Program-made: the position numbers and the translations under genes
Origin: Thermoanaerobaculaceae bacterium
Lineage (GTDB): Bacteria; Acidobacteriota; Thermoanaerobaculia; Thermoanaerobaculales; Thermoanaerobaculaceae
Assembly: GCA_013388425.1 (NCBI GenBank)
Contig: JACADV010000086.1
Span: forward strand, 1-64,000
DNA: 64,000 nt
Reading direction: 5' to 3'
In this document: positions 1-64,000 of the stretch, one piece after another
Layout: the number at the start of each line of letters is the position of its first letter
Numbering within the stretch: position 1 is the stretch's first letter
Notes under the pieces: generated by a model
What the model was told of the DNA's origin: nothing
Seen by the model: only the letters and a program-made list of their open reading frames with translations
Databases searched by the model: none

Positions 1-324
1 CAGGCCATTGGCAAGTACCTGGAGAACGGCAAGCTGCCGTCGCGGAAGGTGAACGAGCTGGACAACCGCGGCTCCACCTTCTACCTGACGCTGTACTGGG
101 CGCAGGCGCTGGCGGCGCAGACGGAGGATGCGAGGCTCGCTGCGCGGTTTGCGCCGATCGCTCGCGAGCTAGCGGAGAACGAAGCAAAAATCGCCCAGGA
201 GCTCCTGGCTGCCCAGGGGAAGCCGGTGGATATCGGCGGGTACTACCTGCCGGACGACGCCAAGGCCAAAGCCGCCATGCGGCCGAGTGCGACGTTCAAC
301 GCCATCTTGGACCGCCTCGCCTGA
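1..324 (+). CDS. icd: Isocitrate dehydrogenase, NADP-dependent, monomeric type (C-terminal end)
   Basis: This reading frame is open from the first base of the window, so the 5' part lies outside it. The visible 107 residues contain [20 protein letters not shown] followed by the run AQALAAQ, which is the conserved C-terminal region of the monomeric (about 740 aa) NADP-dependent isocitrate dehydrogenase. It also ends as that family does, with a glycine-tyrosine-tyrosine stretch ([11 protein letters not shown]) and [10 protein letters not shown]. The enzyme oxidises isocitrate to 2-oxoglutarate in the TCA cycle and is cytosolic. It ends in TGA. The next gene starts about 135 bases downstream behind its own possible promoter, so no operon link is evident. 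Confidence 0.9.
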
Positions 325-460
325 GCGTTGCCGCAGCGTTGCGGCCGGTGTTTACCCCTGAAGGGCGCGGAGCTCGAGGGTATACTGGGCGCCGCCGGGG
401 GCGCGGTTGGGTGGGCGAGGAAGGGGTGCGCGGCGAGCCAGCGGTATGGAGGGTGGCGCG

Positions 461-1732
461 ATGGTTTCGAGTAAGCTCACAACGGCGCTGGTTGTGGTGG
501 TGGCGTGTCTTTTGGCCACGGCGGCCGCAGCGGAGCGCAAGGCCCGGTTGCGGGGGCAGATCGTGGACGGGAAGGGGGAGCCGATCCCGGGCGTCACGGT
601 CACCATCACCTCGCCGGACATACCCAACTTCACGATCACGAAGGAAACCGACCGGCGCGGCATGTTCGTCGTGGACTACTCGCGCGTCAACGTCACCTAC
701 GTGTACCGCTTCGAAAAGGCGGGCTACCAGCCGTTGGAGGTGCGTCAGGTGTGGAACCTGGAGGGCACCCAGGACGCCGAGTGGACGCTGCAACCGGCCA
801 CCGTGGACTTTGCTGCTGGAACCAAGCCGGTGAGCTCCTCACCGCCAGCCGTGGAGGCCTACAACGAGGGGATCCGCGCCCTCAAGGCCAAGGCGTACCA
901 GGCTGCCGAGGCCAAGCTCAAGGAAGCGGTGTCGTACGACCCAAACCTCCAGCAGGCGTGGGCGGCACTGGCGGTGGTGCAGGTGGAGTTGGGGGTTTTC
1001 GAGCAGGCCGCCGCTTCAGCCGACAAGGCGATTGCCTTGGGGGCCACGGACGAGGCGGTGTTGACGGCCCGCTGGCAGGCGTACACGAACCTTGGAAACC
1101 AGGAAAAGGCAGCCCAGGCGCTGCGCGACCTGGAGGCGATCGGGCGCCGCACCGAAGAGGCCAAGAGGATCCACAACGAGGCGGTGGCGCTCTTGAAGGC
1201 TGGCAACAAGGAAGCGGCCATGGCCAAGTTCCAGCAGGCCCTCAACCTGGATCCCTCCCTCCCGGAGTCGCAGGTGGGCCTGGCGACGGTGGCCCTCGAA
1301 TTGGGGAAGGCCGCAGAAGCCGCGGACGCGGCTGAAGCGGTGCTGAAGGGCGACCCCAAGAACGGGAAGGCGCTTCGACTGCGCTACAACGCCTGCCTCG
1401 CCCTGGGCGACACAGCTCGCCTGGCCGATGCTTTGGTGGGGCTGGCGGCCGTGGAACCGAAGGTGGCTCGGGACGGCTTGCTGAAGCTGGGCTTCGACGC
1501 CTACGACGCAGGGCGGATGGGGGAGGCAAAGGAACGCTTCCTGCGGGCGCTGGAGATCGACCCCAACCAACCCCTCGCCCACTACTACCTGGCCATTGCC
1601 TTGATCAACGAAGGTGCCATTGCCGAGGCGCGCACCCACCTGGAGGCGTTCCTGAAGCTAGCGCCTGACCACCCCGAAGCCCCCAGCGCCCGCGACATGC
1701 TGGCGAGCCTGAAGATTCCTGAACCCCGCTGA
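461..1732 (+). CDS. Secreted TPR protein with N-terminal carboxypeptidase-regulatory-like domain
   Basis: A 423-residue exported protein. The start chosen is ATG 461, because GGAGGG at 449-454 sits 6 bases upstream and the product then opens with a signal peptide (MVSSKLTT, a hydrophobic core, then AAAAE). In-frame codons upstream would add an arginine-rich stretch with no function. Residues about 22-105 resemble a carboxypeptidase-regulatory-like beta domain (RGQIVDGKGEPIPGVTVTI, DRRGMFVVDY, FEKAGYQPLEV). Residues about 125-420 form tandem TPR helices (AYNEGIRALKAKAY, AMAKFQQALNLDPS, AKERFLRALEIDPNQP). It is likely a periplasmic or outer-membrane-associated scaffold, and its ligand is unknown. 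A TATACT hexamer at 381-386 may be its -10 box; I see no good -35. Confidence 0.8.
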   Translation: MVSSKLTTALVVVVACLLATAAAAERKARLRGQIVDGKGEPIPGVTVTITSPDIPNFTITKETDRRGMFVVDYSRVNVTYVYRFEKAGYQPLEVRQVWNLEGTQDAEWTLQPATVDFAAGTKPVSSSPPAVEAYNEGIRALKAKAYQAAEAKLKEAVSYDPNLQQAWAALAVVQVELGVFEQAAASADKAIALGATDEAVLTARWQAYTNLGNQEKAAQALRDLEAIGRRTEEAKRIHNEAVALLKAGNKEAAMAKFQQALNLDPSLPESQVGLATVALELGKAAEAADAAEAVLKGDPKNGKALRLRYNACLALGDTARLADALVGLAAVEPKVARDGLLKLGFDAYDAGRMGEAKERFLRALEIDPNQPLAHYYLAIALINEGAIAEARTHLEAFLKLAPDHPEAPSARDMLASLKIPEPR

Positions 1733-1803
1733 GCTGTTCCCTGCCAGGGCGGTGGTGGTTGTCGCTGCCCTCGCCAGTGCTGCACCTGCCGCGAGAGGGC
1801 GAG

Positions 1804-1833
1804 TTGACAGCGTTTCAGGGGTGGTGTTAGTGT
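1804..1833 (+). promoter_or_regulatory. Possible promoter for the TonB-dependent receptor
   Basis: A perfect TTGACA lies at 1804-1809. The -10 is weak: TAGTGT at 1828-1833 gives an 18-base spacer. It lies in the 242-base gap upstream of the receptor and would give a leader of about 130 bases. The -35 is convincing; the -10 assignment is tentative. Confidence 0.4.
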
Positions 1834-1974
1834 AACTCCGGACTTGAGCGCGATGCAGGGGCATTCGAAGGAACGGTAGCCGCACAGGAACGAGGCTCTG
1901 GCATTCCTGCAGGGTGGGCCTGTGGGAACGCTCGGGAGCCGTTACCAGCTTTGGGAGGAGAGGAGGAACTCGAT

Positions 1975-4965
1975 ATGCAAGGGACCACGGCAAAGAACCT
2001 CGGGCTCGTGGTACTGCTCCTCGCGGCCGGCGTCGGGCTGATCTGCTTCGCCTCGGCGGCGCTGGCGCAGGAGACGCCACCCGCCCAACAACAGGCGGAA
2101 CAGCCGGTCGAACAAAAGTTCGCGGAAGAGGTGGAGGTGACAGGGACCCTCATCCCTCGTCCCACCCTGGAGGCCATGAGCCCGGTGTCGACCCTGGACA
2201 TCGAGGAGCTGACCTACCGCGGCTCGACCCGGATGGAGGACCTGCTGGTGGCGCTGCCGCAGGTCTTCGCCTCGCAAAACTCCATCGTTGCCAACGGCGC
2301 CAGCGGCACGGCAACGGTGAACCTGCGCAACCTGGGCGAGGTCCGCACCCTGGTGCTGGTTGACGGCCGCCGGGTGACGGCGGGCGACCCGGGTTCCCCC
2401 GGCGCTGACTTGAACTTCATCCCGGCCTCCCTCGTGAAGCGGGTGGACGTGCTCACTGGCGGCGCCTCTTCCACCTACGGCGCGGACGCCGTGGGTGGCG
2501 TGGTCAACTTCATCATGGACCGCGATTTCGAGGGCATCAAGGGGGGCATCCACTTTGCCGGCTACCAGCACACCAACGACAACGACGTGGCGCGCCAGAT
2601 CCAGGCCGCGCAGGGCTTCGACACACCGCGCGGGAGCACCTGGGACGGCAACCAGTTCAACGTGGACTTAGCGCTGGGCGGCAAGTTCGCTGACGGCAAG
2701 GGGCACGCGGTGCTGTACCTGGACTACCGCGATGTCTCGGCCCTCCTGAAGGCCAGGCGCGACTACACCAACTGCTCGGTGGCATACGGCGGCGACGACG
2801 GGCCGGTGTGCAGCGGCTCCTCCACCTCGGACACTGGTCGCTTCGACATTTACCGCCCCAACGGCTCCCGCTACGGCAGCTTCACCCTCGACACCAGCGG
2901 TCCCGGCAACACCTGGAAGGATCGCGCCGGCTACGTGTGGAACTATGCCCCGTACAACTACCTGCAGCGGCCCGACACGCGCTGGGTGGCAGGTGGTTTC
3001 TTGACCTACGAGTTTGCCCCCAACGTGCAGGGCTACATGGAAGTCGGCTTCATGCACGACAAGACGGATGCGCAGATCGCCCCCTCGGGCGACTTCTTCG
3101 GGTCCACCTTCGAGCTCAACGTGGACAACCCGATGCTGTCCCCCCAGCAGCGGCAGCTCCTCCTCAACGCCGGGTGGGGCCCGCACGACATCGCCACCGT
3201 CATCATCGGCCGGCGCAGCGTGGAGTCGGGTGGTCGTGTGGACCATCTCACCCACAACCAGTGGCGCATAGTGGCCGGTGCCAAGGGTGACCTGAGCCGC
3301 GGGTGGCACTGGGACGTTTCGGGTCTCTACGCCCAGGTGAGCGCCCCCGAGGCCTACGAGAACGACTTCAACTCCTTGAACATCCAAAACGCCCTCATCG
3401 TGGACGGCGATCCCAACGACCCTAGCACCTGGCACTGCCGCGACGAGGCAGCCCGCGCTGTGGGGTGCGTGCCCTGGAACATCTTCCGGGTGGGCGGGGT
3501 AACGCAGGAAGCGATCGACTGGCTGACCATCGACCTCCTGTCCGAGGGTGGGACCACCACCAAGATGCTCACCGGCACGCTCAATGGCGACTTGGGTGAG
3601 TACGGCGTGAAGTTGCCCGGTGCCTCCGAGGGGATCCAGCTGGCGTTCGGGGCCGACTACGGCCGCTTTGAAATGTTCTTCCGCCCCGACCAGGCCTATC
3701 AGGATGGCATTGCTTCAGGCCAGGGCGGGACCGCTATGCCGGTGGACGGCGCGTACGAGGTGAAGGAGTTCTACACCGAGGCGCTCATCCCCATTATCCA
3801 GGGCGCGCGGTTCGCCAAGGATCTGTCCATGGAACTGGGCTACCGCTGGTCCGATTACACCACCAGCGGCGGCTGGCCCACCTATAAGGCCCAGGCCTCC
3901 TGGGCGCCGGGCGGTGGTGTGAAGGTGCGCGCTGGCTTCAACCGCGCCACCCGCTCCCCCAACGTGATCGAGCTCTTCTCGCCGCAGAGCTACGGCCTGG
4001 GCGGCAGCACCGACCCCTGCGCCGGTGAGCACCCGCAGGCCACCATGGAGCAGTGCCAGCGCACCGGGGTCACCCCTTCCCAGTACGGGCACATCGACGA
4101 GAGCCCGGCTGGTCAGTACAACACCCTGGGTGGCGGCAACCCCAACCTCGACCCCGAGGTGGCGGACACGGTGAGCTTCGGTCTCGTCTTCACCCCCGAA
4201 GGCTCCACCTTCACCGCTGCCCTCGACTACTACGACATCCAGGTGGAGGACACGGTAGGCTCGCTGCGCGCCGACGACGTCATTGCTTCGTGCCTGGAGA
4301 CCGGTAACCCGGTGCTGTGCAACCTCATTCACCGCGACCGCTTCGGGTCGCTGTGGATCGTGCAGGGGGAGGCCTACACCGAGGTGACCAACCAGAACAT
4401 CGGCAAGCTGGAGTCGGAAGGTATCGACCTCAACCTCTCCTACGTCCAGCCGCTGGGCAAGAGCATCCTCTCCTTCAACCTCACCGGCACCTACCTGATG
4501 GCCAACATGACCGACACCGGACTGTACGCCTACGACTGCGTGGGGTACTTCGGGGACCTGTGCAACAACTTCTACGGCGTGGCCTACGGCCTCACCCCCA
4601 AGTGGCGGCACCTGTCGCGCATCTCCTGGGAGACGGGCCCCGCGGTGTTCACCCTTGGCTGGCGGTACATCGACCGGATGAAGCACGAGTCTCGCAGCAG
4701 CGATCCCGGCCTCTCTGATCCCGACTCCGCCGACTTCTGGAAGGTCAACGGTTCGTATGAGATCGATCCAGCCCACTACTTCGATCTGGCCTTCAACTAC
4801 GACCTCACCGAGAACATCCAGTTCACGCTGGGCTGCAACAACATCCTGGACAAGGAGCCGCCCTTCGGCTCGGGCATCGACAACCTGGACTACGGCCCTG
4901 GCTTCTGGGGCGCGTACGACGTCTACGGCCGCTACCTGTTCTCCAGCATCCAGTTCAGCTTCTAA
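1975..4965 (+). CDS. TonB-dependent outer-membrane receptor
   Basis: A 996-residue receptor. The start is ATG 1975, because AGGAGG at 1961-1966 lies 8 bases upstream and the product begins with a signal peptide ending near AALAQE. Residues about 55-190 form the plug domain (EVEVTGTLIPR, RMEDLLVALPQV, TATVNLRNLG, TLVLVDGRRV, GGASSTYGADAVGGVVNFI). The rest is a 22-strand-type barrel with NPNLDPEVADTVSFGLVF and ends in aromatic Phe (IQFSF), as expected for BAM-dependent insertion. It imports an unknown substrate across the outer membrane using TonB/ExbBD energy; neither partner is encoded here. Acidobacterial receptors often carry an extra N-terminal carboxypeptidase-like domain; this one does not. 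The upstream TPR gene does carry such a domain. Confidence 0.93.
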   Translation: MQGTTAKNLGLVVLLLAAGVGLICFASAALAQETPPAQQQAEQPVEQKFAEEVEVTGTLIPRPTLEAMSPVSTLDIEELTYRGSTRMEDLLVALPQVFASQNSIVANGASGTATVNLRNLGEVRTLVLVDGRRVTAGDPGSPGADLNFIPASLVKRVDVLTGGASSTYGADAVGGVVNFIMDRDFEGIKGGIHFAGYQHTNDNDVARQIQAAQGFDTPRGSTWDGNQFNVDLALGGKFADGKGHAVLYLDYRDVSALLKARRDYTNCSVAYGGDDGPVCSGSSTSDTGRFDIYRPNGSRYGSFTLDTSGPGNTWKDRAGYVWNYAPYNYLQRPDTRWVAGGFLTYEFAPNVQGYMEVGFMHDKTDAQIAPSGDFFGSTFELNVDNPMLSPQQRQLLLNAGWGPHDIATVIIGRRSVESGGRVDHLTHNQWRIVAGAKGDLSRGWHWDVSGLYAQVSAPEAYENDFNSLNIQNALIVDGDPNDPSTWHCRDEAARAVGCVPWNIFRVGGVTQEAIDWLTIDLLSEGGTTTKMLTGTLNGDLGEYGVKLPGASEGIQLAFGADYGRFEMFFRPDQAYQDGIASGQGGTAMPVDGAYEVKEFYTEALIPIIQGARFAKDLSMELGYRWSDYTTSGGWPTYKAQASWAPGGGVKVRAGFNRATRSPNVIELFSPQSYGLGGSTDPCAGEHPQATMEQCQRTGVTPSQYGHIDESPAGQYNTLGGGNPNLDPEVADTVSFGLVFTPEGSTFTAALDYYDIQVEDTVGSLRADDVIASCLETGNPVLCNLIHRDRFGSLWIVQGEAYTEVTNQNIGKLESEGIDLNLSYVQPLGKSILSFNLTGTYLMANMTDTGLYAYDCVGYFGDLCNNFYGVAYGLTPKWRHLSRISWETGPAVFTLGWRYIDRMKHESRSSDPGLSDPDSADFWKVNGSYEIDPAHYFDLAFNYDLTENIQFTLGCNNILDKEPPFGSGIDNLDYGPGFWGAYDVYGRYLFSSIQFSF

Positions 4966-4988
4966 TCTCGCCACGAGCAAAAACAGCA

Positions 4989-5016
4989 GGAGGCGGTCCC
5001 ACGCGGGACCGCCTCC
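4989..5016. terminator. Bidirectional hairpin terminator
   Basis: A perfect 12-bp stem, GGAGGCGGTCCC and its complement, encloses the loop ACGC. CGTTTCTT follows on the plus strand and a run of T on the minus strand (the complement of CAAAAACAG). It sits between the convergent TonB-receptor gene and the transglutaminase-TPR gene and should terminate both. Confidence 0.85.
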
Positions 5017-5034
5017 CGTTTCTTGCTGCCTCAC

Positions 5035-6342
5035 TCACGGTGAGCTGGGTGGGGGTTCGTCCCCCTCGTCCTGCTGCTGGGGGTGCTCCCGCACCGGCTC
5101 CAGCGTCCCGGGGTAGGGAACTTCGAGGGCGGGGTAGGCGGCGGCAACCCGCTGGGCCTGCGCGAACCACCTGCGGGCTTCCCGCTCGTTGCCGCGCCGC
5201 TGGTAGGCGACGCCGAGCAGGAAGCAGAAGCGGTCCTCGCTGGGGCGGATGCGGGTGGCAAACTTCAAGTGGGCAATGGCCTCGTCCAGCTTGCCGGCAG
5301 CGAGGGCCTGGCGCGCCAGGTGGTAGCGGTAGTACGGGTTGCGCAGGCGGTGGGCCGCCACCTTGGCGCGCAGCGCCGCGGCGCGCTGGTGGTCCCCGGT
5401 CCGTTCGTAGAGGCTCGCGAGGTTGCTCATCGCCACCGGATCCCCACGCGCCACCTCTAGCGCCTGCAGGTAGGCCAGCTCGGCACGCTTCAGGTCACCG
5501 ATGCGCTGGTACACCGTGCCCAGGTTGGTCCACGCCGGCGCGAAGGTCCAGTCGTTCTCCAGGAGAGCTGCCCGGAAGTACGCCCAAGCGCCAGCCATGT
5601 CGCCCGCCTGCAGGCGTTCCACACCCAGGTTGTTGCCAAAGTGGGCCATGGCTCGCGCGTCGGAGATGCGCCGCATGGGGTAGGAGGAGCGAAAGTCAGC
5701 AGTGTTGAAGTCCACCACCCGCGTGCCCTCGAGGCCCAGGTCCACGACCACATCCACGTGGCGGTTCAGGACGAAGGTGTCGTTGGCCAGGGTCCAGTCG
5801 GGCGGTACCTCCACCTCCTGGAAGCGGGCGTCGAGCCCCACCGCCCGGGCCATGGCCAGGAACATGCCGGCGAAGGAGAGGCAGTTGCCCCGGCGCAGCT
5901 GGAATGTTTCCGCTGCGCTGCGGGTCGTGTCGTCGTAGTCGAGGCCGAAGGTGCCGCTGGCAAAGAGGGCCGCCACCAGGTTGTGGAGCTTCAACTTGCC
6001 GCTCCCGCGCGGGTCCACGTGGGTGGCCAGGAACGCCCGCATCTCCGGCGAGAGGGCGAGGATCTGCGCTGGCGTGATGGGGAGCAGGGTGGTCTGCGGC
6101 ACGCCCAGGGGCTGGCCGGAGAGGAGCGCCTCGGCTGCGCGGCGGTGGGTGGCTGGGGGGGGCAGTCCGGCGAGGGGTGGGGCGCTCACGAGGGCGATCA
6201 GGAGCCCAGCGACCGCCGCGGGGCAGCGCACCGCGCGGGGCAGCGCCTGCCCTGCCGCCCGACCCGCCGCGTTTGAGGTCTTCTCCAGCTCGGTGACCAC
6301 GTCCCTGCGCCTGCCGCTTCGGCACCGGGGCGAGCCTGCCAT
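5035..6342 (-). CDS. Transglutaminase-like/TPR protein, exported
   Basis: A 435-residue protein taken from ATG 6342; GTG 6300 is an alternative start and neither has a strong ribosome site. After a hydrophobic export segment (AAVAGLLIALVSAPPLAG), residues about 120-220 look like a transglutaminase-type cysteine peptidase fold. The candidate triad is Cys in RRGNCLSFAGMFLAMARAVG, His in LNRHVDVVVDLG and Asp in RVVDFN. Residues about 235-400 are TPR repeats (AWTNLGTVYQRIGDLKRAEL, AMSNLASLYERTGDHQRAA). The C-terminus is acidic and proline-rich. It is probably a periplasmic protein that modifies or processes other proteins; the substrate is unknown. It is last in a three-gene minus-strand operon, 20 bases after the PEGA gene. 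Confidence 0.75.
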   Translation of the reverse strand: MAGSPRCRSGRRRDVVTELEKTSNAAGRAAGQALPRAVRCPAAVAGLLIALVSAPPLAGLPPPATHRRAAEALLSGQPLGVPQTTLLPITPAQILALSPEMRAFLATHVDPRGSGKLKLHNLVAALFASGTFGLDYDDTTRSAAETFQLRRGNCLSFAGMFLAMARAVGLDARFQEVEVPPDWTLANDTFVLNRHVDVVVDLGLEGTRVVDFNTADFRSSYPMRRISDARAMAHFGNNLGVERLQAGDMAGAWAYFRAALLENDWTFAPAWTNLGTVYQRIGDLKRAELAYLQALEVARGDPVAMSNLASLYERTGDHQRAAALRAKVAAHRLRNPYYRYHLARQALAAGKLDEAIAHLKFATRIRPSEDRFCFLLGVAYQRRGNEREARRWFAQAQRVAAAYPALEVPYPGTLEPVREHPQQQDEGDEPPPSSP

Positions 6343-6362
6343 CGCCCGGCGCCCGCCGACGC

Positions 6363-7181
6363 TCACTCCGGCTCGTAGGTGACGGCGAGCGGCTGTCCGC
6401 TCAACAGGTCCACCCGCACCACGGTCCGCTGGCGGTTGCGGATGCGGATGTCGGTGGCCACCTGCCGCCCCTTGCACGCCACCACGAGCCGGTGATCCCC
6501 GGCCGGGATGCGCGTCAGGTTGAAGATGGAGTGGATCTTCTCCCGCCGTTTGCCGAGGAACCAGACGGTGCAGAACTCCGGCCTGGAAACGATCCGCAGC
6601 GAGCCCCACCCTTCTTGCACCACCGTCACCGTGCCGGCGATGAGGTCGGCGTGCACGGTGTGTTCGCTCCCCGCCTCGAGCCTCACGGTGCCTTCGACGT
6701 TCGCGTAGCCGTCCTTGGAGAAAACGATCCGGTACTGGCCGGGGGCAAGCTCGGCCAGGCGCAGGGTGGGGGCGGCCTTGCGCTCCACTCGCTCGCCCAC
6801 GGTGACGGTGCAGTTCTGGGGGGCGGAGGTGACCACGAGGGTGGCGAGCGATGGGGCCACCTCCTGGGGAGTTGCTGGTGCCTGGGGGAGGAGGGGCGGC
6901 GCTGGCTCCAGCGGCTCCACCCGCACCTCAGTGGGGCCCGCGCCCACCTCCACCTCGTAGCTCCGCGCCACGTACCCCTCCCGTTCCACGCGGATGGTGT
7001 GGTGTCCCTCCGCCACCCGGCGCAGGAAGAGGCCATCCTCACGGGCGTTCGACACCCCCACCGGGACACCGTCCAGGAAGACCTGGAGGCCCGGCTCGCA
7101 CAGCACCTGCACGTCCCCGGCCAGGGCAGCCGCTGCACTGGCAATCGTCCACACCACGAGGAGGCACGACAACGCTCTCAT
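6363..7181 (-). CDS. PEGA-domain protein, exported
   Basis: A 272-residue protein starting at ATG 7181 behind GGGAGGG with good spacing, followed by a signal peptide (MRALSCLLVVWTIASAAAALAG). It contains three PEGA-like beta modules: LQVFLDGVPVGVS with GHHTIRVEREGYVARSYEV; CTVTVGERVERKA with APGQYRIVFSKDGYANVEG; and FCTVWFLGKRREKI with PAGDHRLVVACKG. A Pro-rich linker separates the first and second. PEGA modules are usually periplasmic or cell-surface binding domains; no ligand can be named. It lies between the lipoprotein gene (38 bases upstream) and the transglutaminase-like gene (20 bases downstream), so all three probably form one envelope operon. Confidence 0.75.
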   Translation of the reverse strand: MRALSCLLVVWTIASAAAALAGDVQVLCEPGLQVFLDGVPVGVSNAREDGLFLRRVAEGHHTIRVEREGYVARSYEVEVGAGPTEVRVEPLEPAPPLLPQAPATPQEVAPSLATLVVTSAPQNCTVTVGERVERKAAPTLRLAELAPGQYRIVFSKDGYANVEGTVRLEAGSEHTVHADLIAGTVTVVQEGWGSLRIVSRPEFCTVWFLGKRREKIHSIFNLTRIPAGDHRLVVACKGRQVATDIRIRNRQRTVVRVDLLSGQPLAVTYEPE

Positions 7182-7219
7182 GCACCCTCCCTTCCCCACG
7201 CCACCCCGGCCCCTCGCCC

Positions 7220-7648
7220 CTACCCCTTGGGGCGAGGGGTGGTGCGCTCCTCCACCAGCCGCTGGGCGGCATCTTTGCTCTCCACCGCTTCCACCTTGAT
7301 GATGCGGCAGCGCACGGGGCGGTCGTAGTCCGCGAAGACGAGCACTGCACCGGTGTCCGAGCAGATCGTCCCCCACCCCCCCTCAATGGCGATGCCGGAG
7401 GCAGTTTTCAGATGTGGGTAGATGCTGTCCAGCGTCAGGAGGTAGTGCTCGTCGCTGCGCACGCGCACGTACACGTAGCGCCCGTGGAGGGGCGTGAAGC
7501 TGTCCACGTTGCGCAGCTTGAAGCACGCCTCCCGAGCGGGCGGCGAAGCAGGGCCGGGTTGGATGGTGTGGGTGGGAATGCAGGCACCCGCCGCCACCAC
7601 GAGCAGAAGGGAGGAAAGTCTCGCGACCGCGTGCCACAACCCAGGCAT
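7220..7648 (-). CDS. DUF6491-like lipoprotein
   Basis: A 142-residue protein starting at ATG 7648, with GGGGAG 6 bases upstream. The N-terminus is a lipoprotein signal with lipobox VAAGAC, so the mature protein starts at Cys about 22. The mature region has the pattern of DUF6491: CFKLRNVDSFTPLHGRYVYV, then YLLTLDSIYPHLKTASGIAI, TICSDTGAVLVF and a final RCRIIKVEAV. The conserved cysteines could form disulfides. The function is unknown. It is first in the envelope operon with the PEGA and transglutaminase-TPR genes and is transcribed divergently from tatT across a 194-base gap. Confidence 0.6.
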   Translation of the reverse strand: MPGLWHAVARLSSLLLVVAAGACIPTHTIQPGPASPPAREACFKLRNVDSFTPLHGRYVYVRVRSDEHYLLTLDSIYPHLKTASGIAIEGGWGTICSDTGAVLVFADYDRPVRCRIIKVEAVESKDAAQRLVEERTTPRPKG

Positions 7649-7842
7649 GGCAGCTCCCCGGAGACCGGGTCTGAAGCACCACGACGCCGGCTCTCCGCAA
7701 CTAGGATGGCACAGGCGGCGCTCGGGCGCCACTGGGGTGCAGCGGGGTCTCGGACGATTGTTAGAATGAACGAACCGCACCAGCAAAGCCGGCGGGGGTG
7801 CGCGAGTAGTCGCTGGCGGCGTGGGGCGCGGCGTGTGGAGCC

Positions 7843-8721
7843 ATGGCGTTCGAGTCCCGATCCTGGCTGTTCGAGGGAGCGGTGCTGCTGCTGGTGGGTG
7901 CCGCGAGCAGCGGCTGTGCCAGCGTGGCGTCGCAGGTCACGCGCGGCCTGGCGGCCAACCTGGTGGCGGCAATTCTCGACCAGCCGGACCCGGAAACCGT
8001 CCGCCAGGGGGCGCCGGCGTACCTGCTCCTGGTGGACGGTCTCATCCAGGGGGCGCCGGAGTCGGAGGAGTTGCTGCGAGCCGGGGCAGAGCTTTACTCC
8101 GCCTACGCCTCTGCCTTCGTGACGGAACCGGAGCGGGCCCAGCTCCTGGCAGCTACGGCGCGCAGCTACGGTCTGCGTGCACTCTGCCGCGCCAACCGCC
8201 ACTTTTGCGGGGCGGAGGCTCTTCCCTTCGACGAATTTCGGGCTGTGCTGGCGCAGCTGCGGCGGAGGGACGTGCCGTCGCTCCACGCCGCTGCTGCCGC
8301 CTGGGCGGGGTGGATCCAGGCGAACAGCTCCGACTTCCGCGCGGTGGCCGATACCGCCCGGGTGCGGGCAATGATGGAGCGGGTGGTGGCGCTGGACGAG
8401 CGGTGGGACGGCGGCAGCGCCCACCTCTACCTGGGTGTGCTGGATACCCTTCTCCCCCCGGCCCTGGGCGGCCGCCCCGAGGATGGCAAGGCCCACTTCC
8501 AGCGGGCCATCGCCCTCTCCGGTGGCCGCAATCTGATGGCCAAGGTGCTCTACGCGCGCCACTACGCTCGCCTCGTCTTCGACCGCGAGGAGCACGACCG
8601 GCTCTGCCGGGAGGTGCTGACTGCCTCGCCCGTGGCGCCAGGTCTGACCCTGGTCAACACCCTGGCGCAGCAGCAGGCCCGGCAACTGCTGGCAAGTGCC
8701 GACGAGTACTTTGGAGAGTGA
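7843..8721 (+). CDS. TRAP transporter-associated lipoprotein TatT
   Basis: A 292-residue lipoprotein with lipobox ASSGC at residues about 21-25. It is all-helical and matches the TatT family: AYLLLVDGLIQGAPESEELL, LYSAYASAF, RARALC-like helices, AWAGWIQANSSDFRAVAD, HLYLGVLDTLLPPALGG and FQRAIALSGGRNLMAKVLYA. In Treponema pallidum, TatT (Tp0956) is a cryptic TPR protein that trimerises and binds the solute-binding protein TatP, with a proposed hydrophobic ligand. That role is transferred here by family and synteny: the next gene encodes a DctP-type binding protein 3 bases downstream. The start at ATG 7843 gives a normal lipoprotein signal. Confidence 0.82.
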   Translation: MAFESRSWLFEGAVLLLVGAASSGCASVASQVTRGLAANLVAAILDQPDPETVRQGAPAYLLLVDGLIQGAPESEELLRAGAELYSAYASAFVTEPERAQLLAATARSYGLRALCRANRHFCGAEALPFDEFRAVLAQLRRRDVPSLHAAAAAWAGWIQANSSDFRAVADTARVRAMMERVVALDERWDGGSAHLYLGVLDTLLPPALGGRPEDGKAHFQRAIALSGGRNLMAKVLYARHYARLVFDREEHDRLCREVLTASPVAPGLTLVNTLAQQQARQLLASADEYFGE

Positions 8722-8724
8722 GGC

Positions 8725-9741
8725 ATGGTGGGCGCGAGGATGGTTGCAGTGGCAGGGGTGTTGGCCGCGCTGGCGGATTTGCCGGCTCGCGCCGAGGTGT
8801 TCAAGGTGGCGACCCTGGCCCCGGAGGGGAGTGTCTGGATGGAGGGGGTGCGCCGCGGCGCCGCCGAGGTGGCGCGCCGCAGCGGCGGGCGGGTGAGTTT
8901 CCGCTTCTTCCCCGGCGGTACGATGGGGAACGACCAGTCGGTGCTGCGCAAGATCCGGATCGGGCAGCTCCAGGGTGGTGCCCTCACCGCCGGTGGGCTC
9001 GCGGCGGTCTGGCCCGACGCGCAGATCTACAGCATGCCGTTCCTGTTTCACTCCTACGCCGAGGTGGACGCGGTCCGTGCGCAGCTGGACGAGCGACTGC
9101 TGGCGGGGCTTTTTGAGCGGGGTTTCGTATCGTTCGGCCTGGTGGAGGGGGGGTTCGCCTACCTGCTCTCCACCAGGCCCGTGCGCAGCTTTGCCGATCT
9201 CGCCGGCCGCAGGCCGTGGGTGCCCGAGGGCGATGTGGTGGGCCAAGCCATCTTTGCCGCCGCTGGCGTGAGCCCCGTGGCGCTGCCCATGGCCGATGTC
9301 CTCACCGGTCTGCAAACTGGCCTCATCGACACGGTGGCCTCGACACCGGTGGGTGCGGTGGCCCTGCAGTGGTTCACCAAGACCAAGTACCTGACCGACT
9401 CCCCGCTCATCTACGTGTACGGCACCCTGGTTCTGGACCGCACCGCCTTCGAGCGGCTGGCCGCCGAGGACCGGGCCGTGGTGCACGAGGTGTTGGCAGG
9501 GGTGATGCGGGAGCTGGACCGCCGCACCCGCGCGGACAACGAGGCGGCCAGGCGAGCACTGTTGGAACAGGGCCTGGAAGCGGTGACGGTGACGCCGGAG
9601 GCGGCGAAGCAGTGGGAGGTGGTGGCTGCCAAGGCGACCGCCACCCTCGCCGCCCAGGGCGCGTTCTCCGCGACCCTGTACGCGGAGCTGCAGCAAGCTA
9701 TTGCCACCTTTCGAGCCGCGGCCACAGCCGCACCCCCATGA
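8725..9741 (+). CDS. dctP: TRAP transporter substrate-binding protein (DctP/TatP type)
   Basis: A 338-residue periplasmic binding protein with an N-terminal signal (MVGARMVAVAGVLAAL...ARAE). Family features include FKVATLAPEGSVWMEGVRR at the mature N-terminus, FRFFPGGTMGNDQSVLRKIR, YSMPFLFHSYAEVDAVR, the RRPWVPEGDVVGQAIFAAAG region corresponding to the ligand-binding arginine segment, and VASTPVGAVALQWF. It delivers its ligand to the DctQM permease. The ligand cannot be deduced; TatT-associated systems are thought to handle hydrophobic compounds. The stop overlaps the dctQ start (ATGA), so translation is coupled. Confidence 0.9.
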   Translation: MVGARMVAVAGVLAALADLPARAEVFKVATLAPEGSVWMEGVRRGAAEVARRSGGRVSFRFFPGGTMGNDQSVLRKIRIGQLQGGALTAGGLAAVWPDAQIYSMPFLFHSYAEVDAVRAQLDERLLAGLFERGFVSFGLVEGGFAYLLSTRPVRSFADLAGRRPWVPEGDVVGQAIFAAAGVSPVALPMADVLTGLQTGLIDTVASTPVGAVALQWFTKTKYLTDSPLIYVYGTLVLDRTAFERLAAEDRAVVHEVLAGVMRELDRRTRADNEAARRALLEQGLEAVTVTPEAAKQWEVVAAKATATLAAQGAFSATLYAELQQAIATFRAAATAAPP

Positions 9742-10241
9742 GCCTGCCGTCCTCTTCCAACGGAAAGGTGTTCTCGCTGGTGCGGCGCCTCGAGGAGGCG
9801 GTGCTGGTGGGGGTGTTGGCCGGGATGATCGTGCTGGCCGTCACCCAGATCCTCCTCCGTAACGTGCTGGGCGGGGGCTTGGTGTGGGCTGACCCGCTGC
9901 TGCGCCTGGCGGTGCTGTGGCTGGGGATGGCCGGGGCGGCGCTGGCCAGCCGCGAGGACCGGCACATTGCCATTGACACGCTGCCACGCCTCCTGCCACC
10001 CCGCGCCCGGGCCGGGGTCCGCGTCGTCACCGACCTCTTCACCGCTGCCGTGGCTGCGGTCCTGGCGCGCCACGCCACGCGCCTGGTGCTCGCCGACCGC
10101 ACGGCGGGCGCCGCAGCGTTTTCCGGCATGCCCGCCTGGGTGGCCGAGGCGGTGCTCCCGGTGGCGTTCGGGGTGGTAGCCTGGCGCTACCTGGCGATGG
10201 CGTGGCGGCACGCGCGCGAGCTGGCGCGGAGGCCGGGTTGA
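9738..10241 (+). CDS. dctQ: TRAP transporter small permease (DctQ)
   Basis: A 167-residue membrane protein starting at ATG 9738, overlapping the dctP stop by 4 bases. Four hydrophobic segments are visible (VLAGMIVLAVTQILLRNVL, LLRLAVLWLGMAGAALA, RVVTDLFTAAVAAVLA, VLPVAFGVVAWRYLAMA). The family signature is clear in ILLRNVLGGGLVWADPLLRLAV followed by ASREDRHIAIDTLPRLLP. It forms the membrane complex with DctM. It ends 4 bases into the proposed TTG start of dctM. Confidence 0.88.
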   Translation: MSLPSSSNGKVFSLVRRLEEAVLVGVLAGMIVLAVTQILLRNVLGGGLVWADPLLRLAVLWLGMAGAALASREDRHIAIDTLPRLLPPRARAGVRVVTDLFTAAVAAVLARHATRLVLADRTAGAAAFSGMPAWVAEAVLPVAFGVVAWRYLAMAWRHARELARRPG

Positions 10242-11494
10242 TCCTCACCGGGCTCCTGCTGCTGGTGCTGGCGCTGGCGGGGGCGCCCCTGTTTGCCATC
10301 ATTGCTGCCTCTGCCCTGCTCGGTTTTGCACGCGGCGGCGTGGATCCCATGGTGGTGGTGGGGGAGTTCTTCCGCATTGCCGATATGCCCGTGCTCCTGG
10401 CCATCCCTCTCTTTACCTTTGCCGGCTACCTCTTGAGCGAGAGCGGGGCGCCGAAACGGCTCGTGCGCCTCTCCAACGCCCTGCTCTCCTGGCTCCCCGG
10501 CGGGCTCGCCCTGGTCACCCTGGTCACCTGCGCCCTGTTCACGGCGTTCACGGGAGCTTCAGGCGTGACCATCGTGGCCATCGGCGCGCTCCTCTACCCA
10601 GCACTGCAACAAGCGGGTTACGAGGAGCGGTTCACCCTCGGGCTCCTGACCACTGGGGGGAGCCTGGGGTTGCTCTTCCCCCCTTCCCTGCCCCTGATCC
10701 TGTACGGGGTCGTGGCCGGCACCAACGTGGATCGGCTGTTCCTGGCCGGGGTGCTGCCGGGGATCGCCATGGTGCTGCTGCTCGGGGTGTGGTGTGTGCA
10801 TCGAGGCCGCCGGATCCAGCGGCCGGCCACGTTCTCCTTCCGCGAGGCAGGCGCCGCGCTTGCCGCTGCCGCCTGGGAGCTGCCGCTGCCGGTGCTAGTG
10901 CTGGGCGGGGTCTACTCGGGGCTGTTTGCCGTTTCCGAGGTGGCGGCGGTGACGGCGCTGTACGTGACCGTCGTGGAGGTGGGCGTGCACCGGGAGGTGA
11001 CGTGGCGCCAGTTGCCAGCCGTGATGCGGGAATCGGCGGTGCTGGTGGGTGGAATCCTGGTCATCCTTGGCGCCTCCCTGGCCTCCACCAACTACCTGAT
11101 CGACGCCCAGGTGCCGGAAAAGCTCTTTGCCTTCGTCACGACGCACGTGACTTCCAAGTTCACGTTTCTCGTGGTGCTCAACCTCTTCCTCCTGGTGTTG
11201 GGCATGATCCTGGACATTTTCTCGGCAGTGGTCATCGTCGTGCCGCTGGTGCTGCCGCTTGCGGCGGGGTACGGCATCGATCCCCTGCACCTGGGCATGA
11301 TCTTCCTGGCCAACATGCAGATCGGCTACTCCACGCCGCCGGTGGGCATGAACCTCTTCATCGCCAGCTATCGCTTCGGCAAACCGGTGCTGGAGCTGTA
11401 CCGGGCGTCGCTGCCGTTCGTGGCCCTCCTGCTCCTGGCGGTGCTGCTCATTACCTACGTTCCAGCGCTGTCGCTGCTCCTGGTGGGGAAGTAG
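10238..11494 (+). CDS. dctM: TRAP transporter large permease (DctM)
   Basis: A 418-residue, 11-13 helix transporter that couples substrate uptake to a sodium gradient. I chose TTG 10238 because GGAGG at 10228-10232 is 5 bases upstream, it overlaps the dctQ stop (TTGA), and the product starts directly with the first helix (LILTGLLLLVLALAGAPLFA). GTG 10202 is an alternative 36 bases upstream. Family motifs are IPLFTFAGYLLSESGAPKRL, AFTGASGVTIVAIGALLYPAL, GGSLGLLFPPSLPLILYGVV and the second-half IGYSTPPVGMNLFIAS. The gene completes the tatT-dctP-dctQ-dctM operon. Confidence 0.9.
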   Translation: MILTGLLLLVLALAGAPLFAIIAASALLGFARGGVDPMVVVGEFFRIADMPVLLAIPLFTFAGYLLSESGAPKRLVRLSNALLSWLPGGLALVTLVTCALFTAFTGASGVTIVAIGALLYPALQQAGYEERFTLGLLTTGGSLGLLFPPSLPLILYGVVAGTNVDRLFLAGVLPGIAMVLLLGVWCVHRGRRIQRPATFSFREAGAALAAAAWELPLPVLVLGGVYSGLFAVSEVAAVTALYVTVVEVGVHREVTWRQLPAVMRESAVLVGGILVILGASLASTNYLIDAQVPEKLFAFVTTHVTSKFTFLVVLNLFLLVLGMILDIFSAVVIVVPLVLPLAAGYGIDPLHLGMIFLANMQIGYSTPPVGMNLFIASYRFGKPVLELYRASLPFVALLLLAVLLITYVPALSLLLVGK

Positions 11495-11576
11495 GGCGGT
11501 GTTCCGGGAGCACTGGCCAGCAGGGCTGCGGCAACGGTAGGATAGCCATCACGGCCTTTGTGCCGCGGAGGGTGCG

Positions 11577-11831
11577 ATGGTTTCGGAGCGTAAGTTCAAC
11601 GAGATTCTCCTGGAGATCCTCAACGACCGCGATCTCAAGGTGGTGTTCGAGGGCAACCCGAGAGGGTTCCTGCGGCAACGGGGGGTGACCGTTCCCGACG
11701 AGATCGAACTCCGCGTCCACGAGGACACCGCCCGGCTGCGCCACATCGTCATTCCCTACCTGGAGGGGGAGCCTCCCGCCACCGTGGAGGAGCTTGAGGA
11801 ACGCCTGAGCCGCAGCGTGAGCTTCGGCTAA
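11577..11831 (+). CDS. Small NHLP-leader-like protein (possible RiPP precursor)
   Basis: An 84-residue protein at ATG 11577 behind GGAGGG. It has no signal peptide or membrane segment. The sequence follows the nitrile-hydratase-alpha-like leader (NHLP) pattern: an N-terminal helix (FNEILLEILNDRDLK), NPRGFLRQRGVTVPDEIELR, then VHEDTARLRHIVIPY. In NHLP-type natural-product precursors this region is the leader and a variable core follows. Here the remaining tail is about 23 residues (GEPPATVEELEERLSRSVSF and a last Gly), with no Cys or Thr cluster, so it may instead be a stand-alone leader-like protein. A TAGGAT hexamer at 11538-11543 could be its -10. An ATP-grasp ligase gene follows 150 bases downstream on its own promoter. 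Confidence 0.6.
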   Translation: MVSERKFNEILLEILNDRDLKVVFEGNPRGFLRQRGVTVPDEIELRVHEDTARLRHIVIPYLEGEPPATVEELEERLSRSVSFG

Positions 11832-11925
11832 GAGCTGCGCGACGGCTCGCCCCCCAGGCGGGTCCCTCCCGGCCGACGCCCCCCGTCCATCGCCAGCGGG
11901 CTGGCAAGCATGCTGGGCGGGGGGC

Positions 11926-11954
11926 TTGACAGCGTGGCATCGATAGGTTTCACT
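11926..11954 (+). promoter_or_regulatory. Probable promoter for the ATP-grasp gene
   Basis: Perfect TTGACA at 11926-11931, a 17-base spacer, then TTCACT at 11949-11954 (3 of 6 matches to TATAAT). It lies 32 bases before ATG 11986, a normal leader position. Confidence 0.5.
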
Positions 11955-11985
11955 AGAGGCGTGATGCGCCGGCGGAGGCGAGGAG

Positions 11986-13002
11986 ATGGGGCATAGCAGC
12001 GGAACCGCTGCAGTGCCCGTGCTGCTCCTCTACAACCTGGATCCGGACTGGCTCCCCCTCGAACGAGAGGAAGTGGTGGCCGAGGTGGAGCGGTTAGCCG
12101 CCGCCTTGGCTGCGGCAGGAAACCCCGTCACGCTCCGCGCCGTGGAGACGAGAGAGCTTGCCGCCTCTCTTGCCGGGGTAGATCCCGACGCCTGCGTAGT
12201 CTTCAACTGGTGTGACGGCCTGCCGGGGCTGCCCCACAGCGAGGCCGAGGTGGCGCGGGGGTTGGAGACGCTGCAGTTCACCTACACGGGTTCGCCACCG
12301 CCGGTGCTCGCGCTGTCGTGGCAGAAGGAACGGGTGAAGCGACTGCTGGAAGGAGCGGGCGTGCCGACGCCGCCGTGGCGGCTTTTCCGCAGCGCGCACG
12401 GCAACGGGTGGCAGCGTTTCCCGGCCATTGTGAAGCCGGCCCACGAGCACGCCAGCCGCGGGGTGGGGCGCGAGTCGGTGGTGCTCGACGGCGAGGAGCT
12501 TTCCGAGCGGGTGGCTCACGTGCTCACCCAGCTGGGCCAGCCGGCGCTGGTGGAGGAGTTCATCGACGGTCGGGAGTTCCACGTCTCGGTGTGGGGCAAC
12601 GGGAAGCTGGCCGTTCTGCCCCCTGCCGAGATGGACTTCCGGGCCCTGGCCGACGTCCGGGACCGCCTGTGCAGCTACGACGCCAAGTTCACCCCTTCCT
12701 CCAGGGTTTTCGCGGCGATCGAGCTCCTCCTCCCTGCGCCGCTCTCGCCAGCCGAACGGCAGCAACTGGAGGCGGTGGCCGTGGCCGCCTATGCGGCGGT
12801 GGGCTGTCGCGATTACGCGCGCATCGACGTGCGCCTCAAGGACGGTGTTTTCTACGTGCTGGACGTCAACCCCAACTGCGACCTCTCCACCGACACGAGC
12901 ACGGCCCTCGCCGCCTCGCTGGAGGGGGGGAGCTTTGCGGAGTTTCTCTCCCAGCTCGTGGCCCTGGCTGCCCGCCGCCACCCGCGCCTGGGCGCCGCGT
13001 AG
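11986..13002 (+). CDS. ATP-grasp ligase, D-alanine-D-alanine-ligase-like
   Basis: A 338-residue cytosolic protein; ATG 11986 has GGAGG at 11974-11978. It has the ATP-grasp layout. The N-terminal Rossmann-like part has VVFNWCDGLPGLPHSEAEVA. The lysine/glycine ATP loop is FPAIVKPAHEHASRGVG. The ligand region is LVEEFIDGREFHVSVWG, and the metal-binding end is DYARIDVRLKDGVFYVLDVN with PNCDLS. Such ligases join a carboxylate to an amine through an acyl phosphate. It is not an obvious cell-wall Ddl: there is no ddl/mur context and the N-terminus diverges. It could act on a peptide or amino acid, conceivably the upstream NHLP-like product, but nothing in the sequence proves this. Confidence 0.75.
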   Translation: MGHSSGTAAVPVLLLYNLDPDWLPLEREEVVAEVERLAAALAAAGNPVTLRAVETRELAASLAGVDPDACVVFNWCDGLPGLPHSEAEVARGLETLQFTYTGSPPPVLALSWQKERVKRLLEGAGVPTPPWRLFRSAHGNGWQRFPAIVKPAHEHASRGVGRESVVLDGEELSERVAHVLTQLGQPALVEEFIDGREFHVSVWGNGKLAVLPPAEMDFRALADVRDRLCSYDAKFTPSSRVFAAIELLLPAPLSPAERQQLEAVAVAAYAAVGCRDYARIDVRLKDGVFYVLDVNPNCDLSTDTSTALAASLEGGSFAEFLSQLVALAARRHPRLGAA

Positions 13003-13017
13003 CCGCCCCTCGACCCG

Positions 13018-13045
13018 TTGACTGCTCTGCTCTTGGTGGTAGTAT
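13018..13045 (+). promoter_or_regulatory. Promoter for the 129-aa protein gene
   Basis: TTGACT at 13018-13023 and TAGTAT at 13040-13045 with a 16-base spacer. It would start transcription near 13052, giving a leader of about 115 bases before GTG 13167. The leader sequence has no recognisable riboswitch. Confidence 0.6.
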
Positions 13046-13166
13046 TGAAACAGAGGAGCCACGGCAGGAGCAGTGCGAGACTTCGGCACGGCACCGGGGT
13101 TAGGGAGGCGGCGTGGCCGCCCGCCTTCCGTCCCCAGGGGCGGCCAGGAGTAGAGAGGAGGCAACG

Positions 13167-13556
13167 GTGGAAAAGCAACGGTACGCCACGGTCAAGGTCA
13201 CGGTGGACGTCAAGAACAGGCGCATCACCTGTGACCCGGACCCCGTCAAGTGCTACTGGGTGGCGGGGCCCGAGAACATCCGCTGGACCTTCCCGGGACT
13301 GCCCCCGGAGGTGGACGCGGTGACCATCGAGTGGGAGCGCAACGCTGGCTCCAAGTACAAGAACAAGCCGATGTTCTATGCTCAGGGCGTGGCGCCCTCC
13401 ACGAGCAACTCGCACCTGGGCGACATCGTCACCGCGCAGAACGTCAAGGAGAAGGGCAAGTTCAAGTACGCCGTCTTCTGCTTCGACCGAGCCGGGAACC
13501 TGCTGGCCCAGGCCGATCCAGAGGGCGACAACGACGACATCCCGATTGGACCCTGA
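13167..13556 (+). CDS. Unknown 129-aa protein, probably beta-rich
   Basis: The start is GTG 13167, because AGGAGG at 13156-13161 is 5 bases upstream; the longer frame from 13113 lacks such a site. The product has no signal peptide or membrane segment. It alternates short strands with charged turns: ATVKVTVDVKNRRITCDPDP, ENIRWTFPGLPPEVDAVTIE, KFKYAVFCFDRAGNLLAQAD, ending in the acidic PEGDNDDIPIGP. This suggests a single Ig-like or cupredoxin-like beta sandwich, but I do not recognise the family and cannot assign a function. It has its own clear promoter and converges on the kinase gene with an 8-base gap. Confidence 0.6.
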   Translation: MEKQRYATVKVTVDVKNRRITCDPDPVKCYWVAGPENIRWTFPGLPPEVDAVTIEWERNAGSKYKNKPMFYAQGVAPSTSNSHLGDIVTAQNVKEKGKFKYAVFCFDRAGNLLAQADPEGDNDDIPIGP

Positions 13557-13564
13557 CGGGGCGA

Positions 13565-15598
13565 TCAGCGCGCCGAGGCGACCAGCTCACGGAAGGCGGG
13601 GTTGGCCTGGAGGCGGTGGAAGTCGGGGGTGGCGAACCAGGCTCGTGGCGCGTGGAGCTGGATGGCCCGTCGGGTCCAGGCCAGGCAGGAGGTATCGTCA
13701 CCGTTGATGGCGGCCACGAGGGCAGCCACGAACACGGTTTCGGGGTTGTCCGGGAACTCGCGGATCGCCTCCTGCACGGCGAGGACGGCCTGTTCGCCGA
13801 GGCCCAGATGGGCCAGGCAGCGGGCTCGCAGGTCGAGCAGGGTGCGCGTGCGGCGGCCCGCATCCAGCTGTTCGGTGCACAGGGCGAGGGCGCGCCGGTA
13901 GGCCTGCGCGGCCTCCTGCTGTCGCCCCTGCACCAGCAGTGCGTCGGCTAGGTTGGCCATGGGCAGGGGATCGCTGGTGGCGAGGGTGGTGGCCCGCTGG
14001 TACAGCTCCGCGGCTTCCTGGTAGCGGCCCTGGAAGAACACGGCGTTGCCCAGGTTCACCAGGTCGCTCTTGGTCTCCCGCTGGGCCACCACCTCCCGGT
14101 AGAGCGCCTCGGACCTGGCGAAGTCGCCGGCGTACATCTCCACTTCTGCGAGCTTGGCGAGGGCGGAGGTGTTGGCCGGGGCCGCGGCGAGGATAGGGGC
14201 GAGGGTTTCCCGGGCAGCCGGGTAGTCGCCACGTGCGCGCCGCACGTCGGCGAGGAAGTAGAGCGTCTGCCAGGCGGGGCGCAGGGCGTAGGCGCGGCGG
14301 AGGGCGCGCTCCGCCTCGTCGTACCGACCAAGGGCGGCGAGGGTCTTGCCCAGTTCCGCCCAGGCCGAGGGATCGCCCGGGCGCTGCCGGGTCAACTCCC
14401 GGGCCCGCTCGGCAGCGGCCTCGGACTCGCCCTTGGCCACCAGCGCAGCAACCTGCACGAGCTGGACCTGGGGGTCCTCCGGGGCCAGCTCTAAAGCTCG
14501 CGCCAGGAGGCGGTCCATCTCGTCCCGGTGGGCGGCGTCGTGGGTGGTGGCGTAGAGGTAGCGGTGGATTGCCGCCAGGTTCACCACTGGATCCAGGTAG
14601 CGCGGCGAGGTGGCAATGGCGGAACGCAGCCGGGAGATCTCCTCGCGGTGGCCGGGGCTCGACCGGCCCCCCTCCAGCCGGGTGGTCGCTTCCAGGAAGG
14701 CACGGAGTGCGGCGGGGCTCGCTTCGCGCGGGGGAGCGGAGCGGGCGGTGGAGAACCCTCGGTAGCCATCCTCGAGGGTGGTGGTAACCCGATCCTGCAG
14801 CACGAAGAGGTCGTCGGCCGCCGTCTCCACCGTACGACTCCACAGCATCTTGCCGCTCGTCCCCTCCACCCGCGAGAGGGTGACGCGCCACAGCCGACCA
14901 CCCTCGCCGGGGGTGAGCGATGCCTCCACCAGCTCGTTGGCCCCCAGTTCCCGGGCGATGTCGGTGGGACGCCGATCCTCCGTGGCGATGGCCCGGACTT
15001 CGCGGCCGGAGATGGTGACGATACCCTCCAAGCGGGCGAGATGCTCGGCGATGGCGTGGGTGACGGCGGTGGCGGCCAGTGCGGCCCCTTCGGCCGACGT
15101 GTCGGTGGTGGCGGGGAGCACGGCGACCACACGCGGGGCGGGGCTGGAGAGCCAGCCAAAGTAAACCGCGCTGGCCACCAGAGCAGCCAGTGCCAGCACC
15201 GCCCCAGCGGCGGCGAGCCAGTGTTCCCGGGTGCGCCAGTAGAGGGCCGTGGCGGCCAGGGCACGGGTGGCCACCGCTGTCCCACCTGCCAGCTCGGGGC
15301 TGCGCAGGGCGCTGGCCACCTCCGCGGCGGTCTGGTAGCGATCGGCGGGTCGGCGAGCCATGCACCGCTCGATGACCCGCACGAGGGCCAGGGGCAGCCG
15401 CGGGTTGACCTGCCACACCGGCACGGCCCGACACCCCGCCACCCGGTGCATGATCTCTGCGGGCGTGCCGCCGTCGAAGGCCGGCCGTCCGCTGGCCAGC
15501 TCGTAGAGCAGCGAGCCCAGGGAAAAAATATCGCTGCGCGCATCGATGGCCTGGCCCAGCGCCTGTTCCGGCGACATGGCCCTGGTGGTGCCCACCAC
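13565..15598 (-). CDS. Ser/Thr kinase-TPR gene, downstream part after an in-frame TAG
   Basis: This 677-codon frame, starting nominally at GTG 15598, is the direct in-frame continuation of the kinase N-terminus at 15641-16105; only the TAG at 15638-15640 separates them. It supplies the end of the kinase domain (GTTRAMSPEQALG, RSDIFSLGSLLYELASGRPA, IERCMARRPADRYQTAAEVA), a membrane helix (WLAAAGAVLALAALVASAVYFG) and a FlgO/TolB-like module (VVAVLPATTD to LWSRTVETAADDLFVLQDRV). About 380 residues of TPR repeats follow (AWAELGKTLAALGRYDEAER, NLGNAVFFQGRYQEAAELY). GTTRAMSPEQ is, as far as I recall, an accepted acidobacterial variant of the activation segment. Made alone it would be an incomplete kinase. 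The frame is otherwise intact, so the break is recent, recoded, or a sequence error. Confidence 0.8.
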   Translation of the reverse strand: MVGTTRAMSPEQALGQAIDARSDIFSLGSLLYELASGRPAFDGGTPAEIMHRVAGCRAVPVWQVNPRLPLALVRVIERCMARRPADRYQTAAEVASALRSPELAGGTAVATRALAATALYWRTREHWLAAAGAVLALAALVASAVYFGWLSSPAPRVVAVLPATTDTSAEGAALAATAVTHAIAEHLARLEGIVTISGREVRAIATEDRRPTDIARELGANELVEASLTPGEGGRLWRVTLSRVEGTSGKMLWSRTVETAADDLFVLQDRVTTTLEDGYRGFSTARSAPPREASPAALRAFLEATTRLEGGRSSPGHREEISRLRSAIATSPRYLDPVVNLAAIHRYLYATTHDAAHRDEMDRLLARALELAPEDPQVQLVQVAALVAKGESEAAAERARELTRQRPGDPSAWAELGKTLAALGRYDEAERALRRAYALRPAWQTLYFLADVRRARGDYPAARETLAPILAAAPANTSALAKLAEVEMYAGDFARSEALYREVVAQRETKSDLVNLGNAVFFQGRYQEAAELYQRATTLATSDPLPMANLADALLVQGRQQEAAQAYRRALALCTEQLDAGRRTRTLLDLRARCLAHLGLGEQAVLAVQEAIREFPDNPETVFVAALVAAINGDDTSCLAWTRRAIQLHAPRAWFATPDFHRLQANPAFRELVASAR

Positions 15599-15637
15599 CA
15601 GCCCCTCGGCGGTGAGGTTCGCCTGGGCCTCGCGTGG

Positions 15638-16105
15638 CTATGTCCACTTGGCGAGTCCAAAGTCCAGGACCTTGACGTGGCCATCCGGCGTGATCATGAC
15701 GTTTTCCGTCTTCACGTCGCGGTGGATGAGACCGTGCTGGTGAGCGGCCTCCAGGGCGTCGGCCACGGCGGCGCCGATGCGCGCCACCTCGCTGGGGGCG
15801 AGGGGGCCGCCCTTGACGATCTTGGAGAGGGGCTGACCGTCGATGAACTCCATGACGATCCATTCCCGACCGCCATCCTGGACAATCTCGTAGACGTGGG
15901 CCACGTTGGGGTGTGAGAGGGCAGCCACGGCGCGGGCCTCGCGGCGCAGACGCGCCTGCTGCTCCGGCGAAGGGGTCCCGGAGAGCAGCCCCTTGATGGC
16001 CACCGGCCGCTGCAGCTCCTCGTCCCACCCCTGGTACACCTCGCCCATCCCCCCCACGCCCAGGGTCCTCACGATGCGGTAGCGACCGATGACTGCGGGT
16101 GGCAT
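15638..16105 (-). CDS. Ser/Thr protein kinase N-terminal part, ends at a premature TAG
   Basis: A 155-residue fragment of a Hanks-type kinase. ATG 16105 lies 9 bases after a TAGAAT box and has no Shine-Dalgarno sequence. Present are the glycine loop (IVRTLGVGGMGEVYQGWD), the ATP lysine (PVAIKG), the catalytic loop HRDVKTEN and DFGLAKW. The frame then stops at TAG 15638-15640, in the activation segment and before the APE-equivalent motif, so this product alone would lack the C-lobe. Reading through the TAG gives a protein of about 846 residues with the usual acidobacterial kinase-membrane-TPR layout. The two parts are therefore one broken or recoded gene. Confidence 0.8.
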   Translation of the reverse strand: MPPAVIGRYRIVRTLGVGGMGEVYQGWDEELQRPVAIKGLLSGTPSPEQQARLRREARAVAALSHPNVAHVYEIVQDGGREWIVMEFIDGQPLSKIVKGGPLAPSEVARIGAAVADALEAAHQHGLIHRDVKTENVMITPDGHVKVLDFGLAKWT

Positions 16106-16114
16106 CGAGCAAAG

Positions 16115-16120
16115 ATTCTA
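16115..16120 (-). promoter_or_regulatory. -10 box of the kinase gene, near-leaderless
   Basis: GC-TAGAAT reading leftwards at 16120-16115, with 9 bases before ATG 16105 and no ribosome site between. It overlaps the stop codon of cheR (16118-16120), so the kinase begins exactly where the chemosensory operon ends. Confidence 0.4.
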
Positions 16121-17482
16121 GCTTGGCGGGGGGAATTGCGACCGCAGCGCTGTAGCGGCGCGCTCCCGCGCCGCCCGAGCGGAGGGGAGGGAGAGCGCCT
16201 CGGTGAAGGGCAACTCCCGCCCTCGCCCCGAGTCCACGGTGCGCAGTACGACGCGGTACTCGAGGCGGGCCCGCTCCCGAGCCCCTTGACGGGCGAGGCA
16301 GTCGGCGAGGAGCAGGCGGACCTGGAAGAGCTGCGCGTCTAGGAACAGTGCTGCCCGGTAGCCGGCCAGGGCAGCCGGCAGGTCGCCGCAGCTGTCGGCG
16401 AGGAGCCCTTCCAGGGCGTGGGCGGCTGGCTCAGTAGGGGTGGCGAGGAGGGCGGCTGCCACGGCCGATCGCGCCGCTTCCTGGCGACCCTCGGCGAGGG
16501 CCTGGACCGCGGTGGCCACCGCCTCGGCGCCGGGCAGCGGCAGGGGTCTGGTCGGGCCAGCTTCCACCTGGTGGGGAGGGGTGGAAGGGGCTGCCGGGGG
16601 GGTAGGGCGCGCAGGGCAGGCCAACGGGGGGGGTGGGACGGTGGGTGCTGGTGGTGGCGCTGGGGCAGGGTGGCGGTAGCAGAAGCAGTCCCCCAGGTCT
16701 ACGGGTGCCAGCTGGTCGGTGAGCTGCCAGAGGGTCTCGCAGGGGCCGAGGAAGAGGAACCCGTCTGGCGCCACGGTGGGCACGATGGCCTGCACCAGCC
16801 GCTGCTGCGCTTCGGGGCGGAAGTAGATGAGCACGTTGCGGAGGAAGACAACGTCGAAGGGTTGCTCGGGCAGGTCGAAGGGGGCGTGGACCAGGTTGAG
16901 GGCCCGATAGTCGAGCCGTTCTTGGAGGTGAGCGCTCAGGTGGAACTTGCCTCCGCGCTCGCGGAAGTAGCGATGGCGCAGCGGCTCGGGAACGGCGGCC
17001 ACGGCCCGGGCGCCGTAGACGCCGCTCTGCGCTACCGCCAGGGCCTCCTCGTCCACGTCGGTGGCGAGGATGCGCCAGTCCCACCCGGCCAGCTCCCGCA
17101 CCTCGGCGAGCACGATGGCCAGGGTTGCCGGCTCCTCCCCCCGGGCGCAACCCGCAGACCACAGACGCAGACGGCGGGTGCCGGCTCGCGCCACCAGCAG
17201 CTGCGGCACCACCACCTCGGCCACGGCCCGGAAGTGCTCCGGGGTGCGGAAGAAGTACGACTCCTTCACGGTGACGAGGGGCAGGAGCTGGCGCCACTCG
17301 TCGGCCAAAGCCCAGCCCTCCAAAGCTTGGACGTAGGCGGCCAGGTCGGCAAACCCGCCCGCCGCGGCCCGGCGCCGGCCCGCCTCGGCGAGGAGGGGTG
17401 CCTGGGCGGGGCCGACGGCGTTGCCGCTAGCCTCTTCCACTAGGTGCGCCAGACGGGCCAGGACACGGTCGCCGGGGATCAT
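16118..17482 (-). CDS. cheR: CheR-type methyltransferase with C-terminal TPR-like region (WspC-like)
   Basis: A 454-residue protein starting at ATG 17482, overlapping the diguanylate cyclase stop by 4 bases. Residues about 1-270 are CheR: LVTVKESYFFRTPEHFRAVA (N-terminal fold), LWSAGCARGEEPATLAIVLA (SAM-binding loop), ILATDVDEEALAVAQSGVYG and FDVVFLRNVLIYFRPEAQQR. A proline-rich linker follows, then a helical TPR-like region (HALEGLLADSCGDLPAALAG, RLLLADCLARQGARERARLE). It methylates receptor glutamates with S-adenosylmethionine. The TPR tail is the hallmark of WspC-type CheR in the Pseudomonas Wsp pathway and may tether it to the receptor array or to CheB. It is the last gene of the operon. 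Confidence 0.9.
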   Translation of the reverse strand: MIPGDRVLARLAHLVEEASGNAVGPAQAPLLAEAGRRRAAAGGFADLAAYVQALEGWALADEWRQLLPLVTVKESYFFRTPEHFRAVAEVVVPQLLVARAGTRRLRLWSAGCARGEEPATLAIVLAEVRELAGWDWRILATDVDEEALAVAQSGVYGARAVAAVPEPLRHRYFRERGGKFHLSAHLQERLDYRALNLVHAPFDLPEQPFDVVFLRNVLIYFRPEAQQRLVQAIVPTVAPDGFLFLGPCETLWQLTDQLAPVDLGDCFCYRHPAPAPPPAPTVPPPPLACPARPTPPAAPSTPPHQVEAGPTRPLPLPGAEAVATAVQALAEGRQEAARSAVAAALLATPTEPAAHALEGLLADSCGDLPAALAGYRAALFLDAQLFQVRLLLADCLARQGARERARLEYRVVLRTVDSGRGRELPFTEALSLPSARAARERAATALRSQFPPPS

Positions 17483-18903
17483 GGTTTGACGCAGTTGCGT
17501 CCGGCCTCCTTGGCCTGGTAGAGGCGACTGTCGGCGAGGGTAATTAGGGTATCGGCGCGGGCGTCGCTGCCCACTTCGATGAGGGTGGCCACCCCCAGGG
17601 AGGCGGTGATCCGCACCGCTTCGCCCGTGGGGAGGAGCACTTCTTCGTTGGCCACCGCCACGCGCAGGCGCTCGGCAGCGGCACGCGCTGCCTCCAGGTC
17701 GGTTTCCGGCAGGACCGCCAGGAACTCCTCGCCGCCAAAGCGGCCGAGGGAGTCGGCGGCCCGCAGCGCCGAGCGCATGGCCCGGGCGGCCGCCTGCAGC
17801 ACCGCATCGCCGGTCAGGTGGCCATAGGTGTCGTTGACGTTCTTGAAGTGGTCCAGGTCGCAAATCACCACGGAAAGCCTCGTGTCGTAGCGGTGCGCCC
17901 GGGTGATCTCCTCCACCAGGCGCTCGTGGATGGCCCGGTGGTTGAGCAGACGCGTCAGCCCGTCCAGCATGGAGAGCTCCCGCAGCCGTTGCGCCAGGCG
18001 CGAGTTGTCCAGCACCAGCCCCAGGTGGCGAATGGAGGCCTGGATGAGGGGCTGCGAGGTCTCGGCAAACTCCTGCCGGCGGCGGGGGAGGATGGCCAAC
18101 TGGCCCGCGGCATCGTGCAGTGCCAACTCCAGCGTGCAGAGGTCGTCCAGGCCAAGCACCTCGCTGCCCTCTCGCTCGCCGTGCACCACCACCTCCACGG
18201 ACGCGCCGGGCATGGCGGGCAACCGCTCCAGGAGCCGCCCCGCAAACGCCTGGATGGTCGGTTCCGCCACGGGGTGGGGGGCGAGGCAGTGCAGAGTCAC
18301 GAGTTGCGGTTCCGTCACGCCAATGCCCAGGAGGTGGGCGTCCACCACTTCGCTCAGGGTGGCCAGCACCGTGCGCAGGGTCTCGGGGAACTCGGTGGCA
18401 GCAATCCCCCGCTCCAGCAAGGTGTTGACAAAGGTGGTGCGGAGGAGGGTGGCGTCTAGGTGACGGGCCACTCGGCCGAGGATCTCGGTGGTCCCCAGGG
18501 TGGCGGAGGATCGGGGCGCGGGGGGCAGCGTCCCCCCGTCGGTGAGGCTTCTGACCAGGTCCACGATCTCGTCCTGGGCCTGGTCCTTGGTGAGGTAGCG
18601 GTCGGCGCCGGTGCGGTACCCCCAGAAGCGGGAGGGGGCGTCGCTGTGGCTCGTGAGGATGACCACCGGCACGTGGGCCGTCGCGGGATCGTTCTTGAGG
18701 AGGCGGAGGAGCTGGTAGCCGTCCATGATGGGCATTTCGAGGTCGGTGACCACCGCGTCGGGAGGGTCGGCGAGGGCCTTGAGGGCCCCGTCGGCACCGT
18801 CCGTGGCCTCGATCACCTCGAACCCCGCCCGGCTCAGGGTTCGGGCCAGGAGCGCCCTCGCCACCGTGCTGTCCTCCACCACGAGGATCCGGACCGGTTT
18901 CAC
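17479..18903 (-). CDS. Diguanylate cyclase response regulator, REC-GAF?-GGDEF (WspR-like)
   Basis: A 474-residue protein starting at GTG 18903, with AGGAG 7 bases upstream, overlapping the cheB stop (GTGA). Residues 1-120 are a receiver with phosphoacceptor Asp54 (VVTDLEMPIMDG). Residues about 150-300 look like a divergent GAF-type sensor (HLDATLLRTTFVNTLLERGI, VEVVVHGEREGSEVLGLDDL). Residues about 310-474 are GGDEF: LSMLDGLTRLLNHRAIHERL, ICDLDHFKNVNDTYGHLTGD, active-site GGEEF and, five residues before it, an RAAD inhibitory site. It should make c-di-GMP from two GTP when phosphorylated by the CheA encoded upstream, with product feedback. The extra middle domain distinguishes it from classical WspR. 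Confidence 0.9.
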   Translation of the reverse strand: MKPVRILVVEDSTVARALLARTLSRAGFEVIEATDGADGALKALADPPDAVVTDLEMPIMDGYQLLRLLKNDPATAHVPVVILTSHSDAPSRFWGYRTGADRYLTKDQAQDEIVDLVRSLTDGGTLPPAPRSSATLGTTEILGRVARHLDATLLRTTFVNTLLERGIAATEFPETLRTVLATLSEVVDAHLLGIGVTEPQLVTLHCLAPHPVAEPTIQAFAGRLLERLPAMPGASVEVVVHGEREGSEVLGLDDLCTLELALHDAAGQLAILPRRRQEFAETSQPLIQASIRHLGLVLDNSRLAQRLRELSMLDGLTRLLNHRAIHERLVEEITRAHRYDTRLSVVICDLDHFKNVNDTYGHLTGDAVLQAAARAMRSALRAADSLGRFGGEEFLAVLPETDLEAARAAAERLRVAVANEEVLLPTGEAVRITASLGVATLIEVGSDARADTLITLADSRLYQAKEAGRNCVKP

Positions 18904-19571
18904 GAAGTGCTCCTTTCGAGGTAGCGTGCCAGGAGCTCCCCCAGTTCGGCAGGGGGGAGCGACAGTTCCACAGCACCGCTTTCCAGAGCTGCCCGGGGCA
19001 TGCCGAAGACCACCGAGGATTCCTGATCCTGCGCCATGGTCAACCCTCCACACCGGCGCAACTCGGCCAATCCTAGCGCGCCGTCGGATCCCATGCCGGT
19101 GAGCACCACCCCCGCCGTGACCGTGGGGAACGTGCGGGCACAGGAGAGGAACAGCTCGTCCGCCGAGGGACGGTGGCCAGCGCGGGGGGGGGTGTCGCGG
19201 TCGACGTGCATTGTTTTGTCGGCCGTGAGGAGGAGGTGGGCGCCGGGCGGGGCGAGCCGGATGCGCCCGGGAGCGGCCGGCTCGCCGTCCCGCGCCACGG
19301 CCACGTCGGTCCCGAGCTTGCCGGCCAGCCAGCTGGCCAGGCTCTCCTCGAAGCCGGCCGCAATGTGCTGCACGAGCAGGAGGGCGGCTGGCAACGGCTT
19401 GGGCAACGGCTGGAGGAGCTGCAACGTGGCCTCCGGTCCTCCGGTGGAGGCGGCCACGGCAATGAAGCGCACCTGCCGGGAGAGCGGCGGCACCACTGGC
19501 TTTTTCGCTGCCCGGCCCGCGGCTGCTTTGGCGGGCGGCACTCGACGCGCCTCGGCCAGCGCGCGGATCAT
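18900..19571 (-). CDS. cheB: CheB methylesterase domain, downstream part of an interrupted cheB
   Basis: A 223-residue frame from ATG 19571. It carries a full CheB catalytic domain: nucleophile Ser in AVAASTGGPEATLQ, His in LVQHIAAGFEESLASWL and Asp in GVVLTGMGSDGALG. It removes methyl groups from receptor glutamates. No Shine-Dalgarno sequence precedes ATG 19571. This frame is in phase with the receiver frame upstream, and only TAG 19587-19589 plus five codons lie between. If made at all on its own, it lacks the receiver that normally holds CheB inactive. Its stop overlaps the diguanylate cyclase start. Confidence 0.85.
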   Translation of the reverse strand: MIRALAEARRVPPAKAAAGRAAKKPVVPPLSRQVRFIAVAASTGGPEATLQLLQPLPKPLPAALLLVQHIAAGFEESLASWLAGKLGTDVAVARDGEPAAPGRIRLAPPGAHLLLTADKTMHVDRDTPPRAGHRPSADELFLSCARTFPTVTAGVVLTGMGSDGALGLAELRRCGGLTMAQDQESSVVFGMPRAALESGAVELSLPPAELGELLARYLERSTS

Positions 19572-19586
19572 GCTCGCGAGGGTGTA

Positions 19587-19952
19587 CTAGAGCTGGCGCC
19601 ACCCTTCCGGTTCCGAGGGTTTGGCGAGGACCTCCACGGCCCCGCAGCGGGTCGCCTCGAAGGCGGAGGCGGCCTGGTCAGCGGGAGGGTGGGCGGTGAG
19701 GACGAGCACCGGGGTGGGGTGGCGTTGGGCAATCTGCTGGATGGCGGCGTGACCGTCAAGTACGGGCATGTCCAGGTCCATGACGATCACATCCGAGTGC
19801 AGCGTGGTCACCAGCTCCACCCCCCGCGCCCCGTCGCCCGCCTCGCCCACCACCTGGCAGGCGGGGTCGCGCTGCAGGAGGCGGCGCACGAGGGAGCGGA
19901 CCGTGGGCGAATCGTCCACGATCACGACACGGATTTGCCCCTCGCGCCTCAT
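19587..19952 (-). CDS. cheB: CheB receiver domain, upstream part of an interrupted cheB
   Basis: A 121-residue receiver starting at ATG 19952, overlapping the cheA stop (ATGA). It has the acidic pair Asp13/Asp14, phosphoacceptor Asp59 (VIVMDLDMPVLDGHAAIQQI), Thr in LVLTAHPP and Lys in EVLAKPSE, as in CheB/WspF receivers. It ends at TAG 19587-19589, just where the linker to the methylesterase should begin (EPEGWRQL). Read-through would give a CheB of about 350 residues, the family's normal length. It could act alone as a CheY-like protein, but the tight operon packing argues that it was one gene. Confidence 0.85.
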   Translation of the reverse strand: MRREGQIRVVIVDDSPTVRSLVRRLLQRDPACQVVGEAGDGARGVELVTTLHSDVIVMDLDMPVLDGHAAIQQIAQRHPTPVLVLTAHPPADQAASAFEATRCGAVEVLAKPSEPEGWRQL

Positions 19953-22009
19953 CGCCCGCTCAGCCTCCGCACCACCGCCACCAGCTCCAGAGCGTCCAGC
20001 CCCTGTTTCACGAAGTAGGCGTCGGCCCCAGCCTGCAGCGCCGCGAGCCGGTCCTCGCGGCGGCTGCGAGTCGAAACCACCACCACTGGCAGGGCGGCAA
20101 ACTGCGGGTCGGCGCGCAGCTTCCGGGTGAAGTCGAGGCCGTCCATCTCCGGCATCTCGATGTCCGTGACCACGCAGTCGAAACTGCTCGCGGCCACGAG
20201 CTCCAGGGCTTCGGGGGCGCTGGCGGCCCCCACCACTTCGAAGCCCGCATCCTCCAGGAGCCGGCGCTCCATCTCTCGCGTGACGAAGGAATCCTCCACC
20301 AGCAACACGCGCAGCCGCCGCCGTGCCGGTGGCGGCATGGCGATGCGCCGGGCCCGCACGCCGCTCCCGGACACCAGGGCGAGGGGCGAGAGCACCGCCA
20401 CCGGTTCCCCCGAGGCGAGGAGGGCGAGACCTTCCAAGAGCGGCGGTTCCCGCTCGAGGTTTGTGGCGCCTTGCACCAGCACTTCCTCCTCCCCCTCCAC
20501 GGTGTCCACCGCCACCGCCACCGCCTCACCGCCCACGTGGCCGCGCAGGAGCATCTGCCGCGGCGCTGGTTCGATCCCCAGGGTGGCCGCGAGAGGCAGG
20601 AAAGGCGTGAGACACCCCTCGCTCAGGACGAAGCTCTGCCCGTCGCGTTGCTGCACCTGGCTCGCGTGCAAAGGCTCCACCCGCTGCACCGCAGCAGCGG
20701 GGATGCCGCAGCGTATGGGCCCGACCCGCGCCACGAGGATGCGCTGGCCACGCCGCGCCGCCGGCACTTCCAGGGTCACGGTGGTGCCCTGGCCGGCGTG
20801 CCAGGCAAGGGACAGCTCCCCGCCCAGACGGCTGGCGACGCTGGCCACCACGTCGAGGCCAATGCCGCGCCCCGACACCGTGGAGACGGTGCGGCGCGTC
20901 GAGAAGCCGGGGCGCAGGAGCAGGTTGAGGACCTCTTCGGGGGCTGGATGATTGCCCGGCGGCACGATCCCGCGCGCCACGGCGGCCGCGGTCACCGCCT
21001 CGGGGTCGACGCCGGCGCCGTCGTCCTGGATGGACAGGCGCACGCGGGCGCCGGCGGGTGCGGCGGCAATGCGCAGGGTGCCGGTGGGGCGTTTCCCCGC
21101 CGCGCGTCGCCGCTCGGGCGTCTCGATCCCGTGGTCGATGGCGTTGCGGACCAGGTGGAGCATCGCCTCTTCCAAATCGTGGACGATGCGGCGGTCCAGC
21201 GAGGTGTCCTCCCCAGCCAGCTGCACCTCCACGTCCTTGCCCAGTTCGCGCGCCAGCTCCCGCGCGTGGCGGGCGAGGGTGAGGAGGAACGGTCGCAGCG
21301 GCTGCATCTGCAGGGAGAGCAGGGCCTCCAGTTGCGACTCGGTGGCCCAGGCCAGGCGCCGCTGGCTGCGTTCCAGGGCGAGCGCCTCGCGGCGCAGCGA
21401 GGCGATGAGGACGGCCAGGACCTGGGCCGGCCCCGCCTCTCCCACCCCCTGCTCGGCCAGGGAGGCGAGCTCGTCGAGACGGGACGCAAAGCGGGCGAGG
21501 CCCCGCGCCTGGATGCGCAACGCCACGGCTCCATCGGCCAGTTCGTCGAGCACGTTACTGCTGTGGCTAGCTGCCGGCAGGGTGGGTGCTGCCGTCGCTG
21601 CCACTGTGGGGGTGGCAGGCGGGGCGGGGGTGGGGGTGGCCGTCCCGGCTTCCGGTTCACTGGAGCGCAGCGCCTCCAGGAGGGCGGTGTCGTCGCTGGG
21701 TTCCTCCCCCGCCGCCACCGTCTCCACCATCCCCGCCAGGCGGTCCACCACCCGGGTGAGGAGGGGAGGTGGCGGGGGTGCGTCGCCCTGGAGCACCGCT
21801 TCCGCCGCGTGGCAGAGGGTGGCGATGGCCGAGAGCGAGAGCATGCGGCTCGCCCCTTTGAGGGTGTGCAGCTCTCGGCGCAGCTCCTGGGCGAGCTGTG
21901 GCTCGTGGGGGAGGCGGGTCGAGAGGGTTGCGAGTCGCTCGAGCCGCTCCCGAGCCTCGCCGACGAACAACGGCAAGAGATCGGCAAACTCGCCGTTCAA
22001 CGCCGTCAC
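19949..22009 (-). CDS. cheA: Hybrid chemosensory histidine kinase CheA-REC (WspE-like)
   Basis: A 686-residue protein starting at GTG 22009 behind AGGGGGT. Domain order: HPt with phospho-His48 (RRELHTLKGASRML); a Pro/Ala/Thr linker (about 130-170); a dimerisation region; HATPase with N-box HLVRNAIDHGIETPERR, DDGAGVDPEAV and GRGIGLDVVASV; a CheW-like domain (about 430-540, GQRILVARVGPIRCGIPAAA); and a C-terminal receiver (about 560-686) with VVTDIEMPEMDGLDF and a lysine in FVKQG. It phosphorylates the CheB receiver and the REC-GGDEF protein. The built-in receiver is typical of WspE and of non-flagellar (alternative cellular function) pathways. It starts 8 bases after the receptor gene. Confidence 0.92.
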   Translation of the reverse strand: MTALNGEFADLLPLFVGEARERLERLATLSTRLPHEPQLAQELRRELHTLKGASRMLSLSAIATLCHAAEAVLQGDAPPPPPLLTRVVDRLAGMVETVAAGEEPSDDTALLEALRSSEPEAGTATPTPAPPATPTVAATAAPTLPAASHSSNVLDELADGAVALRIQARGLARFASRLDELASLAEQGVGEAGPAQVLAVLIASLRREALALERSQRRLAWATESQLEALLSLQMQPLRPFLLTLARHARELARELGKDVEVQLAGEDTSLDRRIVHDLEEAMLHLVRNAIDHGIETPERRRAAGKRPTGTLRIAAAPAGARVRLSIQDDGAGVDPEAVTAAAVARGIVPPGNHPAPEEVLNLLLRPGFSTRRTVSTVSGRGIGLDVVASVASRLGGELSLAWHAGQGTTVTLEVPAARRGQRILVARVGPIRCGIPAAAVQRVEPLHASQVQQRDGQSFVLSEGCLTPFLPLAATLGIEPAPRQMLLRGHVGGEAVAVAVDTVEGEEEVLVQGATNLEREPPLLEGLALLASGEPVAVLSPLALVSGSGVRARRIAMPPPARRRLRVLLVEDSFVTREMERRLLEDAGFEVVGAASAPEALELVAASSFDCVVTDIEMPEMDGLDFTRKLRADPQFAALPVVVVSTRSRREDRLAALQAGADAYFVKQGLDALELVAVVRRLSGR

Positions 22010-22017
22010 GCGACCCC

Positions 22018-23649
22018 CTAGATCTTGGTCCAGCTGCGCAGGTTCACATCGAGGCCCAAGACCGCAGCAATGGCGCCGGTGCGGTCGCGCACCGGTGCCG
22101 CCACGGTAAAGCACGGCTCACCGGTGAGCATCGACTGGTAGAGCGGGGTGAGGATGGCGCAGCCGTCCCGCATGGTGCTCTGGAACCATGGACGGTCGGA
22201 AAAGTTGGCGCCCACGGTCACGTTGGCGGGGACCTGGGCGTCCCCCTTGGCGTCGCCGCCCAGCGCAAAGGCGAGCATGGTGCCGTTGCGGTCGGTCAGG
22301 TACGCGAGCTCCACCGAGGGGGCCTCACGCACCGCGGCGACCAGCCACCCCTCCACCGCTTCCCAGTGGCCGGTGTGGGCCGACAGCTCCGCTGCCCAGC
22401 GTTCCACCAGGTTCTTGAGGGAGCGGGGGGAGTCGAGGCGGAACGACTGGGTGAGGAGCTGGATGGAGAGGGCCAGGGTGTCCACCTTTTCCGCGGCGCC
22501 CCGGAAGCTCTTGAGGCTGTCCGCCATCTTGTGGATCACCTCGCTCACCTCGCGCAGGGTGAGCACCACCTGGTCGGAAGCGGTGCGCTGCTCCTCGGTG
22601 GCCAGGGAAATCTCCCGCGCCGCGCGGGCGGTGTCGGAGAGGGCGCCGCGGAGTTCGGCAATGGCGGCGGCAGCCCGGCGCGAGCGTTCCAACACCCGCA
22701 CCGCCTCCTTCCCGGCCTCTTCGGTAGCCACCACGGCAGCCCGAATGGAGGCGGCAAAGTCGTCCAGGAGGGAGCGCACCGACTCCACCGATTCCCGGGA
22801 GCGTTGCGCCAGTCGCCGCACCTCCTCGGCCACCACCGTGAAGCGCTTGCCGGCTTCGCCGCCCGTGGAGGCTTCGATGGCAGCGTTCAAGGAGAGGATG
22901 TGGGTCTCGTGGGCGATCTCGGTGATGAGGTCCAGGATGCGGTAGATCTCCTTGGCGCGACTGCCCACATCGTCGGCGCGCGAGGCCACGTCGGCAATCC
23001 GCTGCTGCACCGCCTCCACGCCGGCCAGGGCCTCGGTGACAGCGTCGGCTCCGGCGGTGCCGCTCTCCTCGGCCTTGGCCGCCAGCTCGGCCTGGGTGGC
23101 AGCGTTGCGGGCAATCTGCGCCGCTGTGCGCGCGAGTTGTTCCATGGTGGCGGTGATCTCCACCACGGCGGCCGCCTGTTCCGCCGATCCGGAGGCCAGG
23201 TCGGCGGCGGTGGTGTGGACCACGTCGCTGGCGGCGGCGGTTTCTGTGGAGCTGTTCTGGATCTGCTGCACGAGGGAGGTGAGGGAGGTGACCGCCGCCT
23301 CGAAGGCGGAGCGGAGTTCGGCGGGCATGGGAGCCGTGGCATCCGCCAGGTGGGTGAGGTTGCCGCGGCGGATGCTCTCCAGGGCAGTCAGCAGCGCCTC
23401 GCCGAGCAACTCGGTCTCCCGCTGTTCTGCCTCTTGCGCCTGGCGGCTGCGCCGCTGGGGCAGGTACGCGCCAACCACGTAGACCACGAGCAACACCGAG
23501 GCTGCCAGGAGGAAGGCGTCGAAGACCCAGGCCGGGGCGCCACGGGCCACCGCGAACACCAGGTTCGCGCCGGCGACCAGCGCCAGTGCCACCGTTACGG
23601 CAAGCCCCACTCCCGCTCCATCCCGCCCGGTTGGTGCCGACACGCTCAT
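22018..23649 (-). CDS. Methyl-accepting chemotaxis-type receptor with C-terminal Cache-like domain
   Basis: A 543-residue receptor starting at ATG 23649, with AGGAGG 8 bases upstream. Two membrane helices (residues about 12-32 and 40-62) are joined by only a few residues, so there is no periplasmic sensor. The cytoplasmic coiled coil has the receptor tip IAHETHILSLNAAIEAS with GKRFTVVAEEVRRLAQRS, which binds CheA and CheW. After it, residues about 430-543 look like a PDC/Cache sensor (VELAYLTDRNGTMLAFALGG, NFSDRPWFQSTMRDG, TPLYQSMLTGEPCFTVAAPV, AAVLGLDVNL). Cache domains are usually extracytoplasmic and N-terminal, so this would sense something inside the cell. It lies 2 bases after cheW. Confidence 0.88.
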   Translation of the reverse strand: MSVSAPTGRDGAGVGLAVTVALALVAGANLVFAVARGAPAWVFDAFLLAASVLLVVYVVGAYLPQRRSRQAQEAEQRETELLGEALLTALESIRRGNLTHLADATAPMPAELRSAFEAAVTSLTSLVQQIQNSSTETAAASDVVHTTAADLASGSAEQAAAVVEITATMEQLARTAAQIARNAATQAELAAKAEESGTAGADAVTEALAGVEAVQQRIADVASRADDVGSRAKEIYRILDLITEIAHETHILSLNAAIEASTGGEAGKRFTVVAEEVRRLAQRSRESVESVRSLLDDFAASIRAAVVATEEAGKEAVRVLERSRRAAAAIAELRGALSDTARAAREISLATEEQRTASDQVVLTLREVSEVIHKMADSLKSFRGAAEKVDTLALSIQLLTQSFRLDSPRSLKNLVERWAAELSAHTGHWEAVEGWLVAAVREAPSVELAYLTDRNGTMLAFALGGDAKGDAQVPANVTVGANFSDRPWFQSTMRDGCAILTPLYQSMLTGEPCFTVAAPVRDRTGAIAAVLGLDVNLRSWTKI

Positions 23650-23651
23650 GG

Positions 23652-24089
23652 TCACTGCCTCCTTTCCCCCCCCAGGGCCGCCAGCTCGAGGACGTGGAGC
23701 ACAGTTCCCTGCCACGTCCCCCGGGCCTGCACGAGACCGCTGCCCGTTGCCGTGAGGTGCGGTGGCACCTCCACAACCCCCACCGCCGCATCGGCGGCGA
23801 GCCCCACGGACCCGCCTTCGCCGCGCGTGCGGACCACCACGGTCACGGGAAACTCCGCCACGGCCCCCGCTGGGGCTCCCACCAGGGCTGCCAGGTCCAA
23901 CACAGGCAACGGCTCGCCCCCGTACTCGGCCAAGCCCAGCAGGTTGGGGTCGGTGGCGGGGCAGGGAACCACGGTGAGGGCTGGGACGACGCTGCGGACC
24001 TGCTCCACGGCCATGGCGCACAGGTGCTCCCCCGTTGCCACCACCAGGTACCGTCCCCCGTGGGCGCCGCCCTCGCGCTCCCGGTTCAC
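23652..24089 (-). CDS. cheW: CheW coupling protein
   Basis: A 145-residue CheW-like domain: RYLVVATGEHLCAMAVEQVR, PCPATDPNLLGLAEYGGEPL, PVLDLAALVG and a strand pair ending VVVRTRGEGGSVGLAADAAV. It couples the receptor to CheA. The start is GTG 24089; no Shine-Dalgarno sequence precedes it, but a GC-TACTCT box ends 6 bases upstream, so it may be translated from a leaderless message. It heads the chemosensory operon. Only one CheW gene is present, whereas classical Wsp systems have two. Confidence 0.8.
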   Translation of the reverse strand: MNREREGGAHGGRYLVVATGEHLCAMAVEQVRSVVPALTVVPCPATDPNLLGLAEYGGEPLPVLDLAALVGAPAGAVAEFPVTVVVRTRGEGGSVGLAADAAVGVVEVPPHLTATGSGLVQARGTWQGTVLHVLELAALGGERRQ

Positions 24090-24095
24090 AGCACG

Positions 24096-24101
24096 AGAGT
24101 A
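24096..24101 (-). promoter_or_regulatory. -10 box for a leaderless chemosensory-operon transcript
   Basis: TGC-TACTCT reading leftwards (24104-24096), 6 bases before GTG 24089. It resembles an extended -10 promoter. Transcription would start at or next to the start codon of cheW. No -35 of note. Confidence 0.5.
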
Positions 24102-24125
24102 GCACCGTCACGGAAGTTTCCCGCG

Positions 24126-25604
24126 TCAGGGAAAGGCTTCGCTGGGGGAGCCATGGTTGAGGAGGCGAAGGAGCTCGTCCCGGCGCACCTTGCCCCGCTC
24201 CGAGACGGGGAGCTCGCGGACGAAGACGATGCGGCGCGGCACCTTGTGGGGCGACAGACGCTGGCGACACGCCGACAGGACGGCCCGGACGGTGAGGCCA
24301 GCGCCCGGCTCCACCGCCACCACGGCGGCAACCAGCTCCCCACGGTGGGGATCGGGCAGGCCCAGGACGGCAGCTGCCGTCACCCCCGGCAGGGCCTCCA
24401 GCACCCGTCGCACCTCGTCGGGGTGGACCTTCTTGCCGGCCACGTTGAGGAGGTCCGCCACCCGGCCGCTCAGGGTGAGCTGGCCCGCCTCGTCCAGCAC
24501 CCCCCGATCGCCAGTGAGGAAGCGACCCGGGGAGAGGATGGCGGGGTCGGAGGGCGGCACCGTGCCCGCCGCCACCGAGCGCGAGCGGACCAGCACGCGC
24601 CCCTCGGTTCCCGGGGGTTGCGGGTGCCCCGCCTCGTCCACCACCTCCACCACCACCCCCTCCATGGCCGTGCCCACGCAACCGGCGCTGGGCCGCGGTT
24701 CCTCGCGCCGGTCGTAGGTAATACCGCCACACTCGGAGGAGCCGTAGAAGACGTGGACCGGGTGGCCGGTGGCGCGGTGGAACGCCTCGGCGTCCGCTGG
24801 CAGGAGGGGCGCACCGGCAGCCAGGCAGACCCGCAGGGAGGCGGTGGTCTCGGGCGTGGCGAGGGTGGCGACGGCACGGATCATGGCAGGCACGGCGGGG
24901 AAGTGGGCCACGCGAGCGGCGGCGAGGGTGTGGGCGAGCGCACCGGGGAGCGCTGAGCTGGGGAGGGCCAGCGGCGTGCCGGCCAGGAGGGCGGGGACGA
25001 GGCACGACCCCAGGCCGTAGGAGTGGGTCATGGGGATGGCCGCCATCGTCACGTCCTGGGGCCGCACCCCCATGGTGTGCATGATCTTCACCGTGTCGGC
25101 CACGAGCTGCCGGGCCGTCACCGCCACCGCCCGCGGCTGTCCCGTGGAGCCGGAGGTGAGCTTGAGCACTGCGGTGCCGGGCGGCAGCACCACTGCCTCC
25201 AGGGGGGGGCCCACCGCCAGGGCGAGGAGGCCGTCGGACCACACCACGCCCAGCTGGGCGAGCCGCTCCTGCGAGGCGAGGATGGTCTGGGCACCCACCG
25301 TGGCCGCGCAGCGGGCCAACTCGTGCATGGGCGCCGCCGCATCCACCAGCGCCACCCGCGCCCCCAGCTCTCGCAGGGCCAGGAACGCGGGGACCAGCCC
25401 CCCGGCGTTGGGCAGCGACAGCGCCACCGTGGCCCCCGGTTGGATGTGCTCCGCTAGTGTGCCGGCTAGGGCGGCCGCCGCCGCGGCTAGCTCCCCCCGC
25501 CGGGCGACTACGGTGCCGTCGGGCCCCAGGAGGGCAGGCGCCTGCGGTGCGCGCCGGGCGAGGCGGTGGAAGGCACGCACCAGCGGGCAGTGGATCTCAT
25601 TCAT
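24126..25604 (-). CDS. AMP-forming acyl-CoA synthetase/ligase family protein
   Basis: A 492-residue adenylating enzyme from ATG 25604, overlapping the upstream gene by 8 bases. Motifs in order: P-loop VLKLTSGSTGQPRAVAVTA (about 150), YGSSECGGITYDRREEPRPS (A5-like), GRFLTGDRGVLDEAGQLTLS (A7, Asp binding ATP ribose), GRVADLLNVAGKKVHPDEV (hinge) and the catalytic lysine in SERGKVRRDELLRL. It activates a carboxylic acid to an acyl-AMP and probably transfers it to CoA or a carrier protein. The substrate is not deducible. It follows an amidohydrolase and a cNMP-binding protein in one overlapping operon, an unfamiliar grouping. Confidence 0.85.
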   Translation of the reverse strand: MNEIHCPLVRAFHRLARRAPQAPALLGPDGTVVARRGELAAAAAALAGTLAEHIQPGATVALSLPNAGGLVPAFLALRELGARVALVDAAAPMHELARCAATVGAQTILASQERLAQLGVVWSDGLLALAVGPPLEAVVLPPGTAVLKLTSGSTGQPRAVAVTARQLVADTVKIMHTMGVRPQDVTMAAIPMTHSYGLGSCLVPALLAGTPLALPSSALPGALAHTLAAARVAHFPAVPAMIRAVATLATPETTASLRVCLAAGAPLLPADAEAFHRATGHPVHVFYGSSECGGITYDRREEPRPSAGCVGTAMEGVVVEVVDEAGHPQPPGTEGRVLVRSRSVAAGTVPPSDPAILSPGRFLTGDRGVLDEAGQLTLSGRVADLLNVAGKKVHPDEVRRVLEALPGVTAAAVLGLPDPHRGELVAAVVAVEPGAGLTVRAVLSACRQRLSPHKVPRRIVFVRELPVSERGKVRRDELLRLLNHGSPSEAFP

Positions 25605-26568
25605 GACCTTTGCGCAGCCGTTGCACCATTGTTTCCACCGTGGCGCGGGCGCGGCGCTGGTAGAACTCCTCCAACACCGTACGGACGCGAGGGTGGGCCG
25701 CGACGATGCGCTCCAGATCCTCGGCGAGGATCTCGATGAGCGTCACCGCTTCGCAGGCCACGATGGTGGCCGTGCGGGGGCGGCCGGTGAGCACGGCCAC
25801 TTCCCCGAAGAACTCCCCGGGTCCCAGCTGGGCGAGAACCACTTCCCGACCGGCGGGGTCGTTGGTCCGAACCTCCACCGTTCCCGCCTCGATGAGGAAG
25901 AGGGAAACCCCCGGATCCCCCTCGCGCACGATGATCTCGCCCGGTGAGAAGCTGCGCACGCTGGTGGAGCTCAGCAGCTCCTCCAGCGCCTCGAGGGGGA
26001 AGGCGGAGAAGAACGCGGAGGCTTCGCGCTCGCGCTGGAGCTGCTGGGGGCTTGCTTCCGGCACGAGCACCGCTGTCGCTGGAGCCGGCAGCTCCACGGG
26101 TGCCGGTGCGGCTGGCGCGGGCGGCGTTGCGGGTGACACCGGTTGCGGCGGGGCGGCGGGTGGAGGGGGGGTGCGTGGGGGGCGAGTGGTCGGGGGTGGG
26201 CTCGGCATCGCCCGCTGGAGGCGTTCCCGCTCTGCCTTCTCCGCCTCCTGCTGGCGGGCGATGAGGGCGGCCAGCTCCTTGGTCACCTCCGTGCGGTTGG
26301 GGTCCAGCCGGAGGATCTTGTTGGTCACGGCAATGGCGCGGGCGTGAAAGCCATGATCGGCAAAATACTGGGCCAGCTTGCGGTACAGCTCGATGGCGCG
26401 CTCGCGGTCGCCAGCCAGACCGAGGATCTCCGCCTGGCGCAGGAGCAGGTTGAAGTTCTCCGGGTGCTTCTTGAGCTCTTCGGCAATGGCTTCGTGCGCC
26501 GAGGCGTAGTCCCTCTTTGCCAGGTATTGGTCGAGCAAGTCGATGCGTGCTCTTGGCCTGAAGATCAT
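25597..26568 (-). CDS. TPR and cyclic-nucleotide-binding domain protein
   Basis: A 323-residue protein from ATG 26568, overlapping the amidohydrolase stop (ATGA). Residues about 1-95 are TPR-like helices (LDQYLAKRDYASAHEAIAEE, LLLRQAEILGLAGDRERAIE), followed by a coiled segment and a 60-residue Pro/Ala linker. Residues about 190-305 form a cNMP-binding (Crp-like) barrel: LLSSTSVRSFSPGEIIVREG, SLFLIEAGTVEV, PGEFFGEVAVLTGRPRTATI (phosphate-binding cassette with FGEVAxxxxxPRTAT). There is no DNA-binding domain, so it is not a transcription factor. It may regulate the co-transcribed ligase or assemble a complex in response to a cyclic nucleotide. Confidence 0.82.
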   Translation of the reverse strand: MIFRPRARIDLLDQYLAKRDYASAHEAIAEELKKHPENFNLLLRQAEILGLAGDRERAIELYRKLAQYFADHGFHARAIAVTNKILRLDPNRTEVTKELAALIARQQEAEKAERERLQRAMPSPPPTTRPPRTPPPPAAPPQPVSPATPPAPAAPAPVELPAPATAVLVPEASPQQLQREREASAFFSAFPLEALEELLSSTSVRSFSPGEIIVREGDPGVSLFLIEAGTVEVRTNDPAGREVVLAQLGPGEFFGEVAVLTGRPRTATIVACEAVTLIEILAEDLERIVAAHPRVRTVLEEFYQRRARATVETMVQRLRKGHE

Positions 26569-27893
26569 TCCCACCCCAACCGAGCGGCGAGAGCCGTGGC
26601 GGCCGCCCGGGCGTCGCGGCGAATCTCGCTGGCATGCGCTGTCACCAGTTCCCCCTCGCGAACCACCGGTTCGCCGTCCACGACGACGTGGCGCACGCTT
26701 TCCACCCCGCCACCGTACACTACCACGGTTGCCGGATCGGTGAACGGCTGCAGCGCCCAGGCGTCGAGGCTCAAGACCACGAGATCGGCCCGCCACCCCG
26801 GGAGCAGGCGGCCCACCTGGGCCAGACCCGCCACCTCGGCGCCGCGCCAGGTGGCCATCTCCAGCACGGTCCAGGGGTCCACCGCACCGGCACCGTGGCG
26901 GAGGTTGTGCAGCGTGCCGGCGAGGGCCATCTCGTGGAAGATGGAGAGCCGGTTGTTGCAGGGTGGGCCGTCGGCACCCAGCCCCACGCGCACGCCTCGG
27001 GCGAGGAGCAGCGGCACGTCCGCAATGCCGGAGGCCAGCTTCAAGTTGGCGCCCGGACAGTGGGCGACGCCGGTGCCGCGCTGGGCTAGGAGGGTCACCT
27101 CCTGGGCATCCAGGTGGATGCAGTGGGCGAGGACGGTGCTGGGCCCGGAAATCCCCACGGAGTCCAGGAACTCCACGTTGCCACGCCCGGTGGCGCGGCG
27201 CACCGCCTCGGTCTCCTCGCGGTTTTCGCTGGCGTGGGTCTGGAGGATCCAGCCGTGCCTGTGGGCCAGCCGAGCGCTCTCGCCCAGGAGCCGCTCAGAA
27301 CAGGAGAGGGCGAAGCGCGGGGAGACGGCGTAGCGCAACCGCCCCCCGCAGGCGCCGTGCCACCTTTGCCCGGAGCTTTCGGCACTGGCCAGGGCGTCCT
27401 CGGTGGTGGTGGCGAGCCCCTGGGGCACCCCCTCCCCTGAGTCCATGAGGCACAGCCCGGAGGTGAGGCGAATCCCCAGCTCCTGGGCAGTCTGGAAGAT
27501 GGCGTCCTGGTGGCGGGTGGTGCCCATGTCCAGGGCCGCCGTGGTGCCCGAGCAGAGCAACTCCGCGATCCCCAGGCGTGCCGCGGCGGCCACCTCCTCC
27601 GCCGTGAGGGCCGCCTCGTACGGCCAGATGTGTGCTTGCAGCCAGCGGAGCAACGGCAACCGTTCCGCCCGGTGGCGGGCGAGGCTCTGCACCACGTGGA
27701 CGTGCACCTGCACGAAGCCGGGGAGCACCAGGGCGCCATGGGCGTCCAGCGTCTCGTACTCGCCCTCCGCCACGACCCGACCCACCTGGGCGATGCGGCC
27801 CGCCTCGACGAGCACGTCCCCCTCGAAGCAGAGGCCCCGCTCGCTCATGGGTACCACCGTGCCACCGCGCAGGAGCAACCGCCGACTCGCCAT
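26565..27893 (-). CDS. Amidohydrolase, 5'-methylthioadenosine/S-adenosylhomocysteine deaminase-like
   Basis: A 442-residue metal-dependent hydrolase from ATG 27893. Family features: VLPGFVQVHVHVVQSLARHR (HxH metal site), LLRWLQAHIWPYEAALTAEE, LQTHASENREETEAV (His and Glu), STVLAHCIHLDAQEV, GVAHCPGANLKLASGIADVP and VRVGLGADGPPCNNRLSIFH (catalytic Asp). These match the MtaD/TrzA branch, which deaminates adenosine-type compounds, but guanine- or triazine-type substrates cannot be excluded. The start lacks a good Shine-Dalgarno sequence; CAGAAT 9 bases upstream may be the promoter. It leads an operon with the cNMP protein and the AMP ligase and is divergent from the histidine kinase. Confidence 0.82.
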   Translation of the reverse strand: MASRRLLLRGGTVVPMSERGLCFEGDVLVEAGRIAQVGRVVAEGEYETLDAHGALVLPGFVQVHVHVVQSLARHRAERLPLLRWLQAHIWPYEAALTAEEVAAAARLGIAELLCSGTTAALDMGTTRHQDAIFQTAQELGIRLTSGLCLMDSGEGVPQGLATTTEDALASAESSGQRWHGACGGRLRYAVSPRFALSCSERLLGESARLAHRHGWILQTHASENREETEAVRRATGRGNVEFLDSVGISGPSTVLAHCIHLDAQEVTLLAQRGTGVAHCPGANLKLASGIADVPLLLARGVRVGLGADGPPCNNRLSIFHEMALAGTLHNLRHGAGAVDPWTVLEMATWRGAEVAGLAQVGRLLPGWRADLVVLSLDAWALQPFTDPATVVVYGGGVESVRHVVVDGEPVVREGELVTAHASEIRRDARAAATALAARLGWE

Positions 27894-27984
27894 CCCGCCG
27901 CGATTCTGGGGAGCGGAGGCGCCGCTGTCAAACGGACCGCGGCGCAACGCCGCGTGGTGCGCGGGTCCCCCGGCTGTTGCGGGC

Positions 27985-27990
27985 TATACT
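27985..27990 (+). promoter_or_regulatory. -10 box for a leaderless histidine-kinase transcript
   Basis: GC-TATACT at 27983-27990, exactly 6 bases before ATG 27997. There is no Shine-Dalgarno sequence between, so transcription probably begins at the ATG. Confidence 0.55.
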
Positions 27991-27996
27991 CACGCG

Positions 27997-29352
27997 ATGG
28001 CCCGCGGCCCCCGGCTCCGACTCGGTCAGCTCGTCCTCTTTGCCGTGGTGGTGGTGCTGCTCAACTTCCAGTTCACCTGGTGGGTGGTGAACTCGCTGCG
28101 GGAGAACCGGAAGGTGCTGGAGCTGGAACGGGAGCTGGCCCGGGCCGCGGCAGCAAACGTGGCCCTGGAGGTGGCGCAGCACTTGGAGAAGGCGGTGCAG
28201 CGCCTGGTGACGGTGCCGTACGGGGTGATCCCCGCCGCCACCGAGGAGTTCCCCGTCCTCGAAGTGGTCCCGCAGCGTGCCAGCGGCTTCGAGTGGCAGC
28301 GCTCCGGTTCGGTGTTGGCGCTGGTCTGGCCCTTGTCGCGGCAGCGCAGTGCGGTGGCGCAGCTCGATGTGGCTGCCCTGTCGCGCTGGTTGGCGTCCAC
28401 CCATCCAGCGTACCGGCTCGTGCGCGCCACCGACGGGGGGGGAGCGCCGGGGCAAGCGGCGCTCCCGGAACCCCTTTCGGGGTGGGCCGTGGTGGGGGAA
28501 GAGGAAGGGTGGCAGCAGGTTCGGGCGGCATACCGGCAGCGCGTGGTGGCGGTGGTGGGGGGGGCGGTGTTCTTCTTTGCTGCCATTGGCGTAGCGGTGG
28601 GGGTGCTGTGGAGCGTGTTGCGGCGGGAGGGGATGCGGGAGCTGCAGCACCAGAACTTCGTCTCGGGCATCACCCACGAGCTCAAGACGCCCATTGCCGG
28701 TATCCGGCTCGCCATCGAGACGGTGCTGTCGGGGCGCGTGGACGCTGCGGGCAGCCGGCAGTTCCTCTCCAACGCCCTCGCCGACGCGGATCGTCTCGCC
28801 GACCTCGTCACCAAGGTGCTGGAGGTCACGCGGTTCGCCGGTGGGGCACACCGCCTCCAGCTTGCGCCCAACGACTTGAGCCAGCTGGTGGAGGAGGAGC
28901 TTGCAGCCGCCGAGCGCCACGCCAAGGTGCGCGGCGTGGTCCTGGAATCGGCCATCGAGCCGTTCATCCAGGCGCCCTTTGATCCCGAGGCCCTCGCCAT
29001 CGTCATCTCGAACCTCCTGGAAAACGCCCTCAAGTACGCGCAGGGGAATCCCCCCCGGGTGTGGGTGCGTTTGCGGGTGGTGCGGGGCGAGGCGATCCTG
29101 GAAGTGGAAGACACCGGTGTGGGCATTTCGCCCGAGGAGCTGGAGGCGATATTCGAGCCGTTCTACCGCTCCTCGGACGAGGTGACGCGGCGGACACCGG
29201 GGACGGGGATCGGGCTCTTCGTGGCGCGGGAGATCGTCGCGGCTCACCGGGGGCGCCTCGTGGCGTGGAGCCGGGGGCGGGGGCTGGGGGCGGTTTTTCG
29301 GATGGTGTTGCCGGGAGCGAGCGTGGTCTCGGAGGACGAACTTTCGGAGTAG
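27997..29352 (+). CDS. Membrane sensor histidine kinase
   Basis: A 451-residue kinase. Membrane helix 1 (LVLFAVVVVLLNFQFTWWVV) and helix 2 (VVAVVGGAVFFFAAIGVAVG, about residue 185) flank an extracytoplasmic sensor of about 150 residues that I do not recognise. The HisKA domain has the H-box FVSGITHELKTPIAGIRLAI. HATPase motifs are NLLENALKYAQ (N), DTGVGISPEELEAIFEPFYR (G1/F) and GTGIGLFVAREIV (G2). It should autophosphorylate on His and signal to the OmpR-type regulator encoded 21 bases downstream. The stimulus is unknown. Confidence 0.9.
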   Translation: MARGPRLRLGQLVLFAVVVVLLNFQFTWWVVNSLRENRKVLELERELARAAAANVALEVAQHLEKAVQRLVTVPYGVIPAATEEFPVLEVVPQRASGFEWQRSGSVLALVWPLSRQRSAVAQLDVAALSRWLASTHPAYRLVRATDGGGAPGQAALPEPLSGWAVVGEEEGWQQVRAAYRQRVVAVVGGAVFFFAAIGVAVGVLWSVLRREGMRELQHQNFVSGITHELKTPIAGIRLAIETVLSGRVDAAGSRQFLSNALADADRLADLVTKVLEVTRFAGGAHRLQLAPNDLSQLVEEELAAAERHAKVRGVVLESAIEPFIQAPFDPEALAIVISNLLENALKYAQGNPPRVWVRLRVVRGEAILEVEDTGVGISPEELEAIFEPFYRSSDEVTRRTPGTGIGLFVAREIVAAHRGRLVAWSRGRGLGAVFRMVLPGASVVSEDELSE

Positions 29353-29373
29353 GATGGGGAAACGAGGTGAACC

Positions 29374-30075
29374 ATGGCGAGCAGGATCTTGATCGTGGAG
29401 GACGAGAAGCACCTGGCCGAGGCGTTGGGCCACAACCTCAAGTTCGAGGGGTACGACGCGGTGGTGGTGGGGGACGGGGAGACGGCGCTGGAGCGCCTGT
29501 CCAACGAGGAGTTCGATCTCGTGGTGCTGGACGTGATGCTGCCGGGGATTTCGGGGTTCGAGGTGTGCGAGCGGCTGCGGGAAGCCTCCAACCGGGTGCC
29601 GGTGCTGTTCCTCACGGCCCGCACCACCGACGCGGACCGTCTGGCGGGGTTGCGGTACGGCGGCGACGACTACATGACCAAGCCGTTCCTCCTGGAGGAG
29701 CTGGTGCTGCGCATCCGGGGGATTTTGCGGCGGCAGGAGTGGTACCAGACGCCGGTGGCGGAGCGGGGGGTGTTCCGGTTTGGGGAGAACGAGGTGAACT
29801 TCCGCACCTTCAAGGCGCGGGGGCCCAGGGGAGAGGTGCAGCTCACGGAGAAGGAGTGCATGCTGATGAAGCTGCTGGTGGAGCGGCAGGGGCAGGTGGT
29901 GTCGCGGGAGCTGATCTTGGAGCGGGTGTGGGGGTACAGCTACGGTTCCTCGTCGCGCACCATCGACAACTTCATCGTGCGGCTGCGGCGCTACTTCGAG
30001 AAGGACCCGCGTCGGCCGGTGTATATCCACTCGGTGCGCGGTGTGGGCTACCGCTTCACCCCCGACGGGAAGTAG
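29374..30075 (+). CDS. OmpR/PhoB-family response regulator
   Basis: A 233-residue regulator from ATG 29374 behind GAGGTG. The receiver (1-120) has Glu9/Asp10, phosphoacceptor Asp53 (VVLDVMLPGISGFEV), Thr in LFLTARTTDADRL and Lys in DDYMTKPFLLEEL. The C-terminal winged helix (about 140-230) has VQLTEKECMLMKLLVERQGQ and the recognition region SSRTIDNFIVRLRRYFEKDP with IHSVRGVGYRFTPDGK. It is the cognate regulator of the kinase just upstream. Its targets are unknown. Confidence 0.93.
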   Translation: MASRILIVEDEKHLAEALGHNLKFEGYDAVVVGDGETALERLSNEEFDLVVLDVMLPGISGFEVCERLREASNRVPVLFLTARTTDADRLAGLRYGGDDYMTKPFLLEELVLRIRGILRRQEWYQTPVAERGVFRFGENEVNFRTFKARGPRGEVQLTEKECMLMKLLVERQGQVVSRELILERVWGYSYGSSSRTIDNFIVRLRRYFEKDPRRPVYIHSVRGVGYRFTPDGK

Positions 30076-30094
30076 CCGACTCCCCAACTGGCTC

Positions 30095-30123
30095 TTGACT
30101 TGGGGCGGGGCAGGCCCTAGCAT
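30095..30123 (+). promoter_or_regulatory. recA promoter
   Basis: TTGACT at 30095-30100, a 17-base spacer and TAGCAT at 30118-30123. Transcription would start near 30130, about 54 bases before ATG 30184. I could not recognise a LexA box in or around it. Confidence 0.7.
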
Positions 30124-30183
30124 GCTGGCGGGCTTCGAGGCCAACCCGTCCACGCCTGGACCCCTCACGAGTGGAGGACTGTC

Positions 30184-31212
30184 ATGGCACCGGTCGATCA
30201 GGAGAAGTTGAAGGCACTGGAGACCGCCGTCACGCAGATCGAGCGGCAGTTCGGCAAGGGCGCCATCATGCGGCTCGGTCAGCAGGAGGCGGTGAACGTC
30301 AACGTGATCCCCACCGGTTCGCTGGGGCTGGACGCGGCCCTGGGCGTGGGTGGTGTGCCGCGCGGGCGGGTGATCGAGATCTTCGGCCCCGAGTCGTCCG
30401 GCAAGACGACGCTGGCGCTGCAGGTGGTGGCCCAGGCGCAGCGCAGCGGCGGCCTGGCTGCGTTCATCGACGCCGAGCACGCCCTGGACCCCGAGTACTG
30501 CGGCAAGCTGGGTGTGGACGTGGACAACCTGCTCGTGGCGCAGCCCGACAACGGCGAGCAGGCGCTGGAGATTGCCGAGACCCTCATCCGTTCTGGTTCC
30601 GTGGATGTGATCGTGGTGGACTCGGTGGCGGCGCTCGTGCCGCGGGCCGAGCTGGAGGGGGAGATGGGCGAGGCGGCGGTGGGGCTGCAGGCCCGGCTCA
30701 TGTCCCAGGCCATGCGCAAGCTCACCGCCATCGTTTCCAAGTCCAAAACCTGCGTCATCTTCATCAACCAGATCCGGGAGAAGATCGGGGTCATGTTTGG
30801 CAACCCGGAAACCACCACCGGCGGGCGCGCCCTCAAGTTCTACGCCTCTGTGCGGCTGGATATCCGGCGCATTGGCCCCATCAAGTCGGGCGAAGAGGTG
30901 GTGGGGAACCGGACTAAGGTGAAGGTGGTAAAGAACAAGGTGGCCGCGCCGTTCCGGGTGGCCGAGTTCGACATCCTGTACGGCGAGGGGATCTCCAAGG
31001 CCGGCGAGCTCTTGGATCTGGGGTTGGAACACCGGGTGCTCTCCAAGTCGGGTACCTGGCTGTCCTACGGCGACACCCGCCTTGGGCAGGGGCGGGAGAA
31101 CGCCCGCCAGTTCCTCAAGGAGCACCCCGAGGTGGCCGAGGAGATCGAAGCAAAACTGCGGAGCATGCTGCCGAGTCTGGTGCGCCCGTCGGCGGGGGCG
31201 GACGAAGGGTGA
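30184..31212 (+). CDS. recA: Recombinase RecA
   Basis: A 342-residue RecA with GGAGG 7 bases before ATG 30184. Signatures: the N-terminal helix [15 protein letters not shown], Walker [55 protein letters not shown] (Walker B and L1), [20 protein letters not shown] (L2) and [17 protein letters not shown]. It binds single-stranded DNA, drives homologous recombination and stimulates LexA self-cleavage. There is no intein and no recX downstream. Length and domains are normal. Confidence 0.98.
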
Positions 31213-31305
31213 GGCTGACGCGGTGGAGCGGGGGCGGCGCAGCGCGGGGGCAGTGGCCGGTGCTCCCGCCCCCGCGGCCTTGGCTCCGCTAGGGGGAGGT
31301 GGACG

Positions 31306-32307
31306 GTGAAGGCATGGGTGGCGCCCCGCTACGGTCCTCCCGAGGTGCTCGAACTCCAGGAGCTGCCGGATCCCCAGCCGGGTCGCGGCGAGGCGGTGGT
31401 GCAGGTGCGCGCCATTGGCTTGAACTTTGCCGACTGCGCGGCGCGCATGGGGGTATACCCGCGCGTCCCCCGGCCGCCCTTCGTCCCCGGCATGGAGGTG
31501 GCGGGGGACGTGGTGGCGGTGGGTGAAGAGGCGGAGCCGTCGCTCGTGGGCGCGCGGGTGGCGGCGGTGCCCATCTTTGCTGGCCATGCGGAGGCGGTGC
31601 GGGTGCCGGTGAGCCACCTGCGCCCCCTCCCTGCCGGTGTGGATTACGTCACGGCAGCGGCCTTGGCGGTCACGGGTATCACCGCCGATCACGGGCTGCG
31701 CACCGTGGGTCGCCTGCGCCCCGGCGAGCGGGTGGTGATCACGGCGGCGGCGGGGGGGGTGGGCACGATGGCGGTGCAGATGGCGGCGGCGGCCGGGGCG
31801 CAGGTGGTGGCCGTGGCCTCCACGCCGGCCAAGCGGGAACTGGCAGCGCGCCTGGGTGCTAGCGCCACCTACGGCTACGAGGAGTACGCCACGGCGGTGC
31901 AGGGCGGGGTGGACGTGATCTTTGATTCGGTGGGCGGCCGGCTGTTCCGCACCGGGTGGCGGGCGCTGCGCGGGGACGGGCGGTACATCCTCTTCGGTTT
32001 TGCCGCGGCGGTGGGGCCGCGGCGGGTGCGGTGGCTGCGCTCGGTGTGGGAGCTGGCCAGCATGGGTGTGGTGATCCCAGCGCTGTTGGTTTCGCCCTGC
32101 CGCACCCTGGCGGGCTTCAACCTGTCGCTGGTGCCGCACCTGGCTGCCGAGATGCACGAGCGGTTCGACCGCCTCCTGGCGGCCATCCAGGGTGGCACGC
32201 TGCGAGCGGTGGTGGGGACCACCGTCCCCTTTGCCGAACTGCCGCGTGCCCACGCCCTCCTGCAGGGGCGGGGGTCGGTGGGCAAGGTGGTGGTGACGGT
32301 GCCCTAA
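31306..32307 (+). CDS. Medium-chain dehydrogenase/quinone oxidoreductase
   Basis: A 333-residue MDR-family oxidoreductase from GTG 31306 behind GGAGGTG. The GroES-like N-terminal half has LPDPQPGRGEAVVQVRAIGL, NFADCAARMGVYPRVPRPPF and VPGMEVAGDVVAVG. The NAD(P)-binding half has VVITAAAGGVGTMAVQMAAA, and VDVIFDSVGGRLFRTGWRAL follows. The zinc-ligand cysteines of alcohol dehydrogenases are absent, which places it with the zinc-free quinone oxidoreductase/VAT-1-like group using NADPH. The substrate is unknown. It lies 93 bases after recA and may be co-transcribed with it. Confidence 0.85.
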   Translation: MKAWVAPRYGPPEVLELQELPDPQPGRGEAVVQVRAIGLNFADCAARMGVYPRVPRPPFVPGMEVAGDVVAVGEEAEPSLVGARVAAVPIFAGHAEAVRVPVSHLRPLPAGVDYVTAAALAVTGITADHGLRTVGRLRPGERVVITAAAGGVGTMAVQMAAAAGAQVVAVASTPAKRELAARLGASATYGYEEYATAVQGGVDVIFDSVGGRLFRTGWRALRGDGRYILFGFAAAVGPRRVRWLRSVWELASMGVVIPALLVSPCRTLAGFNLSLVPHLAAEMHERFDRLLAAIQGGTLRAVVGTTVPFAELPRAHALLQGRGSVGKVVVTVP

Positions 32308-32336
32308 TCGCTGGCCGAGGGGTGCTCGGGTTGCGC

Positions 32337-32342
32337 TACACT
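32337..32342 (+). promoter_or_regulatory. -10 box for a leaderless NtrC-type regulator transcript
   Basis: GC-TACACT at 32335-32342, 6 bases before ATG 32349, with no Shine-Dalgarno sequence. The geometry is identical to that of the histidine kinase at 27997. Confidence 0.5.
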
Positions 32343-32348
32343 CCCGGC

Positions 32349-33713
32349 ATGGCCGAGGGGGGACGCGTCCTGGTGGTGGACGACGACCCGGCGAACCGGA
32401 TGGCGGTGAAGGCCATCCTCGCGGGAGCCGGCTTGGCGGTCGTGGAGGCGGGGGACGCTTTTGCCGACCTGGACGCCATCGAGACCCACGCGCCGCACGC
32501 CATCCTGCTCGACCTCAAGATGCCAGGGATGGACGGCCTGGGGCTCTTGGACAACTTGAGGCAGCGGGGGGTGGACGTGCCCGTGGTGGTGCTCACCGGC
32601 CACGGGGACACCTTCACGGCGGCGCAGTGTCTGGAGGCGGGGGCGGTGGCCTACCTGGACAAGCCGCCGCGCCGGGCCGAGCTGTTGCTCGCGGTGCGCA
32701 ACGCGGTGGAGCGGGGCCGCCTGGCGGAGGAGAACCGCCGCCTGGCCGGTGGCGGCGAGGAGCCGCCTCCCCTCTTGGGGGAGTCGGAGGATCTGCGGCA
32801 GCTGCGCGAGGCCATTGCCCGGGTCGCCCCCTCCCGGGCCACCGCCCTGATCGTCGGCGAGTCGGGGACTGGCAAGGAGCTGGTGGCGCGGCGCATCCAC
32901 AACCTCTCGCCGCGGGCCCGGCAACCCTTCGTGCGGGTGAACTGCGCCGCCATCCCCGAGGAGCTCATCGAGTCGGAGCTGTTCGGGCACGAACGGGGTG
33001 CCTTCACCGGTGCCGTGCGCAAACAGGTGGGGAAGTTCGTGCAGGCGGACGGGGGCACCATCTTCCTGGACGAGGTGGGAGACATGTCGCTGCGCACCCA
33101 GGCCAAGGTGCTGCGCGTGCTCCAGGACGGGGAGGGGGAGCCGGTGGGGGCGGGCAGCGTGCGCCGGGTCGACGTGCGGGTCATTGCTGCCACCAACAAA
33201 GACCTGGTGGCGGAAAGCCAGGCCGGGCGCTTCCGCGAGGATCTCTACTTTCGCCTGTCGGTGGTGGTCCTCCGCACGCCGCCACTGCGCTCCCACCCCG
33301 AGGACATCCCCATCCTGGTGGAGCACTTCACCCGCCTTGCCTGCCAGGAGTACAACCGCCGCTGCAAGCGCTGGAGCCCCAAGGCCCTGGCCCAGCTGGC
33401 CGCCTACCCCTGGCCGGGCAACGTGCGCGAGCTCAAGAACCTGGTGGAGCGGGTGGTGATCATGGAGCTGGAGGACGAGATCACCCACGTGGAGCTCTTT
33501 GAACGCTCGCAAGGCGCCGCCGACTCGAGCCTGGAGGAGCTGCTGGACACACCCTCGCTGGCTGCCTTCCAGGAGAAGGCCGAGCGCCTGTACCTGGAGC
33601 GGCAGCTGCAGCGCCACCGCTGGAACGTGGCGGCGACGGCGCGGGCCATTTCCACGCCGCGCTCCAACCTCTACAAGAAGATCGAGGCGTACAACCTGCG
33701 TCGGGAGGAGTAA
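32349..33713 (+). CDS. Sigma-54-dependent response regulator (NtrC family)
   Basis: A 454-residue regulator. Receiver 1-120 has phosphoacceptor Asp55 (AILLDLKMPGMDGLGLL) and Lys in AYLDKPPRRAEL. The AAA+ domain (about 140-375) has Walker A IVGESGTGKELVARRIH, the sigma-54 contact loop ELFGHERGAFTGAVR, Walker B GGTIFLDEVGDM and sensor residues VRVIAATNKDL. The FIS-type HTH ends the protein (NVAATARAISTPRSNLYKKI). It activates sigma-54 promoters by ATP hydrolysis when phosphorylated. No partner kinase is adjacent. Its stop TAA overlaps the pyrE ATG by one base. Confidence 0.94.
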   Translation: MAEGGRVLVVDDDPANRMAVKAILAGAGLAVVEAGDAFADLDAIETHAPHAILLDLKMPGMDGLGLLDNLRQRGVDVPVVVLTGHGDTFTAAQCLEAGAVAYLDKPPRRAELLLAVRNAVERGRLAEENRRLAGGGEEPPPLLGESEDLRQLREAIARVAPSRATALIVGESGTGKELVARRIHNLSPRARQPFVRVNCAAIPEELIESELFGHERGAFTGAVRKQVGKFVQADGGTIFLDEVGDMSLRTQAKVLRVLQDGEGEPVGAGSVRRVDVRVIAATNKDLVAESQAGRFREDLYFRLSVVVLRTPPLRSHPEDIPILVEHFTRLACQEYNRRCKRWSPKALAQLAAYPWPGNVRELKNLVERVVIMELEDEITHVELFERSQGAADSSLEELLDTPSLAAFQEKAERLYLERQLQRHRWNVAATARAISTPRSNLYKKIEAYNLRREE

Positions 33714-34300
33714 TGGGTGGCATTGCCCTGGAGGACATGAAGGCTGTGGGGGCGCTCCTGGAGGGGCATTTCCAGCTCTCGTCCGGGCTGCACTCGCCCC
33801 GCTACCTGCAGTGCGCCCTGTACCTGGCGGAGCCAGAGCGTGCCGAGGCGGCGGGACGGCAGCTGGCGGCGCTCCTCAAGGGGTGTTCGGCCCAGCTGGT
33901 GATGGCGCCGGCTCTGGGCGGCGTGATCATTGGCCACGAGGTGGCCCGGGCGCTGGGTGTGCCGTTCTTCTTCACGGAGCGCACCGCCGACGGCAGCATG
34001 GCGCTGCGGCGGGGGTTTGCCATTGAGGCGGGGACGCGCGTGCTGGTGGTGGAGGACGTGGTGACCACCGGCGGCTCCACCCGCGAGGTGATGGACGTGG
34101 CCAGGGAGCTGGGCGGCACGGTGGTGGGGGTGTGCTCCCTGGTCAACCGGTCTGCTGCCGAGAACCCCTTTGCGCCGTTGCCGTACCGGGCGTTGCTGCG
34201 GGTGGAGGTGCCCACTTACCCGAAGGAGAGCTGCCCCCTCTGCGCCGCCGGGATTCCCCTGAGCAAGCCCGGCTCCCGGCCTACTTCCCCGGCCCCTTAG
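33713..34300 (+). CDS. pyrE: Orotate phosphoribosyltransferase
   Basis: A 195-residue type I PRTase converting orotate and PRPP to orotidine 5'-phosphate in pyrimidine synthesis. Features are FQLSSGLHSPRYLQCALYLA at the N-terminus, VMAPALGGVIIGHEVARALG, the catalytic region FFFTERTADGSMALRRGFAI and the PRPP loop VLVVEDVVTTGGSTREVM. The C-terminus is slightly extended and has Cys-x-x-Cys (SCPLCAAGIPL), as in the thermophile-type OPRTase. It is tightly coupled to the NtrC-type regulator gene (TAATG) and overlaps the convergent DUF2752 gene by 4 bases. Confidence 0.93.
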   Translation: MGGIALEDMKAVGALLEGHFQLSSGLHSPRYLQCALYLAEPERAEAAGRQLAALLKGCSAQLVMAPALGGVIIGHEVARALGVPFFFTERTADGSMALRRGFAIEAGTRVLVVEDVVTTGGSTREVMDVARELGGTVVGVCSLVNRSAAENPFAPLPYRALLRVEVPTYPKESCPLCAAGIPLSKPGSRPTSPAP

Positions 34301-34698
34301 CCCCAGACCGCGAGGACCCAGATCCAGCCCAGTGCCAACGTGGCCAAGGCCGCGACTCGCACGCTGAGGGGGAGGGGTGTGGGTAGGAGGGGGACGGTGT
34401 GCCGCACCTCCATCCAGACCGGTGCGGCCAGGCCACCCAGCAGGAACAGGAGGCCCGCTGCCGTCGCCAGGGGATTTGCACGCAGCGCCTCCAGGGGGTG
34501 GCCGTGGAGGAGGGCCAGGGCGGCGTGGGTGCTGCCGCAGGTGGGGCAGGGGAAGCCGGTGAGGGCGCGGAAGGCACAGGGGGGAAGGTGCGGGGCCAGA
34601 CGCAGCCAGACGGGGCGCAGGGCCACCGCCGCAGCGGCCGAGGCGGCCCACAACCACGCCAGCTGACGCTCTTCGCGGGTGGCGGCGCGCCACGCCAT
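34297..34698 (-). CDS. DUF2752 membrane protein
   Basis: A 133-residue protein with three hydrophobic helices (AWLWAASAAAAVALRPVWL, ATAAGLLFLLGGLAAPVWM, VAALATLALGWIWVLAVW). Between helices 1 and 2 is the DUF2752 signature FRALTGFPCPTCGSTHAALA, with two cysteines in CPTCG and a downstream His. The function is unknown; the CxxCG motif suggests metal or redox chemistry. It lies 9 bases after the YIP1-type gene, so the two are co-transcribed, a pairing often seen in bacteria. Confidence 0.82.
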   Translation of the reverse strand: MAWRAATREERQLAWLWAASAAAAVALRPVWLRLAPHLPPCAFRALTGFPCPTCGSTHAALALLHGHPLEALRANPLATAAGLLFLLGGLAAPVWMEVRHTVPLLPTPLPLSVRVAALATLALGWIWVLAVWG

Positions 34699-34707
34699 GG
34701 GGGAGCC

Positions 34708-35412
34708 TCAGCGCAGGTTGGCGATGGCGGCGGCGATGGCCGCGCCGAAGGCAACGGCAAGGAGCAAGCCGCAGGCGCAGCACAGCGCCAGCGGCAGGAG
34801 CACCGCCAACGCGCTCTTCCCCTGGCTCGTGCGGTGGGCCACGGCCAAGCCGAGGATCTCGAGGACCAACGCCCACAGCATGGCCAGGAAGCCACCGCAG
34901 AAGGGGATCACGTTGAGCACCTGGACCGTGCTGGCGTAGCAGATCACCCGCACGGTGGCGCCAAACCCCGAGTTGGCCCCGCCCACCAGGACCAGGAAGA
35001 GGTGGACCACCGCCGACCAGAGGAACACGCCCAGGAGCACGAAGACGGGTGCCAGCACCATCGTCGCCACGCTCCAGGCGGTGGGCATGGCAAACCCTCG
35101 CCACGCACCTGGCAACGGCAGCATGTTCATGAGCACGCCGCGCAGGGCCAGGTTGTAGATCTGGGAGGCAACCATGCCGATCCAGCCGAAGAGGATGGCG
35201 TAGAGGATCGGGCGCGCGAGGTCGACGGTCAGCGACATGCGGGCGAACGCCTCGGAAGGCCGGGTGAGCACCAGCTTGGCGGTCTCGAAGAGGGCTTCCA
35301 GGAACGGGTAGCCGGGTTGCTCCCAGGGGAGCGGATCGCTCGTGGGCGGTGGCGCCCCGGGTGGCACTCCCGGCGGCGGCTCCGGCGGCAGGGGGGGCAG
35401 GGTTTCGGCCAT
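34708..35412 (-). CDS. YIP1-family integral membrane protein
   Basis: A 234-residue protein with a proline-rich cytosolic N-terminus (ETLPPLPPEPPPGVPPGA) followed by a YIP1-type five-helix domain. Features are ETAKLVLTRPSEAFARMSLT, ARPILYAILFGWIGMVASQI, MVLAPVFVLLGVFLWSAVVH, VICYASTVQVLNVIPFCGGF and a C-terminal helix LLPLALCCACGLLLAVAFGA. The function of bacterial YIP1 proteins is unknown. The start is ATG 35412 with GGAAAG upstream. It lies 55 bases after the lysine aminotransferase gene and 9 bases before DUF2752. Confidence 0.8.
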   Translation of the reverse strand: MAETLPPLPPEPPPGVPPGAPPPTSDPLPWEQPGYPFLEALFETAKLVLTRPSEAFARMSLTVDLARPILYAILFGWIGMVASQIYNLALRGVLMNMLPLPGAWRGFAMPTAWSVATMVLAPVFVLLGVFLWSAVVHLFLVLVGGANSGFGATVRVICYASTVQVLNVIPFCGGFLAMLWALVLEILGLAVAHRTSQGKSALAVLLPLALCCACGLLLAVAFGAAIAAAIANLR

Positions 35413-35467
35413 GGCGCAGTTCCTTTCTTCCCCTTGAGTCTAGCGCATGCCCGGCCGGGCAGGGCGC

Positions 35468-36811
35468 TCAGGTGAGGTGGTGGAGCGTTTCGGCGAGCCG
35501 GCGCAGCGCCTCGTCGGCGTCGGCGCGCGTGAGGTCCAGGAACGGGCGCAGGCGGATGCCCCGCGGGCCGCAGGGGAGCACCAGCAGCCCCCGTTCCCTG
35601 AGCGCCACCAGGAGGGTGTGGCGCGCCTCGTGGTTGGGGCAGTCGAAGGCCAGCATCAAACCCCGGCCGCGCACCTGCGAGATGGTGCTCGGGAACTGCC
35701 GCGCCAGCTCCTCGAGCCCCCCCAGGAGGTACGCCCCCTGGGAGCGGGCGTTGGCCACCAGGTTCTCGGCAGCAATGACTTCCAGCACGCGGGTGGCCCG
35801 CACCATGTCGGTGAGGTTGCCGCCCCAGGTGGAGTTGATCCGCGAGGGGACGACGAAAACGTTGTCCGGCACCTGGTCGATGCGGCGGTTGGCGGCAAAG
35901 CCACAGGTCTGCACCTTCTTGCCGAAACAGAAGAGGTCCGGCTCCACCCCGAGCCCTTGCCACGCCCACATGCTGCCGGTGAGGCCCAGGCCGGTCTGCA
36001 CCTCGTCGAAGATGAGCAAGAAATCGTGCTCGTCGGCGACCCGGCGCAGGGCGGCCAGGAACTCCGGGCGGAAGTGGTTATCGCCGCCCTCGGCCTGGAT
36101 TGGCTCGACGATCAGGCAGGCGATGTCGTCCCCGTGGCGCTCCACCGCCTGGGCAATCTCGGCCAGGGCCTGCCCTTCGGCCGCTTCCACCTCGGAAAGG
36201 TGCTCGGCCAGGGGGAAGACGATCTTCGGGTTGGAGATGCGGGGCCAGTCGAAGGTGGGGAAGAGCTCGGTCTTGCGCGGGTCGAAGGTGTTGGTGAGGG
36301 AGAGGGTGTAGCCCGACCGTCCGTGGAACGCCTGCCGGAAGTGCAGCACCTTGGTGCCCAAGGCGGGGTTCTGGCCCTGGGCGCGGTTACGGCGGACCTT
36401 CCAGTCGAAGGCGGCCTTGAGGGCGTTCTCCACCGCCAGGGCGCCGCCCTCCACGAAGAACAGGTGGCCGGCGTGGCTCTCGGGAACGGCAAGCTGGGCG
36501 AAGGTGGCCACAAACTCCGCGTAGAAGCTGGTGTAGACATCGGAGTTGGCCGGCTTGTGCAGGGCCGCCAGCAGGAGCCGCTCGCGGAACTCGGGGTCGC
36601 CCAGAGCCGGGTGATTCCAGCCCAGCGCCTGCGAGGCAAAGTTGGAGAACAGGTCGAGGTACTCTCGGCCATCCCGCTCGTCCACCAGCCACGAGCCGTG
36701 GGAACGGGCCAGGTCCGGGACGATGTGGAAGCCATCCACGAGGATATGCCGTGCGAGCGTGTCGTGCACGGCGCAGGCGGGCACACGAGGTGCCGTGCGG
36801 ACGGTCACCAT
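35468..36811 (-). CDS. lat: L-lysine 6-aminotransferase
   Basis: A 447-residue class-III PLP aminotransferase from ATG 36811. The sequence follows lysine epsilon-aminotransferase (Lat) rather than GabT or ArgD: GREYLDLFSNFASQALGWNH, FYAEFVATFAQLAVPESHAG, FFVEGGALAVENALKAAFDW, RQAFHGRSGYTLSLTNT, FLLIFDEVQTGLGLTGSMWA, and the PLP-lysine motif LFCFGKKVQTCGFAANRR. It moves the epsilon-amino group of lysine to 2-oxoglutarate, giving piperideine-6-carboxylate for lysine catabolism. It begins 26 bases after infC and is probably co-transcribed with it, an unusual neighbour for a translation-factor gene. Confidence 0.88.
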   Translation of the reverse strand: MVTVRTAPRVPACAVHDTLARHILVDGFHIVPDLARSHGSWLVDERDGREYLDLFSNFASQALGWNHPALGDPEFRERLLLAALHKPANSDVYTSFYAEFVATFAQLAVPESHAGHLFFVEGGALAVENALKAAFDWKVRRNRAQGQNPALGTKVLHFRQAFHGRSGYTLSLTNTFDPRKTELFPTFDWPRISNPKIVFPLAEHLSEVEAAEGQALAEIAQAVERHGDDIACLIVEPIQAEGGDNHFRPEFLAALRRVADEHDFLLIFDEVQTGLGLTGSMWAWQGLGVEPDLFCFGKKVQTCGFAANRRIDQVPDNVFVVPSRINSTWGGNLTDMVRATRVLEVIAAENLVANARSQGAYLLGGLEELARQFPSTISQVRGRGLMLAFDCPNHEARHTLLVALRERGLLVLPCGPRGIRLRPFLDLTRADADEALRRLAETLHHLT

Positions 36812-36837
36812 GGGACATCCTTTCAGCGGTAGGGGTT

Positions 36838-37368
36838 CTAGCTGCTCTTGCGCTGCGGTGCGAGCACCATCGTCAAGTCGCGCCCCTCGAGGGCGCCGGG
36901 CTCGCGTTCGACGCGGATCAAATCAGCAAGCTCCCGCTTCACCCGCTCCAACACTTCGTAGCCGTTCTCGGGCCGGCGCATTTCCCGGCGCCGGAACATG
37001 ATCGTCACCTTCACGTGCTTGCCCTGTTCGAGGAAGCGTCGCGCCATGTTGAGCTTGGTGTTGAAGTCGTGATCCGCCACGCCCGGCCGGAACTTGACCT
37101 CCTTCACGTCGATCTGGTGTTCCTTCTTGCGCGCTTCCCGGGCCTTCTTCTCCTGCTCGTACCGGTACTTGCCCCAATCCATCACCTTGCACACAATGGG
37201 GCGGGCCGTGGGCGCCACCTCCACGAGGTCGAGACCCCGTGTGCGGGCAAGTGCCAGAGCTTCTTCGATGGGAACGATGCCGACCTGGGTGCCGTCGACA
37301 TCCACGAGACGCACCGGGGAAAGACGGATCATCTCGTTGATGCGTACACGATCGCGTTCCTCTCCTAT
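36838..37368 (-). CDS. infC: Translation initiation factor IF-3, probable ATA start
   Basis: A 176-residue IF-3. The conserved N-terminus begins around ERDRVRINEMIRLSPVRLVD, and the family ends with GRDLTMVLAPQRKSS. Other matches are LDLVEVAPTARPIVCKVMDW, KEVKFRPGVADHDFNTKLNM and ARRFLEQGKHVKVTIMFRRR. No ATG, GTG or TTG is in frame at the right place. An ATA codon at 37368-37366 sits 3 bases after a GGAGGAGGGA tract (8 bases from its first GGAGG) and gives the expected length. infC of Escherichia coli starts at AUU, and IF-3 represses its own mRNA by rejecting such codons; the same control is inferred here. rpmI and rplT, the usual downstream partners, are absent. A longer in-frame reading to 37689 would cross the promoter and add non-conserved sequence. 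Confidence 0.9.
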   Translation of the reverse strand: MGEERDRVRINEMIRLSPVRLVDVDGTQVGIVPIEEALALARTRGLDLVEVAPTARPIVCKVMDWGKYRYEQEKKAREARKKEHQIDVKEVKFRPGVADHDFNTKLNMARRFLEQGKHVKVTIMFRRREMRRPENGYEVLERVKRELADLIRVEREPGALEGRDLTMVLAPQRKSS

Positions 37369-37371
37369 GGC

Positions 37372-37381
37372 TCCCTCCTCC
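37372..37381 (-). promoter_or_regulatory. Strong Shine-Dalgarno sequence that sets the infC start
   Basis: GGAGGAGGGA reading leftwards from 37381, followed by GCC and then ATA at 37368. It is among the strongest ribosome sites in the window, and it points to the ATA because no standard start codon lies within reach. Confidence 0.7.
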
Positions 37382-37433
37382 GTGGCGGAACCTTCAGTCC
37401 CGCCTCCCCCGCTTCGCAGCGGTGGACGGGGGA

Positions 37434-37458
37434 AGTATAGCAAAGAGGTCGCTGTCAA
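37434..37458 (-). promoter_or_regulatory. infC promoter (extended -10)
   Basis: Reading leftwards: TTGACA at 37458-37453, 13 bases, then TGC-TATACT with the hexamer at 37439-37434. The spacer is too short for a standard sigma-70 pair, so the TGn-TATACT extended -10 probably does the work. The expected leader is about 60 bases. Confidence 0.55.
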
Positions 37459-37515
37459 GGGGCTGCTGGCTTCCTCCCGGCCTGGAACCGAGGCGTCGTC
37501 CGCCGGAAGAACTAC

Positions 37516-37544
37516 TTGACGAATCGCCGAATTGACAATATAGT
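37516..37544 (+). promoter_or_regulatory. Promoter of the cytochrome/barrel operon
   Basis: TTGACG at 37516-37521, a 17-base spacer and TATAGT at 37539-37544, in a locally AT-rich stretch that stands out from the GC-rich surroundings. Transcription would start near 37551, 68 bases before ATG 37619. It is the best consensus promoter in the window. Confidence 0.75.
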
Positions 37545-37618
37545 TATTTTCTGAAGCGTTGGCCACGGCAGTGCCGACGCGGGGGCGAACGGGTGCAACC
37601 AACCACAAGGAGGCGTCG

Positions 37619-37963
37619 ATGAAATCACTTCTCTGGATCGGAGTTGTGGGCTGCCTGGTGCTGGTGGGCGTGGCGATGGCCGCCGACAAGCCCGCCGACG
37701 GCCGGGAGCTCTACAAGGAGTACTGCAAGTCGTGCCACGGGCCGAACTCGCCCCACGGCGAGGTGACGCCCATGAGCCTGATCGTGGAGCAGTGGGAGCG
37801 TTTCTTTGCCGAGAAGCTGGAGCCCTCCCATCGCTCGGTCCTGGACCCAAAGCACGACAACCGGCCGGTGCTGGAGGTGATCACACCGGAGATGCTGAAG
37901 AAGATCAAGGAGTTTGCCATCGAGCACGCGGCCGACTCCGAACACCCCATGACCTGCGGCTAG
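37619..37963 (+). CDS. Periplasmic monohaem cytochrome c
   Basis: A 114-residue protein at ATG 37619 with AAGGAGG 5 bases upstream. A signal peptide (MKSLLWIGVVGCLVLVGVAM, cleaved near AADK) is followed by one haem-binding motif, CKSCH, in GRELYKEYCKSCHGPNSPHG. The likely distal ligand is a Met, either in TPMSLIV or in TPEMLKKIKEFAIEH. It is probably a small periplasmic electron carrier. It is first of three genes with the DUF3373-type barrel and the octahaem cytochrome, and likely shuttles electrons to or from that enzyme. Confidence 0.88.
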   Translation: MKSLLWIGVVGCLVLVGVAMAADKPADGRELYKEYCKSCHGPNSPHGEVTPMSLIVEQWERFFAEKLEPSHRSVLDPKHDNRPVLEVITPEMLKKIKEFAIEHAADSEHPMTCG

Positions 37964-37993
37964 CGGGCACACTCGATTGGAGAGGAGGAGACC

Positions 37994-39631
37994 ATGAAGA
38001 AACGTATCCTGGCGGTGTTGGCGGCAGCCGTGTTGCCGGTGGCTGCCCTGGCCCAGAGCGGCGAGGACGAGGCCGCCGTCCTGAAGAAGGAGATCAAGGA
38101 GCTGGAGAAGCGGCTCGAGAAGGTGGAGCGGTCGGCGGCTCAGGACCGCGTGCGCTTTGGTGGCGACTACCGTTTCGAGGCGCACTCCATCGCCGCCGAT
38201 GTGCCGGCCCACTTTGACGGCATGAAGCTCCAGAACTTGCTGGTGAACACCATGTTCTACTACGGTGCCACGGGCAACTTCCCGGCCAACCTGGGGGCTG
38301 TCAACGAGCTGATCCGCTCCCACTACGCCGATTACCTCTACTTCACCAACTCGCTCACCTTCGACCAGCTCAAGGCGGCCATGGCCATGTTCCCGCCGCA
38401 GGCGCAGCAGCAGCTCTTCGGGATGCTGCTACCCGCCACGGCCGTGGCCGGCTACGACGCGGACAACTCCCTCATGTACACCAACCGCCTGCGCCTGTCC
38501 ATGGAAGCGGACGTGGCGCAGAACGTGAAGTTCACCGGGCGGCTGGCCATGTACAAGACGTGGGGGGATTCCACCGGTGTGCAGGTGTTCAACGGCCAGG
38601 CCAACTCCTTTAGCATCGACGGAAACACGGTGGGCGTGCCCAACTCCGACATCCTGCGCGTGGAACGGGCCTACTTCGACTGGACCAACCTCTTTGGCAC
38701 CGGCCTCTACCTGTCCATCGGCCGGCGCCCCTCCGCCGGTGGACCGCCCATGCACCTGCGCCAGGGGGAGCTGCGGGGCGGGAGCCCCATGGGGGCCATC
38801 ATCGACTTCCAGTTCGATGGCATCACCATCGGCTACCACTTGAACGAAAACTCCACGCTGCGCCTGTGCTACGGCCGCGGCTACGAGAGCGGCTTCGGCA
38901 ACGGGGACGTGCTGCAACAGCCGGCCGATCGCCTCAAGGATGCGGACTTTGCCGGCATCAACTGGGACATCTACGCCACCGATGACATGCTCCTCCAGGC
39001 TACGGTGGCGCGCGCCTTCAACCTCACCGACGGGTTCAACGGCCTCATCGTGCTGCCCAACAACCCCGTCACCGGCCAGGCCATCGGTGCCCCCCTGGTG
39101 ATGCGCTTCACCCCCTCGGCGAACCTGGGCGACATGGACATTGCCGGCCTCCTGCTCCAGCGCCACGACGGGCCGGTGGACTGGTTCGTCAACCTGGACT
39201 ACGTGAAGAGCCACCCGGACAACGTCACGACCCCCTTCGGCGGTCTCTTCTCCGACCCCTTCGACACGCCCACCTCGCATTCCGGCTCCATGTGGTACGT
39301 GGGTGGGCGCTACACCTTCCCCGGCGAGACCACCCTGGTGGGGCTCGAGCTCAACCACGGCTCCCGCTACTGGTTCAACTTCACCCCCGCCCAGGACGAC
39401 ATCGTGGCGCCGAAGACCTCGACGCGTGGCGACGTGGTGGAGGCGTACCTCATCCACAAGGTGGCCAAGCGCTTCCTCGTGAAGGTGGGCTACATCGACT
39501 ACAGCTACGACTACTCCGGCTCGGGGTGGCACCTGGGTACGCCCAAGAAACTGGACGAGAACCCCATTCTTGGCTTCCCCACCTACGAGAGCGCCAGCAT
39601 GTTCACGCTCTCCATGTCCGCGAGGTTCTAG
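37994..39631 (+). CDS. Outer-membrane beta-barrel protein, DUF3373 type
   Basis: A 545-residue protein at ATG 37994 behind GGAGAGGAGG. Signal peptide (MKKRILAVLAAAVLPVAALA), then a short coiled coil (AAVLKKEIKELEKRLEKVER) and a long barrel of alternating amphipathic strands (VRFGGDYRFEAHS, NRLRLSMEADVAQNVKFTGR, ITIGYHLNENSTLRLCYGRG, GSMWYVGGRYTFPGETT), ending in terminal Phe (SMSARF). Barrels of this kind occur next to multihaem cytochromes in anaerobic respirers. It may be a porin for the octahaem enzyme's substrate or a sheath for electron transfer across the outer membrane. It sits 30 bases after the cytochrome c gene. Confidence 0.78.
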   Translation: MKKRILAVLAAAVLPVAALAQSGEDEAAVLKKEIKELEKRLEKVERSAAQDRVRFGGDYRFEAHSIAADVPAHFDGMKLQNLLVNTMFYYGATGNFPANLGAVNELIRSHYADYLYFTNSLTFDQLKAAMAMFPPQAQQQLFGMLLPATAVAGYDADNSLMYTNRLRLSMEADVAQNVKFTGRLAMYKTWGDSTGVQVFNGQANSFSIDGNTVGVPNSDILRVERAYFDWTNLFGTGLYLSIGRRPSAGGPPMHLRQGELRGGSPMGAIIDFQFDGITIGYHLNENSTLRLCYGRGYESGFGNGDVLQQPADRLKDADFAGINWDIYATDDMLLQATVARAFNLTDGFNGLIVLPNNPVTGQAIGAPLVMRFTPSANLGDMDIAGLLLQRHDGPVDWFVNLDYVKSHPDNVTTPFGGLFSDPFDTPTSHSGSMWYVGGRYTFPGETTLVGLELNHGSRYWFNFTPAQDDIVAPKTSTRGDVVEAYLIHKVAKRFLVKVGYIDYSYDYSGSGWHLGTPKKLDENPILGFPTYESASMFTLSMSARF

Positions 39632-39703
39632 ACCGGTGCGGGGTGGGTGCACCAGCGCGCGCCCACCCCACCCACCGTGTCGTTTCCCGGGAGGTTTGCT
39701 GCC

Positions 39704-41125
39704 ATGGTGCCGAGACTCCACCTTTTTGCCGTTGCCGTTGCCCTCCTGCTGCCGAGCCTCCCCGGCCAGGCACGGGAGTACACCCACCAGAAGTACTTCG
39801 AGCACTACGAGGGCACCGCCACCTGCCTGCAGTGCCACGCTGAGGAGGCGCGCAGCTTCTTCCACTCGCAGCACTACCAGTGGCGCTCGGCCACCGCCAA
39901 GATCGTCAACGGCGGCGGGAAAGAGTTTGGCAAGATCAATGTTATCAACGATTTTTGCACTGCCGTGGGTCCCTCCTGGATTGGTCTCACCAACAATTCG
40001 CGGGGCGAGGCAATCTCCAAGGGGTGCTCCAAGTGCCACGCGGGGTTGGGGCGACTCCCGGAGCCTGGTGAATCCCCGGAGCAGCTGGCCAACATCGACT
40101 GCCTGATGTGCCACGCGGCGGGGTACAACCGCGACCTCTACCAGCGCACCGATGGGGGGTGGGAGTGGCGGCCAGTGCTGTGGAAGAACCCCGAAGGTCT
40201 GGACTCGGTGGCCAAGCGGATCGGCCGCCCCACCACCACCTCCTGCCTGCGCTGCCACGCTGGCTCTGGGGGCGGCCCCAACTTCAAGCGGGGCGACCTG
40301 GAGTACGCGGTGACGGAGCGGGACCGCACCTTCGACGTGCATCTGGCCAAGGACGGGGCCGGCCTGGACTGCCTCGACTGCCACGGCGGCAGCGACCACA
40401 AGGTGCGCGGGCGCGGGGCCGACCTCTTTGGGGACGAGATGCCCGATCGGCCCCTTGGCTGTGACGACGCCGCTTGCCACGGTTCGGCCCCCCACACCGT
40501 GGAGGCGCTCAATCTGCACACCGCGCGGGTGGCCTGCCAGAGCTGCCACATCCCCACCTTCGCCAAGGCTGACCCCACCGACATGGTGCGCGACTGGTCC
40601 ACCCCCGCTTACCACCAGGAGCAGGACAAGTGGAGCGCCACCATCACCATGGCCAAGGACGTGGTACCGGTCTACGCCTGGTACAACGGCACCACCCGCG
40701 CGCAGCTCCCCGGTGTGGCGGTCACCCGCGGCCGGGACGGGCGCGTGGGGATGATGCTGCCGCAGGGGGACCGCAGCGACCCCAGGGCCAAGATCTACCC
40801 GTTCAAGCGGCACCTGGCCAAGATGCCGGTGCTGGTGGGGAAGAACTGGCTGCTGCCCATTGCCGTGGAGGAGTTCTTCGCCTCCGGCCAGCTGGACGCG
40901 GCAGTGAAGAAGGGGGCGGAGGAGTTCTACGGCGTGAAGGATGCCGCGTACGAGTGGGTGGAGACCGTGCGCTACATGGGGATCTCCCACGAGGTGGTGC
41001 CGGCACGGGGGGCGCTGGGGTGCCTGGACTGCCACTCGCCCAAGGGGCGTCTCGACTGGCAGGCCCTGGGCTACCGCGGCGATCCGCTGGTGGCGGCGAT
41101 GCGGGCCGCCCACGGCAAGCGGTGA
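39704..41125 (+). CDS. Octahaem c-type cytochrome, tetrathionate-reductase-like family
   Basis: A 473-residue exported protein at ATG 39704 behind GGGAGG, with signal peptide MVPRLHLFAVAVALLLPSLP. I count eight haem sites: CLQCH, CSKCH, CLMCH, CLRCH, CLDCH, a variant CDDAACH with four residues between the cysteines, CQSCH and CLDCH. The opening (HQKYFEHYEGTATCLQCHAE) and spacing resemble the octahaem tetrathionate reductase (Otr) family, whose members reduce tetrathionate, nitrite or hydroxylamine in vitro. The real substrate here is unknown. No membrane anchor is seen, so it should be periplasmic or, through the neighbouring barrel, outer-membrane associated. A strong hairpin follows the gene. 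Confidence 0.85.
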   Translation: MVPRLHLFAVAVALLLPSLPGQAREYTHQKYFEHYEGTATCLQCHAEEARSFFHSQHYQWRSATAKIVNGGGKEFGKINVINDFCTAVGPSWIGLTNNSRGEAISKGCSKCHAGLGRLPEPGESPEQLANIDCLMCHAAGYNRDLYQRTDGGWEWRPVLWKNPEGLDSVAKRIGRPTTTSCLRCHAGSGGGPNFKRGDLEYAVTERDRTFDVHLAKDGAGLDCLDCHGGSDHKVRGRGADLFGDEMPDRPLGCDDAACHGSAPHTVEALNLHTARVACQSCHIPTFAKADPTDMVRDWSTPAYHQEQDKWSATITMAKDVVPVYAWYNGTTRAQLPGVAVTRGRDGRVGMMLPQGDRSDPRAKIYPFKRHLAKMPVLVGKNWLLPIAVEEFFASGQLDAAVKKGAEEFYGVKDAAYEWVETVRYMGISHEVVPARGALGCLDCHSPKGRLDWQALGYRGDPLVAAMRAAHGKR

Positions 41126-41160
41126 CGGCTCGGCGCTCCCCTGGGAACGGGAAATGACAG

Positions 41161-41184
41161 GCGGCCGCCCCACCGGGCGGCCGC
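41161..41184. terminator. Hairpin terminator between convergent operons
   Basis: A perfect 10-bp stem, GCGGCCGCCC with its complement, and loop CACC. It lies between the end of the octahaem cytochrome gene and the end of the minus-strand LpxB-N gene, and could stop both transcripts. No T-tract follows. Confidence 0.65.
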
Positions 41185-41198
41185 TGCTGGTTCAAGGT

Positions 41199-41474
41199 TC
41201 AAGCGCGCGGGCGGCGCTGGCGGCGGATGAGCATGAGGTTGCGCAGGTACACCACCAGCCCGGCCGCCTGTCCCAGGGTGAAGACCGGATCGTGGCGAAG
41301 GATGGCGTACAGGAGCAGCGTCACCCCGCCGGCCAGGGACAGGTACCAAAAGGTCACCGGGATGACGCTCTCCCGCTTGGACTCGGAGACCACCCACTGC
41401 ACCAGGAAGCGGGCGGAGAACAGCGCCTGGCCCAGGAATCCAAAGGCCATGAGCGAGGTGGAGGGCAGGTTCAT
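41199..41474 (-). CDS. Lipid-A-disaccharide-synthase N-terminal-domain (LAB_N) membrane protein
   Basis: A 91-residue protein with three membrane segments and the LAB_N pattern: MAFGFLGQALFSARFLVQWV, SESKRESVIPVTFWYLSLAG, GVTLLLYAILRHDPVFTLGQ and AAGLVVYLRNLMLIRR. The domain is found alone or fused to LpxB and resembles half of a PQ-loop/SWEET-type unit; its function is unknown. It overlaps the GT2 glycosyltransferase stop by 4 bases, a common pairing that suggests a role in lipid-linked sugar modification of the envelope. Confidence 0.85.
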   Translation of the reverse strand: MNLPSTSLMAFGFLGQALFSARFLVQWVVSESKRESVIPVTFWYLSLAGGVTLLLYAILRHDPVFTLGQAAGLVVYLRNLMLIRRQRRPRA

Positions 41475-42184
41475 GGCTTGAGCCTCCAGTGCAGGTGGCG
41501 ATCCTGCAGCCAGCGCACCCCCAGCGCATCACGCAGGCCCCGGAACGCCCGGTCCCACGTGCCGTACTTGGACTTTCCGCTCGCCCGGGGCCGGTGCCCC
41601 ACCGGCACCTGCCGTACGGTGTACCCCTCCAGGCGCAGCAGCGTGGGGAGGAAACGGTGGGCCCCGTTCCACATGCGCACCGCGCGGATGGCCTCGGCTC
41701 GGAACGCCTTCAAGGGGCAGCCGGTGTCCACGATATCTTCGCGGGTGAGTCGGTTACGCACGGCGTTGGCGAAGCGGGAGGAGAAGCGCTTCCACCCGGT
41801 ATCGTGGCGGTCGGTGCGGATCCCCACCGCCGCGTCGCAGTCCGCCAGGGCCTCCAGGAGCCGGGGGATGTCGCCGGGGTCGGACTGCAGGTCCGCGTCC
41901 AGCATGAGGATCACGGTCCCGGCTGCGTGGCGAAAGCCCGCGTCCAGCGCCGCCGACTGGCCACAGTTGCGCTCGAAGTGCAAGGCGCGCACCGCCGGGT
42001 GCCGGCGTGCTAGCTCGTCGCACAGTTCGCCGGAACCGTCGGTGGACCCGTCGTCCACCAGGAGGATCTCGTACGGCCCACCCAGCTGCAGGAGCACCGG
42101 TTCCAGCTCCCCGATCAACGGCTCCAAGTTGCCTCGCTCGTTGAACACGGGGACCACCACGGAAAACACGCAACCCTGCGACAT
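41471..42184 (-). CDS. GT2 glycosyltransferase, dolichyl-phosphate-mannose-synthase-like
   Basis: A 237-residue GT-A fold enzyme from ATG 42184. Motifs: FSVVVPVFNERGNLEPLIGE, EILLVDDGSTDGSGELCDEL, LDAGFRHAAGTVILMLDADL (DxD-type metal site) and GCPLKAFRAEAIRA, with the basic RPRASGKSKYGTWDRA near the end. It has no C-terminal membrane helices. It likely transfers a sugar to polyprenyl phosphate. The start is set by TAGAAT 7 bases upstream and the absence of a Shine-Dalgarno sequence, so it is probably a leaderless message. It is coupled to the LAB_N gene downstream. Confidence 0.87.
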   Translation of the reverse strand: MSQGCVFSVVVPVFNERGNLEPLIGELEPVLLQLGGPYEILLVDDGSTDGSGELCDELARRHPAVRALHFERNCGQSAALDAGFRHAAGTVILMLDADLQSDPGDIPRLLEALADCDAAVGIRTDRHDTGWKRFSSRFANAVRNRLTREDIVDTGCPLKAFRAEAIRAVRMWNGAHRFLPTLLRLEGYTVRQVPVGHRPRASGKSKYGTWDRAFRGLRDALGVRWLQDRHLHWRLKP

Positions 42185-42191
42185 GGCGAGG

Positions 42192-42197
42192 ATTCTA
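42192..42197 (-). promoter_or_regulatory. -10 box for a leaderless glycosyltransferase transcript
   Basis: TAGAAT reading leftwards at 42197-42192, 7 bases before ATG 42184; no Shine-Dalgarno sequence is present. Confidence 0.5.
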
Positions 42198-42229
42198 ACG
42201 CACCGGCTGGGCATCGGCTGCGCGGCGCT

Positions 42230-43906
42230 TCAAAACTCGGCCCGCTCCAGGTGCCGGATACCCAGGCGCAGCGGCACCACCGTGGTCACCACCGCCCCCA
42301 CGGCCAGGCAGGCGAGCGCCCCGGCGAGGGGCCAGGCACGCCCGTGCGGGTGCCGCAGCCAGTGCAGGGCCGTGGTTTCTGCCCCTGCCGCCAAGATCAC
42401 GTAAACGAGGCTGGCAATGAAGGTGAGTGTTCCCCCCATGCCGGAGACCACTCGAGCCGGTTCTTCCGCGGTGAAGTCGGGATAGAGGCTGCCCAGCCCC
42501 ACGGCGAGGCCCGACAGGGCAAAGCTGGAGACGAAGGCGGTGCCCACGGCAATGGCAAAGGGGGCTGGAGCGAGAGCGAGCCGGAAGGAGGAGAGCGCCA
42601 CGAGCGCCACGGTGAGGGGGCAGCAGATCGCCGAGGCGAGCGCAAACTTCTGCAGGACCAGCAGCCGGCGCGGCAGGGGGGCCAGGCCCACGAGCCAGAA
42701 ACGCCGCCCTTCCAGGCTCACCAGGGGGAAGATGAAGCGGGTGGTGAGGGTGGCCAGCACCAGGAGCGAGGCCACGGTATTTGCCAGGGTGATGAACGTC
42801 TGCCAGAAGGCCTGCTCGAACTTGGGCGAGGAGGTGCGCATGTTGGCCACGTAGAGGGCAAGGATGCCAAAGAAGATGGCGAACTGCGACCACTGCGCCG
42901 GGTCGCGCCGGAACACCGTGATGTCCTTCACCGACAGCGACCGCACGGGGGCGGGCAGCCGGCGCAGCAGCCACTCCAGCGCACGTGCCCCAGCGCGGCG
43001 TCGCCGCCCTCGCCGGGGGGCAGGGAAGCTGGCCATACTGGGGAGCAGCAGGGCGCTTGCCATCTCGGCGGCAAGCCACACGGCAAACACCCCGTTGGCG
43101 GTCAAGAGCAGCAGGTGGAAGGTTGCCCCCGCCCGCTCGCCCTGGGCCGCCTCCAGCACGGCCCCTGCAAACCACTGGCTGGGCAGGAGCGGGCTCTGCG
43201 CCCGCCCCGCCAGCTCCACCAGCGGGCCCACGTCCAGGCCAGCCTCCCGTTGCGCCGCCTTGAGCTGCGCTCGGAAGAGCAGGAAGGCGCCGAGGAGCAC
43301 CGCCGCGCCCAGGAGGAGGATGGCGGGGCGCGGCAGGCGCGGCACGATCCGCGCCGCCAGCATGGCCAGCACGGCCCCCCCTGCAGCGGGGATGAGGACA
43401 AAGGGCAAGTAACCCAGCAGCGCGGTCAGGTAGAAGCCCAGGGGGGCGTGGCGCACCAGGCCGTAGGCCAGGAGCACCGGCGAGCCCAAGAACGCCGAGG
43501 CCCAGGAGGCAAAGAAAACGATCTCCACGAAGCGCGAGAGGAACACGGTGCGCCCGGAGAGGGGGTAGGCCGCGAGGGCTTGCGTCTCGCGGGAGCGGTA
43601 GAAGGTGGCGAAGGCGAGGAGCGCGTTGGAGAAGAGCAGCATGAAGAGGAGCACGAGGGCAAAGACCGACAGGAGCCGGGGGACGAGCACCTCGGAGAGC
43701 GACAGGTTGCGGGTGCCCAGGAGCTCGTTGCCGAAGCGGTCGAGGAAGCGGAAGGTGGCAAAGGAGACAGCAAAGGCGGCCAACCACAGCAGCGCCACCG
43801 ACACCGACACAAACGCCACCTTGAGTTTGGACTCCCGGCGCACGCCAGCAACGGCGTGGCGCAGGGTGTGGAGCTTGGCCATGAGGAGGGCACCGAGCTG
43901 GCTCAC
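42230..43906 (-). CDS. ABC transporter permease, large ABC-2-like
   Basis: A 558-residue membrane protein. The start is GTG 43906, overlapping the ATPase stop (GTGA), with GGAGG about 8 bases upstream; ATG 43882 has no ribosome site. About a dozen hydrophobic helices are visible in two halves, separated near residues 310-340 by an arginine-rich loop (FPAPRRGRRRRAGARALEWL). Features such as SVKDITVFRRDPAQWSQFAI resemble ABC-2-type permeases with duplicated halves. With the ATPase it would export or flip an unknown substrate. It is third in the transglutaminase-ATPase-permease operon. Confidence 0.78.
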   Translation of the reverse strand: MSQLGALLMAKLHTLRHAVAGVRRESKLKVAFVSVSVALLWLAAFAVSFATFRFLDRFGNELLGTRNLSLSEVLVPRLLSVFALVLLFMLLFSNALLAFATFYRSRETQALAAYPLSGRTVFLSRFVEIVFFASWASAFLGSPVLLAYGLVRHAPLGFYLTALLGYLPFVLIPAAGGAVLAMLAARIVPRLPRPAILLLGAAVLLGAFLLFRAQLKAAQREAGLDVGPLVELAGRAQSPLLPSQWFAGAVLEAAQGERAGATFHLLLLTANGVFAVWLAAEMASALLLPSMASFPAPRRGRRRRAGARALEWLLRRLPAPVRSLSVKDITVFRRDPAQWSQFAIFFGILALYVANMRTSSPKFEQAFWQTFITLANTVASLLVLATLTTRFIFPLVSLEGRRFWLVGLAPLPRRLLVLQKFALASAICCPLTVALVALSSFRLALAPAPFAIAVGTAFVSSFALSGLAVGLGSLYPDFTAEEPARVVSGMGGTLTFIASLVYVILAAGAETTALHWLRHPHGRAWPLAGALACLAVGAVVTTVVPLRLGIRHLERAEF

Positions 43907-44628
43907 CCCCGGTCCTCCGTGAGTTCCAGGAACACGTCCTCCAGGGAACCCGGCCGCGAGGCCAGGCGCTTGATTTCCGCCACCGTCCCGGTGGCGAGGA
44001 GCCGTCCCCGGTGGATCACCCCGACTCGGTCCGCCACCTCCTCCACGATGGGCAGGGTGTGGGTGGACATGAACACGGTCACCCCCTGCCGGGTGCGCTC
44101 CTTGAGGTAGGTGCGGACGGTGCGGATGCTGCGCGGATCCAGGCCCACCCAGGGCTCGTCCACCACCACCACCTGCGGCTCGTGCAGGAAAGTGGCGGCA
44201 AAGCACAGCTTCTGCCGCATCCCGTGGGAGAGGTCGGCGATCAGCTCGTCCGCCACCTCGGCCACGTCGAAGGCGGCGAGGAGGTCGCCCACGCGCTCCG
44301 CCAGGCCTTTGCCGTCCACCCCGTACAGGCCGGCCACCAGGCGCATGAGCTCAAAGCCGGTGAGCCGCTCGTAGAGGAACGGCTGGTCGGGCACGTAGCC
44401 GAGCAGCCGCTTGGCCTCCACGGGCTGCTGGACGATGTCGAAGCCGCCGATGAACGCCCGCCCGCGGGTGGGGTGGAGCAGGCCGGTGAGGAGCTTGATG
44501 GTGGTGGTCTTCCCCGCCCCGTTCGGACCCAAGAAGCAGAAGAATTCACCGGCCTGGACTTCGAGGTCCAGCTCGGCCACGGCAAGCTTGGCGCCGAACG
44601 CCTTGGTGAGCGAGTTGGTGCGGATCAT
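43903..44628 (-). CDS. ABC transporter ATP-binding protein
   Basis: A 241-residue ATPase from ATG 44628, overlapping the transglutaminase stop (ATGA). Walker A is FLGPNGAGKTTTIKLLTGLL, the Q-loop is LGYVPDQPFLYERLTGFELM, the signature is DLSHGMRQKLCFAATFLHEP (LSHGMRQ), Walker B is VVVVDEPWVGLDPRS, and the H-loop is VFMSTHTLPIVEEV. It energises the permease encoded just downstream. The family resembles ABC-2-type exporters (YxlF/Nod/NatA group). The substrate is unknown. Confidence 0.92.
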   Translation of the reverse strand: MIRTNSLTKAFGAKLAVAELDLEVQAGEFFCFLGPNGAGKTTTIKLLTGLLHPTRGRAFIGGFDIVQQPVEAKRLLGYVPDQPFLYERLTGFELMRLVAGLYGVDGKGLAERVGDLLAAFDVAEVADELIADLSHGMRQKLCFAATFLHEPQVVVVDEPWVGLDPRSIRTVRTYLKERTRQGVTVFMSTHTLPIVEEVADRVGVIHRGRLLATGTVAEIKRLASRPGSLEDVFLELTEDRG

Positions 44629-46097
44629 TCCACCTCCACCACCTCCACCTGCAGCTGGCCCAGGAAGGCCAGTACCTGACCCCACCGTTCGATGCCGCCC
44701 TCCACGAGCTTCAGGTGGGTGGCATCGGCCACCTCCTGCCCGAGGGTGGGGTCCACCCACACCCACCGTCCCACCCACACCTCGGGCCAGGCGTGGTAGC
44801 CAAACGCCTGCAGCTCCTCGCTCCACACCAGCCCCACCGCCATCCGGCACGGCACCCCGGCGGCGCGCGCCAGGGCCGTGAAGAGGACGGTGTGCTCGTT
44901 GCAGTCCCCCTCGCGGCTGGAGAGCACGTCCAGCGCCGAAGGCAGGCTCACCACCGGTTCCTTGGCCACGTGGTCGTGCACCCACCGGTTGAGGCGTTGC
45001 ACCTTCTCCCATACCTCGGTGGCCCCGGCCACGGCAGCAGCGGCTGCAGCCCGCACCCGGGGGTGGTCCGACTGCACCAGCGGTTCGGGTGTGAGAAACC
45101 CTGTGGGCAGGAGCGTCTGCGTCCCCCCGGGCAGGGGCCGCTGCGGCTGCACGCGGTAGGTGGCGGGGCGCAGCTGCGCCTGCGTGTCGTCTTCGGGGAG
45201 CGCCTGCTCGATCCCCGACAGGTGCACCACCAGCCGGCGGGCGCCGCGCATTGGTCGCTTGCCCTGGGGCACCACCAGGCTGCGGGCGAGGAGCTCCGGT
45301 GGCGCGGAGGGCTGGTCTCCGGCCAGGGCTTCCTGGCGCGTGAGGCGGCGCAGCCGCACCCCAAAGGGGGTGGTGGCCTCGAGGATCTCCCCCTCGGTAT
45401 CGGTCCACACCGTGATGGTGCTGGCGCCGCTGGTCACGAGCAGCGCCTGCGCCGCCTCGGCCGGCCCGCCGCCCGGTGCTTCCGCGCCCTTCGGCCGGCG
45501 TACCCGCACTCGGGTGGGCTGCAGCGTCATGGGGTCGAAGCCGGGGAGCAGCACCTCCTCCCCCGGCGCCAGCGGGGGGAGGGTGCTGCCCAGGGGGGAG
45601 AGCCCGCCGGTAGCAAAGAGTTCCTCGTCCACCCGGGTCGAGAGCGGGATCTCCTCTCCCGCCGAGGTGACCACCGCCTCCAGGAACCCGTCGCGGATCG
45701 TGCCGGCCAGCTCCAGGCGGTGCTCGCCCGAGACCAGCGAACCCGAAAGCTCCGCCTTGCCCGCAGCCAGCGGGCGCCACAGGGAGCCGGCGAGCTGCAC
45801 GCGCTCGGTCGAGCCCGCGACGGTGAGGGAGAGGGCAGCGGTGAGGTGCAGCGTGGTCCCTTCCGTACCCCCCCGCTCCTCCGGGCGTTGCACCAGGTGC
45901 ACCACGCCCAGGCGACCGCCGTCGGCGAACACGCCGTACCAGCGCTCCCGAGGCTCGGTGACCGCCTGAGCGGGCCGGAGCCGACCGTGGGCCGGCAGCA
46001 CCTCGCGCCGCACGAGCCACACCGTCATCGTTAGCCAGAAGGCCACGATCAGCGACCCGACTAGCCACCGGCGCGCGCGCGCTGCCCCCCCGCTCAC
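44625..46097 (-). CDS. Membrane-anchored transglutaminase-like protein
   Basis: A 490-residue protein from GTG 46097. One N-terminal membrane helix (WLVGSLIVAFWLTMTVWLV) anchors a large extracytoplasmic part, beta-rich from about 40-330. The C-terminal transglutaminase core has nucleophile Cys in LSSREGDCNEHTVLFTALAR, His in AFGYHAWPEVWVGRWV and Asp in WVDPTLGQEVAD. It is probably a protease or peptide-crosslinking enzyme at the cell surface. There is no Shine-Dalgarno sequence: TACAAT ends 6 bases before GTG, suggesting a leaderless message. It is coupled to the ABC transporter genes, which may export its substrate or product. Confidence 0.82.
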   Translation of the reverse strand: MSGGAARARRWLVGSLIVAFWLTMTVWLVRREVLPAHGRLRPAQAVTEPRERWYGVFADGGRLGVVHLVQRPEERGGTEGTTLHLTAALSLTVAGSTERVQLAGSLWRPLAAGKAELSGSLVSGEHRLELAGTIRDGFLEAVVTSAGEEIPLSTRVDEELFATGGLSPLGSTLPPLAPGEEVLLPGFDPMTLQPTRVRVRRPKGAEAPGGGPAEAAQALLVTSGASTITVWTDTEGEILEATTPFGVRLRRLTRQEALAGDQPSAPPELLARSLVVPQGKRPMRGARRLVVHLSGIEQALPEDDTQAQLRPATYRVQPQRPLPGGTQTLLPTGFLTPEPLVQSDHPRVRAAAAAAVAGATEVWEKVQRLNRWVHDHVAKEPVVSLPSALDVLSSREGDCNEHTVLFTALARAAGVPCRMAVGLVWSEELQAFGYHAWPEVWVGRWVWVDPTLGQEVADATHLKLVEGGIERWGQVLAFLGQLQVEVVEVE

Positions 46098-46103
46098 ACC
46101 GGC

Positions 46104-46109
46104 ATTGTA
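46104..46109 (-). promoter_or_regulatory. -10 box for a leaderless transglutaminase-operon transcript
   Basis: TACAAT reading leftwards at 46109-46104, 6 bases before GTG 46097. Confidence 0.5.
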
Positions 46110-46202
46110 GGTGGGCTGCGCCGATTCCCCGCCCGTGTTTCGCGCACGGGCGGGGTGGCGGAGGGGGGCGGTGGCGCTCGCGCCGGCAGGGATCCCGAGG
46201 CT

Positions 46203-46286
46203 GCGCCTCCCCTTTCGTCATCCTGAGGCCGCGCTTCCCCTTTCGTCATCCTGAGCCTGCGCTTCCCCTTTCGTCATCCTGAGCCT
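46203..46286. repeat. Three tandem 28-base repeat units
   Basis: Units start at 46203, 46231 and 46259 and share GCGCTTCCCCTTTCGTCATC followed by CTGAGCCT. The first unit differs at two or three bases. GCGGAGCAGGCGAAGGATCC follows the last unit, forming a REP-like palindrome with it (CCTGCGGAGCAGG). The array lies in the 373-base gene-free stretch 46098-46470, which otherwise holds only the inverted copies, a hairpin and the -10 box of the neighbouring gene. Confidence 0.8.
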
Positions 46287-46368
46287 GCGGAGCAGGCGAA
46301 GGATCCCGTCATTGATGGAGCGCCGGCGATCGTGCGGCAGCCGTGCCAGCATTGTCGAGACCCTTCGC

Positions 46369-46425
46369 CCGCCTGCGGCGGGCTCAGGGTGACGGGGGAG
46401 AAAGGGGCGGGCTCAGGGTGACGGG
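46369..46425. repeat. Inverted REP-like copies of the upstream repeat
   Basis: CCCTTCGCCCGCCTGCGGCG followed by GGCTCAGGGTGACGGGGG is a reverse-orientation relative of the repeat at 46203-46306. A second partial copy, GGGCGGGCTCAGGGTGACGG, follows at about 46405-46424. CCCGCCTGCGGCGGG is itself a palindrome. Such mobile-like palindromes usually occur in many dispersed genomic copies. Confidence 0.65.
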
Positions 46426-46432
46426 AAGGCGC

Positions 46433-46449
46433 AGCGGCCTGCGGCCGCT
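46433..46449 (-). terminator. Possible terminator of the suf operon
   Basis: AGCGGCC-TGC-GGCCGCT, a perfect 7-bp stem with a 3-base loop, 21 bases beyond the stop of the last suf-operon gene. It lacks a clear T-tract, so its role is tentative. Confidence 0.4.
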
Positions 46450-46470
46450 TCAAAAGCCCAGGGCGCGCCG

Positions 46471-46788
46471 TCACTCCCAGATCCCGAGCTCGGCCTTGAC
46501 CTCGTCGGAGGCGTCGGTTCTGGGGTCCCAGGGGGGATCCCACTCCATGAGGACGCTGGCCGACGCAACACCGGGGAGGGTCCGCAGGGTGTGCTCCACG
46601 GCCGCGACAATCTGGGGGCCCTCGGGGCAAAACGGGGTGGTGAGGGTCATGGTGACGGTGACGGAGGTGCGATCCTCGGAGAGCTCGATGCGCCGCACCA
46701 GGCCCAGCTCGACGATGGAGATGCCGATCTCGGGGTCGGTGATGGGGGCCAGGGCCCGCTTGACAGTTTCCGCGTCGAGGGTGCTCAT
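46471..46788 (-). CDS. MIP18/DUF59-family Fe-S assembly protein
   Basis: A 105-residue protein with the DUF59 (MIP18) fold: ALAPITDPEIGISIVELGLV, the motif TPFCPEGPQIVAAVEHTLRT, and the C-terminal signature VEWDPPWDP-type sequence (LMEWDPPWDPRTDASDEVKA). The Cys in TPFCP is the conserved residue. Members such as SufT help mature or deliver Fe-S clusters. It is the last gene of the suf operon, overlapping sufU by 4 bases, which supports that role. Confidence 0.88.
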   Translation of the reverse strand: MSTLDAETVKRALAPITDPEIGISIVELGLVRRIELSEDRTSVTVTMTLTTPFCPEGPQIVAAVEHTLRTLPGVASASVLMEWDPPWDPRTDASDEVKAELGIWE

Positions 46789-47276
46789 GGCGCCCCCTCC
46801 TCTTCGCTGGTGGTTTCCGCCTGGGCGTGTCCCTGCCGCCAGGCGCGCAGGGCGTCGCGCAGCGTCACCCACGGCAGGAGGGCGCACTTGACCCGGACCG
46901 GGAAGTGCTTGACGCCTTCCAGCGCCTCCAGGTCGCCAGGGTCGCTGCCGGTGGGCCAGGTGCCACCGTGCATGACGCTGCGGAACGTCTCCACCTGCGC
47001 CTCTGCCTCGCCCACCGAGCGGCCGGGGACGAGTTCCGCCATCATCGACCCGGAGGCAGTACAGATGGCGCAGCCGTGTCCCTGGATTTCCACGCCAGCG
47101 ATGCGCTCGCCGTCCAGGGCGACGGCCAGCTCCACCTCGTCGCCGCACACCGGGTTGAAGCCATGGGCACGGGCATCCACCCGCGGCAGGGGGTGGCGGC
47201 CGCGCGGGTGGCGGTGGTGGTCCAGGACCACCTCGCGGTACAGCTCGTCCAGGTTGACTTCGCCATGCTCAGACAC
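46785..47276 (-). CDS. sufU: SufU-type sulfur transfer/scaffold protein
   Basis: A 163-residue protein from GTG 47276 with GGAGG 7 bases upstream. The family core is LYREVVLDHHRHPRGRHPLP, FNPVCGDEVELAVALDGERI, GHGCAICTASGSMMAELVPG and KCALLPWVTLRDALRAW. The three cysteines (NPVCGD, GCAIC region, VKCALLPW) with the Asp in CGDE form the zinc site through which SufU accepts persulfide from SufS. The SufU-specific insertion before RVKC is present. SufE is absent, so SufU is the likely partner of SufS here. The gap to sufS is 123 bases, wider than elsewhere in the operon. Confidence 0.92.
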   Translation of the reverse strand: MSEHGEVNLDELYREVVLDHHRHPRGRHPLPRVDARAHGFNPVCGDEVELAVALDGERIAGVEIQGHGCAICTASGSMMAELVPGRSVGEAEAQVETFRSVMHGGTWPTGSDPGDLEALEGVKHFPVRVKCALLPWVTLRDALRAWRQGHAQAETTSEEEGAP

Positions 47277-47399
47277 GAGAGTCCTCCCCCCCGCGGCGAG
47301 GGGGAACGAACAGCCGGGACAGGCGTGAGAGGGGCCAGCAGGTGAGGCGGCCAGGCCAAGGGGTGCCTCCAGCCAGGGGCGCGGAAGCACTTGCCACGG

Positions 47400-48665
47400 T
47401 CACGAGGCTGCTCCCCCCACGCCAAAGTACGCCCGGGCGTGGCGCAGGCCCTCCACGAGGGCGTCCACATCGTCGCGGTGGTTGTAGATGGCAAACGAGG
47501 CCCGCGCCGTGGCGGGGACGCCGAGCCGGCGCATCAAGGGCTGGGCGCAGTGGTGGCCGGCGCGCACCGCCACCCCGTGGGTGTCCAGGATCGTCGCCAG
47601 GTCGTGGGGGTGGATCTGGGGATCGGCAAAGGACACGAGCCCGCCGCGCTCGCTGGCGTCCCTGGGGCCGTGGATCTCGAGTCCCCCCAGGGAAGCCAGG
47701 CGCTCGAGGGCGTAGCCGGTGAGCTCCACCTCGTGCCGGCGCACCGCGTCCATGCCCAGCTCCTCCAGGAGGTCCAGCGCCGCGGTAAAGGCCACCGCGT
47801 CAGCAATGTTCGGGGTGCCCGCCTCGAACTTGTAGGGGATGTCGTTCCAGGAAGCGTAGTCCAGGCGCACCTCGCGGATCATCTCGCCACCCCCGTAGAG
47901 GGGCTGCATCATTTCCAGCAGTTCCGGCCGCCCCACCAGGAAGCCCAGGCCCGTAGGGCCGTACATCTTGTGCGCGGAGAAGGCGAGGAAATCACACCCC
48001 AGCGCGGCAAAGTCCACCTGGAGGTGGGGCACGGCCTGGGCGCCGTCCACCACCACCACCGCCCCCACGCGGCGCGCCGCCTCGGCCATCTCGGCGACGG
48101 GGTTGATGGTACCGAGGACGTTGGACATGGCGGTCACGGCCACGATGCGCGTGCGCGGGGAGAGGAGCTGCGCGAAGACGCGCAGGTTGAGGCGGCCGTT
48201 GTCGTCGATGGGGACGTGCCGGAGGGCAACGCCCCGCTGGCGGGCGAGCATGATCCAGGGGACCAGGTTGGAGTGGTGCTCCATCTCGGTGAGCAGCACC
48301 TCGTCGCCCACCGAGAGCCGCTCCCCCCAGGAGCGTGCCACCAGGTTCAACGCCTCGGTGGCGTTGCGGGTCATGATGACGCCGCGGGGATCGGGGGCGC
48401 CCACGAAGCGGGCGACGCGGCGCCGCGTGAACTCGAAGGCGGCGGTGGCCTCCTCGGCCAGGGTATGCACGCCGCGGTGCACGTTGGCGTTGAGGGTGGT
48501 GTAGTAGCGGGCCAGGGCAGCCAGCACCGTGTCGGGTTTCTGGGTGGTGGCGGCATTGTCCAGGTAGACGAGGCGCCGCCCGTGCACCGTGCGTGAGAGG
48601 ATGGGGAAGTGGGCTGCCAGCACCTTCGGGTCGAAGCTCGATGCCTGGGGGGAGGGGGCGAGCAT
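47400..48665 (-). CDS. sufS: Cysteine desulfurase SufS
   Basis: A 421-residue PLP enzyme from ATG 48665, 2 bases after the sufD stop. Features are LVYLDNAATTQKPDTVLAAL, NANVHRGVHTLAEEATAAFE, TEALNLVARSWGERLSVGDE, TEMEHHSNLVPW, VVVVDGAQAVPHLQVDFAAL, the PLP lysine in FLAFSAHKMYGPTGLG and the persulfide cysteine in VAVRAGHHCAQPLMRRLG. The short loop around that Cys is typical of group II (SufS/CsdA) enzymes. It removes sulfur from cysteine for Fe-S assembly. Confidence 0.95.
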   Translation of the reverse strand: MLAPSPQASSFDPKVLAAHFPILSRTVHGRRLVYLDNAATTQKPDTVLAALARYYTTLNANVHRGVHTLAEEATAAFEFTRRRVARFVGAPDPRGVIMTRNATEALNLVARSWGERLSVGDEVLLTEMEHHSNLVPWIMLARQRGVALRHVPIDDNGRLNLRVFAQLLSPRTRIVAVTAMSNVLGTINPVAEMAEAARRVGAVVVVDGAQAVPHLQVDFAALGCDFLAFSAHKMYGPTGLGFLVGRPELLEMMQPLYGGGEMIREVRLDYASWNDIPYKFEAGTPNIADAVAFTAALDLLEELGMDAVRRHEVELTGYALERLASLGGLEIHGPRDASERGGLVSFADPQIHPHDLATILDTHGVAVRAGHHCAQPLMRRLGVPATARASFAIYNHRDDVDALVEGLRHARAYFGVGGAAS

Positions 48666-48667
48666 GG

Positions 48668-49936
48668 TCACTCCGCGTGCAGGCGTGCCGCCACCAGCGC
48701 TTCCAGGCGCTGCCGGGTGGACTCGGGCAGGCGCGCCAGTGTCTGGTCCAGGAAGCCGTAAACGATGAGGCGCAGCGCCTGACTTCTTGGCAAGCCGCGG
48801 CTTGCCAGGTAGAAGAGCTGCTCCGGATCGATGGGCGCCACCGTGGCCCCGTGGGAGCAGCGCACGTTTTGGTTGGCGATCTCCAGCTCGGGGATCGACT
48901 CGGCACGCGCCCCCCGCGAGAGCAAGAGGTTGCGGTTCTCCTGGTAAGCCTCGCACTCCGGTGCGTCGGCGGCAATGCGGATCAGGCCGGTGTAGGCGGA
49001 GCGGGCGGTGTCGGCCAGCGCTACCTTGAAGTCCAGGTTCGAGTTGGTCTTCCCCGCCAGGTGGTGGTGCTCGGTGTGGTGGTCGAAGCGTTGCCGGTCC
49101 CCGCCCATGGCCACGCCAAACGTGGCCACCTCCGCCCCTTCGCCCACGAGCTCCGCGCCCACGTCGGCCTTGTACAGGGCGCCGCCGAAGGAGGCCAGGG
49201 CCAGCTGCAGGCGTGCCCCGCTGGCGACGCGGGCCCGGGTGGTGAGGTGGCCGCTGACCCCTTCCTCCCAGCGCTGGATGAGGGCGTGGCGCACGCGGGC
49301 GTTTTCCTCCACCAGGAGCTCGCTCACCCCCACCACCTGGGCGCCGCTTTCCCCGCCCAGGTGCCCCTCGAGGATCTCGAAGGAGCTGCCAGCCTCGGCG
49401 AGGACGAGCACGCGCGGCACGGCCACGCGCCCGCCGGGGCCGGCGAGCAGGCGCAGGCGGATGGGCTCTTCCAGCTCCACGCCCCGGGGCACCCGTACCA
49501 GCACGCCGCCCCGCCAGGCGGCGGCGTTGATGGCTTCGAACAAGCCGTGACGGGCAGGAACGGTGCTACCGACGAGTTCGGCCGCCTGGGAGCGGTGCAG
49601 GTCCTCCACCACCACCCCGGCCCGGCGCGCCTCCTCCGAGAGCTCCACAAGCCGGATGGCGCCGCCGGCCACCAGGACCGCAGCGGCAGCGGGGTCCTCC
49701 TGGCGCCACTCCCCGGGCAGCGGGAGCGGGAGCGGTTCGGTGGGGTCGTGGGCTGGCAGGAGCTGCGCCGGGTTGGTGTACCGCCACAGGTGGCGGGCCC
49801 GATCGGGCAGCACGAGGGGGTCGAGGAGCGCGCGGGCCTCCTCGCGCATCCGGCGCAGGAATTCGCCTTCCCCTGCTGCTTGCGACAACTGGGCAATGTG
49901 GTCGAGTTGTACTCTCGGGATGGCTTCAGCGCTCAT
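48668..49936 (-). CDS. sufD: Fe-S cluster assembly protein SufD
   Basis: A 422-residue SufB/SufD-family protein from ATG 49936. Matches include HLWRYTNPAQLLP near the N-terminus, LVRVPRGVELEEPIRLRLLA, HHTEHHHLAGKTNSNLDFKV and YQENRNLLLSRGARAESIPE. The C-terminus is LEIANQNVRCSHGATVAPID followed by EQLFYLASRGLPRSQALRLI, with the conserved Cys/His (RCSHGA). It partners SufB on the SufBC2D scaffold. It lies 29 bases after sufB. Confidence 0.93.
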   Translation of the reverse strand: MSAEAIPRVQLDHIAQLSQAAGEGEFLRRMREEARALLDPLVLPDRARHLWRYTNPAQLLPAHDPTEPLPLPLPGEWRQEDPAAAAVLVAGGAIRLVELSEEARRAGVVVEDLHRSQAAELVGSTVPARHGLFEAINAAAWRGGVLVRVPRGVELEEPIRLRLLAGPGGRVAVPRVLVLAEAGSSFEILEGHLGGESGAQVVGVSELLVEENARVRHALIQRWEEGVSGHLTTRARVASGARLQLALASFGGALYKADVGAELVGEGAEVATFGVAMGGDRQRFDHHTEHHHLAGKTNSNLDFKVALADTARSAYTGLIRIAADAPECEAYQENRNLLLSRGARAESIPELEIANQNVRCSHGATVAPIDPEQLFYLASRGLPRSQALRLIVYGFLDQTLARLPESTRQRLEALVAARLHAE

Positions 49937-49965
49937 GGTGTCCCCTTCTCAAACGGCCCGGTGCA

Positions 49966-51387
49966 TCACCCCACCGACCCTTCCATCTCCAGGGCGATGA
50001 GCCGGTTGAGCTCGACGGCGTACTCCATGGGCAGCTCCTTGACGAACGGCTCGATGAAGCCGTTGACGATCATCAGTCGCGCCGCCTCTTCGCTCAAGCC
50101 GCGTGAGCGCAGGTAGAAGAGCTGCTCGTCGCCCAGCTTGGAAACCCGCGCCTCGTGCTCCACGCGCACCTCCTCCTCGTCCACCTCCATGGTGGGGTAG
50201 GTGTCGGTGCGCGCCGTGTCGCCGATCAAGAGGGCGTCGCACTGCACGGTGGTCTTGCAGCCGCGGGCGCCCTTCTGGATCTTCACCAGACCGCGGTAGC
50301 TGGCGCGCCCCCCGTCCTTGGAGATGGACTTGGAGGTGATCTGGGAGGTGGTGTTGGGGGCCAGGTGGATCATCTTGGCCCCCGCGTCCTGGTGCTGGCC
50401 GGGGCCGGCGAAGGCGATGGAGAGCACCTCCCCGTGGGCCCGCTCCCCCTTGAGGATCACCGCCGGGTACTTCATGGTCAGGCAGGAGCCGATGTTCCCG
50501 TCCACCCACTCCACAGTGGCGCCCTCGTGGGCTACCGCGCGCTTGGTCACGAGGTTGAACACGTTGGTGGACCAGTTCTGGATGGTGGTGTAGCGGATGT
50601 GGGCGTCCTTGAGGGCGATCAACTCCACCACCGCCGAGTGCAGGGAGTTGGAGGAGTAGACGGGGGCCGTGCACCCCTCGATGTAGTGGACGCTGGAACC
50701 CTCGTCGGCAATGATCAAGGTACGTTCGAACTGGCCCATGTTCTGGGCGTTGATGCGGAAGTAGGCCTGCAGGGGGATCGCCACTCGGGTGTGGGGCGGC
50801 ACGTAGATGAAAGAGCCCCCCGACCACACGGCGCTGTTGAGGGCGGCAAACTTGTTGTCGGCAGCGGGGATGACGGTACCAAAGTAGCGGCGGACGATCT
50901 CCTCGTGCTCGCGCAGGCCCGAGTCCATGTCTAGGAAGATCACCCCCTGCTTGGTCAGCTCTTCCTTGACCGAGTGGTAGACCACCTCCGACTCGTACTG
51001 CGCCGTGACGCCCGCCAAGAACTTGCGCTCCGCCTCGGGGATGCCCAGGCGGTCGAAGGTGCGCTTGATGTTCTCGGGGACCTCCTCCCAGCTCGTGCCC
51101 GACTTTTCCGTGGAGCGCAGGTAGTAGGTGATCGCCTCGAAATCGATGCGCGCCAGCATCTCGGTGTTGCCCCAGCTGGGCATGGGCTTGGCGAGGAAGA
51201 TGTCCAAGGCCTTGTGGCGGAAGGCGCGCATCCACTCGGGCTCCTGCTTGAGGCGCGAGATCATCTCCACCACCTCGTGGGACAGGCCCTTGGGCGCCTT
51301 GACGAAGTACTCCTCGGGATCGTGGAAGCCGTAGCGCTCGGTGTAGTCCTGCCCGAGGTTGGCGAGGCTCGGCGGGGTGGCCATCAT
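49966..51387 (-). CDS. sufB: Fe-S cluster assembly protein SufB
   Basis: A 473-residue scaffold protein. ATG 51387 overlaps the sufC stop; ATG 51384 just inside has better spacing from GGAGG. Characteristic segments are [120 protein letters not shown] and [20 protein letters not shown]. The cysteine in [10 protein letters not shown] is the conserved sulfur-accepting residue region. It builds nascent Fe-S clusters with SufC and SufD. Confidence 0.96.
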
Positions 51388-52151
51388 GCACCTCCCATGG
51401 CCGCCTGCTGCTCGAGCCAGTCGTAGCCCCGCTCCTCGAGGGTGAGGGCAAGCTCCGCTCCGCCCGAGTGGGCAATGCGGCCGTCGATGAAGACGTGCAC
51501 TACGTCGGGTTTCACGTAGTTCAAGAGGCGCTGGTAGTGGGTGACGAGGAGGATCCCAGTGCCATTGGCAGCGGCGGCGTTGATCCCCTTGGCCACCACC
51601 TTGAGGGCGTCGATGTCGAGCCCGGAATCGGTCTCGTCCAGGAGCGCAAAACGCGGCTCGAGCATGCGCAGTTGCAGCACCTCCAGCCGCTTCTTCTCGC
51701 CGCCCGAGAAACCATCGTTGAGGTAGCGGCTGGCGAAGGCGGCATCCATCTCCAGCTCCTCCATGCGCGTGAGGAGTTGCTTGCGGAACTCCCGCACGCT
51801 CACCTCCTCCCCGCGCCGGGCGGTGACGGCCGCGCGCAGGAAGGAGGCCACCGTCACCCCGGGCACCGCCACCGGGTACTGGAAGGCGAGGAACAACCCC
51901 TTGCGGGCCTTCTCGTCGGGAGAAAGGGCAGTGATCTCCTCGCCCTCCAGGAAGACGCGCCCCTCCAGGGTGTAGGCCGGGTGCCCCATGAGGGCAGCCA
52001 CCAAGGTCGATTTGCCGGAGCCGTTGGGGCCCATGATGGCGTGGATTTCGCCGTGGGGGATGGCCAGGTCCACCCCCTTGACGATCTCCTTCTCGCCAAT
52101 GAACACGTGCACTCCGGAGCAGGAGAACAGCGGTCGGTTTTCTTCACTCAT
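51384..52151 (-). CDS. sufC: Fe-S cluster assembly ATPase SufC
   Basis: A 255-residue ABC ATPase from ATG 52151 behind GAGGTG. Walker [21 protein letters not shown], SufC-specific [20 protein letters not shown], signature [20 protein letters not shown], Walker [21 protein letters not shown] and H-loop [20 protein letters not shown]. It powers conformational change in the SufBC2D complex. It starts 11 bases after the rrf2 stop and overlaps sufB by 4 bases. Confidence 0.96.
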
Positions 52152-52162
52152 GGCACACCTCA

Positions 52163-52660
52163 TCAAACGGTTGGCCGCTGGCCCTCGCTCCCGCTGTCGT
52201 GGCGGGCGAGGGGCCAGCGGGCAGCTAGACGGTCCCGTGTGGCCCGTTCCCCCGTGGCCAGGTCGGCCAGGGTGGTGCGGGTAAAGAAGTCTTCCAACAG
52301 GGCGTCGAGATGGCTCCACACCGGGCGCAGGGCGCACTCGGACAGGCGCAGGCAGGGCGCCTGCCCGCGGTGGCTGCGCCGGTGGCAGAAGCCAGCGTCG
52401 AAGAGACGGCGACCCACGGCAGCGAGGATGCGCGCCACGGTGATCGCCTCGGGGGGCTCGGCGAGCCGGTAGCCGCCACTGCGGCCGCGTGCAGCCACCA
52501 CGAGACCGGCCCGACGCAGCTGGCCCAGCACCTTGGCGGCAAACGGTTCCGCCAGGCCCTCGGCAGCGGCCAGCTCGCTCAGGGAGACGGTCGCGGTGGG
52601 GTGCAAGGCCAGCTGCACCATGCACCGCATCCCCACTTCCTCGCTGGCGGTAATCTTCAC
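52163..52660 (-). CDS. Rrf2-family Fe-S-sensing regulator of the suf operon
   Basis: A 165-residue protein from GTG 52660 behind GGGAGGG. The winged-helix part is typical of Rrf2: [61 protein letters not shown] cysteine loop follows ([20 protein letters not shown]), C-x10-C-x5-C, which could hold a Fe-S cluster as in IscR or SufR. The rest is a helical dimerisation end. It heads the suf operon and probably autoregulates it according to Fe-S supply. I could not define an operator in the 113 bases upstream. Confidence 0.88.
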
Positions 52661-52737
52661 GGCTCCGTCCCTCCCGCCGGTCGCACGGCCCCGGCACAGG
52701 GGGCAACGGGGAAAAGCGGAGAAAAATTTCCTGAATT

Positions 52738-52768
52738 CGCCCCACCGGTACCGGTGGCCGGTGGGGCG
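52738..52768 (-). terminator. Terminator downstream of the secreted two-module protein gene
   Basis: A perfect 11-bp stem, CGCCCCACCGG with its complement, around a 9-base loop. On the minus strand it is followed by AATTCAGGAAATTTTTC. A 16-base palindrome (CCACCGGTACCGGTGG, 52742-52757) is nested in it. It starts 5 bases after the upstream gene ends and should insulate the suf operon; the nested palindrome could alternatively bind a regulator. Confidence 0.75.
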
Positions 52769-52773
52769 CCCCC

Positions 52774-54807
52774 TCACGGCGTGGCGAGGGAGGGGTCGAG
52801 ACCCAGGGTGAGCGAGGCGGTGGCGTGGACGACGAGGCCGTTGCGGAGGGTGACGAGGCGGGCAGCGCGCAGCGTGAGGGCGCCGCCCGCGGCCACGACA
52901 ACGCTGGGGCCAGCGGCCAGCGAGTCGCAAGAGGTCACCTCGAGGGGAGAGGTCACCGTGCGATCCCGGAAGACCACGGCACAGGGGGCCTGGGTGCGGG
53001 CTTGCCCCGAGTCCGGGTGGAGCATCAGGGTCGAGGTGTCCACCGCCTCGAAGTCGCTCCCCTTGACACCGGCGAGCTGCGCCAGGGTGTCGTTGTTCCA
53101 ACGCTCGTCCGGGACGCCGCTGAGGTACCAGTTGGAGCCGTTGTCGGCGAGGATGAGGCCGTACTTCTTCAAGGCGTTGAGGATCACTTGCACCTCGGGC
53201 GGGTAGGGCGACACGTCGAAGGCGGCCTTGAGGCGGAAGCGCTGGCCCATGGGGGGGCGTGTGGGGTCGGTGGAGGAGGAGGCAAAGTGGCGGGCTGGCC
53301 ACACGTAGGCGCGCTGGGTGGCAGCGGCGGTGAAGCGCAAGGCGTGGGGAATGACCCCTCCCGCCACTTCCTCGTAGCGCACCAGGCCGGGGAGGATAGG
53401 CAGTCCGGCCGCATCCGCCGAGGTCCACCCTGCGGGGCGCAGGGCGTGGGAGGTCAGATCGAACCGTGCGCCCGAGCCTGCGTGCCAGGAGCCGTCCGCC
53501 TGGGGCCAGGAGTCCCAGGTCTCGTAGAGGAGGCAGCGGTCGCGGTCCAGCACCAGGACGTGACGGTCGCCGGTGGAGGCGGGGCCACCCTCGATGGGCG
53601 CGTTGGGGGGGATGGGGTAGGGAGACGGGTCGCTCTCCTCGGCGTAATCGAAAGTCACCGTCACGGGAGGCTGCGTGCCCGGCACGGTGACGAAGGGGAT
53701 ACCGATGGGGCCGCCGTTCCACGTCCCCGAGCCAAAGTCGGCGTGCAGGCCGACGGTAGCGCCAATGGTGGCAATGTAGTCGGCGGAGCGGGAGTGGACG
53801 GGGAGAGTGTCCACCGGCACGTTCCAGATGTTGTCGGCGGGGAAGATCTGGCAGCCGCCGATGGCGGGGGGGCTGGCGTGGCCGTCCCAGCCGGCCAGGC
53901 GTGCCAGCAGCCACCATAGCGCCCGCCCTTTCAGGACGCAGTTCAGCCTCTCGGAGTGGGCACAGTCGCCGCAGCCTTGCGCCTGCTGCGCCAGCTCGTG
54001 GCCAGGGTTGGCAGCCAGCCACTCCACCGCCCAGTTGCCGTCGGCGCTGCCGTCCCCGTCGCGGTCGTAGTCGCAGCCGTCGGTGGCGTGGAGCGTGCGG
54101 AAGTTGGTGGTCCCGTCGGGGTCGAACGATTCGATGTCGGCAAAGTCAAAGAGCACCTTGTTGTTGGCCAGGCAATAGGCGCGGATCTGCTGGTTGCGCT
54201 GGTGCAGGTTGCCGGCGTCTCCGGAACCGTCCAGATGCCCCGTCATGTAAACGAAGGTGACGTTGGGGTAGGCCGCCTCCAGGGCGCTCATGGCATCCAG
54301 GTACGCCTGGATGCCCTCCGGTGTGTTGTCGGACACGCCCCCGCACCAGGACCAGATGACCACGTTGCGGTCGTTCTCCGGCAGGGAGAGCATGGTGACC
54401 GTGGCATCCCGCCAGGCCAGGTCCCCGTTGTGACCCAGATCGTCGGCCCCGCCCGCGTTGCCCCACAGGTCGTTGAGGAACACGCCGGGGTGCAGGCCCC
54501 AATTGGACGCGTCGAAATCGTAGGTGGAGCCTGCGCTGCGCAGGGCTTCGAGCCCGGTCACGAGCTGGGAGCCGTGGGAGGTGTGGCCGTAGCCGATCCG
54601 CAGCACCGCCTTGGCCTGCTCGATCCAGGTGCGGGGGATGCGCCCGAGATTGGTGCAGTGGTGGTCCACGAGGATGGGCTCCTCCCGCGCCAGCGCTGCC
54701 GGCACCGGCACGGCCGAGAGGACGAACAGGAGACCGCCAACGGCTCTGGCGACGCGTCCTGAGTGCAACGGACGGGGACGGAGGAGGCACCGCGCTACGG
54801 CTGTCAT
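52774..54807 (-). CDS. Large secreted protein of unknown function, two modules
   Basis: A 677-residue protein from ATG 54807. The N-terminus is a signal peptide ([20 protein letters not shown]). Module 1 (about 40-265) opens [20 protein letters not shown] and has [40 protein letters not shown] and [20 protein letters not shown]. The GHTSHGSQ and late His suggest an SGNH-hydrolase-like fold. Module 2 (about 300-600) has [40 protein letters not shown] and [21 protein letters not shown] do not know its family. The C-terminal 70 residues are short beta repeats. The combination looks like a secreted hydrolase plus a binding module, but no activity can be claimed. Confidence 0.7.
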
Positions 54808-54813
54808 ACCCAC

Positions 54814-54819
54814 AAAGTA
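54814..54819 (-). promoter_or_regulatory. -10 box for a leaderless transcript of the secreted protein
   Basis: TACTTT reading leftwards at 54819-54814, 6 bases before ATG 54807. GTG 54813 directly abuts it, so ATG 54807 is the more likely start. Confidence 0.4.
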
Positions 54820-54966
54820 CGCGAGGCTCGGGGTGCCAGTCGGTGCGGGGCATCACACCGTGGCTGCGGGACCTTGCTGCGGCGGGACCGTGGGCGGGGT
54901 TCGTGGCGCGCTGGTTCTGCTACTGTTAGCGCCGCACCGGGGGCACGCTGGTCTGGAGGAGGGCGA

Positions 54967-56628
54967 ATGACGTCGCTGGCAGGGGCGGTAAAGGTGGATG
55001 CAACGTTCGAGACGAACCGGGACCACTGGCGCATGGTCATGGAGCGCCTCGCCGCCGAGGAGGCACGGATTCGCGAGGGGGGCGGTGAGAAGGCCGCCGC
55101 GCGCCAGAAGGCGCAGGGGAAGATGCTGGTCCGCGAGCGTCTCCAGGCGCTTCTGGATCCTGGCAAGCCCTTCCTGGAGCTGGGGTTGTGGGCCGGGTGG
55201 GGGATGTACGAGGAGTGGGGCGGGGCGCCCTCGGCCGGGGTGGTCACGGGGCTCGGCATGGTTTCGGGCCGGATCTGCGTGATCGTGGCCAACGATGCCA
55301 CCGTCAAGGCCGGTGCCTGGTTCCCCATCACCTGCAAGAAGGTGTTGCGGGCCCAGGAGATCGCCCTGGAGAACCGCCTGCCGGTGATCTACCTGGTGGA
55401 CTCGGCCGGGGTGTTTCTCCCGCTCCAGGACGAGATCTTCCCCGACAAGGAGCACTTCGGACGCGCCTTTTACAACAACGCGCGGCTCTCGGCGGAGGGG
55501 ATCTACCAGATTGCCGCCATCATGGGCCCCTGTGTGGCAGGGGGTGCGTACCTGCCCATCATGTCCGACGAGGCGTTGATCGTGGAGAAGACCGGCTCCA
55601 TTTTCCTGGCTGGCCCGCACCTGGTGAAGGCAGCCATTGGCGAGCAGATCGACACCGAGGCCCTGGGCGGGGCCGAGGTGCAGTCGGACATCTCCATGGT
55701 GGTGGACGACCGCTTCGGCGACGATGCGTCGTGCCTGGCCTCGGTGCGCGCCCGCATCGCTGGCCTGGCTCACCCGCGCCTGGCCCCCTACCACCGCAGC
55801 GAGGAGCAACCGCCGGCGGTGGATCCGGCGGGGATCCTGGGGGTCGTGCCACCCGACCGGGCGCGGCCTTACGACACCTACGCCCTGCTCGCCCACCTCC
55901 TGGACGGGTCACAGTTCGAGGAGTACAAGGCCACCTCTGGACGCACGCTGGTGTGCGGGACGGGTCGCATCAAGGGGTGGTCGGTGGGGATCGTTGCCAA
56001 CCAGCGCGCCATCGTCACTCGCCGCCGCGGGCTCGAGCCCAAGGAGCGGGAGATGCAGATTGGCGGTGTCATCTACTCCGACTCGGCCGACAAGGGGGCG
56101 CGCTTCGTGGAGCTCATGAACCAGAAGGGCATCCCGCTCCTGTTCCTCCAGGACGTCACCGGCTTCATGGTGGGGTCGAAGGCGGAGCGGGAAGGGATCA
56201 TCAAGGACGGCGCCAAGATGGTGAACGTGGTGGCCAACTCCACCGTCCCCAAGATCACCATCTTCGTGGGCAACTCCTACGGTGCCGGCAACTACGCCAT
56301 GTGCGGCAAGGCCTACGGGCCGCGCTTCATCTTTGCCTGGCCTTCCGCCTCCATTGCCGTCATGGGCGGCGAGCAGGCGGCCCAGACGCTGCTCTCCATC
56401 CAGCTCTCCAAGCGCACCGACGTGAGCGAGGAGGAGAAGCGGAGCCGCCTGGCCGACATCAAGGCGCGCTACGACGCGACCCTCGACCCGCGTTACGCGG
56501 CGGCGCGGCTGTGGGTGGACGGGATCCTGGATCCCCGCGACACCCGGGAGGTGGTCTCGGCCTGCCTGGAGGCCGCGGCCCACGAGGGGGAGCAGAAGCC
56601 GTTTCGCTGGGGCGTGCTGCAGACGTAA
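54967..56628 (+). CDS. Acyl-CoA carboxylase carboxyltransferase (beta) subunit, methylcrotonyl-CoA-carboxylase-like
   Basis: A 553-residue protein from ATG 54967 behind GGAGGAGGG. It has both crotonase-like halves of biotin-dependent carboxyltransferases: ARQKAQGKMLVRERLQALLD, GVVTGLGMVSGRICVIVAND, LPVIYLVDSAGVFLPLQDEI, MGPCVAGGAYLPIMSDEALI, IPLLFLQDVTGFMVGSKAER, VGNSYGAGNYAMCGKAYGPR and SASIAVMGGEQAAQTLL. The GAGNYAMCGKAYGPRF segment with MVGSKAE favours methylcrotonyl- or geranyl-CoA carboxylase over propionyl-CoA carboxylase. It transfers CO2 from carboxybiotin to an acyl-CoA. The biotin carboxylase/carrier subunit is not encoded nearby, so it must be elsewhere in the genome. Confidence 0.92.
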   Translation: MTSLAGAVKVDATFETNRDHWRMVMERLAAEEARIREGGGEKAAARQKAQGKMLVRERLQALLDPGKPFLELGLWAGWGMYEEWGGAPSAGVVTGLGMVSGRICVIVANDATVKAGAWFPITCKKVLRAQEIALENRLPVIYLVDSAGVFLPLQDEIFPDKEHFGRAFYNNARLSAEGIYQIAAIMGPCVAGGAYLPIMSDEALIVEKTGSIFLAGPHLVKAAIGEQIDTEALGGAEVQSDISMVVDDRFGDDASCLASVRARIAGLAHPRLAPYHRSEEQPPAVDPAGILGVVPPDRARPYDTYALLAHLLDGSQFEEYKATSGRTLVCGTGRIKGWSVGIVANQRAIVTRRRGLEPKEREMQIGGVIYSDSADKGARFVELMNQKGIPLLFLQDVTGFMVGSKAEREGIIKDGAKMVNVVANSTVPKITIFVGNSYGAGNYAMCGKAYGPRFIFAWPSASIAVMGGEQAAQTLLSIQLSKRTDVSEEEKRSRLADIKARYDATLDPRYAAARLWVDGILDPRDTREVVSACLEAAAHEGEQKPFRWGVLQT

Positions 56629-56705
56629 CCGCTGCCTGTGTGGCGCAGCCCTGGGTTGTGGGCGCTTGGGGCCGTGACGTTCGCTGACAACTCTCCAGCG
56701 CGCCC

Positions 56706-57341
56706 TCAGCGCAGCCGGATGACCACGTCCCCCACTCCCGCCTCGGCTTCGATACTGGCAGTACCGGGGCCCCGCCAGGTGAGCTCGTGGCCGATGAAGC
56801 CGGAACCCCGCTCCCGGCCTGCGGGCGTGCGCAGCGACACGTCCCCCACTCCGCACGAGGCCGAGACGGGGCCGAAGGCCTCCTCGGGGCCCTCGATGCG
56901 CACGTTGCCCACCCCCACCTCCACCGTGACGTCGGCGGCCACGTCGAGGATGCGCACATCGCCCACGCCCAGCTCGACGGTGCGCGCCATGGTGGCGGGC
57001 AGGCGCACCAGCCACTGCTCTCCCCACCCGCGGTTGCGTTGCTTTGGCCGCACCAACAGGTGGAGGGTTCCCCCCCGCTCCTCAGCCACCAGCTCGGCCT
57101 GTTCCAGCTCCTCCCGGAGGCGGCGCGAGCTCCGCAGCAGCGAAGGGTCGGCGGAGACCTCGATCCGCACCGAGAGGACCGGCTCCTGACTCGCCAGCAC
57201 CTCCACCTCGCCCACGCCCGCCTCGATGGCCACCGCAGCGATGCCCGCGCTGGGGCGCTCCAGCGTCAGCACGCGAGCGGGTTCTTCGGCCAGGACAACC
57301 CCGGCCATGGCAGCGCCGATCAGTGCAAGCCAGTGGGCCAT
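56706..57341 (-). CDS. Exported DUF4097-like beta-repeat protein
   Basis: A 211-residue protein from ATG 57341 behind GGAGGAGGG, with a short signal peptide (MAHWLALIGAAMAGVVLA). The sequence repeats a GVGxV unit five times: EAGVGEVEVLA, LGVGDVRILDV, VGVGNVRIEGP, CGVGDVSLRTP and AGVGDVVIRLR. This is the parallel beta-helix pattern of DUF4097/putative adhesin proteins. The final repeats read GVGDV, as in many envelope-stress-linked members. The function is unknown. It is 49 bases after the hydrolase gene and on the same strand. Confidence 0.8.
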   Translation of the reverse strand: MAHWLALIGAAMAGVVLAEEPARVLTLERPSAGIAAVAIEAGVGEVEVLASQEPVLSVRIEVSADPSLLRSSRRLREELEQAELVAEERGGTLHLLVRPKQRNRGWGEQWLVRLPATMARTVELGVGDVRILDVAADVTVEVGVGNVRIEGPEEAFGPVSASCGVGDVSLRTPAGRERGSGFIGHELTWRGPGTASIEAEAGVGDVVIRLR

Positions 57342-57390
57342 GACACCCTCCTCCCCCTCTCCAACGCAGCGCTTGCCCCCGGGTTCCTCG

Positions 57391-58032
57391 CTAGCGGGCG
57401 GGAACAAAGGGGTTGGTGGCCATTTCCTGGGCCACGGTGGTGTCTTCCCCGTGCCCGGGGATGATACGCGTGGCCCCGGGCAGGGTGTAGAGCACTTGGC
57501 GGATGGACCGCTCCAGGGTTTCTAGCGACCCGCCCCACAGGTCGGTGCGGCCGATGGAGCCAGCAAAGAGCACGTCGCCCACCAGCGCCAAGGGGGGGTG
57601 CGAGTCGTGGGAGATGAGCACCACGTGCCCCGGCGAGTGGCCGGGAGCGTGGCGCACCAGGAGGCGCTCCTCGCCCACGGCTACGGTGTCGCCGTCGGCG
57701 AGAAAGCCGTCCTCCGCCACCGGTTCGGGGGGCGGGAAACCGAACACCGTGGCCTGCGCGGCCAGGTTGCGGAAGAGCGGCAGATCGTCCCGGTGCAGCA
57801 GCAGGGGGGCAGCCGGGAAGGCGGCCTTGGCCTCGGCAGCCCCGTAAGCGTGGTCGATGTGGGCGTGGGTAAGGACGATGGCCTTCACGCGCAGGCAGCG
57901 GCGCGCAAGCTCCTCGAGCAGCCCCTGCACCTCGAACCCAGGATCCACGAGGATGGCGCTGTCGCTGCCCTCCGCCTCCACCACCAGGGTGCGGGCGAGG
58001 AAGGGCCCGAGTTCAAAGGCTGTGACCTTCAC
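57391..58032 (-). CDS. Metallo-beta-lactamase-fold hydrolase (glyoxalase II-like)
   Basis: A 213-residue hydrolase from GTG 58032, overlapping the phosphorylase stop (GTGA). Metal motifs: AIVLTHAHIDHAYGAAEAKA (HxHxDH), RHAPGHSPGHVVLISHD, LVGDVLFAGSIGRTDLWGGS (bridging Asp) and IIPGHGEDTTVAQEMATNPF (final His). The GDVLFxGSIGRTD pattern is that of small YcbL-type glyoxalase II-like thioesterases. It probably hydrolyses a glutathione- or other thiol-ester. It is cytosolic. Confidence 0.92.
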   Translation of the reverse strand: MKVTAFELGPFLARTLVVEAEGSDSAILVDPGFEVQGLLEELARRCLRVKAIVLTHAHIDHAYGAAEAKAAFPAAPLLLHRDDLPLFRNLAAQATVFGFPPPEPVAEDGFLADGDTVAVGEERLLVRHAPGHSPGHVVLISHDSHPPLALVGDVLFAGSIGRTDLWGGSLETLERSIRQVLYTLPGATRIIPGHGEDTTVAQEMATNPFVPAR

Positions 58033-58874
58033 GGGCCAGCCTCACTGCGCAACTCGTCCAGCAGGCGCTGCACGAGGTCCAAAAGCTTGCCCTTGGCTTG
58101 AGCGCCCACCTCCAGGACCTCTTCGTGGGTGAGGGGGCTTTCGCTCACGCCCGCGGCCAGGTTGGTGGCCAGGGAGAGCACCAGCACCCGCATCCCGAGG
58201 TGCCGGGCGGCAATCACCTCCTGCACCGTGGACATGCCAACGACGGTAGCACCGGCGCGCCGCAGCATTTCGATCTCCGCCGGGGTTTCGAAGGAGGGCC
58301 CTAACACCCCCGCGTACACCCCTTCGTTCGCCGCAAACCCCACGGCGCGGGCGTAGCGGAGGGCCGCTGCCCGCAGCGTCCGATCGTAAGCTTCGCTCAT
58401 GTCCGGAAAGAGGGGAGGGCGCCAGCGGCCCCACTCCCCGATGAGGGGGTTGGTCCCCTGCAGGTTGAGGTGGTCCCGCACCACCACCAGGCTGCCTGGG
58501 GCGATGGCGGGATCGATGGCGCCGGTGGCGTTGGTGGCCAGATAGACGGGGGCGCCTAGCAGGCCAGCGAGGCGCGGGATGGCTGCGGTCTCGGCGGCGG
58601 CGTAGCCCTGGTACAGGTGGAAGCGCCCGTTGAAGACTAACAACCCCTCGGGCCCCCGCCGCCACACCGAGAGGGTGGGAGTGTGGCCGGGGAGGGAGAG
58701 GATCGGGAAGGGGAAGATCTCCACGTAGGGGATCTCGGCGCTCTTCTCCCACCCTGGTGCCGCCAGGTTGATGCCGGAACCCGCCACGAGGGCTGCCCGC
58801 ACGCGACCCGGCTCGTGACGGGCCGCCACGCGGCAGGCCGCCTCTTCCAGCTGGGCCGGGGTGAAGCGTTCCAT
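58029..58874 (-). CDS. Purine nucleoside phosphorylase (trimeric family)
   Basis: A 281-residue enzyme from ATG 58874. Signatures of the trimeric PNP/MTAP family: ALVAGSGINLAAPGWEKSAE, LPGHTPTLSVWRRG, LLVFNGRFHLYQGYAAAETA (GRFHxYxGY), YLATNATGAIDPAIAPGSLV, DHLNLQGTNPLIGEWGRW, YAGVLGPSFETPAEIEMLRR and GATVVGMSTVQEVIAARHLG. TNATGAID and the Glu in FETPAE place it with inosine/guanosine phosphorylases. It splits nucleosides with phosphate for purine salvage. TATGCT 8 bases upstream and the lack of a Shine-Dalgarno sequence suggest a nearly leaderless message. It is coupled to the downstream hydrolase gene. Confidence 0.92.
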   Translation of the reverse strand: MERFTPAQLEEAACRVAARHEPGRVRAALVAGSGINLAAPGWEKSAEIPYVEIFPFPILSLPGHTPTLSVWRRGPEGLLVFNGRFHLYQGYAAAETAAIPRLAGLLGAPVYLATNATGAIDPAIAPGSLVVVRDHLNLQGTNPLIGEWGRWRPPLFPDMSEAYDRTLRAAALRYARAVGFAANEGVYAGVLGPSFETPAEIEMLRRAGATVVGMSTVQEVIAARHLGMRVLVLSLATNLAAGVSESPLTHEEVLEVGAQAKGKLLDLVQRLLDELRSEAGP

Positions 58875-58882
58875 GGCCGGTG

Positions 58883-58888
58883 AGCATA
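58883..58888 (-). promoter_or_regulatory. -10 box of the nucleoside phosphorylase operon
   Basis: TGC-TATGCT reading leftwards, with the hexamer at 58888-58883, 8 bases before ATG 58874; it has extended -10 character. Confidence 0.45.
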
Positions 58889-58967
58889 GCACGCAGCTCG
58901 AACGCTGCCGAGGCCGAGAACGCGGCCGGTGGCGGTGGCGGGGCTGTTGGGGTAGGATGGCGTCGCC

Positions 58968-59417
58968 ATGCACCACTGGGTTGTGGTTGCCCTCCTCCTG
59001 GTTGGCTGCTGCCCTGCCGGAGCGGGAGCTGCCGAGCCGAAAACACCCCTGGCCTGGGAGGTGGTGTCCCAAAAAACCCCGAAGGTGGTGTGGGCGAACA
59101 TGCAGCAGCAGGTGGTGCTGCGCCTGCGCAATGCGGGGACGGCTAGGTGGAGCACCGAGGCGGGGGACAACCTGTCGTACCACTGGTTGACCCCGGACGG
59201 GCACATGTTCCTGCGCGATGGCCTGCGTACCCCGTACCCCCACGAGGTTTTGCCCGGCGAGGTGGTGGAGGTGGTGGCGCGCGTCCAGGCGCCTGCCGAT
59301 GCGGGGCGCTACCTCTTAGAGTGGGAGCCGGTGCGGGAGCTGGTCAAGTGGTACGGCCCGCCGGTGGGGAGCGAGCGGCTGCGGCTTCCGGTGTGGGTGA
59401 CGTGGCGCTGCGCCTGA
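58968..59417 (+). CDS. Exported Ig-like domain protein
   Basis: A 149-residue protein from ATG 58968 with signal peptide MHHWVVVALLLVGCCPAGAG (the Cys pair could be a weak lipobox). The mature part is one beta-sandwich: VVLRLRNAGTARWSTEAGDN, LSYHWLTPDGHMFLRDGLRT, PYPHEVLPGEVVEVVARVQA and YLLEWEPVRELVKWYGPPVG. This pattern recurs as an accessory domain in bacterial glycan-related proteins. It precedes the LtaS-like gene by 6 bases and may act with it. TAGGAT at 58953-58958 may be its -10. Confidence 0.65.
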   Translation: MHHWVVVALLLVGCCPAGAGAAEPKTPLAWEVVSQKTPKVVWANMQQQVVLRLRNAGTARWSTEAGDNLSYHWLTPDGHMFLRDGLRTPYPHEVLPGEVVEVVARVQAPADAGRYLLEWEPVRELVKWYGPPVGSERLRLPVWVTWRCA

Positions 59418-59423
59418 GTCGGC

Positions 59424-61370
59424 GTGGGCTTTGGCGTGATGACCCTGGCGCTCGCGGTGGCGGGCCGGCTCGCGGTCCGTCGCTGGCCCGAGGCTGGCTG
59501 GTGGTGGCGTGCCTTCGTGCCGGTGGCGTGGAGCTGGGCAGCCGTCCAGCTCGTCACCGTCGCCTTCTCGGAGCTGGTGGGGCGGCAGCTGTGGAGCGGG
59601 GTGCCGTGGCTCGCTGCCTCGGCCTCGGCGCTGCTCGCTGTGCCGGTGGCGCTCGTCCCGGTGCGGGCGCGCACGTGGGTGGCGCTGGCAGTGGCGACGC
59701 TGGTCACGGTGACGGCGGCGGGAGATCTCCTCTACCTGCGCTGGTTCGGCAACCTGGTACCGGTGGAGGCACTGGCGGCGGCTCGCCAGCTCGGGCAAGC
59801 GGAGGGGAGTGTTCGCTCCTTGTTCGTCGGCACCGACGCCTGGCTTGCTCCGGCCGTCCTCGCTGGCGTGCTGCTCGTGCTGGTGGCACCCCGGATCCGT
59901 TGGGAGGCGCGGCCGCCCCGCTGGGGTCGCTCCCTCGTGGTTGGTGCGACCCTCCTGGGCGTGGGGCTGGCAACGCTCCCGGCGGTGGGGGCGCTGCGCC
60001 GCGCCTTGCGCGAGCCGGCAACGGCACGGCAGGTCTTCTCGCAGCAGCAACTTTTGGGGCAGTGGGGGGTGGTGAATCTGCACCTTTTGGACGTGGGGCG
60101 AGCCCTCGAGCGAACGCTCCACCACGAGCAGCTCCCGCCGCAACGGGTCGCCCAGGTGCAGGAGCTCTTCCGGCGGCGCGCCGCAGCCGCGCCAGCCGAG
60201 GGGCCGGGGTGGGCGGCGGCGAGGGGTTGCAACCTTGTCCTCGTGCAGGCGGAGTCACTGCAGCAGTGGGTGATTGGGGCCCACCTGGGCGGGGTGGAGA
60301 TCACGCCCTTCTTGAATTCCATTGCGGCCCGCGGGTTGTACTTTTCCCGGGTCTTCGATCAGACCGCCGAGGGGCGCTCCTCCGATGGCGAGTTCGTGGC
60401 CCTCAACTCGCTCTTGCCGTTGCCCCGGGGGGCGGTGGCGTTCCTGCGCGCTGGCAACCGCTTCCACGCCCTCCCGGCGGTGCTCCGGGAGCACGGTTAC
60501 GCCACCCTTTCTGCCCACGCCTTCGAACGGGGTTTCTGGAACCGGGCCACCCTCCACCCCCGCTACGGTTTTGGCCGCTCGCTCTTCGACCAGGAGCTGG
60601 GGGGCGGCGAGATGATCGGGTGGGGGCTTGCCGACGGCGTGTTCCTGGAGCGCATGGTGCCGCACCTCGGCACACTCCCCCAGCCGTTCTTCGCCTTCCT
60701 TATCACCCTGGGGCTGCACCACCCCTTCGACCAGTTCCCCCCCCGGCACCGGGTGCTGGAGGTGGGGGACCTGGCCGGTACCCCCCTTGCCAACTACATC
60801 CACAGCATGCACTACCTGGATGGGCAGTTGCAGCGGTTCGTGACGGCCCTGGAGGCAGCGGGACTGTTGGACCACACGGTGGTGGCGGTGTACGGCGACC
60901 ACGAATCCGGCCTCAACCTCGACGCGAATTTGCTGCGTCTCCTCGGCATCGGCGAGTGGAACCCAGTGCTGCCATTGCAGCTGCGCCGTGTCCCGTTGCT
61001 GGTGCTCCTCCCCGGTGCCTCGCTCACCGGCGAGGTGCGGGAGGTGGGGGGGCATGTGGACATTGCGCCCACCTTGCTGCACCTGCTGGGACTCCCCCGG
61101 CCGGCGAATTTTCTGGGGAGCGCGCTTGAGCCCGCTCGCAACGCGGTGGTGGCGATTCCCGGCGGATCGGCCGTGGGGCGGGGCGTGATCTTTGCTGCCC
61201 GGGGTGCCGGCATCCCCGACGGCGGGGCGTGCTTTAGCTACGAAGACGGCCACGTCAGACCGCTCGACGCGTGCCGGGGTGTGGCGGAGGAGGCCCGCGC
61301 CCTCCTCGAGGCGTCCGCCACCGTGCTGGAGGGCGACCTGGTCCCCCTCCTCGCCAACCAAGGGCCTTAG
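59424..61370 (+). CDS. LtaS-like membrane sulfatase/phosphoglycerol transferase
   Basis: A 648-residue protein; GTG 59424 is taken, with GTG 59436 and ATG 59439 as alternatives and no clear ribosome site. Residues about 1-190 form five membrane helices. The extracytoplasmic sulfatase domain has LVLVQAESLQQWVIGAHLGG (metal Glu), the nucleophile segment FDQTAEGRSSDGEFVALNSL (Thr, as in LtaS TGQGKTSD), FFAFLITLGLHHPFDQFPPR (His) and VAVYGDHESGLNLDANLLR (Asp/His). LtaS enzymes move glycerol phosphate from phosphatidylglycerol. In diderms related proteins (OpgB/EptA-like) modify glycans or lipid A. The substrate here is unknown. Confidence 0.88.
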   Translation: MGFGVMTLALAVAGRLAVRRWPEAGWWWRAFVPVAWSWAAVQLVTVAFSELVGRQLWSGVPWLAASASALLAVPVALVPVRARTWVALAVATLVTVTAAGDLLYLRWFGNLVPVEALAAARQLGQAEGSVRSLFVGTDAWLAPAVLAGVLLVLVAPRIRWEARPPRWGRSLVVGATLLGVGLATLPAVGALRRALREPATARQVFSQQQLLGQWGVVNLHLLDVGRALERTLHHEQLPPQRVAQVQELFRRRAAAAPAEGPGWAAARGCNLVLVQAESLQQWVIGAHLGGVEITPFLNSIAARGLYFSRVFDQTAEGRSSDGEFVALNSLLPLPRGAVAFLRAGNRFHALPAVLREHGYATLSAHAFERGFWNRATLHPRYGFGRSLFDQELGGGEMIGWGLADGVFLERMVPHLGTLPQPFFAFLITLGLHHPFDQFPPRHRVLEVGDLAGTPLANYIHSMHYLDGQLQRFVTALEAAGLLDHTVVAVYGDHESGLNLDANLLRLLGIGEWNPVLPLQLRRVPLLVLLPGASLTGEVREVGGHVDIAPTLLHLLGLPRPANFLGSALEPARNAVVAIPGGSAVGRGVIFAARGAGIPDGGACFSYEDGHVRPLDACRGVAEEARALLEASATVLEGDLVPLLANQGP

Positions 61371-61405
61371 GGCGCCCGTCGGTTGAGCGGGCGGTGACCC
61401 CGTGC

Positions 61406-61411
61406 TACCGT
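61406..61411 (+). promoter_or_regulatory. -10 box for a leaderless ubiE-folD-coaE transcript
   Basis: TGC-TACCGT with the hexamer at 61406-61411, 7 bases before GTG 61419. No Shine-Dalgarno sequence. Confidence 0.45.
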
Positions 61412-61418
61412 CCCCGTC

Positions 61419-62123
61419 GTGCAGGAACGACTGGCCCGCCAACCAGCGGCGATTCGCGCCATGTTCGCCGGCGTGGCGCGCCGGTACGATCTTCTGAACC
61501 GGCTCCTGTCGCTGCGTCGGGACGTGGCCTGGCGGCGGGAGCTGGTGGGGGCGCTGGCCCTCGCGCCGCCGGGGCGGGTGCTGGACTGCGCCACGGGCAC
61601 GGGGGATGTGGTGCTGACACTCCCCCAAGGTGGGCACGTGGGCACCGACTTTTGCCTCGACATGCTGGCCCTGGCGCGGCGCAAGGCCAGCCAGCGGGGG
61701 CGGGCTGTGGCGTGGGTCGGCGGTGACGCCCTTGCCTTGCCCTTCCGGGACGCCTCCTTCGCGGCCGTAACGGTGGCGTTCGGGGTGCGCAACTTTGCCG
61801 ACTTCGAGGGGGGGCTGGCGGAGCTGCGCCGGGTCCTGGTGGCAGGTGGCGTGCTGGCCATCCTGGAGTTCCAGGATCCGCCGTGGCGAGCGGTCCGCTG
61901 GGTGTCGAGGGTGTGGGGCCGGTTGGTGGTGGCGCCTGTGGGGCGACTGCTCTCGGACGACGGCGACGCCTACGCGTACCTGCCCGCTTCGGTGGTGAAC
62001 TTTGCCGATGGGAAGCAGGTGGCCGCAGCCATGGAGCGGGTGGGCTTCGAGGTGCTCGTTCACCGCAACCTCTCCCTCGGCATTGCCGCCCTCACCGTGG
62101 GCCGGCTCGGGGAGGTTCTGTGA
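61419..62123 (+). CDS. ubiE: Demethylmenaquinone/ubiquinone methyltransferase UbiE (MenG)
   Basis: A 234-residue class-I methyltransferase. Family motifs: MFAGVARRYDLLNRLLSLRR (UbiE motif 1), RVLDCATGTGDVVLTLPQGG (SAM loop), GDALALPFRDASFAAVTVAF and the diagnostic FGVRNFADFEGGLAELRRVL. It performs the C-methylation step of menaquinone or ubiquinone synthesis. With no quinone context here the exact quinone cannot be told; menaquinone is likely for this type of organism. It overlaps folD by 4 bases (GTGA). Confidence 0.92.
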   Translation: MQERLARQPAAIRAMFAGVARRYDLLNRLLSLRRDVAWRRELVGALALAPPGRVLDCATGTGDVVLTLPQGGHVGTDFCLDMLALARRKASQRGRAVAWVGGDALALPFRDASFAAVTVAFGVRNFADFEGGLAELRRVLVAGGVLAILEFQDPPWRAVRWVSRVWGRLVVAPVGRLLSDDGDAYAYLPASVVNFADGKQVAAAMERVGFEVLVHRNLSLGIAALTVGRLGEVL

Positions 62124-63040
62124 GTGCGCGAATTCTTGAAGGAGGAGAGGTGGCGTCGCGACTGCGCGGGCGGGTGGCGGAGAAGGTGCGCGAACTTGCC
62201 CAGCGCGGCATCTCGCCGCGCCTGGAGGTGGTGCTGGTGGGGGACGACCCGGCTTCGAAGGTGTACGTGGGGGCCAAGGCAAAGGCGTGCCAGGAGGTGG
62301 GGATCCGCTCCGCCACCCGGGTGCTGCCGGGCGAGATCGGGGCGGAGGAGCTCGACACCCTCATCCACACCTTGAACGCCGACCCCGACGTGGATGGCAT
62401 CCTCCTCCAGCTCCCCCTCCCCCGGCACCTGGACAGCCGCGCCTTCCTGGACCGCATCGCCCCCGAGAAGGACGTGGACGGTTTCCACCCCGCCAACGTG
62501 GGGTTGCTCCACCAGGGCAGGCCGCGCTTCGTCCCCTGCACGCCGGCGGGGATCGTGTTCCTCCTGGACGAGGCGGGGGTGGTGCTGGAGGGTGCCCGTG
62601 CCGTGGTGGTGGGCCGCTCGGAGATCGTGGGCAAGCCCATGGCAGCGTTGCTCCTGGCGCGCCACGCCACGGTCACCGTGTGCCACTCGCGCACCCGGGA
62701 GCTCGACGCGGTGTGCCGGGAGGCGGACGTGCTGGTGGCAGCCATCGGCCGCCCCGCCACGATCACAGCAGCGTGCGTGCGGCCCGGCGCGGTGGTGATC
62801 GATGTGGGCGTGAACCGGGTGAGCGACCCGGAGCTTTTGGAGCGCCTGTACCCCGGCGACGAGGCGAGGCGCTCGCAGCTTGCAAAGCGGGGCTACACCC
62901 TGGTGGGCGACGTGGATTTCACCGCGGTGCGGGAGGTGGCAGCTGCCCTCACCCCCGTCCCGGGAGGGGTTGGGCCGCTCACCATTGCGGCGCTCCTGGA
63001 CAACACGGTGCGCGCCGCGCAGCAGCGGCGGGGGCTGTAG
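62120..63040 (+). CDS. folD: Bifunctional methylenetetrahydrofolate dehydrogenase/cyclohydrolase FolD
   Basis: A 306-residue enzyme from GTG 62120 behind GGGGAGG. Signatures: LEVVLVGDDPASKVYVGAKA (catalytic Lys in the YVGAKAKAC segment), DVDGILLQLPLPRHLDSRAF, APEKDVDGFHPANVGLLHQG, VVVGRSEIVGKPMAALLLAR (NADP site) and GAVVIDVGVNR with PVPGGVGPLTIAALLDNTV. It interconverts methylene-, methenyl- and formyl-tetrahydrofolate for one-carbon metabolism. The stop lies one base before the coaE start. Confidence 0.96.
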   Translation: MSARILEGGEVASRLRGRVAEKVRELAQRGISPRLEVVLVGDDPASKVYVGAKAKACQEVGIRSATRVLPGEIGAEELDTLIHTLNADPDVDGILLQLPLPRHLDSRAFLDRIAPEKDVDGFHPANVGLLHQGRPRFVPCTPAGIVFLLDEAGVVLEGARAVVVGRSEIVGKPMAALLLARHATVTVCHSRTRELDAVCREADVLVAAIGRPATITAACVRPGAVVIDVGVNRVSDPELLERLYPGDEARRSQLAKRGYTLVGDVDFTAVREVAAALTPVPGGVGPLTIAALLDNTVRAAQQRRGL

Positions 63041-63041
63041 G

Positions 63042-63662
63042 GTGCTGCGGGTCGGCCTCACCGGGGGAATCGCCAGCGGCAAGAGCACGGTGGGGGAGAT
63101 GCTGGCGACGCTGGGGGCGGCGTGGCTCGATGCGGACGAGGTGGTAGCCGGCCTGTACGAGGCGGGACAACCTGGAGCCTTGGCAGTGGCCGAACTCTTC
63201 GGCGAGGCGGTGCTGGCCCCCGACGGCTCGGTGGACCGTGCGGCCCTCGCCCAGCAGGCCCTCGGCAACCCCACGGCACGGCGCGCCCTCCACGCGCGCA
63301 TCCACCCCCTGGTGCGCGAGGAGATCCGCTCCTGGTTCGCCTCCCTGGCCTGCAGCGACACCCCTCCCCAGGTGGCGGTGGTGGAGGCTGCCCTCCTGGT
63401 GGAGACCGGTGCCTACCGCGACTTCGATGTGTTGGTGGTGGTGACGGCGCCGCTGGAGGTGCGGCGGCAGCGGGCGCTGGCGGCCGGTTTTTCGCCGGCA
63501 CAGTTCGACTTGACCCTCCAGGCGCAGGCCAGCGACGAGGAGCGTCGGCGCCTGGCCGATGCGGTGGTGACCAACGATGGGGGGCTGCGAGCGCTGGCGG
63601 AGCAGGTGGCAGCGCTGTGGGAATTCCTGCTGGCGCGGGCAGCCAGCAGCGCCGGGCGGTAA
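63042..63662 (+). CDS. coaE: Dephospho-CoA kinase
   Basis: A 206-residue kinase from GTG 63042, the last step of CoA synthesis. Features are the P-loop VGLTGGIASGKSTVGEMLA, AWLDADEVVAGLYEAGQPGA, LHARIHPLVREEIRSWFASL, VAVVEAALLVETGAYRDFDV (the usual PLLFE region), VRRQRALAAGFSPAQFDLTL and the C-terminal ADAVVTNDGGLRALAEQV. It is translationally adjacent to folD; the operon ubiE-folD-coaE ends at a hairpin. Confidence 0.93.
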   Translation: MLRVGLTGGIASGKSTVGEMLATLGAAWLDADEVVAGLYEAGQPGALAVAELFGEAVLAPDGSVDRAALAQQALGNPTARRALHARIHPLVREEIRSWFASLACSDTPPQVAVVEAALLVETGAYRDFDVLVVVTAPLEVRRQRALAAGFSPAQFDLTLQAQASDEERRRLADAVVTNDGGLRALAEQVAALWEFLLARAASSAGR

Positions 63663-63667
63663 GCGGA

Positions 63668-63694
63668 GCTTCCCCACCCGGGGGTGGGGAGCTC
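63668..63694. terminator. Hairpin terminator between coaE and rdgB
   Basis: AGC(T)TCCCCACCC pairs with GGGTGGGGAGCT: 12 base pairs with one bulged T and a 2-base loop. It sits between the convergent coaE and rdgB genes. Confidence 0.7.
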
Positions 63695-63714
63695 GGTGCA
63701 CCCCGGTGCTGCCC

Positions 63715-64000
63715 TCACTCCTGGCGCAGTTTCTGGCCCAGGGACTGGAAGGCGAGGGCGCGGTGGGAGCGGGTATTCTTCTCTTCGGCGGACATTTCCG
63801 CGTAGGTGCGGCCGCCGCCCCAGGAGGGGACGAACACCACATCCCAGCCAAAGCCGGAGACACCCCGAGGCTCGGCGGCAATTTCGCCCGGCACGATCCC
63901 TTCCCCCACCCACTCCCGTTCGCCGTCGCGCAGGATGGCGACGCAGTGGGCGGTGGCCCGTCGGTCGGAGAAACCGTTCAGGATGCGGGCCAAGGAGGCA
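63715..64000 (-). CDS. rdgB: XTP/dITP diphosphatase (RdgB/HAM1), C-terminal part
   Basis: The frame remains open to the window edge, so the N-terminus lies outside. The visible 94 residues carry the C-terminal signatures of the non-canonical purine pyrophosphatase: CVAILRDGEREWVGEGIVPG, PRGVSGFGWDVVFVPSWGGG, RTYAEMSAEEKNTRSHRALA and FQSLGQKL. EEKNxxSHR and GFGxDxVFVP are diagnostic. It cleaves ITP, dITP and XTP to keep them out of DNA and RNA. TTG 63993 lies within the conserved region and is not a real start. Confidence 0.93.
   Translation of the reverse strand, partial: ASLARILNGFSDRRATAHCVAILRDGEREWVGEGIVPGEIAAEPRGVSGFGWDVVFVPSWGGGRTYAEMSAEEKNTRSHRALAFQSLGQKLRQE

Follow-up and report, generated by a model that had tools for sequence, protein, structure and literature searches.

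Whether an in-frame stop codon in an otherwise conserved signalling gene reflects biology or a wrong base is the question raised by the cheB gene analyzed here, which lies in the window (the whole stretch of 64,000 nucleotides under study) of a 2.14 Mb metagenome assembly with 109 contigs, about 83% completeness and 70% G+C. The gene starts at ATG 19952 on the reverse strand, and its first 121 codons are followed by TAG 19589-19587, downstream of which the same phase is open as far as TGA 18902-18900 (Table 1). Pfam searches assigned Response_reg to the N-terminal part (E 6e-24) and CheB_methylest to the C-terminal part (E 1e-54), and both CheB domains lie in one phase with the TAG splitting them. 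This agrees with the first-pass annotation, which had described a receiver frame ending in TAG with the methylesterase in the same phase, and had put the read-through product at about 350 aa. The interrupted cheB is a real observation and an ordinary phenomenon: the TAG is very probably a lone nonsense substitution that is neither conserved nor programmed and represents either a wrong base in the consensus or a recent null allele.

Table 1. Features of the interrupted cheB, its gene cluster, and other genes with internal stops (window positions unless a contig label is given).
Feature	Position	Strand	Basis or remark
Chemosensory cluster (CheW, MCP, CheA-REC, CheB, REC-GGDEF, CheR)	16121..24089	-	
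CheW	23655-24089	-	chemosensory cluster
MCP	22018-23478	-	chemosensory cluster
CheA with receiver	19952-22114	-	chemosensory cluster
REC-GGDEF regulator	17482-18909	-	chemosensory cluster
CheR	16121-17482	-	chemosensory cluster; followed by a TPR-containing Ser/Thr kinase
cheB frame read across the internal TAG, 350 codons and terminal TGA	18900..19952	-	open reading frames, Pfam, relatives
Internal TAG at codon 122 of the whole cheB frame	19587..19589	-	28 relatives have a sense codon here
Receiver part, 121 aa, PF00072, lacking most of last helix	19590..19952	-	Pfam and 1A2O alignment
Methylesterase part, PF01339, Ser/His/Asp intact	18903..19586	-	Pfam and residue check
ATG five codons past the TAG, without Shine-Dalgarno	19569..19571	-	sequence and duplex score
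GTG, candidate weak restart, GAGG 8 nt before it	19539..19541	-	sequence and duplex score
TPR-containing Ser/Thr kinase next to cheR on its downstream side, TAG 15640-15638	13565-16105	-	
LtaS-like sulfatase, TGA 59415-59417	58956-61367	+	
galT, TAA	L150:705		
Response regulator, TAG	L150:9472		
ABC ATPase, TAG	L151:9858		
Probable histidine kinase, TAG	L182:19678		
Kinase, TAA	L206:2872		

The stop had been placed between receiver and methylesterase, which is inexact. In the alignment with Salmonella CheB (1A2O), codon 122 corresponds to approximately residue 120, a position that we take, from knowledge of the fold and its helix limits, to be inside receiver helix alpha5. Judged by this alignment, the TAG cuts the predicted receiver short inside its last helix rather than parting two whole domains. 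The copy shows no sign of long decay: the receiver acidic pair, the phospho-acceptor Asp59, Thr86 and Lys111 are all intact, the catalytic Ser169, His196 and Asp290 are present and invariant in relatives, and divergence from relatives is similar to that of neighbouring genes. Relaxed selection on cheB was considered and rejected, the receiver distances being slightly raised and not clearly beyond those of the neighbouring genes. A run of nine C, indel-prone in principle, is present at about position 19190 (reverse strand) in the methylesterase part, where the frame is intact.

The comparison with relatives, which the first-pass annotation had proposed with sense codons as the sign of a sequence error, revealed a sense codon at the TAG site in all 28 genomes whose cheB could be aligned (11 belong to the family, 17 to the order and class), at family distance only (about 49-57% identity). 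The residue in this column is mostly Ala, and otherwise Ser, Gly, Cys, Gln and others. Since cheB is a single unbroken gene in these relatives and stays collinear through the site, chance juxtaposition of two frames is ruled out. No other genome of the same genus was among the relatives searched, and the closest named matches in a contig search were Acidobacteria MAGs. Within the family, cheB was alignable in 11 of 16 members and uninterrupted in every one of them; the other five gave no CheB match, and one of these five is 96% complete, which indicates that cheB is dispensable in the family.

Full-length CheB might still be produced by programmed read-through, by suppression or by amber recoding, and we consider this highly improbable. 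The frame does continue normally past the TAG, and the 17% of the genome that is unseen leaves room for a suppressor tRNA. However, RF1 and RF2, told apart by reading their sequence motifs, are both encoded in this genome, and TAG terminates rpsS, rplE, rplR and rpoA in the ribosomal-protein operon (genes named by reading of their sequences), with the next gene in frame after each. A tRNA with a CUA anticodon was not found among the 38 tRNAs of the 83% complete assembly, within which none of the marks of amber recoding (a CUA tRNA, loss of RF1, TAG unused as a stop) was seen. The stop itself, which programmed read-through should conserve, occurs in 0 of 28 relatives. Because RF1 is present, TAG ends core genes before in-frame neighbours and a CUA tRNA was not found, read-through and recoding are disfavoured, including the programmed read-through suggested earlier. 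Amber reassignment, suspected from the internal TAGs, was rejected in view of the TAA and TGA cases, the TAG stops of the ribosomal operon, RF1, and a stop spectrum matching codon usage. A different picture was obtained for a TlpA/thioredoxin-like protein of this genome (G000:C58:11923-12378, within L160:11923-12573), in which an in-frame UGA lies in the motif FWFPT-U-xxC and recurs at exactly the same column in 16 other acidobacterial genomes (L268-L283). From its sequence context this UGA is probably selenocysteine. A tRNA-Sec was not clearly found in this genome, where the RF01852 matches resembled Leu and Ser tRNAs, and a literature search on TlpA-like selenocysteine gave no direct match.

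About seven further genes with an internal stop came to light in family searches and in scans that covered about 1.04 Mb of this genome. In the Ser/Thr kinase downstream of cheR, the TAG lies between DFG and an APE-like motif and the Pkinase profile matches across it; for the LtaS-like sulfatase, the only relative found (G001) has an open frame through all 774 aligned residues (49% identity); the histidine kinase is probable only, its alignment being weak. At 70% G+C, the candidate lists (codon scan, tblastn) contained a great many shadow frames from the opposite strand, and stops were kept where conserved sequence was readable on both sides, as judged by eye; some of the searches were aimed at signalling families. 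Including cheB, there are 5 TAG, 2 TAA and 1 TGA; for this codon usage, random substitution predicts 64%, 15% and 20%, respectively, and because the spectrum matches this expectation the dominance of TAG needs no special cause. Internal stops interrupted 4 of 81 domain matches here versus about 3 of 455 in relatives (three families; p about 0.012), the latter number being approximate, as it was taken from the best matches of longer lists in genomes of differing quality. These small numbers suggest an excess over relatives. A literature search on premature stops in metagenome assemblies gave no match. The assembly thus carries single-base stops, and broken genes in it should be taken as biology only when reads support them. 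In a relative (G006, L263:1881-2438), the homologues of window positions 37543-39628 (a cytochrome-c-like gene and the next gene) contain a TAG and apparent frameshifts and are an ordinary decaying pseudogene. A CRISPR-like array, in which a repeat of roughly 36 nt occurs at least 8 times, spaced 74-78 nt apart, was also observed in the assembly (L143:1-634, G000:C78).

As to the origin of the TAG, a consensus base error alone, with the organism's cheB intact and the TAG a wrong base of the assembly, comes very near to an even chance. This is a metagenome assembly with internal stops in about eight genes, and no frameshifts accompanying them were seen in the 341 kb of this genome covered by homology; the stop types are those predicted by random substitution, and receiver and catalytic residues are intact. 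Nevertheless, the stops tend to fall in signalling genes and hit no evident core gene, a preference that errors would not respect, in a search partly biased to such families. A real, recent null allele in a lineage losing the pathway through ordinary mutation is a strong possibility, if short of the more probable half: the lack of a CheB match in part of the family and the internal TAG in the kinase just downstream of cheR are in its favour, whereas the stops come without accompanying frameshifts, and cheB and the adjacent genes otherwise appear to be under constraint. Sequence error, one of the explanations offered in the first-pass annotation, survives alongside plain one-off loss, with random-type stops in about seven other genes. 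The selected or phase-like loss offered with it is unsupported, as neither a repeat nor a switch could be seen around the TAG and those other stops are of the same random type.

A fixed and selected split, with a short receiver on the one hand and, on the other, an unregulated methylesterase that is produced separately by reinitiation and holds the c-di-GMP pathway off, is quite unlikely, although the downstream frame is open, ATG and GTG codons lie within 45 nt, the catalytic residues are intact, and reinitiation is possible without a strong Shine-Dalgarno sequence, whose loss usually lowers it and does not necessarily abolish it (PMC6728339). ATG 19571 has no Shine-Dalgarno sequence, as had been stated, its upstream region giving +0.7 kcal/mol in a duplex with ACCUCCUUA. 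GTG 19541 with its GAGG, a second candidate restart overlooked in the earlier reading, gave -5.9 kcal/mol, a value equalled at about 16-25% of cheB positions. Duplex scores across the gene place neither restart signal above background; moreover, the receiver is cut inside its last helix, and the split is absent from all 28 relatives examined.

For an isolated nonsense substitution that is real, RF1 would stop translation within the final receiver helix, giving a truncated receiver, and the methylesterase part would then arise from weak termination-reinitiation at ATG 19571 or GTG 19541, or would not arise at all. Phosphorylation-controlled receptor demethylation would consequently be lost. Both the absence of read-through at the TAG and the effect on signalling are what we infer. 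The active site of CheB is reported to be occluded until phosphorylation opens up its two domains (PMC8609364), so the expectation for a free esterase is that it would drive the pathway off. Whether the pathway is turned off or on would depend on the product, being off with a free esterase and on with a wspF-type loss. The hyper-biofilm outcome predicted earlier is accordingly uncertain, as a C-terminal part restarted as an unregulated esterase would push the pathway off, not on.

Compared with known systems, the cluster resembles the Wsp pathway, in which wspF mutations switch signalling on (PMC8552884), in having an MCP, a CheW, a CheA with receiver, a CheB (corresponding to WspF), a REC-GGDEF regulator and a CheR together. 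The earlier Wsp comparison was right in kind as to this component set; the gene order differs. Instead of wspA-wspF synteny with two CheW proteins, the order is CheW-MCP-CheA-CheB-REC-GGDEF-CheR with a single CheW seen, and the same order was found by tblastn positions in G001, G007, G015 and G002. Wsp clusters defined by synteny have been reported only from beta- and gammaproteobacteria (PMC8552884). Salmonella CheB (1A2O) lacks the interruption near residue 120 but has the same receiver and methylesterase, and, once the TAG is read through, the two proteins align collinearly across residues 6-333 (E 4e-48). Recoded stops such as the selenocysteine UGA share with cheB an in-frame stop within a conserved protein, but the TlpA-like stop is conserved in 16 relatives and the cheB TAG in none, which provides a cheap test: a truly recoded stop is kept in relatives and a stray one is not. 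From an ordinary nonsense pseudogene or base error, the tests run here distinguished the locus in no respect, and it shares with them a single stop, an intact remaining frame, a lack of conservation and the company of several unrelated affected genes.
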